Position numbers and translations under genes: made by a program | From: Prochlorococcus sp. AG-355-I20 | GTDB taxonomy: Bacteria; Cyanobacteriota; Cyanobacteriia; PCC-6307; Cyanobiaceae | Reading direction: 5' to 3' | Length of the DNA stretch: 38,883 bases | Assembly (NCBI GenBank): GCA_003280895.1 | Contig: QCDM01000012.1 | Span: 1-38,883 of the forward strand | Shown: piece by piece, positions 1 to 38,883 of the stretch | Layout of the letters: every line of letters starts with the position of its first letter | Position numbering within the stretch: position 1 is the first letter of the stretch | Notes under the pieces: generated by a model | What the model was told of the DNA's origin: nothing | Seen by the model: the letters and a program-made list of their open reading frames with translations, nothing else | Databases searched by the model: none

Positions 1-431
1 TTGATTTTGTAAAACATATACAAAAATGGGATTTAAAAAAAATAAGTGAAATTTGCAATATATCCGAGAAAACAATTATTGATATTGCAAAATTATGGGG
101 AAAAAGCAAAAATGTTCTAAGTCTTTGGTCGATGGGTTTGAATCAAAGGCAAGAGGGTACAGCCGCAGTAAATGGGCTAATAAATCTTCATTTAATGACC
201 GGCCAAATAGGCAAAGAAGGTTCTGGTCCTTTTTCCTTAACTGGCCAACCAAACGCTATGGGTGGGAGAGAAGCAGGAGGACTATCGCACCTTCTTCCAG
301 GATATAGGTTTGTAAAAAATAAAATAGATAGGAATGAAATTGAAAAAATATGGGGGTTCCCTGAGGGAAAGATATCTGCAAAACAGGGTCTATCTGCATT
401 TGAACAAATAGAAGCAATAAAAAAAGGATCT
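1..431 (+). pseudogene. narB: narB internal fragment, inverted relative to the narB 5' part (partial at window edge)
   Basis: In the frame of base 3 the plus strand encodes about 143 residues from the middle of a molybdopterin nitrate reductase. Family-typical stretches are LWSMGLNQRQEGTAAVNGL, a TGQIGKEGSGPFSLTGQPN block, and MGGREAGGLSHLLPGYR, which bind the bis-MGD cofactor. No start belongs to it: the frame is open to the left edge, and internal ATGs are not real starts. After IEAIKKG at about 426-431 the NarB match stops and the frame runs into reverse-complemented narB 5' sequence, ending at an accidental TAA near 455. The identity as NarB is clear; whether the rearrangement exists in the cell or arose during amplification or assembly cannot be decided here. 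Confidence 0.85.
426..431. other. Inversion junction within narB
   Basis: Plus-strand NarB coding and minus-strand NarB coding meet tail to tail here. The bases at the crossover read GGATCT and contain the self-complementary GATC (427-430). It could belong to either side, so the breakpoint cannot be placed more exactly. Short palindromic microhomology is the usual signature of an inverted template switch. Confidence 0.75.
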
Positions 432-1099
432 GTTCCAGAAGAAATTTGTAAGTAAAAATCTGCTATGGATGAAGTTTCAGTTTCTCTTGGATCAATTACT
501 ATTACTTTTAAATTATCATTTACATTTCTTTTACGTTTTTTAATTCGATCAAAAAGAACGGGATGACATTCTGCAGTATTTGTCCCTATTAATAAAATTA
601 AAGAGCAATGATCAATATCTTCATAACAACAAGGTGGACCATCAGAGCCAAAACTTCTGTTATAACCAGCTACTGCTGAGCTCATACATAGTCTTGAATT
701 AGCATCAAAATTATTTGTGCCTATTGCTCCCTTGAGAAGCTTTTGGGCTACGTAATAATCTTCAGTATGAAATTGACCTGAGCCATACATAGCTATTGAA
801 TCAGGTCCATAATTTTTTATAGAACTCAAAATATTCTCTTTCAGAATTTCGTATGATTCGTCCCAGGAAATTTCTTTAAATTCTTCATTTAAATTTTCCC
901 TATAAAGTGGTTCTTTTAATCTCCCGTCTTTTAAAGTCTCACATACTGTTGCTCCTTTTACGCACAATTTACCTTGAGTTGAAGGACTATCCCTATCTCC
1001 ACTTACTAACCATTTATCATCAGAAACCGAACTTTTAGGCTTCATTTTTAAACCACAGCCAACACCGCAATATGGGCATTGACTTTTAGTAAAATTCAT
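428..1099 (-). pseudogene. narB: Assimilatory nitrate reductase NarB, N-terminal 224 residues, then interrupted
   Basis: Assimilatory nitrate reductase reduces nitrate to nitrite with electrons from ferredoxin, using one 4Fe-4S cluster and Mo-bis-MGD. The N-terminus starts MNFTKSQCPYCGVGCGLKM, giving cluster ligands C8, C11, C15 and C46 (in GKLCVKG). C138 in NSRLCMSS is the expected molybdenum ligand. NarB-like sequence continues through IDPRETETSSIADF and ends at ISSGTD (codon 224, base 428). The open frame continues to 188, but that tail is the antisense of the inverted narB piece and should not be annotated as protein. It lies 35 bp downstream of nrtP on the same strand, so nrtP-narB were probably one operon. 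As written the enzyme would be non-functional. Confidence 0.88.
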
Positions 1100-1134
1100 A
1101 AAATTTCTTTTATAAATATCTAAATAGTTTTTGG

Positions 1135-2688
1135 TTAAACGTAATTTTCAGCTTTTTCGCCTTCATAAGCATCAGCGAATGATCCTTGAGGTTCCTTTAA
1201 AAAGAAATAACAGAAAAATCCAACTATTAATCCTGCTATACCTAAAACTTGGAAGAAGGCACTATTTGAAGCAGCAATTATTTCTGGAGAAGGATCTTTA
1301 CCTCCACCCATCCATAAAGGTAAAAGGCTATAAATATTTAGATAAGTTACCGCACCAACATTTCCATAAGCCCCAACCAATCCAGCTATTTGTCCTGTCA
1401 CTCTTTTTTTAACTAAGGGAACTAAAGCAAAAGTTGAACCTTCTCCTGATTGAACAAAAAACGAACAAAGCATAGTTAAAAATACAGCCATAAGAATTCC
1501 TGCTGATCCTGTAAAAGTTCCAGGTTTTATTAAAGACATTAATAGATATCCAAACCCTAATCCCATAGTTAGGAATCCCATTGTATTTTTTCTATTGCCT
1601 GTTCTGTCAGATATCAATCCTCCGGCAGGTCTAGCTATTAAATTCACAAATGCATAACATGATGCAAGAATTCCGGCTATAGCTTTAGGTAAATCAAATG
1701 TAAATTCAAAGAAACTAGGAAGCATTGAAACTACCGCCAATTCTGATCCAAAATTTACGATGTAAGTTAATTCCAAGATCGCTACTTGTTTGAATTCATA
1801 TCTATCTTCTTTAGGGTAAATTTTAGTTCCATTTAATAATTCAATATTCGTTCTTATAATTCCCCAAGTTTGGAAAATAAACCAAGCTAAAACTGCGATT
1901 AAGGCTATTGGATAAGTAGATGAAGTAAGGAAACCTACTTTTTGAAGTCTCCAACATAGGACTGAAAGAATTGCTGCGAATGGGACATTCATTCCAATTA
2001 AACCCCAGAAATCTCTTATACTCGTTACTTCTAAACCAGCTGTTTTTGCAGGCCTTTGATAAGGTTTTCCTGGAGGTGTATCAGTCACACTAAAGAAATA
2101 AATAATTCCATAAACGAAAGAAATAATTCCTGTAAGAGCAATAGCTCCCCTCCAATTAAGTACAGCTCCAGTAGGTAACTCAAACCCTCCTGAAAAAGAC
2201 AAGAATCCAGCTACGGCAACAAGAGAAAGGGCAGAAAAAGCAGATCCAAAATTTCCCCATCCTCCATATATTCCCTCAGCCAAACCAATTTCTTTCGGAG
2301 GGAACCATTCAGATACCATTCTTATTCCGATAACAAAACCTGCTCCAACTATTGATAAAAGTAATCTCGCAATAACAAGTTGATTGAAGTCTTGAGCACT
2401 AGCAAATAATAAACATGGCACGACAGAAAATATCAAAATTGTTGAGTAAGTTTTTCTTGGGCCGAATTTATCCAATAACATTCCAATCAATACTCTTGCA
2501 GGGATAGTCAAAGCGACATTACATATCGCTACTGTTCTAATTTGAGCAACGGATAAACCTAAATCGGCTTTAACAGTAGTTGCAAGAGGTGCGAGGTTAA
2601 ACCAAACAACAAAAGTAAGGAAAAAGGCAAACCAGGTGAGGTGAAGAGTTCTATATCTGCCATTTAGAGACCAAACGTCACTTAACAT
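1135..2688 (-). CDS. nrtP: Nitrate/nitrite permease, major facilitator superfamily (NrtP/NapA type)
   Basis: This is a 517-residue, roughly 12-helix inner-membrane protein of the NNP nitrate/nitrite porter branch of the MFS. It takes up nitrate and nitrite in marine picocyanobacteria, where the gene is also called napA. Visible family features are the loop 2-3 motif LLDKFGPRKTY, the glycine-rich nitrate-signature-like helix with GIYGGWGNFGSAF, a second one with GLVGAYGNVGAVTY, and conserved GIRMVSEWFPP. A soluble loop near residues 285-300 (IYPKEDRYEF) joins the two halves. Length is normal and there is no sign of decay. It is upstream of narB with a 35-bp gap. An NtcA-type box sits about 58 bp before the start codon. 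The partner nirA is not in the window. Confidence 0.93.
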   Translation of the reverse strand: MLSDVWSLNGRYRTLHLTWFAFFLTFVVWFNLAPLATTVKADLGLSVAQIRTVAICNVALTIPARVLIGMLLDKFGPRKTYSTILIFSVVPCLLFASAQDFNQLVIARLLLSIVGAGFVIGIRMVSEWFPPKEIGLAEGIYGGWGNFGSAFSALSLVAVAGFLSFSGGFELPTGAVLNWRGAIALTGIISFVYGIIYFFSVTDTPPGKPYQRPAKTAGLEVTSIRDFWGLIGMNVPFAAILSVLCWRLQKVGFLTSSTYPIALIAVLAWFIFQTWGIIRTNIELLNGTKIYPKEDRYEFKQVAILELTYIVNFGSELAVVSMLPSFFEFTFDLPKAIAGILASCYAFVNLIARPAGGLISDRTGNRKNTMGFLTMGLGFGYLLMSLIKPGTFTGSAGILMAVFLTMLCSFFVQSGEGSTFALVPLVKKRVTGQIAGLVGAYGNVGAVTYLNIYSLLPLWMGGGKDPSPEIIAASNSAFFQVLGIAGLIVGFFCYFFLKEPQGSFADAYEGEKAENYV

Positions 2689-2745
2689 GAAAATTTTTTG
2701 AGATTAATTTTTATGCAATTTATATTTTGATCAATCCATTCATTT

Positions 2746-2759
2746 GTATTATTTAATAC
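2746..2759 (-). promoter_or_regulatory. NtcA-type box GTA-N8-TAC upstream of nrtP
   Basis: The bases read GTATTATTTAATAC, an exact match to the NtcA consensus GTA-N8-TAC and nearly palindromic. On the minus strand a TAAATT (TA-N3-T) hexamer follows after roughly 23 bases, the spacing expected for an NtcA-activated class II promoter driving nrtP-narB. NtcA is the global nitrogen regulator of cyanobacteria. Binding is inferred from motif, position and target genes. Confidence 0.75.
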
Positions 2760-2859
2760 GAAAACTAGTTTTTAAGAAATGCAACTTTTTTAAAAGGCTA
2801 GAATTAATTGTCAGCACTAATAAAATCAAAATTGGGGAAAATTAGCAATCTGATTTTTG

Positions 2860-2873
2860 GTATTATCCGATAC
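2860..2873 (+). promoter_or_regulatory. Second NtcA-type box GTA-N8-TAC, upstream of mobA
   Basis: The bases read GTATTATCCGATAC, a second exact GTA-N8-TAC, centred about 40 bp before the mobA ATG. A TA-N3-T hexamer at the expected 20-24 base spacing is less obvious than for nrtP; TAAGTT at 2901-2906 is the nearest candidate. It could serve mobA-moaA or act as a second operator for nrtP. Confidence 0.6.
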
Positions 2874-2906
2874 ATAAAGTACTCGTGGAAAAATATTGCC
2901 TAAGTT

Positions 2907-3512
2907 ATGGAAATAAAACTTAAAAAATTTAAAGCATTCATTTTGGCTGGTGGCAAGAGTTCAAGGATGGGATTTGATAAAGCACTAATTAAACATCATG
3001 AAGGAGGAAATTGGCTGACTCACAAAATAAAAATATTAAATAACCTTAATTTAGAGACTTTTGTAATAACAAATTATACTTCTCATTTAAAGGAAGTTGA
3101 TAAAAGCAATAATGTTGAGTTTATTTCAGATGCCCAACCCTTTGATGGACCATTAACTTGCATAGAACAAATTTTTTCATCTTTTAAAAAAACTACTAAA
3201 AATATCCTCATTGTCCCAGTCGATATGCCTAATTTGAATACAAAATTAATTTATTCACTTTTTAAATCATGGGAAGAAAATCAAAATTTTGCGTTAATAT
3301 CCCATGATGGAATTTTTACACAACCATTATTCGGAATTTATCCCATCAATGAAGAAAATCATTTTAAATTAAAAAAAAAGTTATCCTCCGGGAAGAAAAA
3401 TTTTCTCGGATGGGTTGATCAAATTCCCCATAAATATTTCTATGCAAAAAATGGAGATTTAATTAATATAAATTCCAAGAGAGAATTCTTAAATATGAAT
3501 AATGGGATTTAA
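2907..3512 (+). CDS. mobA: Molybdenum cofactor guanylyltransferase MobA
   Basis: MobA transfers GMP from GTP to molybdopterin, producing the MGD form of the cofactor that NarB requires. The 201-residue protein has the nucleotide-binding signature LAGGKSSRMGFDKAL at residues 14-28. The acidic metal-site segment VPVDMP lies near residue 105 and a C-terminal NINSKREF resembles the family NINTPEE motif. Length is typical. It overlaps moaA by 11 bp, which implies translational coupling. It diverges from nrtP-narB, so all four genes share one control region with two NtcA boxes. Presence of mobA beside narB is expected, since nitrate reductase would be a major user of MGD in this genome. Confidence 0.9.
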   Translation: MEIKLKKFKAFILAGGKSSRMGFDKALIKHHEGGNWLTHKIKILNNLNLETFVITNYTSHLKEVDKSNNVEFISDAQPFDGPLTCIEQIFSSFKKTTKNILIVPVDMPNLNTKLIYSLFKSWEENQNFALISHDGIFTQPLFGIYPINEENHFKLKKKLSSGKKNFLGWVDQIPHKYFYAKNGDLININSKREFLNMNNGI

Positions 3513-4563
3513 GCAATTGGAGGATAATAGAAAAAGAAAGTTTAAAGTTTTAAGGTTATCTCTTAAACAGAATTGCAATTTTTCGTGTATTTACTGTAAG
3601 CCTGAGAACTATAGTTTGGATGTTTTAAATATTGAACAATTTAAAAAGTTAATTTTAGTCAGTTGCCGATTAGGGGTAAATTCTTTAAGAATCACTGGAG
3701 GAGAACCTTTATTGAGTTCTCAATTAGATGAACTTCTTTATGAAATTAAATCGCAAAGATTAGAAGAATCAAATCCAGTAGCTAATTTACAGGATATTTC
3801 TCTAACCACAAATGGATATTTGCTCTCTAAGAAAAAAGCTAATGAGCTTTTTAAAAATGGTTTAGACCGTATAACAGTAAGTTTAGATGCGATTGATCCT
3901 GATATTTTTTCAAACATGATTGGAGAGGAAAATAAAATTATTGGCAAAGAAAAATTATTTACTGTCCTTGAAGGAATAGATCATGCAATTAATGCTGGAT
4001 TTAATCCAAAGGCGGGGAAATTAAAAATAAATGCAGTTATAAAAAAAGAGATTAATGATAATCAAATTTTTAAATTAGTTGATTTTGCAAAAAAAAGGTC
4101 TATAGAAATTCGTTTCATTGAGTATATGGACGTAGGGATATCTAATAATTGGCAGCCATCAGATGTTTTTTTCTCTGAAAGAATTATTAGGCTACTAAAG
4201 AAGAAACATCGATTAAAAGACTACGGAAGAAAGGAGGGACAAACTGCTAATAGATGGTATATGAGTGATTCAAATAGTTTTGTAAGTACAATCTCTTCAA
4301 TAAGTAATCCTTTTTGTTCAGACTGTAATAGATTGAGGATAACTAGCGATGGTTATGCTTATACATGTCTTTTTTCTAATGAAGGTATAAATCTAAACCC
4401 ATGGTTGTCTCTACCAATTAATCTCCATGAATTGGAAAATAAAATCAAGAGCATTTGGGAAGCTAGAGAAGATAACTATAGTGAAGATCGATTTAAAGTA
4501 TTAGAGAAAAAAACTGACAAAAATCAAAAAATTCATCCATCAATGTCATATCTTGGGGGATAA
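3502..4563 (+). CDS. moaA: GTP 3',8-cyclase MoaA (radical SAM, molybdopterin biosynthesis)
   Basis: MoaA performs the first step of molybdenum-cofactor synthesis, rearranging GTP with S-adenosylmethionine radical chemistry. The 353-residue sequence has the radical-SAM cluster motif NCNFSCIYC (CxxxCxxC) near residues 27-34, the SAM-binding LRITGGEPLL, and a second C-terminal 4Fe-4S set in NPFCSDCNRLRITSDGYAYTC (CxxC then C after 13 residues). The protein ends in GG, the conserved tail that helps activate the SAM site. It overlaps the end of mobA by 11 bp with its own ATG. Other Mo-cofactor genes (moaC, moaD, moaE, moeA) are not in this window. All catalytic motifs are intact, so this module is not decaying even though narB is interrupted. 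Confidence 0.93.
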   Translation: MGFKQLEDNRKRKFKVLRLSLKQNCNFSCIYCKPENYSLDVLNIEQFKKLILVSCRLGVNSLRITGGEPLLSSQLDELLYEIKSQRLEESNPVANLQDISLTTNGYLLSKKKANELFKNGLDRITVSLDAIDPDIFSNMIGEENKIIGKEKLFTVLEGIDHAINAGFNPKAGKLKINAVIKKEINDNQIFKLVDFAKKRSIEIRFIEYMDVGISNNWQPSDVFFSERIIRLLKKKHRLKDYGRKEGQTANRWYMSDSNSFVSTISSISNPFCSDCNRLRITSDGYAYTCLFSNEGINLNPWLSLPINLHELENKIKSIWEAREDNYSEDRFKVLEKKTDKNQKIHPSMSYLGG

Positions 4564-4638
4564 AAAATTATTTAGTATAAATAACAACATCATATATTCT
4601 TAATTCGAGGGAAATTAACTTCAAATTTATATTCTTGG

Positions 4639-4779
4639 ATGCGTTTAGCGATCTTACTTGGTTTTATTTTTGGAGTAACTCACGGAACTGTTGTTTCCGA
4701 AAGTTATTCTGCAAACAATTATGAAAATAATCAATTATTTTTTACTCAAAAAAATTCAAATATATTTTCTTCACTTTAA
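4639..4779 (+). CDS. Small putative secreted or membrane protein, 46 aa
   Basis: An ATG-started 46-codon frame begins MRLAILLGFIFGVTHG, a short basic start followed by a hydrophobic stretch, then an Asn/Gln/Ser-rich tail. This resembles a signal peptide or single membrane anchor. It lies 75 bp downstream of moaA on the same strand. No family is recognised; coding status rests on the signal-like start only. Confidence 0.4.
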   Translation: MRLAILLGFIFGVTHGTVVSESYSANNYENNQLFFTQKNSNIFSSL

Positions 4780-4856
4780 GATTTAATTTCTTTTTTTTTA
4801 ATAGGTTTTTGTATTGCCATTAACATCTTGTAAATTAAATTATACTTATAGTTAAA

Positions 4857-4940
4857 ATGTAGCGTAGACTACATAAACGTTCATCTCGTTTTACGAGCCG
4901 CATTAAGATTGAAGCCAAGGAACGGGGACTTCAGTCAAAA
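4857..4940 (+). promoter_or_regulatory. Unusually GC-rich leader with start-stop element and open arginine-rich frame
   Basis: About half of bases 4878-4937 are G or C, far above the surroundings. It holds an inverted repeat TGTAG/CTACA (4858-4873), a hairpin CTCG-TTTTA-CGAG (about 4886-4898), and an ATG immediately followed by TAG (4857-4862). After that TAG, 26 sense codons (CGT, CGC and CGG arginines, rare in this genome) run in frame into the ATG at 4941. A GTA-N8-TAC pattern spans 4859-4872. A TATAGT/TAAAAT -10-like stretch precedes it. It could be a structured 5' UTR, a small RNA, or an N-terminal extension using a non-standard start. Confidence 0.45.
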
Positions 4941-5270
4941 ATGAAATTTAGTCACATAACTATTATGTCTAATAACGTATCTACCTCAGTAAGTAGTAAC
5001 AATATTACTGCTGTATTTGCAGGTTTTCTTGGAGCATTTATTGTTGGTTCTCTTGGAGTCCAACTTGTAAGAACCCAAAAGCCTTCTTTTCAATCTCAAC
5101 CATTAAAAGTTCAACCAGTTATCGCTCATCAATCAACTTTATGGGCAGCTTTAGGAGAACAAGATACTCCTATTGTTAAAAATAAAGTTTCTAATGCAAA
5201 AACTACAGGAGTTGTCCCTGTTATAGGTTCTGAAGCAACTCTTTGGGCTCCTCTAGGTTTAGGTAATTAG
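4941..5270 (+). CDS. Small single-pass membrane protein with LW(A/P)LG repeats, unknown function
   Basis: The 109-residue protein has one membrane segment (about residues 24-45, ITAVFAGFLGAFIVGSLGV) followed by a soluble tail. Two related motifs recur in the tail: STLWAALGEQ and ATLWAPLGLG, suggesting a short internal duplication. The start is uncertain: ATG 4941, ATG 4965 (MSNNVSTS), or an upstream non-standard start, since the frame stays open to the TAG at 4860-4862. Prediction from sequence: N-terminus in, tail either cytoplasmic or lumenal. It is followed at once by a strong terminator, so it is probably a single-gene transcript. No family recognised. Confidence 0.65.
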   Translation: MKFSHITIMSNNVSTSVSSNNITAVFAGFLGAFIVGSLGVQLVRTQKPSFQSQPLKVQPVIAHQSTLWAALGEQDTPIVKNKVSNAKTTGVVPVIGSEATLWAPLGLGN

Positions 5271-5299
5271 TAAATTAGGTCTTTTAATGAACCGAAGGG

Positions 5300-5322
5300 G
5301 GGGGTTGTAACCCCCTTTTTTT
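5300..5322 (+). terminator. Rho-independent terminator
   Basis: GGGGGT-TGTA-ACCCCC stem-loop followed by seven T, 30 bp after the stop of the membrane protein gene. Confidence 0.85.
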
Positions 5323-5573
5323 ATTAATTGCATTAAAAAGATGATTGAAAATTTTCAATACAATTCATGGATAAATATAAATTAAATCAGGGTTTGAAAA
5401 CAATGTAATCGTAGATACCAACAGCTTTTTTATTAATTGATTATAAATTAAAAACACGAGTTAACCCGTTCCAATTTGTTGACTCTGAGGTTTTAACCGT
5501 TGACTCCTTATCTATCTCTAGTTGTGACTCGCTAGTTTCAAGATTCAAAAACGGTATTCATATATCTTAAATT
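5323..5573. other. Intergenic stretch with repeated TGACTC motifs
   Basis: No gene is seen. TGACTC occurs three times (5480-5485, 5501-5506, 5525-5530). The first two are within GTTGACTC, 21 bp apart, or two helical turns. GAGTTAAC at 5458-5465 could pair with either GTTGACTC copy in RNA. This may be the promoter/operator region or leader of the small gene that follows. Confidence 0.35.
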
Positions 5574-5710
5574 ATGGAAAAAAAATCGCAAAGAAATACG
5601 CCGATCTTATAGTCCAGGCTAATAATTCAACAGGCAGAAAAGAAGCTTTGTCATTGATTAAACAAGCAACAAAATTAAAAACCAAAATTGATCAATACGA
5701 AATGATGTAG
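5574..5710 (+). pseudogene. Small gene apparently frameshifted in an A8 tract
   Basis: ATG at 5574 begins MEKK, but in this frame the protein stops after 12 residues. Shifting by one base at the run of eight A (5578-5585) gives a clean 45-residue protein: MEKKIAKKYADLIVQANN, then STGRKEALSLIKQATKLK, ending IDQYEMM before TAG 5708-5710. Its Lys/Ala-rich helical pattern looks genuinely coding and resembles small helical proteins I associate with Prochlorococcus. One extra A would restore it. Explanations are a sequencing or amplification error, a true mutation, or transcriptional slippage on A8. Confidence 0.5.
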
Positions 5711-5822
5711 TCTCTTAAAATCTAAAGGATATTCAAGATGAGGTAGAAACTAGTTCCTTTTTTTTTATCCTGCTATAAAAATACTAAGAGATTATTTAAC
5801 TTATCTGCTTTAATAAAATATC

Positions 5823-6113
5823 GTGGAATTAACTGAGCTAATTAAGGATTACGTTGCTACAGAATTATTATCAAGTATTGAAATTGATTTTCTTGAAGGA
5901 GAATTATGGGAAACGACTCAACATATTGCAGAAATAAATACAGTTATCAAAGCTCCAAAAAATATATGCAAGAAATTGGGACTAGATGAAAAATCTTGCT
6001 GGCAATTATGTTGTGCAGCCGTTCTTGACTCCTCAAGACCATTAAAAAATGGACAAAAGAGAGTAGATGATTTTAAAAAATTAATTAATCGATATGAAAT
6101 CAGCTACATATAA
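5823..6113 (+). CDS. Conserved-looking small soluble protein, unknown function
   Basis: 96 residues starting at GTG (MELTELIKDYVATELL). No ATG occurs early in the frame, and the N-terminal ELIKDYVATELLSSIEIDF is a good start for a helical protein. There is no signal or membrane segment. Cysteines cluster at positions 49, 59, 63 and 64 (in KSCWQLCCAAV), which could be redox or metal related, but no known motif fits. It is 12 bp upstream of the secreted protein gene at 6126 and probably starts a three-gene unit ending with the amidotransferase. Confidence 0.6.
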   Translation: MELTELIKDYVATELLSSIEIDFLEGELWETTQHIAEINTVIKAPKNICKKLGLDEKSCWQLCCAAVLDSSRPLKNGQKRVDDFKKLINRYEISYI

Positions 6114-6125
6114 ACTAAAGACTCA

Positions 6126-6422
6126 ATGATACGTTTACTTATTGCATCAATTCTTTTTTTTACTCCACTAGGAGGTTTTGCTGATGAAAAGCAAAGAGAA
6201 ATTGAGAATGAAGCTCTAAATCTTGTTATTAAAAAATATGGAAAAGGCTTAGAAAATAGATTAAAAGGAACGGGAGTAACTCCCAGTTATCGAAGTTGGT
6301 ATGAAAATGATTGTTTTGTAAGCATTGCAGCAGGTACATACCAAGAAAATACTTGGTCCGCAATGAAGTGGTTTAGCGTTAATGTCTGTTCTGAATCAGC
6401 TGAAATAATGGAAAGTGAATGA
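6126..6422 (+). CDS. Small secreted protein, unknown function
   Basis: 98 residues with a clear Sec signal peptide (MIRLLIASILFFTPLGGFAD, cleavage expected near FAD). The mature part is about 78 residues and has two cysteines (in NDCFVS and VNVCSE) that may form a disulfide. Its stop overlaps the start of the amidotransferase gene by four bases (ATGA at 6419-6422), so the two are translationally coupled. A periplasmic protein coupled to a cytoplasmic amidotransferase is unexplained. Confidence 0.7.
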   Translation: MIRLLIASILFFTPLGGFADEKQREIENEALNLVIKKYGKGLENRLKGTGVTPSYRSWYENDCFVSIAAGTYQENTWSAMKWFSVNVCSESAEIMESE

Positions 6423-7156
6423 AGGAAATAAAACGCCTATTAGTTTTGCAGCATTTAGAAATAGAGGGGCCTGGTCTTTTTGAACAATTTGCTAAAGAAA
6501 GAGATTTAAAAATAGAAATTATTCGTTTAGATAATAAAAATGCTCTGCCGCAAACAAAAAAAGGTGACTTAGTTTTAATTATGGGTGGACCAATGGGTGT
6601 TAAAGATATTGGAAGCGGAAAATATCCATGGCTTAAGTTAGAAAGAGATTTTATAAAAAAAGAATTAGAAAATGAGAGACCTATAGTCGGTGTTTGCTTA
6701 GGTGCTCAATTGCTTGCGAGTGCTGCTGGGGGAGATGTAGAAATTCTTAAATATGGATCACCTCCAAAAGCATTACCAGAAATTGGATGGTCTCAAATTT
6801 TTATAGACAAATCGAATAAAGACTTTAAAGCACTGTTTGAAGACCCTTTTCATGTACTGCATTGGCATGGAGATAGGATTTTATTACCTAATAAAGCAGT
6901 ACTCATCGCTAGTAGTGCACGTTGTAAGGAACAGTTTTTTAGGATTGGTAATTTTGCTTACGGATTACAATTCCATATAGAGACGACGGGGGGAATGATA
7001 AATAACTGGATTAAAGAAGATAAAGAGTTTGTCCTTAAAGGATTAGGCTTAAATGGTCAGGAAATTTTAAAAGAAGAGAATAGAAAATATATTGATAAAA
7101 CTTTTTCAAAAAGAAAGCTTCTAATAAGTAAATTATTTGAATTATTAGATAATTAA
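6419..7156 (+). CDS. Class I glutamine amidotransferase-like protein (GMP-synthase-like GATase domain)
   Basis: The 245-residue protein is a stand-alone class I glutaminase domain related to the GATase half of GMP synthase. Residues 54-60 give IMGGPMG. The nucleophile elbow is GVCLGAQ with C93. The catalytic His/Glu pair is in QFHIET (H186, E188), and HWHGD near residue 145 is typical of this subgroup. The triad is intact, so it should hydrolyse glutamine or a gamma-glutamyl amide. The synthetase partner or true substrate is unknown; relatives include PuuD-like and uncharacterised GATases. It overlaps the preceding secreted-protein gene by ATGA. Confidence 0.85.
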   Translation: MKEIKRLLVLQHLEIEGPGLFEQFAKERDLKIEIIRLDNKNALPQTKKGDLVLIMGGPMGVKDIGSGKYPWLKLERDFIKKELENERPIVGVCLGAQLLASAAGGDVEILKYGSPPKALPEIGWSQIFIDKSNKDFKALFEDPFHVLHWHGDRILLPNKAVLIASSARCKEQFFRIGNFAYGLQFHIETTGGMINNWIKEDKEFVLKGLGLNGQEILKEENRKYIDKTFSKRKLLISKLFELLDN

Positions 7157-7173
7157 AAAGGGCATAATCCAGT

Positions 7174-7196
7174 AAAAAAGGGCTTGATAAAGCCCT
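7174..7196 (-). terminator. Rho-independent terminator of the minus-strand hli gene
   Basis: AGGGCTT-GATA-AAGCCCT hairpin (7179-7196). On the minus strand it is followed by a T run. It lies 25 bp beyond the hli stop codon at 7221. Confidence 0.8.
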
Positions 7197-7220
7197 GAAA
7201 AAATTTAAAAAGGTTTTTTA

Positions 7221-7349
7221 TTAGAAAATACCTGGAAGAATTTGACCAGTAAAATAGTAGGCTCCTACAAGAGCAAATATTCCAAGCATTGCTGCTTTAC
7301 CATTAAGCTTTTCAGCTTTTTCGGTCATGATTTTTTTTGCAAATTCCAT
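7221..7349 (-). CDS. hli: High-light-inducible protein (Hli), 42 aa
   Basis: A 42-residue protein, MEFAKKIMTEKAEKLNGKAA then MLGIFALVGAYYFTGQILPG-IF. It has the one-helix chlorophyll a/b-binding signature (E-x-LNGKAAMLG) and the FTGQI-PGIF C-terminus of the picocyanobacterial Hli family. Hlis sit in the thylakoid membrane, bind chlorophyll and carotenoids, and protect photosystems under light and nutrient stress. The conserved N of the usual NGR motif is followed by K instead of R. An alternative start is Met8 (7328). It is divergent from the plus-strand hli cluster, with 304 bp between. Confidence 0.88.
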   Translation of the reverse strand: MEFAKKIMTEKAEKLNGKAAMLGIFALVGAYYFTGQILPGIF

Positions 7350-7653
7350 AATAAAGTGAAATAAATTATATCTAAAAACTAATTATTCAAATTTCAGAAT
7401 GATGTAGTTTTTTCTACCAAATTGATATCTTTCTAAGGATTTAAAAATAAATACTTAAACAACAAATTGAACTCTCAATAGTTGTCGAGCCAATCTGTAA
7501 AGCGTAGCAAGCCTAAAAAACAACTATTTAAATATATATGTCACGGTTCTGTAGCAGATATGTAGTAAATATCTTGAAAATAACTTAATTTCGGCTTAAT
7601 ACTTTACATTTATTAATAGTAGTGTTACATTAGTTAACAATTACACAAATTTA
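7350..7653. promoter_or_regulatory. Divergent hli intergenic region
   Basis: No ORF is seen in these 304 bp between divergent hli genes. A GC-richer patch around 7480-7525 is bounded by AGTTGT and ACAACT, which could close a 46-nt stem-loop, and contains GTCGAGCC and GCGTAGC. AT-rich -10-like stretches lie near 7595-7635. It probably contains both hli promoters and possibly a small RNA. Confidence 0.35.
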
Positions 7654-7860
7654 ATGGCTAATTCAAACGTTACTACTGAATCAGGTGGCAGGCAGAATAT
7701 GTTTCCTACTGAGACACGTCCTTACATAGATGAGTCTGTTTCTTACGACAGCTACCCACAAAATGCAGAAAAAGTTAACGGTCGTTGGGCAATGATTGGT
7801 CTTGTTGCGTTAGTGGGTGCTTACGTTTCAACCGGACAAATTATTCCTGGCATTTTTTAA
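7654..7860 (+). CDS. hli: High-light-inducible protein (Hli), 68 aa
   Basis: The 68-residue protein has a 35-residue polar N-terminal extension followed by the Hli core EKVNGRWAMIGLVALVGAYV and STGQIIPGIF. E and N/R of the ExxNGR motif are the chlorophyll-ligand residues of the LHC superfamily first helix. It is the first gene of a plus-strand cluster with two more hli genes and a 59-residue protein. The stop codon overlaps the next start (TAATG). Stress or light induction is known for the family and not visible here. Confidence 0.93.
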   Translation: MANSNVTTESGGRQNMFPTETRPYIDESVSYDSYPQNAEKVNGRWAMIGLVALVGAYVSTGQIIPGIF

Positions 7861-8120
7861 TGAGTCCACTTTCAGGTTTCTTAGCCGTAATTGTATTTTT
7901 TACAGTCGTCCTCGTTGCTTATTTAACCAAGCAATTTCAAAACGAAAATTTAAACTATTCATCTTCTAATCAAATGAAAAACACAAACACAAAGGTCAAA
8001 ACAATCGAAAAAGAAAAAGTTGTTGCTGAAACTCTTAACGGCAGATTCGCAATGCTTGGATTAATTGCTGCTGTTGGAGCATACCTAACAACAGGTCAAA
8101 TAATTCCTGGTTTCGTTTAA
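7860..8120 (+). CDS. hli: High-light-inducible protein with extra N-terminal membrane helix, 86 aa
   Basis: I chose the ATG at 7860, which shares its A with the previous stop (TAATG). Upstream sequence in this frame is only antisense-like overlap with the previous hli. The protein starts MSPLSGFLAVIVFFTVVLVA, a first membrane helix, then a Lys/Asn-rich linker, then the Hli core ETLNGRFAMLGLIAAVGAYL and TTGQIIPGFV. So it is predicted to span the membrane twice, unlike its one-helix neighbours. Overlap implies coupled translation and perhaps fixed stoichiometry with the first Hli. Confidence 0.9.
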   Translation: MSPLSGFLAVIVFFTVVLVAYLTKQFQNENLNYSSSNQMKNTNTKVKTIEKEKVVAETLNGRFAMLGLIAAVGAYLTTGQIIPGFV

Positions 8121-8155
8121 AAACCTACTACTTAACATTTCTACAAATCAGAATA

Positions 8156-8284
8156 ATGGAAAATTCAAAAACAACTTATTGGCAAAACGCCGAGAGAACT
8201 AATGGAAGAATGGCAATGATGGGCTTATTTGCATTAGTTGTAAATTATGGCTTATTCGGATGGATAATCCCAGGAATTTTTTAA
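8156..8284 (+). CDS. hli: High-light-inducible protein (Hli), 42 aa
   Basis: A short ATG-started frame, MENSKTTYWQNAERTNGRMA followed by MMGLFALVVNYGLFGWIIPG-IF. It has the ExTNGRMAMMG chlorophyll-binding signature and a single membrane helix. The C-terminus replaces the TGQIIPG motif of its neighbours with FGWIIPG. It lies 35 bp after the preceding hli and one base before the next gene, so it is part of the same unit. Confidence 0.9.
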   Translation: MENSKTTYWQNAERTNGRMAMMGLFALVVNYGLFGWIIPGIF

Positions 8285-8285
8285 A

Positions 8286-8465
8286 ATGAATTTAGGCTTA
8301 CTTTTTCTTAAAGTAAATACTTTGGGAGTCATAACACTTTCTGAACTTGATTGGATAACTTACCATCAATCTGAATTTTCAAGGTTAGATATGGCTTTAG
8401 TTATTAAGATCGGCCGTCTTATGGATTCTGGAGTAGTAGAAATTGATAATAGACTGCCTGTTTAA
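8286..8465 (+). CDS. Small soluble protein linked to the hli cluster, 59 aa
   Basis: ATG one base after the hli stop. The sequence MNLGLLFLKVNTLGVITLSE continues with LDWITYHQSEFSRLDMALVI and ends GRLMDSGVVEIDNRLPV. It reads like a compact helical domain with no membrane segment after residue 15. No family is named with confidence. Tight spacing to the hli genes and the terminator 23 bp later make it the last gene of this operon. Confidence 0.7.
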   Translation: MNLGLLFLKVNTLGVITLSELDWITYHQSEFSRLDMALVIKIGRLMDSGVVEIDNRLPV

Positions 8466-8487
8466 TTTCTAAAAAATGATCGTCATG

Positions 8488-8526
8488 AGTGTTTGTCAAT
8501 AGGGAAACTGACAAACACTTTTTTTA
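8488..8526 (+). terminator. Rho-independent terminator of the hli operon
   Basis: A perfect 11-bp stem AGTGTTTGTCA/TGACAAACACT with a 10-base loop (ATAGGGAAAC) and a following run of T. Confidence 0.88.
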
Positions 8527-8542
8527 TAAGAAAAAATATTTG

Positions 8543-8580
8543 TAAAAAAAGAGATTGTTTCTTAGCTAAAAACAATCTCT
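8543..8580 (-). terminator. Rho-independent terminator of the minus-strand small-membrane-protein unit
   Basis: A perfect stem AGAGATTGTTT/AAACAATCTCT (8550-8560 and 8570-8580). On the minus strand it is followed by seven T. It lies about 93 bp beyond the stop at 8673. Confidence 0.82.
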
Positions 8581-8672
8581 CAATTACCTAATTCTTACGT
8601 GAAAATTTAAGTAAGCTTTCAGATCTTAACTTATTTGTTTTTATAGTAAATCCGTAAAAATGCTTTTGTAAT

Positions 8673-8888
8673 TTATCTTTTTAAACCACCTCTTTTTATC
8701 CAAAGGAACCATGTAACCCAAATAGGAGGGAGGAATCTTATTAAAAAAGAAATTTTATACATATAAAATGGGGCATTTTCACTTTGAAATAAATTCATCA
8801 AAAATGAAGATATAGTTACCCAAAGTAAAATTATTAATATATTTGCTCCCAACAAGGCGAACTTATTTTGTTTAAATATTTTTGGCAT
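8673..8888 (-). CDS. Small two-helix membrane protein, unknown function
   Basis: 71 residues, MPKIFKQNKFALLGANILII then two hydrophobic segments (about residues 10-32 and 43-63) and a basic tail IKRGGLKR. By the positive-inside rule both ends are likely cytoplasmic. No family recognised. It is the last of three minus-strand small membrane genes before a strong terminator, with 58 bp to the upstream gene. Confidence 0.6.
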   Translation of the reverse strand: MPKIFKQNKFALLGANILIILLWVTISSFLMNLFQSENAPFYMYKISFLIRFLPPIWVTWFLWIKRGGLKR

Positions 8889-8946
8889 AATTTTATTTTT
8901 TTATATTCTTAATTTTAAATAACCTTGGGAAGTAAATTATACATTT

Positions 8947-9198
8947 TCAAAAAAACTTTAAATTTAAAATCCATATCCAAATAAAAAAAATACTAAATTT
9001 TAATCCCTCTCCAAATAATATTCCGAAAGTAATAGGAGGCGAAAATATTAAAAAAAGAATAGAGAATAAACTAAATAAAGCAAATGATCCTCTTAAAAAA
9101 TAATTCTTTCTTTTTGTTCTTCTTAGATTTTTTAAGGTACTCCACTCCCATTGAATAAGCCTGTAGAACTTTTCTGATAATAAAAATAAATACTTCAT
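8947..9198 (-). CDS. Small two-helix membrane protein, unknown function
   Basis: 83 residues with a basic N-terminal region containing LKNLRRTKRKNYFLRG and then two hydrophobic segments (about residues 37-58 and 63-82) rich in Phe, Ile and Trp, ending LNLKFF. It is probably an inner or thylakoid membrane protein. No family recognised. Coding status rests on an open frame, reasonable start and its neighbours. Confidence 0.5.
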   Translation of the reverse strand: MKYLFLLSEKFYRLIQWEWSTLKNLRRTKRKNYFLRGSFALFSLFSILFLIFSPPITFGILFGEGLKFSIFFIWIWILNLKFF

Positions 9199-9251
9199 TA
9201 ATATTATTAATTTCTATCGGCTTTTATTATTTATAAAATTAATTTCACCTG

Positions 9252-9536
9252 TTAGCAATAAACCTTATCCCCTTCTTCAGAAAAATAGTAAATTTTATTT
9301 TCTGAACTTACGAAGAAAGTTAATCCCTTATATTGTGATCTTTTAAATTTATCTAATCTAAGTTTGTGTAAATCCCAATTATCAGTACTTATGTCAGGAT
9401 CAAATTCTTGTTCTTTTAAGAAAGGTACATAAGTTGGACTAATTGTTGTTTTTTGGGCTAACCCTCTATTTCGTTTTGAATAAAAAAGTAATAAAAATAA
9501 AAGTACAAAAAAAAGAATTAATAATATATTTGTCAT
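9252..9536 (-). CDS. Membrane-anchored small protein, unknown function
   Basis: I prefer the ATG at 9536 over the one at 9578. It places MTNILLILFFVLLFLLLFYS at the N-terminus, a typical membrane anchor, followed by the stop-transfer KRNRG. The remaining 70 residues are polar, with DPDISTDNWDLHKLRLDKFK near the middle and a C-terminal Cys. The soluble part may hold a small beta-rich domain (GLTFFVSSENKIYYFSEEGD). No family recognised. Confidence 0.6.
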   Translation of the reverse strand: MTNILLILFFVLLFLLLFYSKRNRGLAQKTTISPTYVPFLKEQEFDPDISTDNWDLHKLRLDKFKRSQYKGLTFFVSSENKIYYFSEEGDKVYC

Positions 9537-9678
9537 TTCAATGTTTCTAATTTGAAAAAACTTTATTTGGAGAATCAAGAACTTTTCACAATAAATTTCT
9601 TAGTAAGTAAAAAATCCTATTTTTATATTCTTGTATTTTTGAATACTTATCAAGGGTTTACCTAAATCAGATTATAGA

Positions 9679-9840
9679 ATGATTCGCATTTTCAACATGA
9701 CTCAAAATTCCATGAATACTCCTTATGCAAAAAGAGTAGCTGAAAAATTTAGAGAGGCTCAAAACTATTTAAAAACTAATGGTTTTAGTAGATCAACTAA
9801 ACATTTACTGGAAGATATTGAAAATTCTGTTGAAAAATAA
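9679..9840 (+). CDS. Small helical protein, unknown function, 53 aa
   Basis: Frame MIRIFNMTQNSMNTPYAKRV then AEKFREAQNYLKTNGFSRST and KHLLEDIENSVEK. Possible starts are 9679, 9697 (MTQNSMN) and 9712. The region from TPYAKRVAEKF onward reads like a conserved helical domain. The stop overlaps the next start in TAATG, so the two small genes are coupled. Confidence 0.6.
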   Translation: MIRIFNMTQNSMNTPYAKRVAEKFREAQNYLKTNGFSRSTKHLLEDIENSVEK

Positions 9841-9998
9841 TGCCAATACCTCCTCACTTACCGCAACTACAATATGGCTACGATGATGGCTTTACAACCA
9901 TTGTTTTTGGGTTAATAGGAAGTTGCTTGGGATGTATCTTAATTTTATTAATTTCATTTTTTGAATTTAAATTCAAAAAGCAAAATAGTAAGCCTTAA
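9840..9998 (+). CDS. Small single-pass membrane protein, 52 aa
   Basis: ATG overlaps the previous stop (TAATG). The protein MPIPPHLPQLQYGYDDGFTT has a Pro/Tyr-rich N-terminus, one membrane helix (about residues 20-42, IVFGLIGSCLGCILILLISF) and a basic tail FKFKKQNSKP, so the N-terminus probably faces out. No family recognised. It ends 8 bp from the convergent ychF stop. Confidence 0.6.
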   Translation: MPIPPHLPQLQYGYDDGFTTIVFGLIGSCLGCILILLISFFEFKFKKQNSKP

Positions 9999-10006
9999 GA
10001 GACTTA

Positions 10007-11098
10007 CTAAATGTTAAATAAGAACTCCATTACATCACCTTCGTTAACAATATATTCCTTACCTTCACTTCTTAAAAGACCTTTAGTTTTTGCATTGGCA
10101 ATTGAACCTGAATCAATTAAATTTTGATACGAAATAGTCTGAGCTCTTATAAATCCTTTTTCAAAATCAGTATGAATTACTCCTGCTGCCTGTGGCGCAG
10201 TCATCCCATCTTTTATTGTCCAAGCTTTTGTCTCCTTTTCTCCGGTAGTGAAATAAGTTTTTAATCCCAATAATTTATATGTTGATCTAATTAATGAACT
10301 TAATCCCCCTTCTTCTACTCCTAAGCCAATAAGGTAGTCTTTTTTATCTTCTGGTTCTAACTCTATTAATTCAGATTCGACTTGCGCTGATATTTTTATA
10401 CATTCTGTATTTTCATTGCTTGCAAAACTCTGGACTGTTGATGAAAAATCATTACCTTCAGCTAAATCATTTTCATTCAAATTAGTTGCGTAAATAATTG
10501 GTTTAGCGGTAAGGAAGCCTAATTGCTTAATTATTAAATTTTCTTCTTCATTCAAAGACATTGATCTAACTGAAAGGCCTTTCTCTAGCTCTTCTTCAAT
10601 TTTTTCTAGTAAGGTATCTTCTTTAGCTGCCTCTTTACTAGTTCTAACCTGTTTTTTAAGTCTTTCTCTTCTTTTTTGGAGTTGAGATAAATCAGCTAAA
10701 TTCAATTCCAGATTAATTATCTCAATGTCATCCAGGGGATCTACCTTTCCAGAAACATGAATTACATCACTATCTTCAAAGCACCTTACAACATGAACTA
10801 TTGCATCAACCTCCCTAATATTTGATAAAAATTTATTTCCCAAACCTTCGCCTTTACTAGCTCCTTTTACTAGTCCTGCAATATCTACAAATTCAATTTT
10901 TGTTGGGATAATATTTTGGCTAGAACTTAAATTACCTAACTCTTGCAACCTTTGATCTGGGACTGAAACTATGCCTTTATTAGGTTCTATAGTACAAAAG
11001 GGAAAATTAGCCGCTTGGGCCTTAGCATTTTCTACAAGTGCATTAAATAGAGTTGATTTTCCAACATTTGGTAATCCAATAATACCTGCTTTTAACAT
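10007..11098 (-). CDS. ychF: Redox-regulated ATPase/GTPase YchF
   Basis: YchF is a universal Obg-family P-loop NTPase that prefers ATP and binds ribosomes and the proteasome or proteases in other bacteria. The 363 residues match the family length. Visible motifs are G1 GLPNVGKST (residues 8-16), G3 DIAGLVKGAS, and the altered G4 NLNEND in place of NKxD, which explains ATP preference. The C-terminal TGS domain (TYFTTGEKETKAWTIKDG, then AAGVIHTDFEKGFIRAQ) is complete. It is convergent with the small membrane gene on its left. Confidence 0.96.
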   Translation of the reverse strand: MLKAGIIGLPNVGKSTLFNALVENAKAQAANFPFCTIEPNKGIVSVPDQRLQELGNLSSSQNIIPTKIEFVDIAGLVKGASKGEGLGNKFLSNIREVDAIVHVVRCFEDSDVIHVSGKVDPLDDIEIINLELNLADLSQLQKRRERLKKQVRTSKEAAKEDTLLEKIEEELEKGLSVRSMSLNEEENLIIKQLGFLTAKPIIYATNLNENDLAEGNDFSSTVQSFASNENTECIKISAQVESELIELEPEDKKDYLIGLGVEEGGLSSLIRSTYKLLGLKTYFTTGEKETKAWTIKDGMTAPQAAGVIHTDFEKGFIRAQTISYQNLIDSGSIANAKTKGLLRSEGKEYIVNEGDVMEFLFNI

Positions 11099-11242
11099 TT
11101 GAAAAAACTTATGGAAAAATTATCAAGAAAACATCTTCTAGTAATATAGTATTTACTTAACCAATCTTGGATAAGTTAATTATAATCGTCTTGATTATTT
11201 ATTTAGTTCCTAAATATTCTCTACTTCTGCTTTTAAAAAGAA

Positions 11243-12304
11243 ATGTTTTATTTAATAAAAAAAAATATAAATCTAAGAAGAGGAATTATATTGCTTTCTC
11301 TAGCTATATTTTTCGTTTTTATAACCAATTCCTTTAAGAAAAATAAGTCAAAAGATATTTCTGATTTTGTAGTTCAAGTTGAAAAAGGAATCCTCTCAGA
11401 TTCAATTAATACTAGTGGTGAAGTAAAAGCAATAAGGACAAGCAATATTGGGCCTCGGAAGCAAGGCGTAATAAAGGAAATCATTGTAGATGAGGGCGAT
11501 CTTGTAAAAAAAGATCAGGTTTTAGCTTCTCTTGATGATGAAGATTTTATCTATAAAATTAAAGAACTTGAATTAAATGTAGAAAAACAAAAATCTGAAT
11601 TTTTAAGAAGGGAATATTTATATCAAGAAGGCGCAGTAAGTAAAGAAGACTATGAAAGTTATAAAAATAACTACAACATTAGTAGCGCAAAACTTAATGA
11701 TGCAAAAGCTGAAAAAAGTTTCTATCTAATTAAAGCTCCTTATGGAGGAAAGATAACTGCAAAATATGCTGAGATAGGATCTTATGTCACACCAAGTACA
11801 AACTTAAGTTCAGACCCTAAAACCAAAAACTTTATTTTTGAACTATCAGAGGGCCTAGAAATTGTTGCTAAAGTTCCTGAGAGTGACATTGGCAGAATAA
11901 AAATAGGTCAAGAAGCCTCAGTAAGAATTGAGGCTTATCCCTCAAAAAAATATAGTGCCATAGTTAAAAAAATAGCTACAAGAGCTGTAAAAGATAATAA
12001 TGTGACCTCATTCGAAGTAACTTTAAATTTTAAAGATATTTCTGCAGAAATTAAAATTGGAATGACTGCAGATCTTGAATTTAGAGTCGAAGGTAATGAA
12101 GAAAAAATCTTAGTACCAACAGTTTCTATTGTCACTGAAAAAGGTGAAAAAGGAATTTTGAAAGTTGATAAAAACAATTCTCCCAAATTTGAAAAAATCG
12201 AAATTGGTATTAGTAGTGGAAATAAAACTTCAGTAATTGATGGATTAGAACCTGGAGAGCAAATCTTTATTGATATTCCACCTTGGGCTAAGAAGAGAAA
12301 ATGA
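11243..12304 (+). CDS. HlyD-family periplasmic adaptor (membrane fusion protein) of an export system
   Basis: The 353-residue protein has one N-terminal membrane helix (residues about 14-31), a lipoyl-like half motif (VDEGDLVKKDQVLASLD), a coiled-coil hairpin (residues about 100-150), and the returning half (IKAPYGGKITAKYAEIGSYV). Beta-barrel and membrane-proximal domains follow (GMTADLEFRVEG). It resembles adaptors of the DevB/MacA type that pair with ABC or RND exporters. No transporter partner is adjacent. The last four bases ATGA overlap the polA start, so it is translationally coupled to DNA polymerase I, an unexpected but probably compaction-driven pairing. Confidence 0.85.
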   Translation: MFYLIKKNINLRRGIILLSLAIFFVFITNSFKKNKSKDISDFVVQVEKGILSDSINTSGEVKAIRTSNIGPRKQGVIKEIIVDEGDLVKKDQVLASLDDEDFIYKIKELELNVEKQKSEFLRREYLYQEGAVSKEDYESYKNNYNISSAKLNDAKAEKSFYLIKAPYGGKITAKYAEIGSYVTPSTNLSSDPKTKNFIFELSEGLEIVAKVPESDIGRIKIGQEASVRIEAYPSKKYSAIVKKIATRAVKDNNVTSFEVTLNFKDISAEIKIGMTADLEFRVEGNEEKILVPTVSIVTEKGEKGILKVDKNNSPKFEKIEIGISSGNKTSVIDGLEPGEQIFIDIPPWAKKRK

Positions 12305-15231
12305 GTTTAAAATCTGAAAACTCTAAAAAACCAATTTTACTTTTAGTCGATGGCCATTCACTTGCTTTTAGAAGCTTCTATGCATTTAGCAAGGGGATTG
12401 ATGGAGGTTTAACTACCAAAGAGGGATTTCCAACAAGTGTCACTTATGGATTTCTAAAAAGCCTTCTGGATAATTGTAAAAATATTAGTCCTGAGGGTGT
12501 TTGTATTACTTTTGATACCGAAAAACCTACTTTCAGACATGAATTAGATCCAAATTATAAGGCCAATAGAGATGTAGCACCAGATGTTTTTTTTCAGGAT
12601 ATTGAACAACTAGAAATCATATTAGAAGAAAGCCTTAATTTACCAATTTTTAAATCTCCAGGATACGAAGCAGATGATCTCCTAGGCACAATTGCAAATG
12701 ATGCTTCTTCTAAAGGATGGTGCGTGAATATTCTTTCTGGAGATAGGGACTTATTTCAATTAGTAGATGATCAAAAAGATATTTATGTACTTTATATGGG
12801 TGGTGGTCCATATGCGAAAAGTGGAAATCCAACTCTTATGAATGAAAATGGAGTAAAAGAAAAATTAGGTGTTGCGCCAGAAAGAGTAGTTGATCTCAAA
12901 GCCCTAACTGGTGATAGTTCTGATAATATTCCAGGTATTAAAGGAGTAGGGCCAAAAACTGCAATTAATCTACTAAAAGAGAACGATACGCTTGATGGAA
13001 TCTATCAGGCTTTGGACAGGATTCAGCAGAACAACGATAAGAAATATAAAGGATTCATCAAAGGTTCAGTTATAGAAAAGCTCAGAAACGATAAACATAA
13101 TGCTTTTCTTTCCAGGGATTTAGCAAAAATAAATACTGAGGTGCCTTTAATTTTAAGTAACGGTTATGAATTAAAAAATATAAATCAAGAACTACTTTCA
13201 GAGTCACTGAAAAAATTAGAACTATCAACACTACTTAGACAAATTGATATTTTCAATTCAACTTTCAGCAAAGGTGGTTTTGACAAAAATAATGTAGCTA
13301 AAGAGGAGGAAAAGGCACCAAAAGTCGCAGGCAATTATGAATTAGAAAATAGTGAAAATAAAATCCCTAAAATCAATGTAACTGTTGTAAATGATTTCGA
13401 ATTACTTGATAAATTAATTCAAAGATTAGACAAGACTAATCAAATAGTTTCTTTAGATACAGAGACTAACAGTTTGAATCCAATCGATGCGGAACTTGTT
13501 GGGATAGGGTTATGTCTTGGAGAAGAAAATGATGATTTATTTTATATACCTCTTGGTCATCAAACAAAAAAGGAGACCCCCAATCAATTATCAATTGAAG
13601 ATGTTTTCTCAAAGCTAAGAAATTGGATAGAAGATCCAAAAAAAGAAAAGGCACTCCAAAATTCTAAATTTGATAGGCAAATATTTTTTAATCATGGACT
13701 TGATCTTAAAGGCGTAACCTTTGACACCTTGTTAGCAGACTACCTTCTTAATAATCAGGAGAAACATGGGTTAAGTGAAATTAGTTTTAGATTATTTGGA
13801 TTTAAGCCTCCTTCATTTAAGGAGACAGTTGGAAAAAATAAAGACTTTTCATTTGTTGATATTGATGAAGCAAGTATTTACTGCGGTTATGATGTTTTTC
13901 TAACTTTTAAGATTGTCAAAATTTTTAAAGAAAGTTTTTCAAAGGAAAAAGATGAATTAATCAAATTGTTCGAAGAAATTGAGCTACCTTTAGAGCCGGT
14001 ATTGTCCCAAATGGAAATAAATGGCATAACCATCGACATCCCTTATTTGGATAAACTCTCAAAAGAATTAAAAAGTACCTTAGAAGATATTGAAAGTAAA
14101 GTTTATGAGTTAGCAGAGGAAAGTTTCAATCTATCTTCACCAAAACAACTTGGTGAGATCTTGTTTGAAAAATTAAATTTGGATAAGAAAAAATCACGGA
14201 AAACAAAAACAGGATGGAGCACAGATGCAGTAGTTCTGGAAAGATTAGTCGACGAACATGAAATAATCCAACATTTAATAAAACATAGAACTCTTAGCAA
14301 ATTACTTAGCACCTATATTGATGCTCTTCCAAATCTTATTAACGAAAAGACAGGAAGAGTTCATACAAACTTTAATCAAGCTGCTACAGCAACTGGGAGA
14401 CTAAGTAGTAGCAATCCTAATCTTCAAAATATCCCTGTTAGGACTGAATTTAGTAGGAGAATCAGAAAAGCATTCTTGCCTGAAAAAAATTGGAAACTTT
14501 TATCAGCTGATTATTCTCAGATCGAATTAAGAATACTCGCTCACTTAGCGGATGAAGAAATACTAATAAATGCATTTCATAAAAATGATGACATTCATTC
14601 TTTGACTGCAAGATTAATTTTTGAGAAAGAAGAAATTTCTTCTGATGAGAGGAGAGTTGGGAAAACAATAAATTTCGGAGTTATCTATGGTATGGGAATT
14701 AAAAAGTTTGCACGTTCTACAGGAGTAAGTACTCCAGAAGCAAAAGAATTCCTAATAAAATACAAAGAAAGATATTCAAAAATTTTCAAATTTCTTGAAC
14801 TTCAAGAAAGGCTTGCCTTGTCAAAAGGTTATGTAAAAACAATTTTTGGTAGAAAGAGAGAATTTAAGTTTGATAAAAATGGACTAGGAAGACTAATTGG
14901 AAAAGATCCTTACGAAATTGACTTGCAATCCGCAAGAAGAGCTGGCATGGAAGCACAGTCACTAAGAGCTGCAGCCAATGCCCCAATTCAGGGTTCAAGT
15001 GCAGATATTATTAAAATTGCAATGGTTCAACTAAATAAAAAATTCATAGAAATGAATGTTGCAGCAAAAATGCTTTTACAAGTACATGATGAATTATTGT
15101 TTGAAGTTGAACCAGATTCTTTGGAAATTACTACGAAATTAGTAAAGAAGACTATGGAAGATTGTGTAAAATTAAATGTGCCACTTTTAGTTGATATTGG
15201 GATTGGAGACAATTGGATGGAGACAAAATAA
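12301..15231 (+). CDS. polA: DNA polymerase I
   Basis: At 976 residues all three domains are present. The 5' nuclease is at about 1-310 (LVDGHSLAFRSFYAF, GDRDLFQLV, ALTGDSSDNIPGIKGVGPKTA). The 3'-5' exonuclease is at about 370-560 with metal ligands D386 and E388 in SLDTETN, so proofreading looks intact. The polymerase domain has motif A SADYSQIELRILAHL (D737), O-helix RRVGKTINFGVIYGMG and motif C VHDE (D930). It works in Okazaki maturation and repair. The start ATG overlaps the upstream adaptor gene by 4 bp; cysS follows after 24 bp, so the three form a likely operon. Confidence 0.97.
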   Translation: MSLKSENSKKPILLLVDGHSLAFRSFYAFSKGIDGGLTTKEGFPTSVTYGFLKSLLDNCKNISPEGVCITFDTEKPTFRHELDPNYKANRDVAPDVFFQDIEQLEIILEESLNLPIFKSPGYEADDLLGTIANDASSKGWCVNILSGDRDLFQLVDDQKDIYVLYMGGGPYAKSGNPTLMNENGVKEKLGVAPERVVDLKALTGDSSDNIPGIKGVGPKTAINLLKENDTLDGIYQALDRIQQNNDKKYKGFIKGSVIEKLRNDKHNAFLSRDLAKINTEVPLILSNGYELKNINQELLSESLKKLELSTLLRQIDIFNSTFSKGGFDKNNVAKEEEKAPKVAGNYELENSENKIPKINVTVVNDFELLDKLIQRLDKTNQIVSLDTETNSLNPIDAELVGIGLCLGEENDDLFYIPLGHQTKKETPNQLSIEDVFSKLRNWIEDPKKEKALQNSKFDRQIFFNHGLDLKGVTFDTLLADYLLNNQEKHGLSEISFRLFGFKPPSFKETVGKNKDFSFVDIDEASIYCGYDVFLTFKIVKIFKESFSKEKDELIKLFEEIELPLEPVLSQMEINGITIDIPYLDKLSKELKSTLEDIESKVYELAEESFNLSSPKQLGEILFEKLNLDKKKSRKTKTGWSTDAVVLERLVDEHEIIQHLIKHRTLSKLLSTYIDALPNLINEKTGRVHTNFNQAATATGRLSSSNPNLQNIPVRTEFSRRIRKAFLPEKNWKLLSADYSQIELRILAHLADEEILINAFHKNDDIHSLTARLIFEKEEISSDERRVGKTINFGVIYGMGIKKFARSTGVSTPEAKEFLIKYKERYSKIFKFLELQERLALSKGYVKTIFGRKREFKFDKNGLGRLIGKDPYEIDLQSARRAGMEAQSLRAAANAPIQGSSADIIKIAMVQLNKKFIEMNVAAKMLLQVHDELLFEVEPDSLEITTKLVKKTMEDCVKLNVPLLVDIGIGDNWMETK

Positions 15232-15255
15232 ACCTTATGAAATACTTATTTTAAG

Positions 15256-16725
15256 ATGATCAAACTTTTTAATACTTTAAGCAAAAAAGTTGAGGTTTTT
15301 AAGCCTATTGATGATGTAGTAAAAATTTATTGTTGTGGGGTAACTGTTTATGATTTATGTCATCTTGGTCATGCCAGAAGTTATATCGCTTGGGATGTAT
15401 TGAGAAGATTTTTAATTTACAGTGATTTCAAAGTGAAGTATGTTCAAAATTTTACAGATATTGATGACAAGATCTTAAAAAGAGCGAAAGAAGAAAGCAG
15501 TTCAATGAAGGAAGTATCTGAAAAGAATATCATTGAATTTCATAAAGATATGGATTCTTTAGGGATAATGCGTCCGGATAGCATGCCAAGAGCAACGAAT
15601 CATATTTGCAATATCTGCTCCTTCATAACAATCCTTGAGGACAAAGGTTTTGCATACTCTAGGGATGGAGACGTTTATTATTCTGTTTTCAAAAATAAAA
15701 ATTATGGAAAGCTAAGTAATCAAAATTTACATGAACAAAATATCAATCAGCAAGGAAGAATGGTAAATGAGGAAAATAGTAAAAAACTTAATCCGCAAGA
15801 TTTTGCGCTATGGAAAAAAGCCAAAAATGATGAACCATTTTTTGATTCGCCATGGGGTAAAGGTAGGCCAGGATGGCATATTGAATGTTCGGCGATGGTT
15901 AAAGATGAATTAGGAGATACTATTGATATCCATTTAGGTGGTTCTGATTTAATTTTTCCTCATCATGAGAATGAAATCGCCCAATCAGAAGCAGCTAATG
16001 GCAAAAAGCTCGCGAACTATTGGTTACACAATGGGATGGTCAATGTAAATGGACAAAAAATGAGTAAATCCCTTAAAAATTTTAAAACTATCAGAGAGCT
16101 AATTAAGTCAGGTGTAAGCCCTATGACTTTGCGATATTTTGTTATGACTGTGAATTATAGAAAACCACTTGATTTTACTGAAGATGCTTTAAGGAGTGCT
16201 TCAGAAGCTTGGAAAAATATTAATGTAGCCCTTTCTTTTATGGAACTTACAAAAGGTGTTTTTAGATCTATTGATAAAGATGAATCTATCGAAGAAGAAT
16301 ATAAAGAGAAAATAAGTTTTGAATTATCTCAAAAAAAGCTTAAATTTTCTGAGGCCCTGGGAAATGACCTCAATACAGCAGGTGCTATTGCAATTATTTA
16401 CGATTTAGCGAAACCATTAAAAAACTTTTTAAATCAATTTCAAAGGGTTGAAGGTTTTAAAATAGACCAAAATAAAAAATTCTTTCTACTTGAGAATTTT
16501 AAAACTCTTGCAAAGTTGACTGAGGTACTTGGTCTTAAAAAAGAAGTTTTAGTAAAAGAAAGTAAAATAACAGAAGAAGAAATTTCATCTCTAATTAATG
16601 AAAGATTGAAAGCAAAAATGGAAAAGAATTATGCAAAGGCCGATGAAATAAGAAATTTGTTAAAAGAAAAAGGTATTGAACTTATTGATCAATCAAAGGA
16701 AATAACAACATGGATAAGGGTCTAA
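15256..16725 (+). CDS. cysS: Cysteinyl-tRNA synthetase
   Basis: This class I synthetase charges tRNA-Cys. The 489 residues include the zinc and HIGH region CCGVTVYDLCHLGHARSY, further zinc ligands in GWHIECSAM and HHENEIAQSE, and the KMSKS loop GQKMSKSLKNF. The C-terminal anticodon-binding helices follow. Length is normal and no motif is missing. It begins 24 bp after polA and probably belongs to the same transcript. Confidence 0.97.
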   Translation: MIKLFNTLSKKVEVFKPIDDVVKIYCCGVTVYDLCHLGHARSYIAWDVLRRFLIYSDFKVKYVQNFTDIDDKILKRAKEESSSMKEVSEKNIIEFHKDMDSLGIMRPDSMPRATNHICNICSFITILEDKGFAYSRDGDVYYSVFKNKNYGKLSNQNLHEQNINQQGRMVNEENSKKLNPQDFALWKKAKNDEPFFDSPWGKGRPGWHIECSAMVKDELGDTIDIHLGGSDLIFPHHENEIAQSEAANGKKLANYWLHNGMVNVNGQKMSKSLKNFKTIRELIKSGVSPMTLRYFVMTVNYRKPLDFTEDALRSASEAWKNINVALSFMELTKGVFRSIDKDESIEEEYKEKISFELSQKKLKFSEALGNDLNTAGAIAIIYDLAKPLKNFLNQFQRVEGFKIDQNKKFFLLENFKTLAKLTEVLGLKKEVLVKESKITEEEISSLINERLKAKMEKNYAKADEIRNLLKEKGIELIDQSKEITTWIRV

Positions 16726-16807
16726 ATTTTAAGAAAAAAACCAATTTGAAATTTTTGTTTTTTAAATACACCTTTAAATGGGAAGATATTAGAAATATCA
16801 GAGAAAA

Positions 16808-18037
16808 TTGAAATACATTACTGTGCTCGGTTCTACTGGTTCAATAGGGACTCAAACTCTCGAAATTGCTAGTGAGCAACCTGATAAGTTTAAAGCCGTA
16901 GCTCTTTCTGCAGGAAGAAATATTAATTTATTAACTGAACAAGTTAAAACACATAAACCAGAGGTAGTTGCAATTGAGGATGAAAGCCTTATAGAAGATT
17001 TAAAAGATAATATTTATAACTTAGATTTGGATGATTCTCCCTTGATTTTAGGTGGAAAGCAGGGGATTAACGCAGTTGCAGCATGGGATAAGGCAGATAC
17101 TGTGGTAACAGGGATAGTAGGCTGTGCAGGCTTAATTCCAACAATGTCAGCAATTAATGCGGGGAAAAATATTGCACTTGCTAACAAAGAAACTTTAATT
17201 GCGGCAGGACCAATTGTTATTCCTGCATTAAAGAAAAATAATAGTAGGCTTTTACCTGCAGATTCAGAACACTCTGCTATCTTTCAATGTTTACAAGGAT
17301 TACCTAATTATGAAAATGCAGATTTTTCAACAGGAGAGATGCCTAAAGGTTTAAAAGCCATACACTTAACAGCTTCTGGTGGTGCTTTCAGAGATTGGGC
17401 CGTTGAGGATTTAAAGCATGTCACAGTGGAAGATGCGACTTCACATCCTAATTGGGATATGGGAAAAAAAATAACTGTAGATTCTGCAACTCTTATGAAT
17501 AAAGGATTAGAAGTTATAGAAGCTCATTATTTATTTGGGACCTCTTACGAAAATATCGAAATAGTTATTCACCCTCAAAGTATTATTCATTCAATGATTG
17601 AGATGGAGGATTCTTCAGTATTAGCTCAATTAGGTTGGCCCGATATGAAGCTACCTATTTTATATGCGATGAGTTGGCCTGAAAGATTTAAAACAAATTG
17701 GAAAAGATTAAACCTAAGTAAAATTGGAAAATTAACTTTTAAAGAGCCAGACGAGTTTAAATATCCATGTATGGGACTTGCCTATGCCGCAGGAAAATCT
17801 TCTGGAACTATGCCTGCAGTCTTAAATGCTGCTAATGAAATGGCTGTTGAACAATTCCTAAAAGAAAAAATTTCTTTTCAAGAAATTCCAACGTTTATAA
17901 GTAAAGCTTGTGAATCACATATGAAGAATTTGAATTTGAGTCCAGAATTAGAAGATATTCTTGAAGTAGACAATTGGGCCAGACTTTTTGTTAAGCAAGA
18001 AATTAAAAAAGGGAAAAAATACGTAAGTATTGGATAA
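16808..18037 (+). CDS. dxr: 1-deoxy-D-xylulose 5-phosphate reductoisomerase
   Basis: Dxr converts DXP to MEP with NADPH, the committed step of the non-mevalonate isoprenoid pathway that feeds carotenoids, chlorophyll phytol and quinones. The start is TTG at 16808, because the NADPH-binding motif VLGSTGSIG begins only five residues later. Other motifs are [12 protein letters not shown], the metal-site region [13 protein letters not shown] and the active-site loop [21 protein letters not shown]. At 409 residues it has typical length. The ferredoxin-like gene follows after two bases. Confidence 0.96.
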
Positions 18038-18039
18038 AA

Positions 18040-18384
18040 GTGAATATTAAAAAGCATCTTCTACTTTGCGCAACACCTACAAAACAGAAATGCTTTAAAG
18101 GCAATGAAGGACAAAAAACATGGGAATGTCTGAAAAAGACTTTAAAAAAATTTGAGAATGAGCCCTCTACAAAAAACGTTCATATATTAAGATCAAAAGC
18201 TGACTGTTTAAGGGTATGTAAGAACGGCCCAATTCTTCTTATTTGGCCTGATGGTATTTGGTATGAGAAAGTTTCTCCAGAAAAAATTTCAGAAATTTTT
18301 ACCTCACATATTATTAACGGTAAGCCAATAGAAAAATGGATTTTTAAAAAAACACCATTTTCAAATAGTCCTAGATACTCATAA
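18040..18384 (+). CDS. Thioredoxin-like 2Fe-2S ferredoxin family protein
   Basis: 114 residues from a GTG start two bases after the dxr stop. The pattern LLLCATPTKQKC (C10, C18) plus DCLRVCKNGP (C56, C60) matches thioredoxin-fold 2Fe-2S ferredoxins, in which the second pair is CxxxC. GPILLIWPDGIWY is also typical of that family. C30 is extra. It may carry electrons for a nearby pathway; IspG and IspH of the same isoprenoid route need electrons, but a link is only inferred from the dxr neighbour. It overlaps the convergent hydrolase gene by 14 bp. Confidence 0.8.
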   Translation: MNIKKHLLLCATPTKQKCFKGNEGQKTWECLKKTLKKFENEPSTKNVHILRSKADCLRVCKNGPILLIWPDGIWYEKVSPEKISEIFTSHIINGKPIEKWIFKKTPFSNSPRYS

Positions 18385-19456
18385 ACCAGTTCTTTACGAC
18401 TTCGTCTGACCAGCAGCCATTAATCGAATGAAAACCATTATGACCTCCTTTTTCAGTTATTAAAATAGTAAATTTATCAATAGATTCTTTTCTTAAATTC
18501 AAAGTATCCTTATAAGGAACCCAGGGATCATCCTTGGCATGAATAAAAAGCATTGGAGGTAATTTTTTTATTGAGTTTTGGATTCTAAATATTGGAGAAG
18601 CTTTAATATAATAATCCTCTAAAGAATTAAATCCCCAACTAGGAGCTGTAAATTTCTGATCAAATTCTCTTATACTTTTTAAATTTCTAATTTTTATTCT
18701 TAATTTCTCGTTATCAAGGAATTTGCCTTCATCATTAAATCCCTCCCATAACTGATTTTTTAAGCGGTGAAGTAACCATTTTTGGTAGATAGAATTTCTA
18801 GGTTTTTCAATACAGAGACTGCATGAAGATAAATCTAAAGGGGTACTCACGCAGGCAAGGCCATCTAAAAGTTTTTCTCCTTTGTTTTTATCGTAATCTA
18901 AGCAGGCATTTAAAAGAATTGTTCCGCCTAAAGATAATCCAACTCCGTAAATTGGAAGATTATTCATCTTAATGAGCTTTTTAAATTCTAAGTTAATGAA
19001 TTTTTTAAAATAATTAATTGCTGAAATAACATCACTGGAGCATCTAGCACAATAATTTCCTTTAGCTAAATATCTCGCAGAACCAGATCCTCTTAGATTT
19101 AATTTAAGAACTCCAAAACCATTATTTGCTAATTTCCTAGATATTCTTCTTAAACCAAACCGTTTAGTTGAGCCCCCTAAACCATGAGTAACGATTACAA
19201 AACCCCTAAGTGAGTTTAAGTTTTCAGGTAATTCTAAAAAACCTAAAAGATAATCACATTCAAATTTTTTAGAAAGAATTTTATTAATCGGAAAGAATAT
19301 TTTTTTATTTTTCTTTGATTTACCAAAATCAATAACAAAAGTATCTCTCAAAGTTTGTAAGTCGCCACCTATCCAAGGTAAGACTTCTCGAAATGGCTTA
19401 TTTTTTACGTAATCTGAAAAACTAAAAGATATGCTATTATTTTTCCCCAACTCCAA
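18371..19456 (-). CDS. Alpha/beta hydrolase, YheT/ABHD1-3 family
   Basis: The 361-residue protein has the YheT arrangement: oxyanion strand VTHGLGGS at about 90, nucleophile elbow GLSLGG with S175, acid HAKDDPWVP (D309 or D310) and catalytic GGHNGF with H339. Conserved LRGSGSA near 122-128 is also family-specific. Members hydrolyse esters or lipids, and the substrate in cyanobacteria is unknown. The start overlaps the 3' end of pntB by 20 bp on the same strand, suggesting it is read through from the pnt operon. No signal peptide. Confidence 0.87.
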   Translation of the reverse strand: MELGKNNSISFSFSDYVKNKPFREVLPWIGGDLQTLRDTFVIDFGKSKKNKKIFFPINKILSKKFECDYLLGFLELPENLNSLRGFVIVTHGLGGSTKRFGLRRISRKLANNGFGVLKLNLRGSGSARYLAKGNYCARCSSDVISAINYFKKFINLEFKKLIKMNNLPIYGVGLSLGGTILLNACLDYDKNKGEKLLDGLACVSTPLDLSSCSLCIEKPRNSIYQKWLLHRLKNQLWEGFNDEGKFLDNEKLRIKIRNLKSIREFDQKFTAPSWGFNSLEDYYIKASPIFRIQNSIKKLPPMLFIHAKDDPWVPYKDTLNLRKESIDKFTILITEKGGHNGFHSINGCWSDEVVKNWFMSI

Positions 19457-20876
19457 GATCCTTTAATTCTCCAATCAAATCATTCAGTACCTTTTTTGCA
19501 TCCCCAAAGACCATTGAGGTATTTGGCAGATCAAATAAATCATTTTTTATTCCGGAGTAACCTGCACTCATACCACGTTTAATTACAAATACCGTTCTTG
19601 CTTCCTGCACATCAAGAACTGGCATGCCATATAAAGGAGAAGAGCTATCATTTTTAGCTTGAGGATTAACCACATCATTTGCTCCTAAAACTAAAACAAC
19701 ATCAGTTGCTGGAAAATCAGGATTTACAACGTCCATCTCTTTAAGTTGTTCGTAAGGAACATCTGCTTCTGCTAAAAGTACATTCATATGTCCAGGCATC
19801 CTCCCTGCTACAGGATGAATTGCGTAAACAACTTCAATACCATTTTGCTCTAGTTTTTTTGTCACTTCCCTTAAAGTATGTTGAGCTTGAGCTACTGCCA
19901 GACCATAACCAGGAACAATGATTACCTTGTTGGCTGCCTCTAAAGTCAATGCGCATTCTTCAACACTGCAAGAAGTTATATTTGTATATTCTCCTGAACC
20001 AGAAGAGGCTGTACTTTGTGCCGATAAAGATCCTCCAAAAAGAACTGAGACCAATGATCTATTCATACCCTTGCACATTACTTGAGTAAGTATTAGACCT
20101 GCCGCTCCAACCATTGCGCCTGCTACTATCAAAAGCTGACTATCTACAACGAAACCTGCTGCTGCTGCTGCAATCCCTGAATAACTATTTAATAAAGATA
20201 TAACGACTGGCATATCAGCTCCACCAATTGGCAAAGTAACTCCAATACCTAATAAAGAAGAAACTATAACTAAAAGCCAAATAGAACTTGTATTGCCGTT
20301 TATCAAATCAAAAAAGGCAATCAAGGAAGCAACTGCAAAAACAATATTTACAAAATGTCTAAGTTTGCTCTGAGTCCATCCTGGAGTTGACAACCAACCC
20401 TGTAACTTTGCCATCGCCACAATTGAACCTGTGAAGGTAATGGCACCAACAAATATAGAAACAGATATTGAAACTTCGTTAATCAGTGACTTAAAAAAAT
20501 TAAGATTTTCTACACTATTAGAAATAGGGAAAATAGCTACTCCTAAGGCCACTAAGAGTGATGACATTCCTCCACAACCATTGAACAATGCCACTGTTTC
20601 AGGCATAGAGGTCATAGGTACTTTTTTTGCAAGAATTGCTCCGAATAAACTACCAATGCTTGATCCAATTATTATCCAAATCCAAGACTGAATAGCAATT
20701 CCAGAAGTGCCTAAATAATAAGAAAGTAATCCTACTACTGATAGCGACATTGCAAATGCAGCTAATCTATTGGCATCCCTTGCTGATTTGACTTTTGACA
20801 ATCCTTTTATTCCCAAAGCCAGTAAAAGTACTGCTAGAAGGTCAATAACGAATTTAATGATTACAGGTAGATTCAT
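19437..20876 (-). CDS. pntB: NAD(P) transhydrogenase subunit beta
   Basis: The proton-translocating transhydrogenase exchanges hydride between NADH and NADP+ across the membrane gradient. The 479-residue beta subunit has about nine membrane helices (residues 1-265) and a C-terminal NADP-binding domain (dIII) with VIIVPGYGLAVAQAQHTLRE, HPVAGRMPGHMNVLLAEA and VLVLGANDVVNP. These are the classic dIII signatures. It lies 8 bp after pntA2 on the same strand. It forms the third gene of the pntA1-pntA2-pntB operon. Confidence 0.97.
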   Translation of the reverse strand: MNLPVIIKFVIDLLAVLLLALGIKGLSKVKSARDANRLAAFAMSLSVVGLLSYYLGTSGIAIQSWIWIIIGSSIGSLFGAILAKKVPMTSMPETVALFNGCGGMSSLLVALGVAIFPISNSVENLNFFKSLINEVSISVSIFVGAITFTGSIVAMAKLQGWLSTPGWTQSKLRHFVNIVFAVASLIAFFDLINGNTSSIWLLVIVSSLLGIGVTLPIGGADMPVVISLLNSYSGIAAAAAGFVVDSQLLIVAGAMVGAAGLILTQVMCKGMNRSLVSVLFGGSLSAQSTASSGSGEYTNITSCSVEECALTLEAANKVIIVPGYGLAVAQAQHTLREVTKKLEQNGIEVVYAIHPVAGRMPGHMNVLLAEADVPYEQLKEMDVVNPDFPATDVVLVLGANDVVNPQAKNDSSSPLYGMPVLDVQEARTVFVIKRGMSAGYSGIKNDLFDLPNTSMVFGDAKKVLNDLIGELKDLGVGEK

Positions 20877-20884
20877 GTTAAAAA

Positions 20885-21178
20885 TTACTTCTTATTTGAT
20901 GGTTTACGACTAAACATCGCGAGCATTCGATCAGTTACAAAGAAACCTCCTACAACGTTGAAAAGAGCAAATCCAAGTGAAACTGAACCAATGATTAAAA
21001 GTGGTACGTTACCTTCTGCTTTTACAATTAAAGTCAAGGCTGCAAGCATTGTTATTCCTGAAATGGCATTTGCTCCACTCATTAGAGGTGTGTGAAGAGT
21101 AGGAGGAACTTTTCCAATTAACTCGAGACCTAATAAACTACCAAGTAAAAGAACCCAAAGAAGACTTATAAAAGACAT
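20885..21178 (-). CDS. pntA2: NAD(P) transhydrogenase subunit alpha, membrane part (PntA2/PntAB)
   Basis: 97 residues with three hydrophobic segments (LLWVLLLGSLLGLELIG, NAISGITMLAALTLIV and LLIIGSVSLGFALFNVVGGF) and the motif VPPTLHTPLMSGANAISG found in the dII part of the alpha subunit. In cyanobacteria alpha is split in two, and this is the membrane piece. It sits between pntA1 (12 bp) and pntB (8 bp). Confidence 0.95.
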   Translation of the reverse strand: MSFISLLWVLLLGSLLGLELIGKVPPTLHTPLMSGANAISGITMLAALTLIVKAEGNVPLLIIGSVSLGFALFNVVGGFFVTDRMLAMFSRKPSNKK

Positions 21179-21190
21179 AATTTTAAAACC

Positions 21191-22321
21191 TCAATTTTCA
21201 AAAACTTTATTTTGAAGAACAACTCCTTCATCGCTTAATAAACATCCAGAAATGAGTTCATCCTCTTTATCTAATTTAATTACACCATCTTTTATAAATG
21301 GTGTAATTAAAGATGTTAAGTTCTTAGCATAAAGTGAACTTGCATCATAAGGAACTGAAGAGGGTAATTCGCCCGCACCTATAAGTTTTACACCATCTTT
21401 GATAATAGTTTCATTAGATTTTGTTCCTTCGCAGTTCCCTCCCTGAGAAACTGCTAAATCAATAACTACTGCTCCAGGCCTCATTTTTTCAATCATAGGT
21501 GAGTCTATTAAAACAGGGGCCTTTTTACCTAGAACTTGCGCAGTACAAATAGCAACATCAGCTTCAGATAAATATTTAGTTAAAGTTGCCTTCTGTTTTG
21601 AGAGGAATTCTGGTGTTACAGCTTTTGCATAACCTCCTGCCTCTCCAGGGTTTTTCTCAACTTCAGGAAGTTCTATAAATCTTGCTCCCAGGGACTCTAC
21701 TTGTTCTTTAACAGCAGGTCTAATATCAGATACAAATACTATTGCTCCTAGTCTTTTCGCCGTAGCAACTGCCTGTAATCCTGCAACACCTCCACCAAGA
21801 ACCACTACTTTTGCAGGTTGGACTGTCCCTGCTGCAGTCATGAGCATTGGAAAATATCTATCTAACTCACTTGCAGCCAAAAGAACTGCTTTATATCCAG
21901 CAATATTGGCCTGTGAAGAAAGAACATCAGAAGATTGAGCTCTACTAATTCTCGGAAGCAACTCTAGTGATAAAGCTGAAATCTTATTACTATTTATAAT
22001 CCTAAGAAGATCCTTATTACCATATGGGTTAAGAAGACCAAGAAGGACAGCGCCTTTCTTTAACTTAGTTAAATTATCCTCTGAGGGAGTTTGAACACAA
22101 AATATTAAGTCAGCTTCACCCCAAATTTTTTGATCTAAGTTGTTTATTATTGTTCCGCCTGATTCTTTATATGATAAGTCACTAAATCCTGATAATTTTC
22201 CTGCTGAACTTTCAATATAAACATCACATCCAAGGCTTTTTAATTTCTTTACCGCTTCTGGTGTAGCTGAAACTCTCCTTTCACCAGAGCTTGTTTCGGA
22301 AGGAATAAGTATCTTTGTCAA
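21191..22321 (-). CDS. pntA1: NAD(P) transhydrogenase subunit alpha, NAD-binding part (PntA1/PntAA)
   Basis: 376 residues forming the soluble NAD(H)-binding dI domain. Motifs include KILIPSETSSGERRVSATPE at the N-terminus, the Rossmann VVVLGGGVAGLQAVATAKRLGA near residue 173 and the mobile loop ending GGYAKAVTPEF. Related to alanine dehydrogenase, but the two adjacent pnt genes settle the identity. It is the first gene of the operon; the 128 bp before its start should hold the promoter, divergent from the 192-residue gene at 22450. Confidence 0.96.
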   Translation of the reverse strand: MTKILIPSETSSGERRVSATPEAVKKLKSLGCDVYIESSAGKLSGFSDLSYKESGGTIINNLDQKIWGEADLIFCVQTPSEDNLTKLKKGAVLLGLLNPYGNKDLLRIINSNKISALSLELLPRISRAQSSDVLSSQANIAGYKAVLLAASELDRYFPMLMTAAGTVQPAKVVVLGGGVAGLQAVATAKRLGAIVFVSDIRPAVKEQVESLGARFIELPEVEKNPGEAGGYAKAVTPEFLSKQKATLTKYLSEADVAICTAQVLGKKAPVLIDSPMIEKMRPGAVVIDLAVSQGGNCEGTKSNETIIKDGVKLIGAGELPSSVPYDASSLYAKNLTSLITPFIKDGVIKLDKEDELISGCLLSDEGVVLQNKVFEN

Positions 22322-22449
22322 TTTATTTATTTTTTTAACATACTAAATATAAATTGAAGAAAGTCAAAAGTCTTGGATTTTTGTTAAAAATATATTTTCT
22401 TTTCTACAAAAAATAGCTATCTAGAATATATAAGTACTAAATAATCCCA

Positions 22450-23028
22450 ATGAGTATAAAAGCAATCGAATGTCCTGATGGAGTGTGCCACAGTCATCAT
22501 GGTGGTCATGCTGTTCCAAGGCAAGCTATGCAGAAAAATCTAGAAAAGCACGGTAAAGACTGGTGCGAGAAATTAGCAGAGAGAATTTATGAAATGTCAG
22601 TTGATACTTATTCACAGACAGTCATGCCCAGTCTCCACTCGGCAGGTTGGCAAAGAAGACATTTAGATTGGGAATTTAAGCTGGCAGAAAATGATTCTGA
22701 ACCTGATGAAGCTCTTGTTGAAGGAATTATTAATGCCACAGAAAGCTTTCTAAGGAGTAGTGAGGTTCATCGATTATTTATTCAAGAATTAGTCCAGGGC
22801 ACATTCGAGGAAGCAAATGATAAAAAAATAATTTCTAAAGCAATAAAATCTATCATTGAAGAAGAAATTGTTAGTTCACTAAGAGAAAAGAAAGAAGCTC
22901 TTTTGAAGAAAATATCCGCAAAATTAATATCAGAAGAAAAAGTTAGCGAGGAACTTGCAATAAATTCAGCCAAAGAGGGTTTTGAGGAAGTGGAAAGATT
23001 ACTTGCAAATCACAGCGAGGCTGTTTAA
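22450..23028 (+). CDS. Protein with His/Cys-rich N-terminus, unknown function
   Basis: 192 soluble residues. The first 25 include ECPDGVCHSHHGGHAVPRQA with two Cys and five His, a plausible metal-binding patch. The remainder is helical and charged, with WCEKLAERIYEMSVDTYSQT and an Asp/Glu/Lys-rich coiled region at 120-190. I do not recognise a named family; the sequence looks conserved rather than random. It diverges from pntA1. It could be a metal chaperone or assembly factor, but nothing beyond the His/Cys pattern supports that. Confidence 0.7.
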   Translation: MSIKAIECPDGVCHSHHGGHAVPRQAMQKNLEKHGKDWCEKLAERIYEMSVDTYSQTVMPSLHSAGWQRRHLDWEFKLAENDSEPDEALVEGIINATESFLRSSEVHRLFIQELVQGTFEEANDKKIISKAIKSIIEEEIVSSLREKKEALLKKISAKLISEEKVSEELAINSAKEGFEEVERLLANHSEAV

Positions 23029-23182
23029 CTCTGATTTTTTATATTTTCTTTATAATTCACCCAAAAACTGGCCCAAATATAAATTAAAGATTAAATTATT
23101 GTTTGGAAGTACGAAGTTGTAACTTATTAGACAATATAGAGGTTGTTTGATGTGTTTATCTATATAAAACTTAAATCTTTCG

Positions 23183-23407
23183 ATGGACAATTTCATTAGA
23201 AAAAGGATCGACATAGCGACCTGTTGGGCAACCAATAGAATTTCTGCAATGGATACTTTAGAAAGGTATGAAGACAGTTATGCAATCGCAGAAGAATTTA
23301 GAGAGTGGATATTACATATTGGAGAAAAGAACGAAAATTTAAAAGATTCTGTTTTAAACTTCCCAAAGGAATTAAAAAAGTTATTAGATCAAAAAGTCAA
23401 CGATTAA
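23183..23407 (+). CDS. Small soluble protein, unknown function
   Basis: 74 residues starting MDNFIRKRIDIATCWATNRI and continuing with a helical DTLERYEDSYAIAEEFREWI segment. Conserved-looking aromatic and acidic residues give an all-helical prediction. No membrane segment, no known motif. It stands alone, 154 bp after the previous gene and 79 bp before the thioredoxin reductase. Confidence 0.6.
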   Translation: MDNFIRKRIDIATCWATNRISAMDTLERYEDSYAIAEEFREWILHIGEKNENLKDSVLNFPKELKKLLDQKVND

Positions 23408-23486
23408 GTAATAAATCTATCGAGTGAAATCCGCCCTACATTATTTGGGTTAGTTTATTATTATTAATATTGAAATTAGCAAATAA

Positions 23487-24863
23487 ATGGAAAATAAGGA
23501 GAAGACTTCAAACGTAGAAAATGTTGTAATTATAGGTTCGGGACCTGCAGGTTACACCGCTGCAATATATGCCGCACGAGCAAATCTTCAACCATTACTC
23601 GTAACAGGATTTAATTCTGGTGGAATTCCTGGTGGGCAATTAATGACTACAACATTTGTTGAAAATTATCCAGGTTTCCCAGATGGAGTACTGGGTCCTA
23701 AATTGATGGATCTAATGAAGGCTCAAGCAGAAAGATGGGGCACTAATTTATGCGAAAGTGATGTTGTCTCAATTAATACCGATTCACATCCCTTTGAATT
23801 AAAAACTTTAGAAGGAACTATAAAATCTAACTCAATTATTATTGCAACTGGAGCAAGTGCAAATAGATTAGGCGTAATTAATGAAGATAAATTCTGGAGT
23901 AAAGGAATAAGTGCTTGTGCAATATGTGATGGAGCCACCCCACAATTTAGAGATGAAGAATTAGCTGTTATTGGAGGGGGCGACTCTGCATGTGAAGAAG
24001 CAGCATATCTCACAAAGTATGGAAGCAAAGTGCATTTGATTGTTCGATCAGAAAAATTAAGGGCTAGCGCAGCAATGGTTGACAGAGTAAAAGCTAATCC
24101 AAAGATAGAAATTCATTGGAATACAAAAGTTGATAAAGCGGATGGTACTGACTGGCTTGAGAGAATAGAAACTATTCACTCGCAAGAAGGTAAAGGGGAA
24201 ATCAATATAAAAGGTCTTTTTTACGCGATAGGGCACACACCTAATACGGGATTCTTGGGCAACAAAATTGATTTAGATAATAAAGGATATATTGCCTGCA
24301 AATCAGGAAGGCCAGAAACATCTATTGAAGGCATCTTCGCTGCAGGTGATGTTGTTGATTCTGAGTGGAGACAAGGAGTTACCGCTGCAGGAACAGGATG
24401 CATGGCAGCATTAGCTACTGAAAGATGGCTAGCCGAGAAAAACTTAGCAAAAACTATTGTCAGAGAAACACCAGAACCAGAAAAAAAGCTTAATTCATCA
24501 GATTTTGATGAAGAAGAAGTTAATGAAGAGACTTTCGATTCAAATTCTGAATGGCAAAAAGGCAGTTATGCATTAAGGAAACTTTATCACGAGAGTAAAA
24601 AACCTATCTTAGTAATTTTTAGTTCCCCTAGCTGCGGTCCATGTCATGTTTTGAAACCTCAGTTAAAAAGAGTAATTAAAGAACTTGATGGTGCAGTTCT
24701 TGGCGTTGAAATAGATATTGATAAAGATCAAGATATTGCAAAACAAGCTGGTATTAATGGCACTCCAACAGTTCAACTTTTTAAAGAAAAATTATTAAAA
24801 AAGCAATGGCAAGGTGTTAAACAAAGAAGTGAGTTTAAAGAAGCGATAAAAAATATTATCTAA
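23487..24863 (+). CDS. ntrC-type trxB: NADPH-thioredoxin reductase with fused thioredoxin domain (NTRC)
   Basis: At 458 residues this is longer than the usual 310-residue TrxB because a thioredoxin domain is fused at the C-terminus. The reductase part has FAD motif IIGSGPAGYTAAIYAARA (about 11-28), redox centre CAICDG (C144, C147), NADPH motif GGGDSACEEA and FAD motif GIFAAGDV. The thioredoxin part has active site SCGPC (C383, C386) and cis-proline loop GTPTVQLF. NTRC of plants and cyanobacteria reduces 2-Cys peroxiredoxin and tunes chlorophyll and starch metabolism. A Glu/Asp-rich linker (about 330-355) joins the halves. The symbol should not be confused with the nitrogen regulator. Confidence 0.93.
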   Translation: MENKEKTSNVENVVIIGSGPAGYTAAIYAARANLQPLLVTGFNSGGIPGGQLMTTTFVENYPGFPDGVLGPKLMDLMKAQAERWGTNLCESDVVSINTDSHPFELKTLEGTIKSNSIIIATGASANRLGVINEDKFWSKGISACAICDGATPQFRDEELAVIGGGDSACEEAAYLTKYGSKVHLIVRSEKLRASAAMVDRVKANPKIEIHWNTKVDKADGTDWLERIETIHSQEGKGEINIKGLFYAIGHTPNTGFLGNKIDLDNKGYIACKSGRPETSIEGIFAAGDVVDSEWRQGVTAAGTGCMAALATERWLAEKNLAKTIVRETPEPEKKLNSSDFDEEEVNEETFDSNSEWQKGSYALRKLYHESKKPILVIFSSPSCGPCHVLKPQLKRVIKELDGAVLGVEIDIDKDQDIAKQAGINGTPTVQLFKEKLLKKQWQGVKQRSEFKEAIKNII

Positions 24864-24872
24864 AGTAACTTT

Positions 24873-25139
24873 TTATTTATTATTTCTCTTGGGATTATTT
24901 TTATTAGTAGTAGGTCTAGCATTGCCTGCATTCCTCTCTCTATAAGTTATCCTCCCTCTAGAAAGATCATAAGGACTTATCTCAACTAAAACTTTATCTC
25001 CAGCTAATAATTTAATTCTAAATTTAGTCAATTTACCTGCAGCTCTACATAAACATTTATGTCCTTCAGGTTGTTCTAAGGTAACCAAATAAAATCCATT
25101 CCCCTGCTCTTTTTCTATTACACCTGAAGTTTCAATCAT
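24873..25139 (-). CDS. infA: Translation initiation factor IF-1
   Basis: 88 residues with the OB fold of IF-1: MIETSGVIEKEQGNGFYLVT, GHKCLCRAAGKLTKFRIKLLAGDKV and VEISPYDLSRGRITYR. The core is normal length. A basic Asn/Lys-rich tail of about 18 residues (NARPTTNKNNPKRNNK) extends it. It converges with the NTRC gene, 9 bp apart. Confidence 0.93.
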   Translation of the reverse strand: MIETSGVIEKEQGNGFYLVTLEQPEGHKCLCRAAGKLTKFRIKLLAGDKVLVEISPYDLSRGRITYRERNAGNARPTTNKNNPKRNNK

Positions 25140-25231
25140 TAATTAATCATTTACTAAGTACATATTATCAGAAAAAGATTGGCCAAAATTGATTTAAAAA
25201 AAATTACATACGTAAAAATATGCAATTCAAT

Positions 25232-25444
25232 TCATATCGAAAATTTAATTTCATTAATTATTTGAAGTTGTCCATAGTAAAAATTTGCTTTCGCAATTTT
25301 TTCAGAATCTTCTAATTGATCAAAAAAAACAAACCCAAGGCTTTCCCATAATGAAGATCCGCAAACATTATTCAATTCATTTTTTGCTTCTTTTGCAAAA
25401 TTATCTAGTTTTCGTTCAAGATTTTTTGACTTAGAAAAAGACAT
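25232..25444 (-). CDS. Small soluble protein, unknown function
   Basis: 70 residues, MSFSKSKNLERKLDNFAKEA then KNELNNVCGSSLWESLGFVF and a short C-terminal helix. Charged and helical, no membrane segment. The Ser-Leu-Trp-Glu-Ser segment and single Cys are the most distinctive. No family recognised. It lies 53 bp from the ycf39 stop, same strand. Confidence 0.55.
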   Translation of the reverse strand: MSFSKSKNLERKLDNFAKEAKNELNNVCGSSLWESLGFVFFDQLEDSEKIAKANFYYGQLQIINEIKFSI

Positions 25445-25497
25445 AGGTCAATAATAATTATAGTACAAATATACTATCTGATTCTAAAATTGCAATA

Positions 25498-26460
25498 TTA
25501 AAAAGGTAATCTCTTTTTTTCTTCAATATTAAGATCTGCTTCCATTTCCCTTAATCTTTTAAGTATTTGTTGATAATACTCCTTTATATAACTCTCTAGT
25601 GAGGTCATATCCTCTTTTTTAACTTCCAATATTTCGTAAGTTTTGCTCATGTCAGCATCTAATGATTCACCACTACTAGTTACTTCAGCAAAAGCCAATC
25701 GCTCAGCAACATTAAGAGAATCTTGGAAAAAGGAAACTACTTTTTGAGTGACACTAATAAGGAAGGGGGAAACTCTAAAAATTTTCGCCTTTTTTTCACT
25801 AAATTTTTCACATAAAGATATAACTTCATTTGAATCCCATGCTTTGGGACCTACTAATGGCAATGATGTTCTGTGAGTTTTTGAATTATTTACTGCTGCT
25901 ACAACAACTTTCGCCATATCTTGTGTATTCATATAAGCAATTTTAGTTGGAGTCCCACTCATCCACACTGCTTGACTATCCAAGATTGGGATTGCGAATT
26001 GACCAATAACTCCTTGCATGAAAGCTGCACATTTGAAAATCGTATAGTCTAAATCAGATTTTTCAAGAAGTTTTTCAGTGCAAAATTTAATGTCCATTAA
26101 AGGAACATTTCTAAACTTTTCTGTTAGAAGGATAGAAAGAAATATTACCCTTTTAACGTTTAAAGATTCGCAAGCATTGAATAAGTTAAGTTTTCCATCC
26201 CAATCAATTTCATAAATACTTTTAGGATCATCTGGCCTACTAGTCGCTGCATCAATAACTACTTCAATATCTTGCAATGCATATTCGATATCAGAAGAAT
26301 TTAATAAATTACCTTTTGTTAGTTCACAACCCCATTCTTGTAGAAAGGAAGCTTTTCTTGGATTTCTTACAAAGCATCTTACTTCATGTCCCTCTTCAAT
26401 AGCTTGCTTTGCTATTTGTCTACCAAGTGTCCCTGTTGCTCCTACTAAAAGAATCTTCAT
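25498..26460 (-). CDS. ycf39: Ycf39-like NAD(P)-binding protein (PSII assembly)
   Basis: The 320-residue protein is an atypical short-chain dehydrogenase of the NmrA/Ycf39 group. The N-terminal dinucleotide motif is LLVGATGTLGRQIAKQA. Further features are CFVRNPRKASFLQEWG, KGNLLN and AATSRPDD. In cyanobacteria Ycf39 works with Hli proteins to deliver chlorophyll to newly made D1 during photosystem II assembly and repair. That fits with hli genes and psbD/psbC elsewhere in the window. It follows petM by 57 bp on the same strand. Confidence 0.92.
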   Translation of the reverse strand: MKILLVGATGTLGRQIAKQAIEEGHEVRCFVRNPRKASFLQEWGCELTKGNLLNSSDIEYALQDIEVVIDAATSRPDDPKSIYEIDWDGKLNLFNACESLNVKRVIFLSILLTEKFRNVPLMDIKFCTEKLLEKSDLDYTIFKCAAFMQGVIGQFAIPILDSQAVWMSGTPTKIAYMNTQDMAKVVVAAVNNSKTHRTSLPLVGPKAWDSNEVISLCEKFSEKKAKIFRVSPFLISVTQKVVSFFQDSLNVAERLAFAEVTSSGESLDADMSKTYEILEVKKEDMTSLESYIKEYYQQILKRLREMEADLNIEEKKRLPF

Positions 26461-26517
26461 GCTTAAGATTTACTTAACTTTAAGACCATAACTCAAATTG
26501 TAATGTATCCGTGAGAA

Positions 26518-26616
26518 TCAGTCTCCCTGAAACTTTAATAACAAAGCACCACCAACTAATCCGATTGGTATCAGTATCCAAAAAACTGCTGCAATACTAA
26601 AAATTTCTTTAGCCAT
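26518..26616 (-). CDS. petM: Cytochrome b6f complex subunit PetM
   Basis: A 32-residue frame: [20 protein letters not shown] followed by [12 protein letters not shown]. This is the single-helix PetM (subunit VII) of the cytochrome b6f complex in the thylakoid membrane. The MAKEIF start and the LLK-QG end are characteristic. It precedes ycf39 on the same strand and diverges from the hydrolase at 26711. Confidence 0.93.
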
Positions 26617-26710
26617 AGTAAAATTTAATGATTACTATAATTTACATTCAAAATACATTTATTTGTTAAAAATGTAGATAATTCAAATATCTTGAAAATT
26701 TTTTGAAAAT

Positions 26711-27652
26711 ATGAATAATAATTTTAAAAAAAATATAAACATTCCTAAATACTGGAATTGGAATGGTTTTAAAATTTGTTGGAGTGTTACAGGCGAAGAA
26801 AATGAGATTCCAATTGTTTTCCTCCATGGATTTGGAGCAAGTCGAAAACATTGGAGAAACAATTTAGAGTATTTCGCGAAAAAGAATTTTGCCTCTTATT
26901 CTTTGGATTTAATAGGATTTGGGGATTCAGATCAACCTGGGATTAGACAAATTGGAAAATTAAATAATGAGATTTGGTGTGATCAAGTGAAAGACTTTAT
27001 TGCACAGGTAATAAGACCAAAGAATTCTGGGAAAGTAATTCTTATTGGCAATTCCCTTGGATCACTAGTTGCTTTAACATGTGCTGTCTCATTAGAGGAT
27101 CAGATTGCAACAGTTATAGCATCGCCTTTGCCAGATCAAATTCAAGAAAATAAAAAGTCTACAACAAAAAAATCATCATTTAAGAAATTTCAAGATAGAT
27201 TCATAACAATAATTTTTTTGTTTTTCCCTTTGGAGATTATTTTATTTTTAATAACTAAATTAAGGGTTATTAAACTGGGACTAAATTCTGCCTATTTTAA
27301 AAAAGATAATATTGATCGCGAACTAATAGATTTGGTAACAAAACCAGTTTTAAGGAGAACTTCAGCTAGATCATTAAGAGCAATGTGTATTGGAATGTCT
27401 TCTAGAGATGAAAAATTTAAAGCTTCTCACCTTTTGAGAAAACTTAGCGCCTCAAAAAAAGTTCCTTTTTTATTAATTTGGGGCGAAAAAGATAATTTCA
27501 TACCTTTGTTTGTTGGTAAAAAGATTGCAAATTTCCATAGATGGGTAAAATTAAAAATAGTATCCAATTCAGGGCATTGTATCCATGATGAAGACCCTTC
27601 AGTATTCAATAGAATTTCTTATGAATGGATTAGAGATTTAAAAACCTTTTAA
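26711..27652 (+). CDS. Alpha/beta hydrolase (likely esterase or lipase type)
   Basis: 313 residues with oxyanion motif FLHGFGASRKHWRNN, nucleophile elbow GNSLGS (S115), acid in GEKDNFIPLF and the catalytic His in SGHCIHDEDP (H289). The fold is complete. A hydrophobic stretch near 160-180 (FITIIFLFFPLEIILFLITK) probably belongs to the cap and may touch the membrane. The substrate is unknown; the sequence recalls the hydrolases near photosynthesis genes in cyanobacteria and plants. ilvH begins 3 bp after it. Confidence 0.85.
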   Translation: MNNNFKKNINIPKYWNWNGFKICWSVTGEENEIPIVFLHGFGASRKHWRNNLEYFAKKNFASYSLDLIGFGDSDQPGIRQIGKLNNEIWCDQVKDFIAQVIRPKNSGKVILIGNSLGSLVALTCAVSLEDQIATVIASPLPDQIQENKKSTTKKSSFKKFQDRFITIIFLFFPLEIILFLITKLRVIKLGLNSAYFKKDNIDRELIDLVTKPVLRRTSARSLRAMCIGMSSRDEKFKASHLLRKLSASKKVPFLLIWGEKDNFIPLFVGKKIANFHRWVKLKIVSNSGHCIHDEDPSVFNRISYEWIRDLKTF

Positions 27653-27655
27653 AAT

Positions 27656-28180
27656 ATGAAACATACATTATCAGTTCTTGTAGAAGATGAATCTGGAGCC
27701 TTGAGTAGAATCTCAGGTCTCTTCGCTAGAAGGGGATTCAATATAGATAGCCTTGCAGTAGGGCCTGCAGAATCTAAAGGTATTTCAAGGTTAACAATGG
27801 TAGTAGAGGGTGATGATGAAACTCTTCAACAAATGACTAAGCAACTTAATAAGTTATTTAATGTTCTGGGAGTTGTAGATTTTACTAATCTCGCAGCTGT
27901 TGAAAGGGAATTGATGTTACTAAAAGTTTCATCGAAAGAAGATACTAGGAGTAATATCCTTGATATAGTACAGATTTTCCGTGCAAAAGTTGTTGATGTA
28001 TCAGATATGGCCTTAACTCTCGAGGTAGTTGGAGATCCAGGGAAGTTAGTTGCTCTAGAGAAATTACTTGAGCCATACGGCATCCTTGAAATAGCGAGGA
28101 CTGGTAAGGTAGCTCTTAAACGCTCTTCAGGAGTTAATACAGAAATGTTGAAAATAAATAAATATTCTCTAGAAATTTAA
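27656..28180 (+). CDS. ilvH: Acetolactate synthase small (regulatory) subunit
   Basis: IlvH controls acetolactate synthase, the first common step of branched-chain amino acid synthesis, and confers valine feedback. The 174 residues contain the N-terminal ACT domain ([37 protein letters not shown]) and the C-terminal domain ([37 protein letters not shown]). Length and motifs are normal. ilvB is not in the window. Its stop overlaps the convergent cyclophilin-like gene by four bases. Confidence 0.96.
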
Positions 28181-28827
28181 TTAGAAATCTGGACTGCCTT
28201 AATGTAGTCTTCTTTATTGATTTTTTCGAGTACTTCTAATCCTTTAATAATCTTTCCAAAAATCGAATATCTTCCATCAAGTTCTGGGATTTTAGTCGTT
28301 ACAAAAAAAAATTCAGTAGATGAAGACTTATCCTTACCGCTTTTAACCATAGCGATTGATCCACTCTCAAAAGTATTAACTAAATTTACTATTTCACTAG
28401 GATTTTTTATTTGATATTTGTATCTCGGTTTTACTTCTTCTTTGAATTTTATTTCTAAAGGTATTGTTGGACTTGTCTTATTCAGGTTTTGTTTTCGTTC
28501 TATATAAGATTTATTTTCTGGATTAACGCCGCCATGTATAAAACTTATTTGGGGATAATTTATTATTTTGTAAAATTTTTGATTTACATAAATATTATTT
28601 TCTATGTTTTCCAGAAAATTTGATACTGTTACTGGGTTATCTTTACCAAATAATTTTACCGCAAAATCACCTTTTGAAGTTTTAAAGTGGACTATTTTAT
28701 TACTCTGAATACAACTAAATTTAAGTTTTTGGCAGTAATAATTTGGATCAATCTTAATTTTATAACTACAAGCTTGAACCAAAAACAAAACCTGTATAAA
28801 AGATAACGTTTTTAAAAAATATTTTAT
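28177..28827 (-). CDS. Cyclophilin-type peptidyl-prolyl isomerase, lipoprotein
   Basis: Cyclophilin-like domain: [20 protein letters not shown] and [10 protein letters not shown], then [45 protein letters not shown]. The ATG-like start is missing. The nearest standard start, TTG at 28788, leaves MFLVQAC only. Extending in frame to an ATA at 28825-28827 gives [19 protein letters not shown], a complete lipoprotein signal with lipobox LVQAC. So I place the start there with reservation. The catalytic Arg of classical cyclophilins (FHR) is not obvious (FYK is present), so isomerase activity is uncertain. It follows ycf4 closely on the same strand. Confidence 0.75.
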
Positions 28828-28829
28828 TT

Positions 28830-29387
28830 TTATTTTAGGCCCTCCAAATTAACATCTAAAAATTTAGCTAGACGAGCTCCTTCTTCTTCAACCTGAAGCA
28901 GTGGTTTTAGTTCACCTGCTCCGCTTAAAGGGAGAGGTTTTTTTCTACCTTTTAATACTAAAGCAATTCTTCTTCTAGGATTAAATCCCTCACTTATATC
29001 CAATTTAACAGATTTAATTTCATCAAAATTTAATTTAACTTCAACATCTTTAAATAATCCCTTTCTTTTTATTTCTACAGATTTTGAGGATTTATCAAAA
29101 TAATTACTTCCTGAACCAAAGTTTATGTAAACCAAATACCACAAGTAAAAATTCAATAAGTTAGCTATTACTCCATATGCTCCCATGATTATTCCTTGAG
29201 GGATAAACAATAAAGTTGAAGGATTCCCTAAAGGTAATAAATCCCTCCCTGTGTAGCTAGATATAGAGGCTAAAAGGAAACCAATTCCTCCTATAGTTAG
29301 CATTCCTCCAATAATGTAATTTGAAATTTTTCTTGATCCACCAATTTTTTGTTCGATTTTATCGAAAGACGAGAGGTCTGAATTCAT
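28830..29387 (-). CDS. ycf4: Photosystem I assembly protein Ycf4
   Basis: The 185 residues have the Ycf4 layout: two membrane helices (residues about 24-45 and 60-85) and a conserved C-terminal soluble half. Motifs include IGGSRKISNYIIGGMLTIGG, LLFIPQGIIMGAYGVIANLL, and DISEGFNPRRRIALVLKGRK. Ycf4 is a scaffold for PSI assembly in thylakoids. It diverges from psbD (182 bp between). It is directly followed by the cyclophilin-like lipoprotein, which starts within a few bases of its stop. Confidence 0.95.
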   Translation of the reverse strand: MNSDLSSFDKIEQKIGGSRKISNYIIGGMLTIGGIGFLLASISSYTGRDLLPLGNPSTLLFIPQGIIMGAYGVIANLLNFYLWYLVYINFGSGSNYFDKSSKSVEIKRKGLFKDVEVKLNFDEIKSVKLDISEGFNPRRRIALVLKGRKKPLPLSGAGELKPLLQVEEEGARLAKFLDVNLEGLK

Positions 29388-29569
29388 TTTTATCTTTTTT
29401 TAGAGCCTAATTCAGATAATTTAACAAACTAAGGGAGTATTCTTACCTAATTTTTAATAAAAAAGTCAGGAAAGCTTTACAAGGCATTTCAGATATACAA
29501 ATATTTCCCCACATTACTCTCAATCTTTGTTACAGTCACTGCGTATCCCGAAGCTAAAAACGATTTCTC

Positions 29570-30646
29570 ATGACGATCGCAGTTGGTAGCGCCCCACAAA
29601 GAGGATGGTTTGATGTCCTCGATGATTGGTTGAAGCGCGACCGCTTTGTATTTATTGGTTGGTCCGGACTACTTCTACTTCCTTGTGCATATCTTGCTAT
29701 AGGTGGATGGTTCGTCGGAACAACATTTGTTACCTCTTGGTACACACATGGAGTTGCAAGCTCATACCTCGAAGGTTGTAACTTTTTAACAGCAGCTGTA
29801 AGCACCCCTGGTGATGCCATGGGACACAGTCTTCTATTTTTATGGGGTCCTGAAGCCCAAGGTAGTTTCGTAAGATGGCTACAACTTGGTGGACTTTGGA
29901 ACTTCGTTGCATTACATGGAGTATTTGGCCTAATTGGTTTTATGCTTCGTCAGTTTGAAATTGCTGGTCTTGTTGGAATTAGACCATACAACGCTTTAGC
30001 ATTCTCAGCAGTAATTGCAGTTTTCACAAGTATTTTCCTAATTTATCCTTTAGGACAGCATAGTTGGTTCTTCGCACCTTCATTCGGTGTTGCAGCAATC
30101 TTCCGTTACATTCTGTTCATTCAAGGTTTTCATAATATTACTTTAAATCCATTCCACATGATGGGTGTTGCTGGAATTCTTGGTGGTGCTCTACTTTGCG
30201 CTATCCATGGAGCTACTGTACAAAATACTTTGTATGAAGATACAAGTATTTATACAGATGGTAAGGTTCAAAGTTCAACATTTAGAGCTTTTGACCCTAC
30301 TCAAGAAGAAGAAACCTATTCAATGATTACAGCGAATAGATTCTGGAGTCAAATCTTCGGTATTGCTTTTTCAAACAAGCGTTTCTTACACTTCTTGATG
30401 CTATTTGTACCTGTTATGGGTATGTGGACATCTTCAATTGGTATTGTCGGCTTAGCACTAAACCTAAGAGCTTATGATTTCGTAAGCCAAGAAATCCGTG
30501 CAGCAGAAGATCCAGAATTTGAAACTTTCTATACAAAAAATATACTTTTGAACGAAGGTATGAGAGCATGGATGTCTTCTGTGGATCAACCACACGAAAA
30601 CTTTGTATTCCCTGAGGAGGTTCTTCCACGTGGAAACGCCCTTTAA
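29570..30646 (+). CDS. psbD: Photosystem II D2 reaction-centre protein
   Basis: 358 residues, five membrane helices. N-terminal region [20 protein letters not shown] and the motifs [15 protein letters not shown] and [17 protein letters not shown] are diagnostic for D2. Histidines for P680 chlorophyll and non-haem iron are present (NPFHMMG, KRFLHFL). Together with D1 it forms the PSII core. The 3' end overlaps psbC by 17 bases, the arrangement conserved in chloroplasts and cyanobacteria. Confidence 0.98.
30614..30632 (+). promoter_or_regulatory. Ribosome binding site fixing the psbC GTG start
   Basis: GAGGAGG (30614-30620) lies nine bases before GTG (30630-30632), inside the psbD 3' end. It supports psbC starting at GTG with METPFNN, and not at the TTG 27 bases upstream. 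Confidence 0.8.
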
Positions 30647-32012
30647 TAATCTATTAAGAGCTCCAAACCAAAGTATTGAGGAAACTGGTTATGCCTGGTA
30701 TGTAGGTAACGCTAGATTAATCAATTTATCTGGACGTTTATTAGGAGCTCACATTGCTCACTCTGGACTAATAGTCTTTTGGGCGGGAGCAATGATGCTC
30801 TTTGAGGTTAATCATTTTACTTTTGATAAACCAATGTGGGAGCAAGGTTTAATCTGTATGCCACACGTTGCAATGTTTGGCTATGGAATAGGTCCTGGTG
30901 GTGAAGTTACTGATATCATGCCTTTCTTCCAAGCAGGCGTGGTTCACTTGATAGCTTCCGCTGTACTTGGTTTTGGAGGTATTTACCATTCATTAGCAGG
31001 TCCAGAAAAACTTGAAGAAGATTTTCCATTTTTCTCAACTGATTGGAGAGATAAAAATCAAATGACAAATATCCTCGGATATCATTTGATTGTTCTAGGT
31101 GTTGGTGCATTAGCATGGTCGGTAAACTGGTGTTTTATTGGCGGTGCATATGATACATGGGCACCAGGTGGTGGTGAAGTCAGACTTGTAAACCCAACTT
31201 TAGATCCAAGAGTTATTCTTGGTTATCTATTCAGATCTCCATGGGGAGGTGCTGGTTCAATAATCGGTGTCAACTCCATTGAGGATATTGTTGGTGGACA
31301 TGTTTATGTGGGTATTACTGCAATTATTGGAGGAATATTCCATATCTTCACTAAGCCTTTTGGATGGGCAAGAAGAGCATTCATCTGGAACGGTGAAGGA
31401 CTATTAAGTTATGCACTTGGTGGAATTTGTGTAGCAAGTTTTATTGCTTCAACATTCATCTGGTTTAACAACACTGCTTACCCTTCAGAATTTTATGGCC
31501 CAACAAATGCTGAAGCTTCACAAGCCCAAAGCTTTACTTTCCTAGTGAGAGATCAAAGAATTGGAGCTAACGTAGGTTCAACAATGGGACCAACAGGTCT
31601 AGGTAAGTATCTCATGAGATCTCCTACTGGTGAAATTATATTTGGTGGTGAAACAATGAGATTTTGGGATTTCAGAGGGCCATGGTTAGAGCCTTTAAGA
31701 GGACCTAATGGATTGAGCCTTGAGAAAATCCAAAATGATATTCAGCCTTGGCAGGTAAGAAGAGCAGCTGAATATATGACTCATGCTCCTAACGCTTCTA
31801 TCAACTCTGTTGGTGGAATCATTACAGAGCCTAATGCTGTTAACTTCGTTAATTTAAGACAATGGTTAGCTGCAGCTCAATTCTTCCTAGGATGGTTTAC
31901 ATTCATTGGTCACCTTTGGCATGCTGGACGTGCTAGAGCGGCCGCTGCAGGTTTCGAAAAAGGAATCGACAGAAAGAGTGAGCCAGCTCTAGAAATGCCT
32001 GATTTAGATTAA
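30630..32012 (+). CDS. psbC: Photosystem II CP43 chlorophyll-binding protein
   Basis: CP43 is the inner antenna of PSII. The GTG start yields [20 protein letters not shown] and 460 residues, the usual length. Six helices with the His chlorophyll ligands ([46 protein letters not shown]) are seen. The large lumenal loop holds [20 protein letters not shown], whose RF(W)DFRGPW motif contacts the manganese cluster region. It is translationally coupled to psbD by a 17-base overlap and ends in a strong terminator. Confidence 0.98.
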
Positions 32013-32030
32013 TTTCTATCTCAACTAAAA

Positions 32031-32060
32031 AAGCCCTATCTTCGGATAGGGTTTTTTTTT
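32031..32060 (+). terminator. Rho-independent terminator of psbDC
   Basis: CCCTATC-TTCG-GATAGGG hairpin with a stable UUCG tetraloop followed by nine T, 19 bp after the psbC stop. Confidence 0.92.
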
Positions 32061-32071
32061 GCTCAATTTTT

Positions 32072-32683
32072 TTATCTATATAAATTTTCTCTAAGCCATG
32101 GCAAACTTAATCCCATTACATTACTGAAGCAACCCTCTATTTTTTCTATATATTTACCGCCTATACCTTCCAAGGCAAATCCTCCTGCGCAGTATAAAGG
32201 TTCATTTGTATCTACATAACTCTTGATTTCCCAATCTTCCAAATTAGAAAAATAAACTTTTGAACTTACTGTTTTTTTTATTATTTCAGTCATTTTAAAA
32301 ATTTTGGAAGTTGAATCAAAATTCCCGATTATTAGGGTATGACCAGTGTGTAAAAATCCAAATTCTCCAGACATTTTTTTCCATCTAATAAAGGCTTCCT
32401 CTTTATTAAATGGTTTTCCATAAGCTTCTCCTTTAAATTCAAAAATTGAATCGCACCCAAGTATTTCCAAAGGACCATAATTAAATTCTTCGGGTAATAA
32501 TATGTTTTGAATATTTTCAGATAAACTATTAGCCTTTTGAAAAGATAATTCCAAAGCTAGATTAAATATATTCTTTTCTTGAATAGTAGTTTCATCAAAG
32601 TTACTTGATATTTGGATAAATTCGATTTGACAATTTTCTAGTAATTTCTTTCTAGATTGAGAAGCAGAGGCTAGAATTAACAC
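32072..32683 (-). CDS. maf: Maf-family nucleotide pyrophosphatase
   Basis: Maf proteins hydrolyse non-canonical or pyrimidine nucleoside triphosphates to limit their incorporation. The 203 residues begin [20 protein letters not shown] (the S-x-SxRR/K signature) and carry [20 protein letters not shown] with the catalytic Asp, then [27 protein letters not shown] is the expected C-terminal block. It converges with psbC and diverges from cobQ (66 bp). Confidence 0.92.
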
Positions 32684-32749
32684 AAATTTTTAACCAAATT
32701 ATAATTCAATTTAATAATTAATAAATTTTAAAATTAATATAAATTACTA

Positions 32750-34279
32750 ATGGATTTAGAAGCAAAAATACATGAAATAAGGAAACCAATAATGGTCCTA
32801 GGCACTTCCAGTGGAGCAGGAAAATCGTTAACAGTTACTGCTATTTGCAGGATTCTTAAAAATTTAGGAGAAGAACCAATACCTTTTAAAGGACAAAATA
32901 TGAGTAACAACGCTTGGGTTGATTGGGGAGGTGGAGAGATGGCATATTCACAAGCACTTCAAGCTTTTGCTTGTGGTATTATTCCCTCTGCAGAGATGAA
33001 TCCCATTTTATTAAAACCACAAGGAAACTCAGTAAGCGAAGTGATTCACCTTGGAAAAAGCATAGGGACCACAACTGCACAAAATTACTATAAAGATTGG
33101 TTTATTCCAGGCTGGGAAGTAATTAAAAAAAGTTTAAAGTCTATTTACGAACGGAATCCGAATTGCCGTTTGATTATCGAAGGTGCTGGAAGTCCGGTAG
33201 AGATGAATTTGATTCATAGAGATCTGACTAATTTAAGAGTTGCTAAATATTTAAATGCAAATTGTATTTTGGTTACTGATATTGAAAGGGGGGGCGTATT
33301 TGCCCAAATAATCGGAACCCTCGAATTAATGAAACCAGAAGAAAAGAAACTTGTTAAGGGGATTATTATAAATAGATTCAGAGGGGATCTTTCATTATTT
33401 GAAGAGGGGAAAAATTGGATAGAGAATAAAACTCAAATTCCTGTAATTGGTATTATTCCATGGTTAAATGATTCATTTCCTCCGGAAGATTCTTTAGACT
33501 TATTAGAAAAAAAATCTCGATTTACAAATCCTGAGATTAAAGTTGGAATCATAAAATTACCTTCTATAAGTAACTTCTCAGATTTTGATCCATTGGAAAA
33601 TGAGGAATCAATATTAATTGCATGGATTAAAGAATCGCAAAACTTGAGCGAGTATGACTTCGTTATTATTCCCGGTAGTAAACAAACTATTAAAGATCAA
33701 ATATTTCTCGAAAAGTCTGGTTTATCTCGCGACATAAGAGAATATTCAAATAATAAGGGGAATATTCTTGGAATTTGTGGAGGTTTACAAATGTTAGGTA
33801 CAACACTTGAAGATCCCTATTTTAAAGAGGGTTCCAAAAATTATTCTAAACAAAAAATTAATGGGATTGGATTACTACCATTAAAAACGACTTTCTCTGA
33901 AAAAAAATTAACACGTCAAATAAACTCTGAATCTGTATGGCCGTGTCAATCAGAAATAAATGGGTTTGAAATTCATAATGGTCAAACTGAATTGGAAGAC
34001 ATAAAAAGCGAACTAAAGATTAAAACTATTTTTAAAGACTTAGATTTAGGTTGGTACAAAGAAATTAATGGGGGCGGGACTGTTGCAGGAACATATATTC
34101 ATGGGATCTTTGAAAATGACAGTTGGAGAGATCAATATATTAATTTAATAAGGAAGAGTAAAAACTTACCAATATTAAATAAAAAATCAATATCCTATAA
34201 AAAGAAAAGAGAATCCATTATCAATAATCTTGCAAATGAATTCGATAAACATCTAAATCTCACATCATTTTTTAATTGA
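32750..34279 (+). CDS. cobQ: Cobyric acid synthase CobQ/CbiP
   Basis: CobQ amidates the b, d, e and g side chains of adenosylcobyrinic acid diamide in cobalamin (pseudocobalamin) synthesis, using glutamine and ATP. The 509 residues have the ATP-binding start MVLGTSSGAGKSLTVTAICR, GQNMSNNAWV, IIEGAGSPVEMNL, and a C-terminal class I GATase with nucleophile GICGGLQMLG and the His of GTYIHGIFEND. Length and motifs are complete. Its TGA overlaps the TTG start of the ferredoxin gene (TTGA), so the two are coupled. Confidence 0.95.
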   Translation: MDLEAKIHEIRKPIMVLGTSSGAGKSLTVTAICRILKNLGEEPIPFKGQNMSNNAWVDWGGGEMAYSQALQAFACGIIPSAEMNPILLKPQGNSVSEVIHLGKSIGTTTAQNYYKDWFIPGWEVIKKSLKSIYERNPNCRLIIEGAGSPVEMNLIHRDLTNLRVAKYLNANCILVTDIERGGVFAQIIGTLELMKPEEKKLVKGIIINRFRGDLSLFEEGKNWIENKTQIPVIGIIPWLNDSFPPEDSLDLLEKKSRFTNPEIKVGIIKLPSISNFSDFDPLENEESILIAWIKESQNLSEYDFVIIPGSKQTIKDQIFLEKSGLSRDIREYSNNKGNILGICGGLQMLGTTLEDPYFKEGSKNYSKQKINGIGLLPLKTTFSEKKLTRQINSESVWPCQSEINGFEIHNGQTELEDIKSELKIKTIFKDLDLGWYKEINGGGTVAGTYIHGIFENDSWRDQYINLIRKSKNLPILNKKSISYKKKRESIINNLANEFDKHLNLTSFFN

Positions 34280-34527
34280 AAGAAGCAAACATTAAAATTT
34301 TATGGCCAAACGATATTGAAACATTTGTTTCAGAGGGAGATGATTGGTTCTCAAGCGCAGAAAAAGCAGGTTTAGAAATTCCAACTGGTTGTCTTACAGG
34401 AAGTTGTGGGGCCTGCGAAATAGATGTAAATGGTGAAACAATAAGAGCCTGTATCAGTGATATTAAAAATAATAAAAAATGTACATTAAAGATTTCTTTG
34501 ACTACAGATCCCTTCTGGGAAAACTAA
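34276..34527 (+). CDS. Small 2Fe-2S ferredoxin-domain protein
   Basis: 83 residues from TTG at 34276, overlapping cobQ by four bases. The cluster motif is PTGCLTGSCGACEIDVNGETIRAC: Cx4CxxC followed by a Cys 11 residues later (C39, C44, C47, C59). The short last spacing is unlike photosynthetic PetF (about 29) and like ferredoxin domains of oxygenase reductases and dehydrogenases. A beta-grasp fold is expected. Possibly an electron donor for cobalt reduction or another step after cobQ, but this is only an inference from coupling. Confidence 0.87.
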   Translation: MKEANIKILWPNDIETFVSEGDDWFSSAEKAGLEIPTGCLTGSCGACEIDVNGETIRACISDIKNNKKCTLKISLTTDPFWEN

Positions 34528-35267
34528 ATCTTCTTTTGTTATTAATTAGTTTCAAAATTTAAATTTCAATAAAGCCTTAATTAACTTATTGATTTTAATC
34601 TAGAAATCTTAAAAATCTAGAAGTTGACGATTTGCGATAATTTAAAATGAAACAGGATACTCAATAACAGTAGAAAATACTCATAAAAAAACCTCTTAAT
34701 TAAAGAGATATTTTTCTAGTTTTAATGAATAAATTGTCTCCTTGTTAGCACAAATTTAATTAAGACAACTCTTACGCTCACTTAAATAAGACAAATTATT
34801 TCTTTCACGTGGAAAGAGAAAATAGAATATTATCAAAATGTCGCATGTACCAATTTAAAGATTTCAGTGATTTTGAAAAAAAACCGCGCGACAAAATCTA
34901 ACCTGCAAGTGAGAATGCGATATTACTACTCGGAGCTAAAAGTTTAAACAAAATTTCAAAAAGGGTTTATTAAATTTACATATTTGGAAATGATTAGACT
35001 TATATTTAACGGAGAGGGTGGCATTCTGAGTAAACTCCAAAATACCTAAATCGAACTGGTATTTTTATGGACTACATGGGGTTTTTTGTATCACATCTAA
35101 AAATAATCTAACTACCTTTTTGTCCTACCTATTTTCCTTAGATATAACCTATATTTCAAAATCAAAAAGTTATCTTACCATAAGATATTTTCTGAATTAT
35201 CCTGTGCTTGCAGTCTATTTGGAGATCTTATAACACCATAAGTCTGCATGCAAAATTGGTGTATTAC
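34528..35267. other. Gene-poor 740-bp region next to tRNA-Ser
   Basis: I see no convincing ORF; frames are shorter than 30 codons without supporting signals. It holds a possible weak hairpin CTCTTAATTAAAGAG near 34695, a CACGTG-centred imperfect palindrome near 34800-34822, and the tRNA-like repeat at 35009-35026. This size is unusual for such a compact genome. It could be decayed island DNA or an unrecognised RNA. Confidence 0.5.
35009..35026. repeat. Near-copy of the tRNA-Ser 3' end (possible att scar)
   Basis: ACGGAGAGGGTGGCATTC matches the tRNA-Ser 3' region at 35266-35283 (ACGGAGAGGGTGGGATTC) in 17 of 18 bases, in the same orientation and 257 bp away. A direct repeat of a tRNA 3' end on its downstream side is what a tyrosine recombinase leaves at an integration site. 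Confidence 0.5.
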
Positions 35268-35351
35268 GGAGAGGGTGGGATTCGAACCCACGAATAGTTT
35301 CCTATTAAACGATTTCGAGTCGTTCGCTTTCGACCTCTCAGCCACCTCTCC
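35268..35351 (-). tRNA. trnS-CGA: tRNA-Ser (anticodon CGA)
   Basis: On the minus strand the 84-nt sequence folds completely. Acceptor stem GGAGAGG/CCTCTCC, anticodon stem AACGA/TCGTT with loop CTCGAAA (anticodon CGA, reading UCG), a long variable arm AATAG-GAAA-CTATT typical of class II tRNA-Ser, and T arm GTGGG-TTCGAAT-CCCAC. CCA is not encoded. It is flanked on its 3' side by the gene-poor region with a partial copy of its own 3' end. Confidence 0.96.
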
Positions 35352-35404
35352 TTGGTTATATAAAAATTATATTTAGAAATTCTATCTTTGGTTTTTATTA
35401 GAAT

Positions 35405-36427
35405 TTAATCCCAGCCTGCATCTTTCATCAATTTTATTGCGAGAGAATTGTTAATACCAAGATCTTCTACAGTAACCTTATCAGGAGTAAATGCTCCAAA
35501 GCCTTTAACAATAGGATTTTGATTAACCTCCTTTAATGGATGTTCAAAAGTAGGATCTGCTAGTCCCTCACTGCCACTTGGAGATGCTAAATATTCAAGT
35601 AGCTTTATAGCTGCAGATTTGTTTGATGCGTATTTAGCAACACCACCAGCACTAATATTTACATGAGCAGGATTGGGTGTGAGGACTTTTGTTTTTTTCG
35701 CATATAAAGCATCTCTCCTTCCATTTACGCCAGCTAACATTCTTGCAACATAGTAATGGTTTACAATTCCTACTCCACACTTTCTTTTAGAAACTGCTCT
35801 TACAATAGAAATGTCCCCTGGAAAAAATGGTTGAGAAACATTTAAAATCATCCCATTAAGCCAATTTTTTGTAGCCTCTTCACCCTTATTAATAATTTGA
35901 TTTGCTACCAAAGATTGATTATAAGGACTTTTTCTATTTCTCAAACATACTTTTCCTTTTAAAGAAGGGTCAGCTAGATCAGTGTAATCATTAATTTTGC
36001 TAACATCTACCACCTTTGGATTCGCGACAATAACTCTTACTCTTCTTGTTAATGCGTACCATTTCTTATCAGGATCTTTTAATCCAACAGGAACATCATT
36101 TTCTAAATTATTAGAATCAATGCTCTGTAGTAATCCTAATTTTGCAGCATTAGTAATTCTTGCAGCATCTACAAGCAAAATTAGATCGGCTTGAGAATTT
36201 TTCCCTTCTCTTTTTAGCCTTTCGATTAAGGAGATACCAGCAGCTTCAATTAGTCGAACTTTTATCCCAGTTTCTTCTGCAAATTTTTTATACACACTTC
36301 TATCTGTATTGTAATGTCTCCCTGAAAAAACTTTAACTTCTTTTTCTGTTGAATTAGCAGGTATATTTAAGTTCAATAACAATGTACATGCCAATGCCGA
36401 ATAAATTACTTTTTTAAGTTTTTGCAC
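35405..36427 (-). CDS. futA: Periplasmic ferric iron-binding protein of ABC transporter (IdiA/FutA)
   Basis: The 340-residue protein has a signal peptide (MQKLKKVIYSALACTLLLNL, cleaved near ANS) and the FutA/FbpA fold. The ferric ligands of FutA are all visible: H38 and Y39 in GRHYNTD, Y169 in KSPYNQ, and Y225, Y226 in NHYYVA. It binds Fe(III) for FutBC uptake, or protects PSII acceptor side as IdiA. The partner permease and ATPase are not in the window. It diverges from the PiuC-like gene (102 bp), so they may share iron-responsive control; I found no clear Fur box. Confidence 0.94.
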   Translation of the reverse strand: MQKLKKVIYSALACTLLLNLNIPANSTEKEVKVFSGRHYNTDRSVYKKFAEETGIKVRLIEAAGISLIERLKREGKNSQADLILLVDAARITNAAKLGLLQSIDSNNLENDVPVGLKDPDKKWYALTRRVRVIVANPKVVDVSKINDYTDLADPSLKGKVCLRNRKSPYNQSLVANQIINKGEEATKNWLNGMILNVSQPFFPGDISIVRAVSKRKCGVGIVNHYYVARMLAGVNGRRDALYAKKTKVLTPNPAHVNISAGGVAKYASNKSAAIKLLEYLASPSGSEGLADPTFEHPLKEVNQNPIVKGFGAFTPDKVTVEDLGINNSLAIKLMKDAGWD

Positions 36428-36529
36428 TTTTTAAAAATAGTATCTATGGTTACTTTATACCTATAAAAACAGTTCAAACTTTAATAGCGAACTTCTATAC
36501 ATTAAGATGTATCATTTTTTATATTTTAT

Positions 36530-37195
36530 ATGAATTATTTAATCCATCAGTTATTAAACACCGAAGAAATAAATTTAATAAAAAAAGAATTAGAGAAATA
36601 TCCCCAAGATTGGGAAGATGGAAAAAAAACAGCCGGCAGTTACGCTTCAATGGTAAAAAATAATTTGCAGCTAAATAGAAATTCAGAGGCATCAAAAAAA
36701 AATTCTCAATTAGTAAATAAAAAAATCCTCTCTAATCAATTAATAAAAAGTTTTTCTTTACCTAAAAGAATCCATGGAATAATGTTTACAAAATCATCAG
36801 AAAATATGCATTATGGAAGACATATTGATAATCCATACATGTCTTCAGGGAGATCAGACTTATCTTTTACTCTTTCATTAACGAAAAAAAATTTATACGA
36901 AGGTGGAGAATTAATTATTGAAACAATGAATTCAGAAGAGAAATTCAAGTTAAATGCTGGAGAGATTATTATTTATCCAAGTTCTTATTTACATGCAGTA
37001 AATGAAATAACTGATGGTGAAAGATTAGTTTGTGTAGGTTGGATAGAAAGTTATGTTAAATCGACTGAGGAAAGGGAATATTTATTTGATCTTGATGCAG
37101 GAGCAAGAGGACTTTTAGCAAAATATGGGAGATCAGATGAGGTTGATTTAATTTTCAAATCCTATTCAAATTTGTTAAGAATACTAGGCAATTAA
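36530..37195 (+). CDS. piuC: PKHD-type Fe(II)/2-oxoglutarate-dependent dioxygenase (PiuC-like)
   Basis: 221 residues of the PiuC/YbiX family. Fe(II) ligands are H98 and D100 in YGRHIDNPYM and H155 in YPSSYLHAVNEI; R165 (GERLVC) should bind 2-oxoglutarate. The C-terminal DAGARGLLAKYG block is family-typical. PiuC genes are often near iron-uptake genes, as here beside futA and a porin. The substrate of this family is not established. All catalytic residues are intact. Confidence 0.9.
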   Translation: MNYLIHQLLNTEEINLIKKELEKYPQDWEDGKKTAGSYASMVKNNLQLNRNSEASKKNSQLVNKKILSNQLIKSFSLPKRIHGIMFTKSSENMHYGRHIDNPYMSSGRSDLSFTLSLTKKNLYEGGELIIETMNSEEKFKLNAGEIIIYPSSYLHAVNEITDGERLVCVGWIESYVKSTEEREYLFDLDAGARGLLAKYGRSDEVDLIFKSYSNLLRILGN

Positions 37196-37269
37196 TAGAT
37201 CATTTTATACATTAAATAGAAAAAGTTATAAGAAATATTTAGAATTACTATTATATTTAAAAGTTAAAA

Positions 37270-37497
37270 ATGCCAAGAAAAAGTTCGATTGCAGTATTCA
37301 TAGCCGCGACTAGTGCGCTAGCAATTTCATCACCTGTAAATGCAGGAGGACAAGATTTAGGTGGACTTAAGGAATGGAATACTGATATGTCAATTGATGC
37401 AGATTTTATACTTGATGAAGACGCTCAAAAAATTGCTGACGAAGCAAAAAATTCTAATTTGTGCGTTCCAATTGGTGAAGGAGAAAATTGTTGGTAA
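37270..37497 (+). CDS. Small secreted protein, unknown function
   Basis: 75 residues with a signal peptide MPRKSSIAVFIAATSALAIS ending SPVNA-GG. The mature part is about 50 residues, acidic (NTDMSIDADFILDEDAQKIA), and ends with a two-cysteine tail NLCVPIGEGENCW, which could form a terminal disulfide loop. No family recognised. A terminator follows directly. Its position between the dioxygenase and porin hints at an iron or envelope function; this is inference. Confidence 0.75.
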   Translation: MPRKSSIAVFIAATSALAISSPVNAGGQDLGGLKEWNTDMSIDADFILDEDAQKIADEAKNSNLCVPIGEGENCW

Positions 37498-37502
37498 AAA
37501 AA

Positions 37503-37523
37503 ACCCCATACAATGGGGTTTTT
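37503..37523 (+). terminator. Rho-independent terminator of the small secreted protein gene
   Basis: ACCCCAT-ACA-ATGGGGT followed by a T run, starting 6 bp after the stop codon. Confidence 0.85.
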
Positions 37524-37535
37524 ATTAAAAATAAG

Positions 37536-37560
37536 AAACCCCTCTTTTTGAGGGGTTTTC
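37536..37560 (-). terminator. Terminator of the porin gene, possibly bidirectional
   Basis: AAACCCCTC-TTTTT-GAGGGGTTT, a perfect 9-bp stem. T-rich sequence follows on both strands. It lies 8 bp beyond the porin stop codon at 37567. Confidence 0.82.
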
Positions 37561-37566
37561 TTTTAT

Positions 37567-38883
37567 TTAGAACTTAAATACTGTGGTAAGCATTGCTCCA
37601 AAGATATCTTCGTCAGTTGCGGACTCAACATCAGTTCCTCCCCATATAGCAGGAGTGATAGTAATTGAATCGTTAGGCTTGAATGAATAGTATGCTTCCC
37701 AAAGGAAAGGTTCAACTTCACTCAAAGTTCCAGAAGAAACTTGTGTTGCCTTAACAGGTTGTCCTAAAGCTATTCCTATTCTGTCATCAGCTTGGATCAT
37801 ATCCTGCCAACCTAGTCCAACAAAATATCCAGAGCCTTCTGTTACCTTTAGAGGATGACTATCAAAAGTAATTGAATCATAACCAACTGATATTTCAGGC
37901 ATAGCAGTACCTGAATTTTCTGGTCTCCAGTAAGCTCTTAATGCAAGTGCATCAGCATTAGTATCTGAACTCAATTTGGTAGAACTACCAACATTACCAT
38001 GAATAAGTTCTGTTGAATAATACTCATGGGCATCCCATCCAGCATGTTGCTTGGAGTAAGTTAAAGAAGCATGATACTGAGGCTTTGTAAAAGCAATCAT
38101 GGTATCAATTTTACTCTTATCACCATCAGTTAAGATTCCAGCAGATGATTTACTACCTTTACCAACATAGTTAGTACTCATTGCAAAGCCACTATCGCCA
38201 AATTCATACTTAAGTCCAGCACCACCATCAGTACTAGCGCCAAATACCGCTCCATTTCCACCTAGTTTAAATGCTTTTAAAACGCCTGGCTTATAAATGG
38301 ATGGTGTTGCCGCCATCATGTAGTAATTCTCTATGTTTGGACCAATCCAAGCAGTTGCGTTATCTCCTACTGGGAATGTGTACCATAATTTGTCAACAAT
38401 TAGGTCGTTGCCAGTATTTTTTGCTTCAATATGGTAATTACCTGGTTTTTTAGTAAAGTTAGAACCCCATTCACCAGCAGATAGTCTTACATAAAGATTG
38501 TCATCACCAGTAAAACTTGTATTCAAATTCATCTTATGTACATAAGCGAAAGACACGGCTTCTGTACCATCTATTGTATTTCCACCATCAACACCACCTA
38601 TTGCGAAGACGGCTTTTCCATCCATAGTTGTAGTAGATGAAAAAGATCCAGCTTCTAAATTATTTTGTCTGGCTTCAATACCATCAACCCGGCCATTTAG
38701 GGTTGCAACATCTTCACTAATTTCACTAGCGAATGTATTACTATCAAATTTTTTGACTTTAGAAGAACTACGTTTGTAGTTATCCATGTCTTTTATATTG
38801 ATAGCTTCAGTAGCTTGCACTGCAATCGGGGTTAAAAAACCAAAAGCAGTTCCAGCAACCAAAAGTTTTTGGAAGAGTTTCAT
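37567..38883 (-). CDS. som: Outer-membrane porin, Som/OprB-like cyanobacterial type
   Basis: 438 residues starting exactly at the last three bases of the window (ATG on the minus strand). Signal peptide MKLFQKLLVAGTAFGFLTPI ends near VQATEA. A short helical region with VATLNGRVDGIEARQNNLEA corresponds to the periplasmic SLH/coiled part, although a full SLH domain is not seen. The rest shows alternating beta strands (about 110-438) and ends in the outer-membrane C-terminal signature with final Phe (AMLTTVFKF). Such porins are the major outer-membrane channels of marine picocyanobacteria. Promoter and RBS lie outside the window. Confidence 0.88.
   Translation of the reverse strand: MKLFQKLLVAGTAFGFLTPIAVQATEAINIKDMDNYKRSSSKVKKFDSNTFASEISEDVATLNGRVDGIEARQNNLEAGSFSSTTTMDGKAVFAIGGVDGGNTIDGTEAVSFAYVHKMNLNTSFTGDDNLYVRLSAGEWGSNFTKKPGNYHIEAKNTGNDLIVDKLWYTFPVGDNATAWIGPNIENYYMMAATPSIYKPGVLKAFKLGGNGAVFGASTDGGAGLKYEFGDSGFAMSTNYVGKGSKSSAGILTDGDKSKIDTMIAFTKPQYHASLTYSKQHAGWDAHEYYSTELIHGNVGSSTKLSSDTNADALALRAYWRPENSGTAMPEISVGYDSITFDSHPLKVTEGSGYFVGLGWQDMIQADDRIGIALGQPVKATQVSSGTLSEVEPFLWEAYYSFKPNDSITITPAIWGGTDVESATDEDIFGAMLTTVFKF

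Follow-up and report, generated by a model that had tools for sequence, protein, structure and literature searches.

The left end of contig QCDM01000012.1 of Prochlorococcus sp. AG-355-I20 holds two pieces of the nitrate reductase gene narB that meet tail to tail, and it may be asked whether this gene was broken by an inversion of the chromosome or whether the join was made in vitro. The window, i.e. the whole stretch of 38,883 nucleotides that was analysed, begins with the first base of this contig (C12 of the assembly). The best named matches of the window narB were Prochlorococcus records, most bearing single-cell names, and its DNA was mostly 97-99% identical (range about 89-99.8%) to intact narB elsewhere in Prochlorococcus. 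The assembly measures 1,393,450 bases. From the names of these relatives, the number of contigs (39), the completeness of 77.7% and the 200-bp gaps described below, we infer that it was obtained from a single cell. A contig of a MAG labelled Flavobacteriaceae (PKDV01000033.1) also carried a Prochlorococcus narB, with 97-99% DNA identity, and was probably mis-binned.

The intact narB of AG-402-K16 (locus L034, 6001-8112, 703 aa) was used as the reference for coordinates. Window positions 1099-427 align to L034 6001-6673, whereas window positions 1-433 align in the opposite sense to L034 6761-7193. The first piece (428-1099, minus strand) corresponds to codons 1-224, which encode the N-terminal Fe4S4 domain and the start of the molybdopterin domain (matching positions 1-52 of Pfam PF04879 and 1-162 of PF00384); it has no internal stop and differs from L034 by five synonymous and no non-synonymous codons. 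The second piece (1-433, plus strand) reads toward the junction and contains the complete codons 255-397. The preliminary description had placed a separate, more C-terminal NarB segment on plus-strand positions 3-431, and both the L034 alignment and the match of positions 3-428 to PF00384 positions 161-263 identify it as residues 255-397, meeting the minus-strand piece tail to tail. Over residues 255-396 (142 codons), this segment shows three synonymous and one non-synonymous codon differences with respect to L034. The assignment of codons 1-224 to the minus strand was likewise confirmed by L034 and Pfam, but not the stop that had been placed at base 428: only the likeness to NarB ends there, while the frame runs for 79 more codons, down to position 188. 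The resulting open reading frame (188-1099, minus strand) crosses the join and is a false chimera of 303 aa, made of 224 NarB codons and 79 codons of antisense narB, which should not be annotated as NarB. The 87 bp between the two aligned segments (L034 6674-6760, codons 225-254) are missing from C12 because the window starts at the contig end. Next to narB lies a 517-aa frame (1135-2688, minus strand), named nrtP only in the preliminary description, which agrees with its L034 counterpart in length and position. Compared with the narB of the HLII nitrate assimilation cluster of Prochlorococcus, described in PMC6370341, the upstream neighbours are those of L034, and one 433-bp piece differs in order and strand.

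At the junction, the two joined narB sites share seven bases, GATCTGT / ACAGATC (427-433), which in intact relatives form an inverted pair 513 bp apart. In a simulation of inverted joins placed at random within narB, at least seven bases were shared with a frequency of 0.00095. The GATC palindrome that had been pointed out at the breakpoint is present (427-430), although it is incidental to the longer microhomology; as the cause of the join it was rejected, since the shared stretch measures seven bases and an inverted join requires no palindrome. The exact 7-mer pair, at the same spacing of 513 bp, was found in 26 of the 29 narB loci of relatives that were checked; two of the remaining three are cut by a contig end and one has a changed base. 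This conservation is compatible with a real and recent inversion of 513 bp within narB, mediated by the 7-base inverted repeats and abolishing nitrate reduction, which would look alike at this breakpoint. It might also suggest a programmed switch controlling narB, in that the segment lies between the arms of a short inverted repeat; this repeat, however, is only 7 bp long and lies inside the coding sequence.

The form of the join is that of the inverted chimeras produced by multiple displacement amplification (MDA). According to Lasken and Stockwell (2007; PMC1855051), 406 of 475 MDA chimeras were inverted, 337 of these 406 joined sites less than 10 kb apart, and 93.5% of the close inverted ones had complementary bases (two or more, up to 21) at the join. 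The narB join brings together nearby segments of one locus, on opposite strands and 513 bp apart, and its seven complementary bases fall within the range of 2-21 given there. It therefore resembles those published chimeras in being inverted, with an intervening deletion, a distance below 10 kb and short complementary bases, and differs from them in lying at the end of an assembled contig, whereas they were observed in raw reads.

A 32-mer spanning the junction, with up to three mismatches allowed, was found in none of the 265 other genomes of the genus, its only match among the 266 being the own genome; the junction is thus private to one sample. The 303-aa chimeric protein, used as a query, matched 47 of the 266 genomes, own included. 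In 45 of the 46 others the arrangement is normal, that is, the two parts lie on one contig and on opposite strands, even though in one of them (G248) the second part is cut off by a contig end. The 46th (G080) has the parts on two contigs and its arrangement is unreadable. These results argue against a real inversion and, with no inverted state among the 45 readable genomes, make the programmed switch so improbable as to be negligible. No inverted join was present in the 67 narB loci fetched from other genomes (some genomes being represented twice, and only some loci reaching a contig end); therefore, such joins are not frequent at narB. A literature search combining narB, inversion, nitrate reductase and Prochlorococcus retrieved no paper. 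One genome (G043) holds two copies of narB in opposite orientation (G043:C1:1082635-1083333 and 1299003-1299701); duplicate nitrate genes are reported for MIT0604 in PMC6370341.

The rest of the gene was looked for in the own genome with a 6.1-kb DNA query, extending from codon 201 of the L034 narB through the downstream genes. Three places matched, namely the two pieces in the window and contig C16. The latter starts at L034 7554 (codon ~519) and continues in normal orientation, with 99% identity, through the downstream genes; judging from their translations, these appear to be molybdenum-cofactor genes. Codons 519-703 on C16 show two synonymous and three non-synonymous differences with respect to L034 and no internal stop. 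The lack of any stop among the narB codons on both C12 and C16 speaks against a real inversion, although it would be expected after a recent one too. PF04879 and PF00384 are both present in the assembly, but the parts of narB are split between the chimeric contig C12 and C16, instead of forming one frame of ~700 codons. With the 6.1-kb query, L034 6674-6760 and 7194-7553 had no counterpart in normal position in the own assembly, and the normal narB junctions with the codons flanking codons 224 and 397 were absent from it as well. Searches of the own genome for a second narB copy and for the second breakpoint of an inversion found neither; C12 ends 87 bp short of the position of the latter. C12 and C16 flank narB in the same order as in a relative, G007, and therefore a genuine inversion would not extend beyond narB.

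All 78 contig ends of the assembly were compared with the whole genome of G007 (1,729,635 bases). For 60 of them the last 100 bases could be aligned, in a few cases only weakly; the other 18 are unalignable and thus outside the count. Inverted joins were found at three of the 60 alignable ends, always at 433 bp or less from the end: the left end of C12 and the right ends of C18 and C33. The join of C18, in its last 288 bases, has seven shared bases, and that of C33, in its last 49 bases (G000:C33:3157-3205, L148), has five. The C18 end (G000:C18:24793-26344; L265 8794-10345) moreover contains, immediately preceding its inverted tail, a second copy of 1271 bp that lie upstream on the same contig (99.84% identity, 2 mismatches), and so looks like a compound chimera; the right end of C33 is a further end chimera. 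When these two end pieces were searched in a set of 60 genomes that comprised the own one (37 of the genus and 23 of other families), neither junction was contiguous in any genome but the own. By a hand tally, both parts of the C18 join occur on a single contig in 26 relatives, where their strands are opposite and about 5-6 kb separates them; for the C33 join the same holds in 13 relatives, with opposite strands and a distance of about 2.3 kb. A few relatives have the parts on separate contigs, and the remaining ones yielded one part or neither. Across 22 fully scanned stretches (~167 kb aligned), the only inverted joins shorter than 20 kb were those of C12, C18 and C33.

The presence of the same kind of join at two further contig ends counts against a real inversion of narB. 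It also bears on whether the join might be a pure assembler misjoin, or the product of two library fragments ligated to each other, without any amplification chimera behind it. The join does lie close to the end of a contig, the part where assembly is least reliable; yet inverted, short-distance joins with 5-7 shared bases recur at three contig ends, and this recurrence points to template switching. Seven shared bases are, in addition, fewer than the k of such assemblers, which counts against assembler error. We regard this explanation as very improbable, and as somewhat less probable than a real inversion.

A further indication comes from the way in which contigs were trimmed. In three pairs of neighbouring contigs (C9/C20, C2/C32 and C24/C29) the gap measures exactly 200 reference bases; in other close pairs it amounts to 192 (C18/C31), 210 (C28/C33) and about 140 bases (C1/C3). 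As stated in PMC5519541, contigs from the Bigelow single-cell pipeline lose 100 bp at each end and are discarded if shorter than 2 kb, and PMC6122165 indicates that its Prochlorococcus cells were assembled by an earlier-published Bigelow procedure. The three 200-bp gaps match 100-bp trimming per end as given there, and would be expected if the single-cell pipeline was used. With 100 bp restored, C12 would reach as far as L034 6661, which lies 13 bases beyond the start of a mirror copy of codons 1-224. This is suggestive of a fold-back rather than of a real inversion, for which a contig stop 13 bp past the second breakpoint would be a coincidence. The C12 end was also considered as a k-mer fork, which 87 missing bases and a 100-bp trim made suggestive, but no assembly k was found to fit exactly.

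On these grounds, the narB join is very probably an inverted chimera generated by Phi29 amplification of a single cell, the native narB being probably intact. An inverted MDA chimera had been preferred from the outset, and it is upheld by the geometry and microhomology of the join, by the two other inverted contig ends, by the absence of the junction in the 265 genomes and by the lack of internal stops. The intactness of nrtP, mobA and moaA, which had been adduced in favour of an artefact, turned out to be a weak argument, as it would be expected after a recent real inversion too. Such an inversion is very improbable given the evidence above. The amplification chimera could have formed as follows. 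During amplification of a single Prochlorococcus cell by Phi29 (MDA or WGA-X), a nascent strand with the 3' end ACAGATC (codons 223-225) would be displaced; this end would anneal to GATCTGT (codons 396-398), located 513 bp further on in narB on a displaced strand with the same polarity, and would then be extended back toward codon 225. A mirror event, priming from the other site, would yield an identical join. The short-read assembly would then take up the chimeric branch at the contig end, later trimmed.

The split narB is almost certainly not a real feature of the chromosome, and the cell's native gene is probably ordinary and intact, spanning C12 and C16. Caution is thus required when nitrate use is compared among Prochlorococcus cells, and this cell should not be scored as narB-minus. 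It should be scored as narB-carrying because the peptide motifs QWHTM and PMHWGF, translated from published narB PCR primers, are located on C16. More in general, chimeric sequence can occupy the final half kilobase of contigs in this assembly, evidently in spite of the trimming of their ends. A real inversion, if true, would be a very recent knockout of narB in one wild cell, that is, a loss of nitrate use caught in progress.

Other irregularities were noted in the assembly. The six small contigs C34-C39 gave no alignment at all to G007; together with C23 and C30 (L138, L145 and L149-L154), they belong to a set that aligns little or not at all to this genome and that may consist of flexible genes, phage or contamination. 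The left end of C15 (G000:C15:1-233, L130) was considered as a same-cell chimera with C8, and this was rejected since its first 182 bases match the own C8 at 93% only. The same end conflicts with G000:C1:180121-180192, with which it shares 72 identical bases, while the sequence to the left differs.
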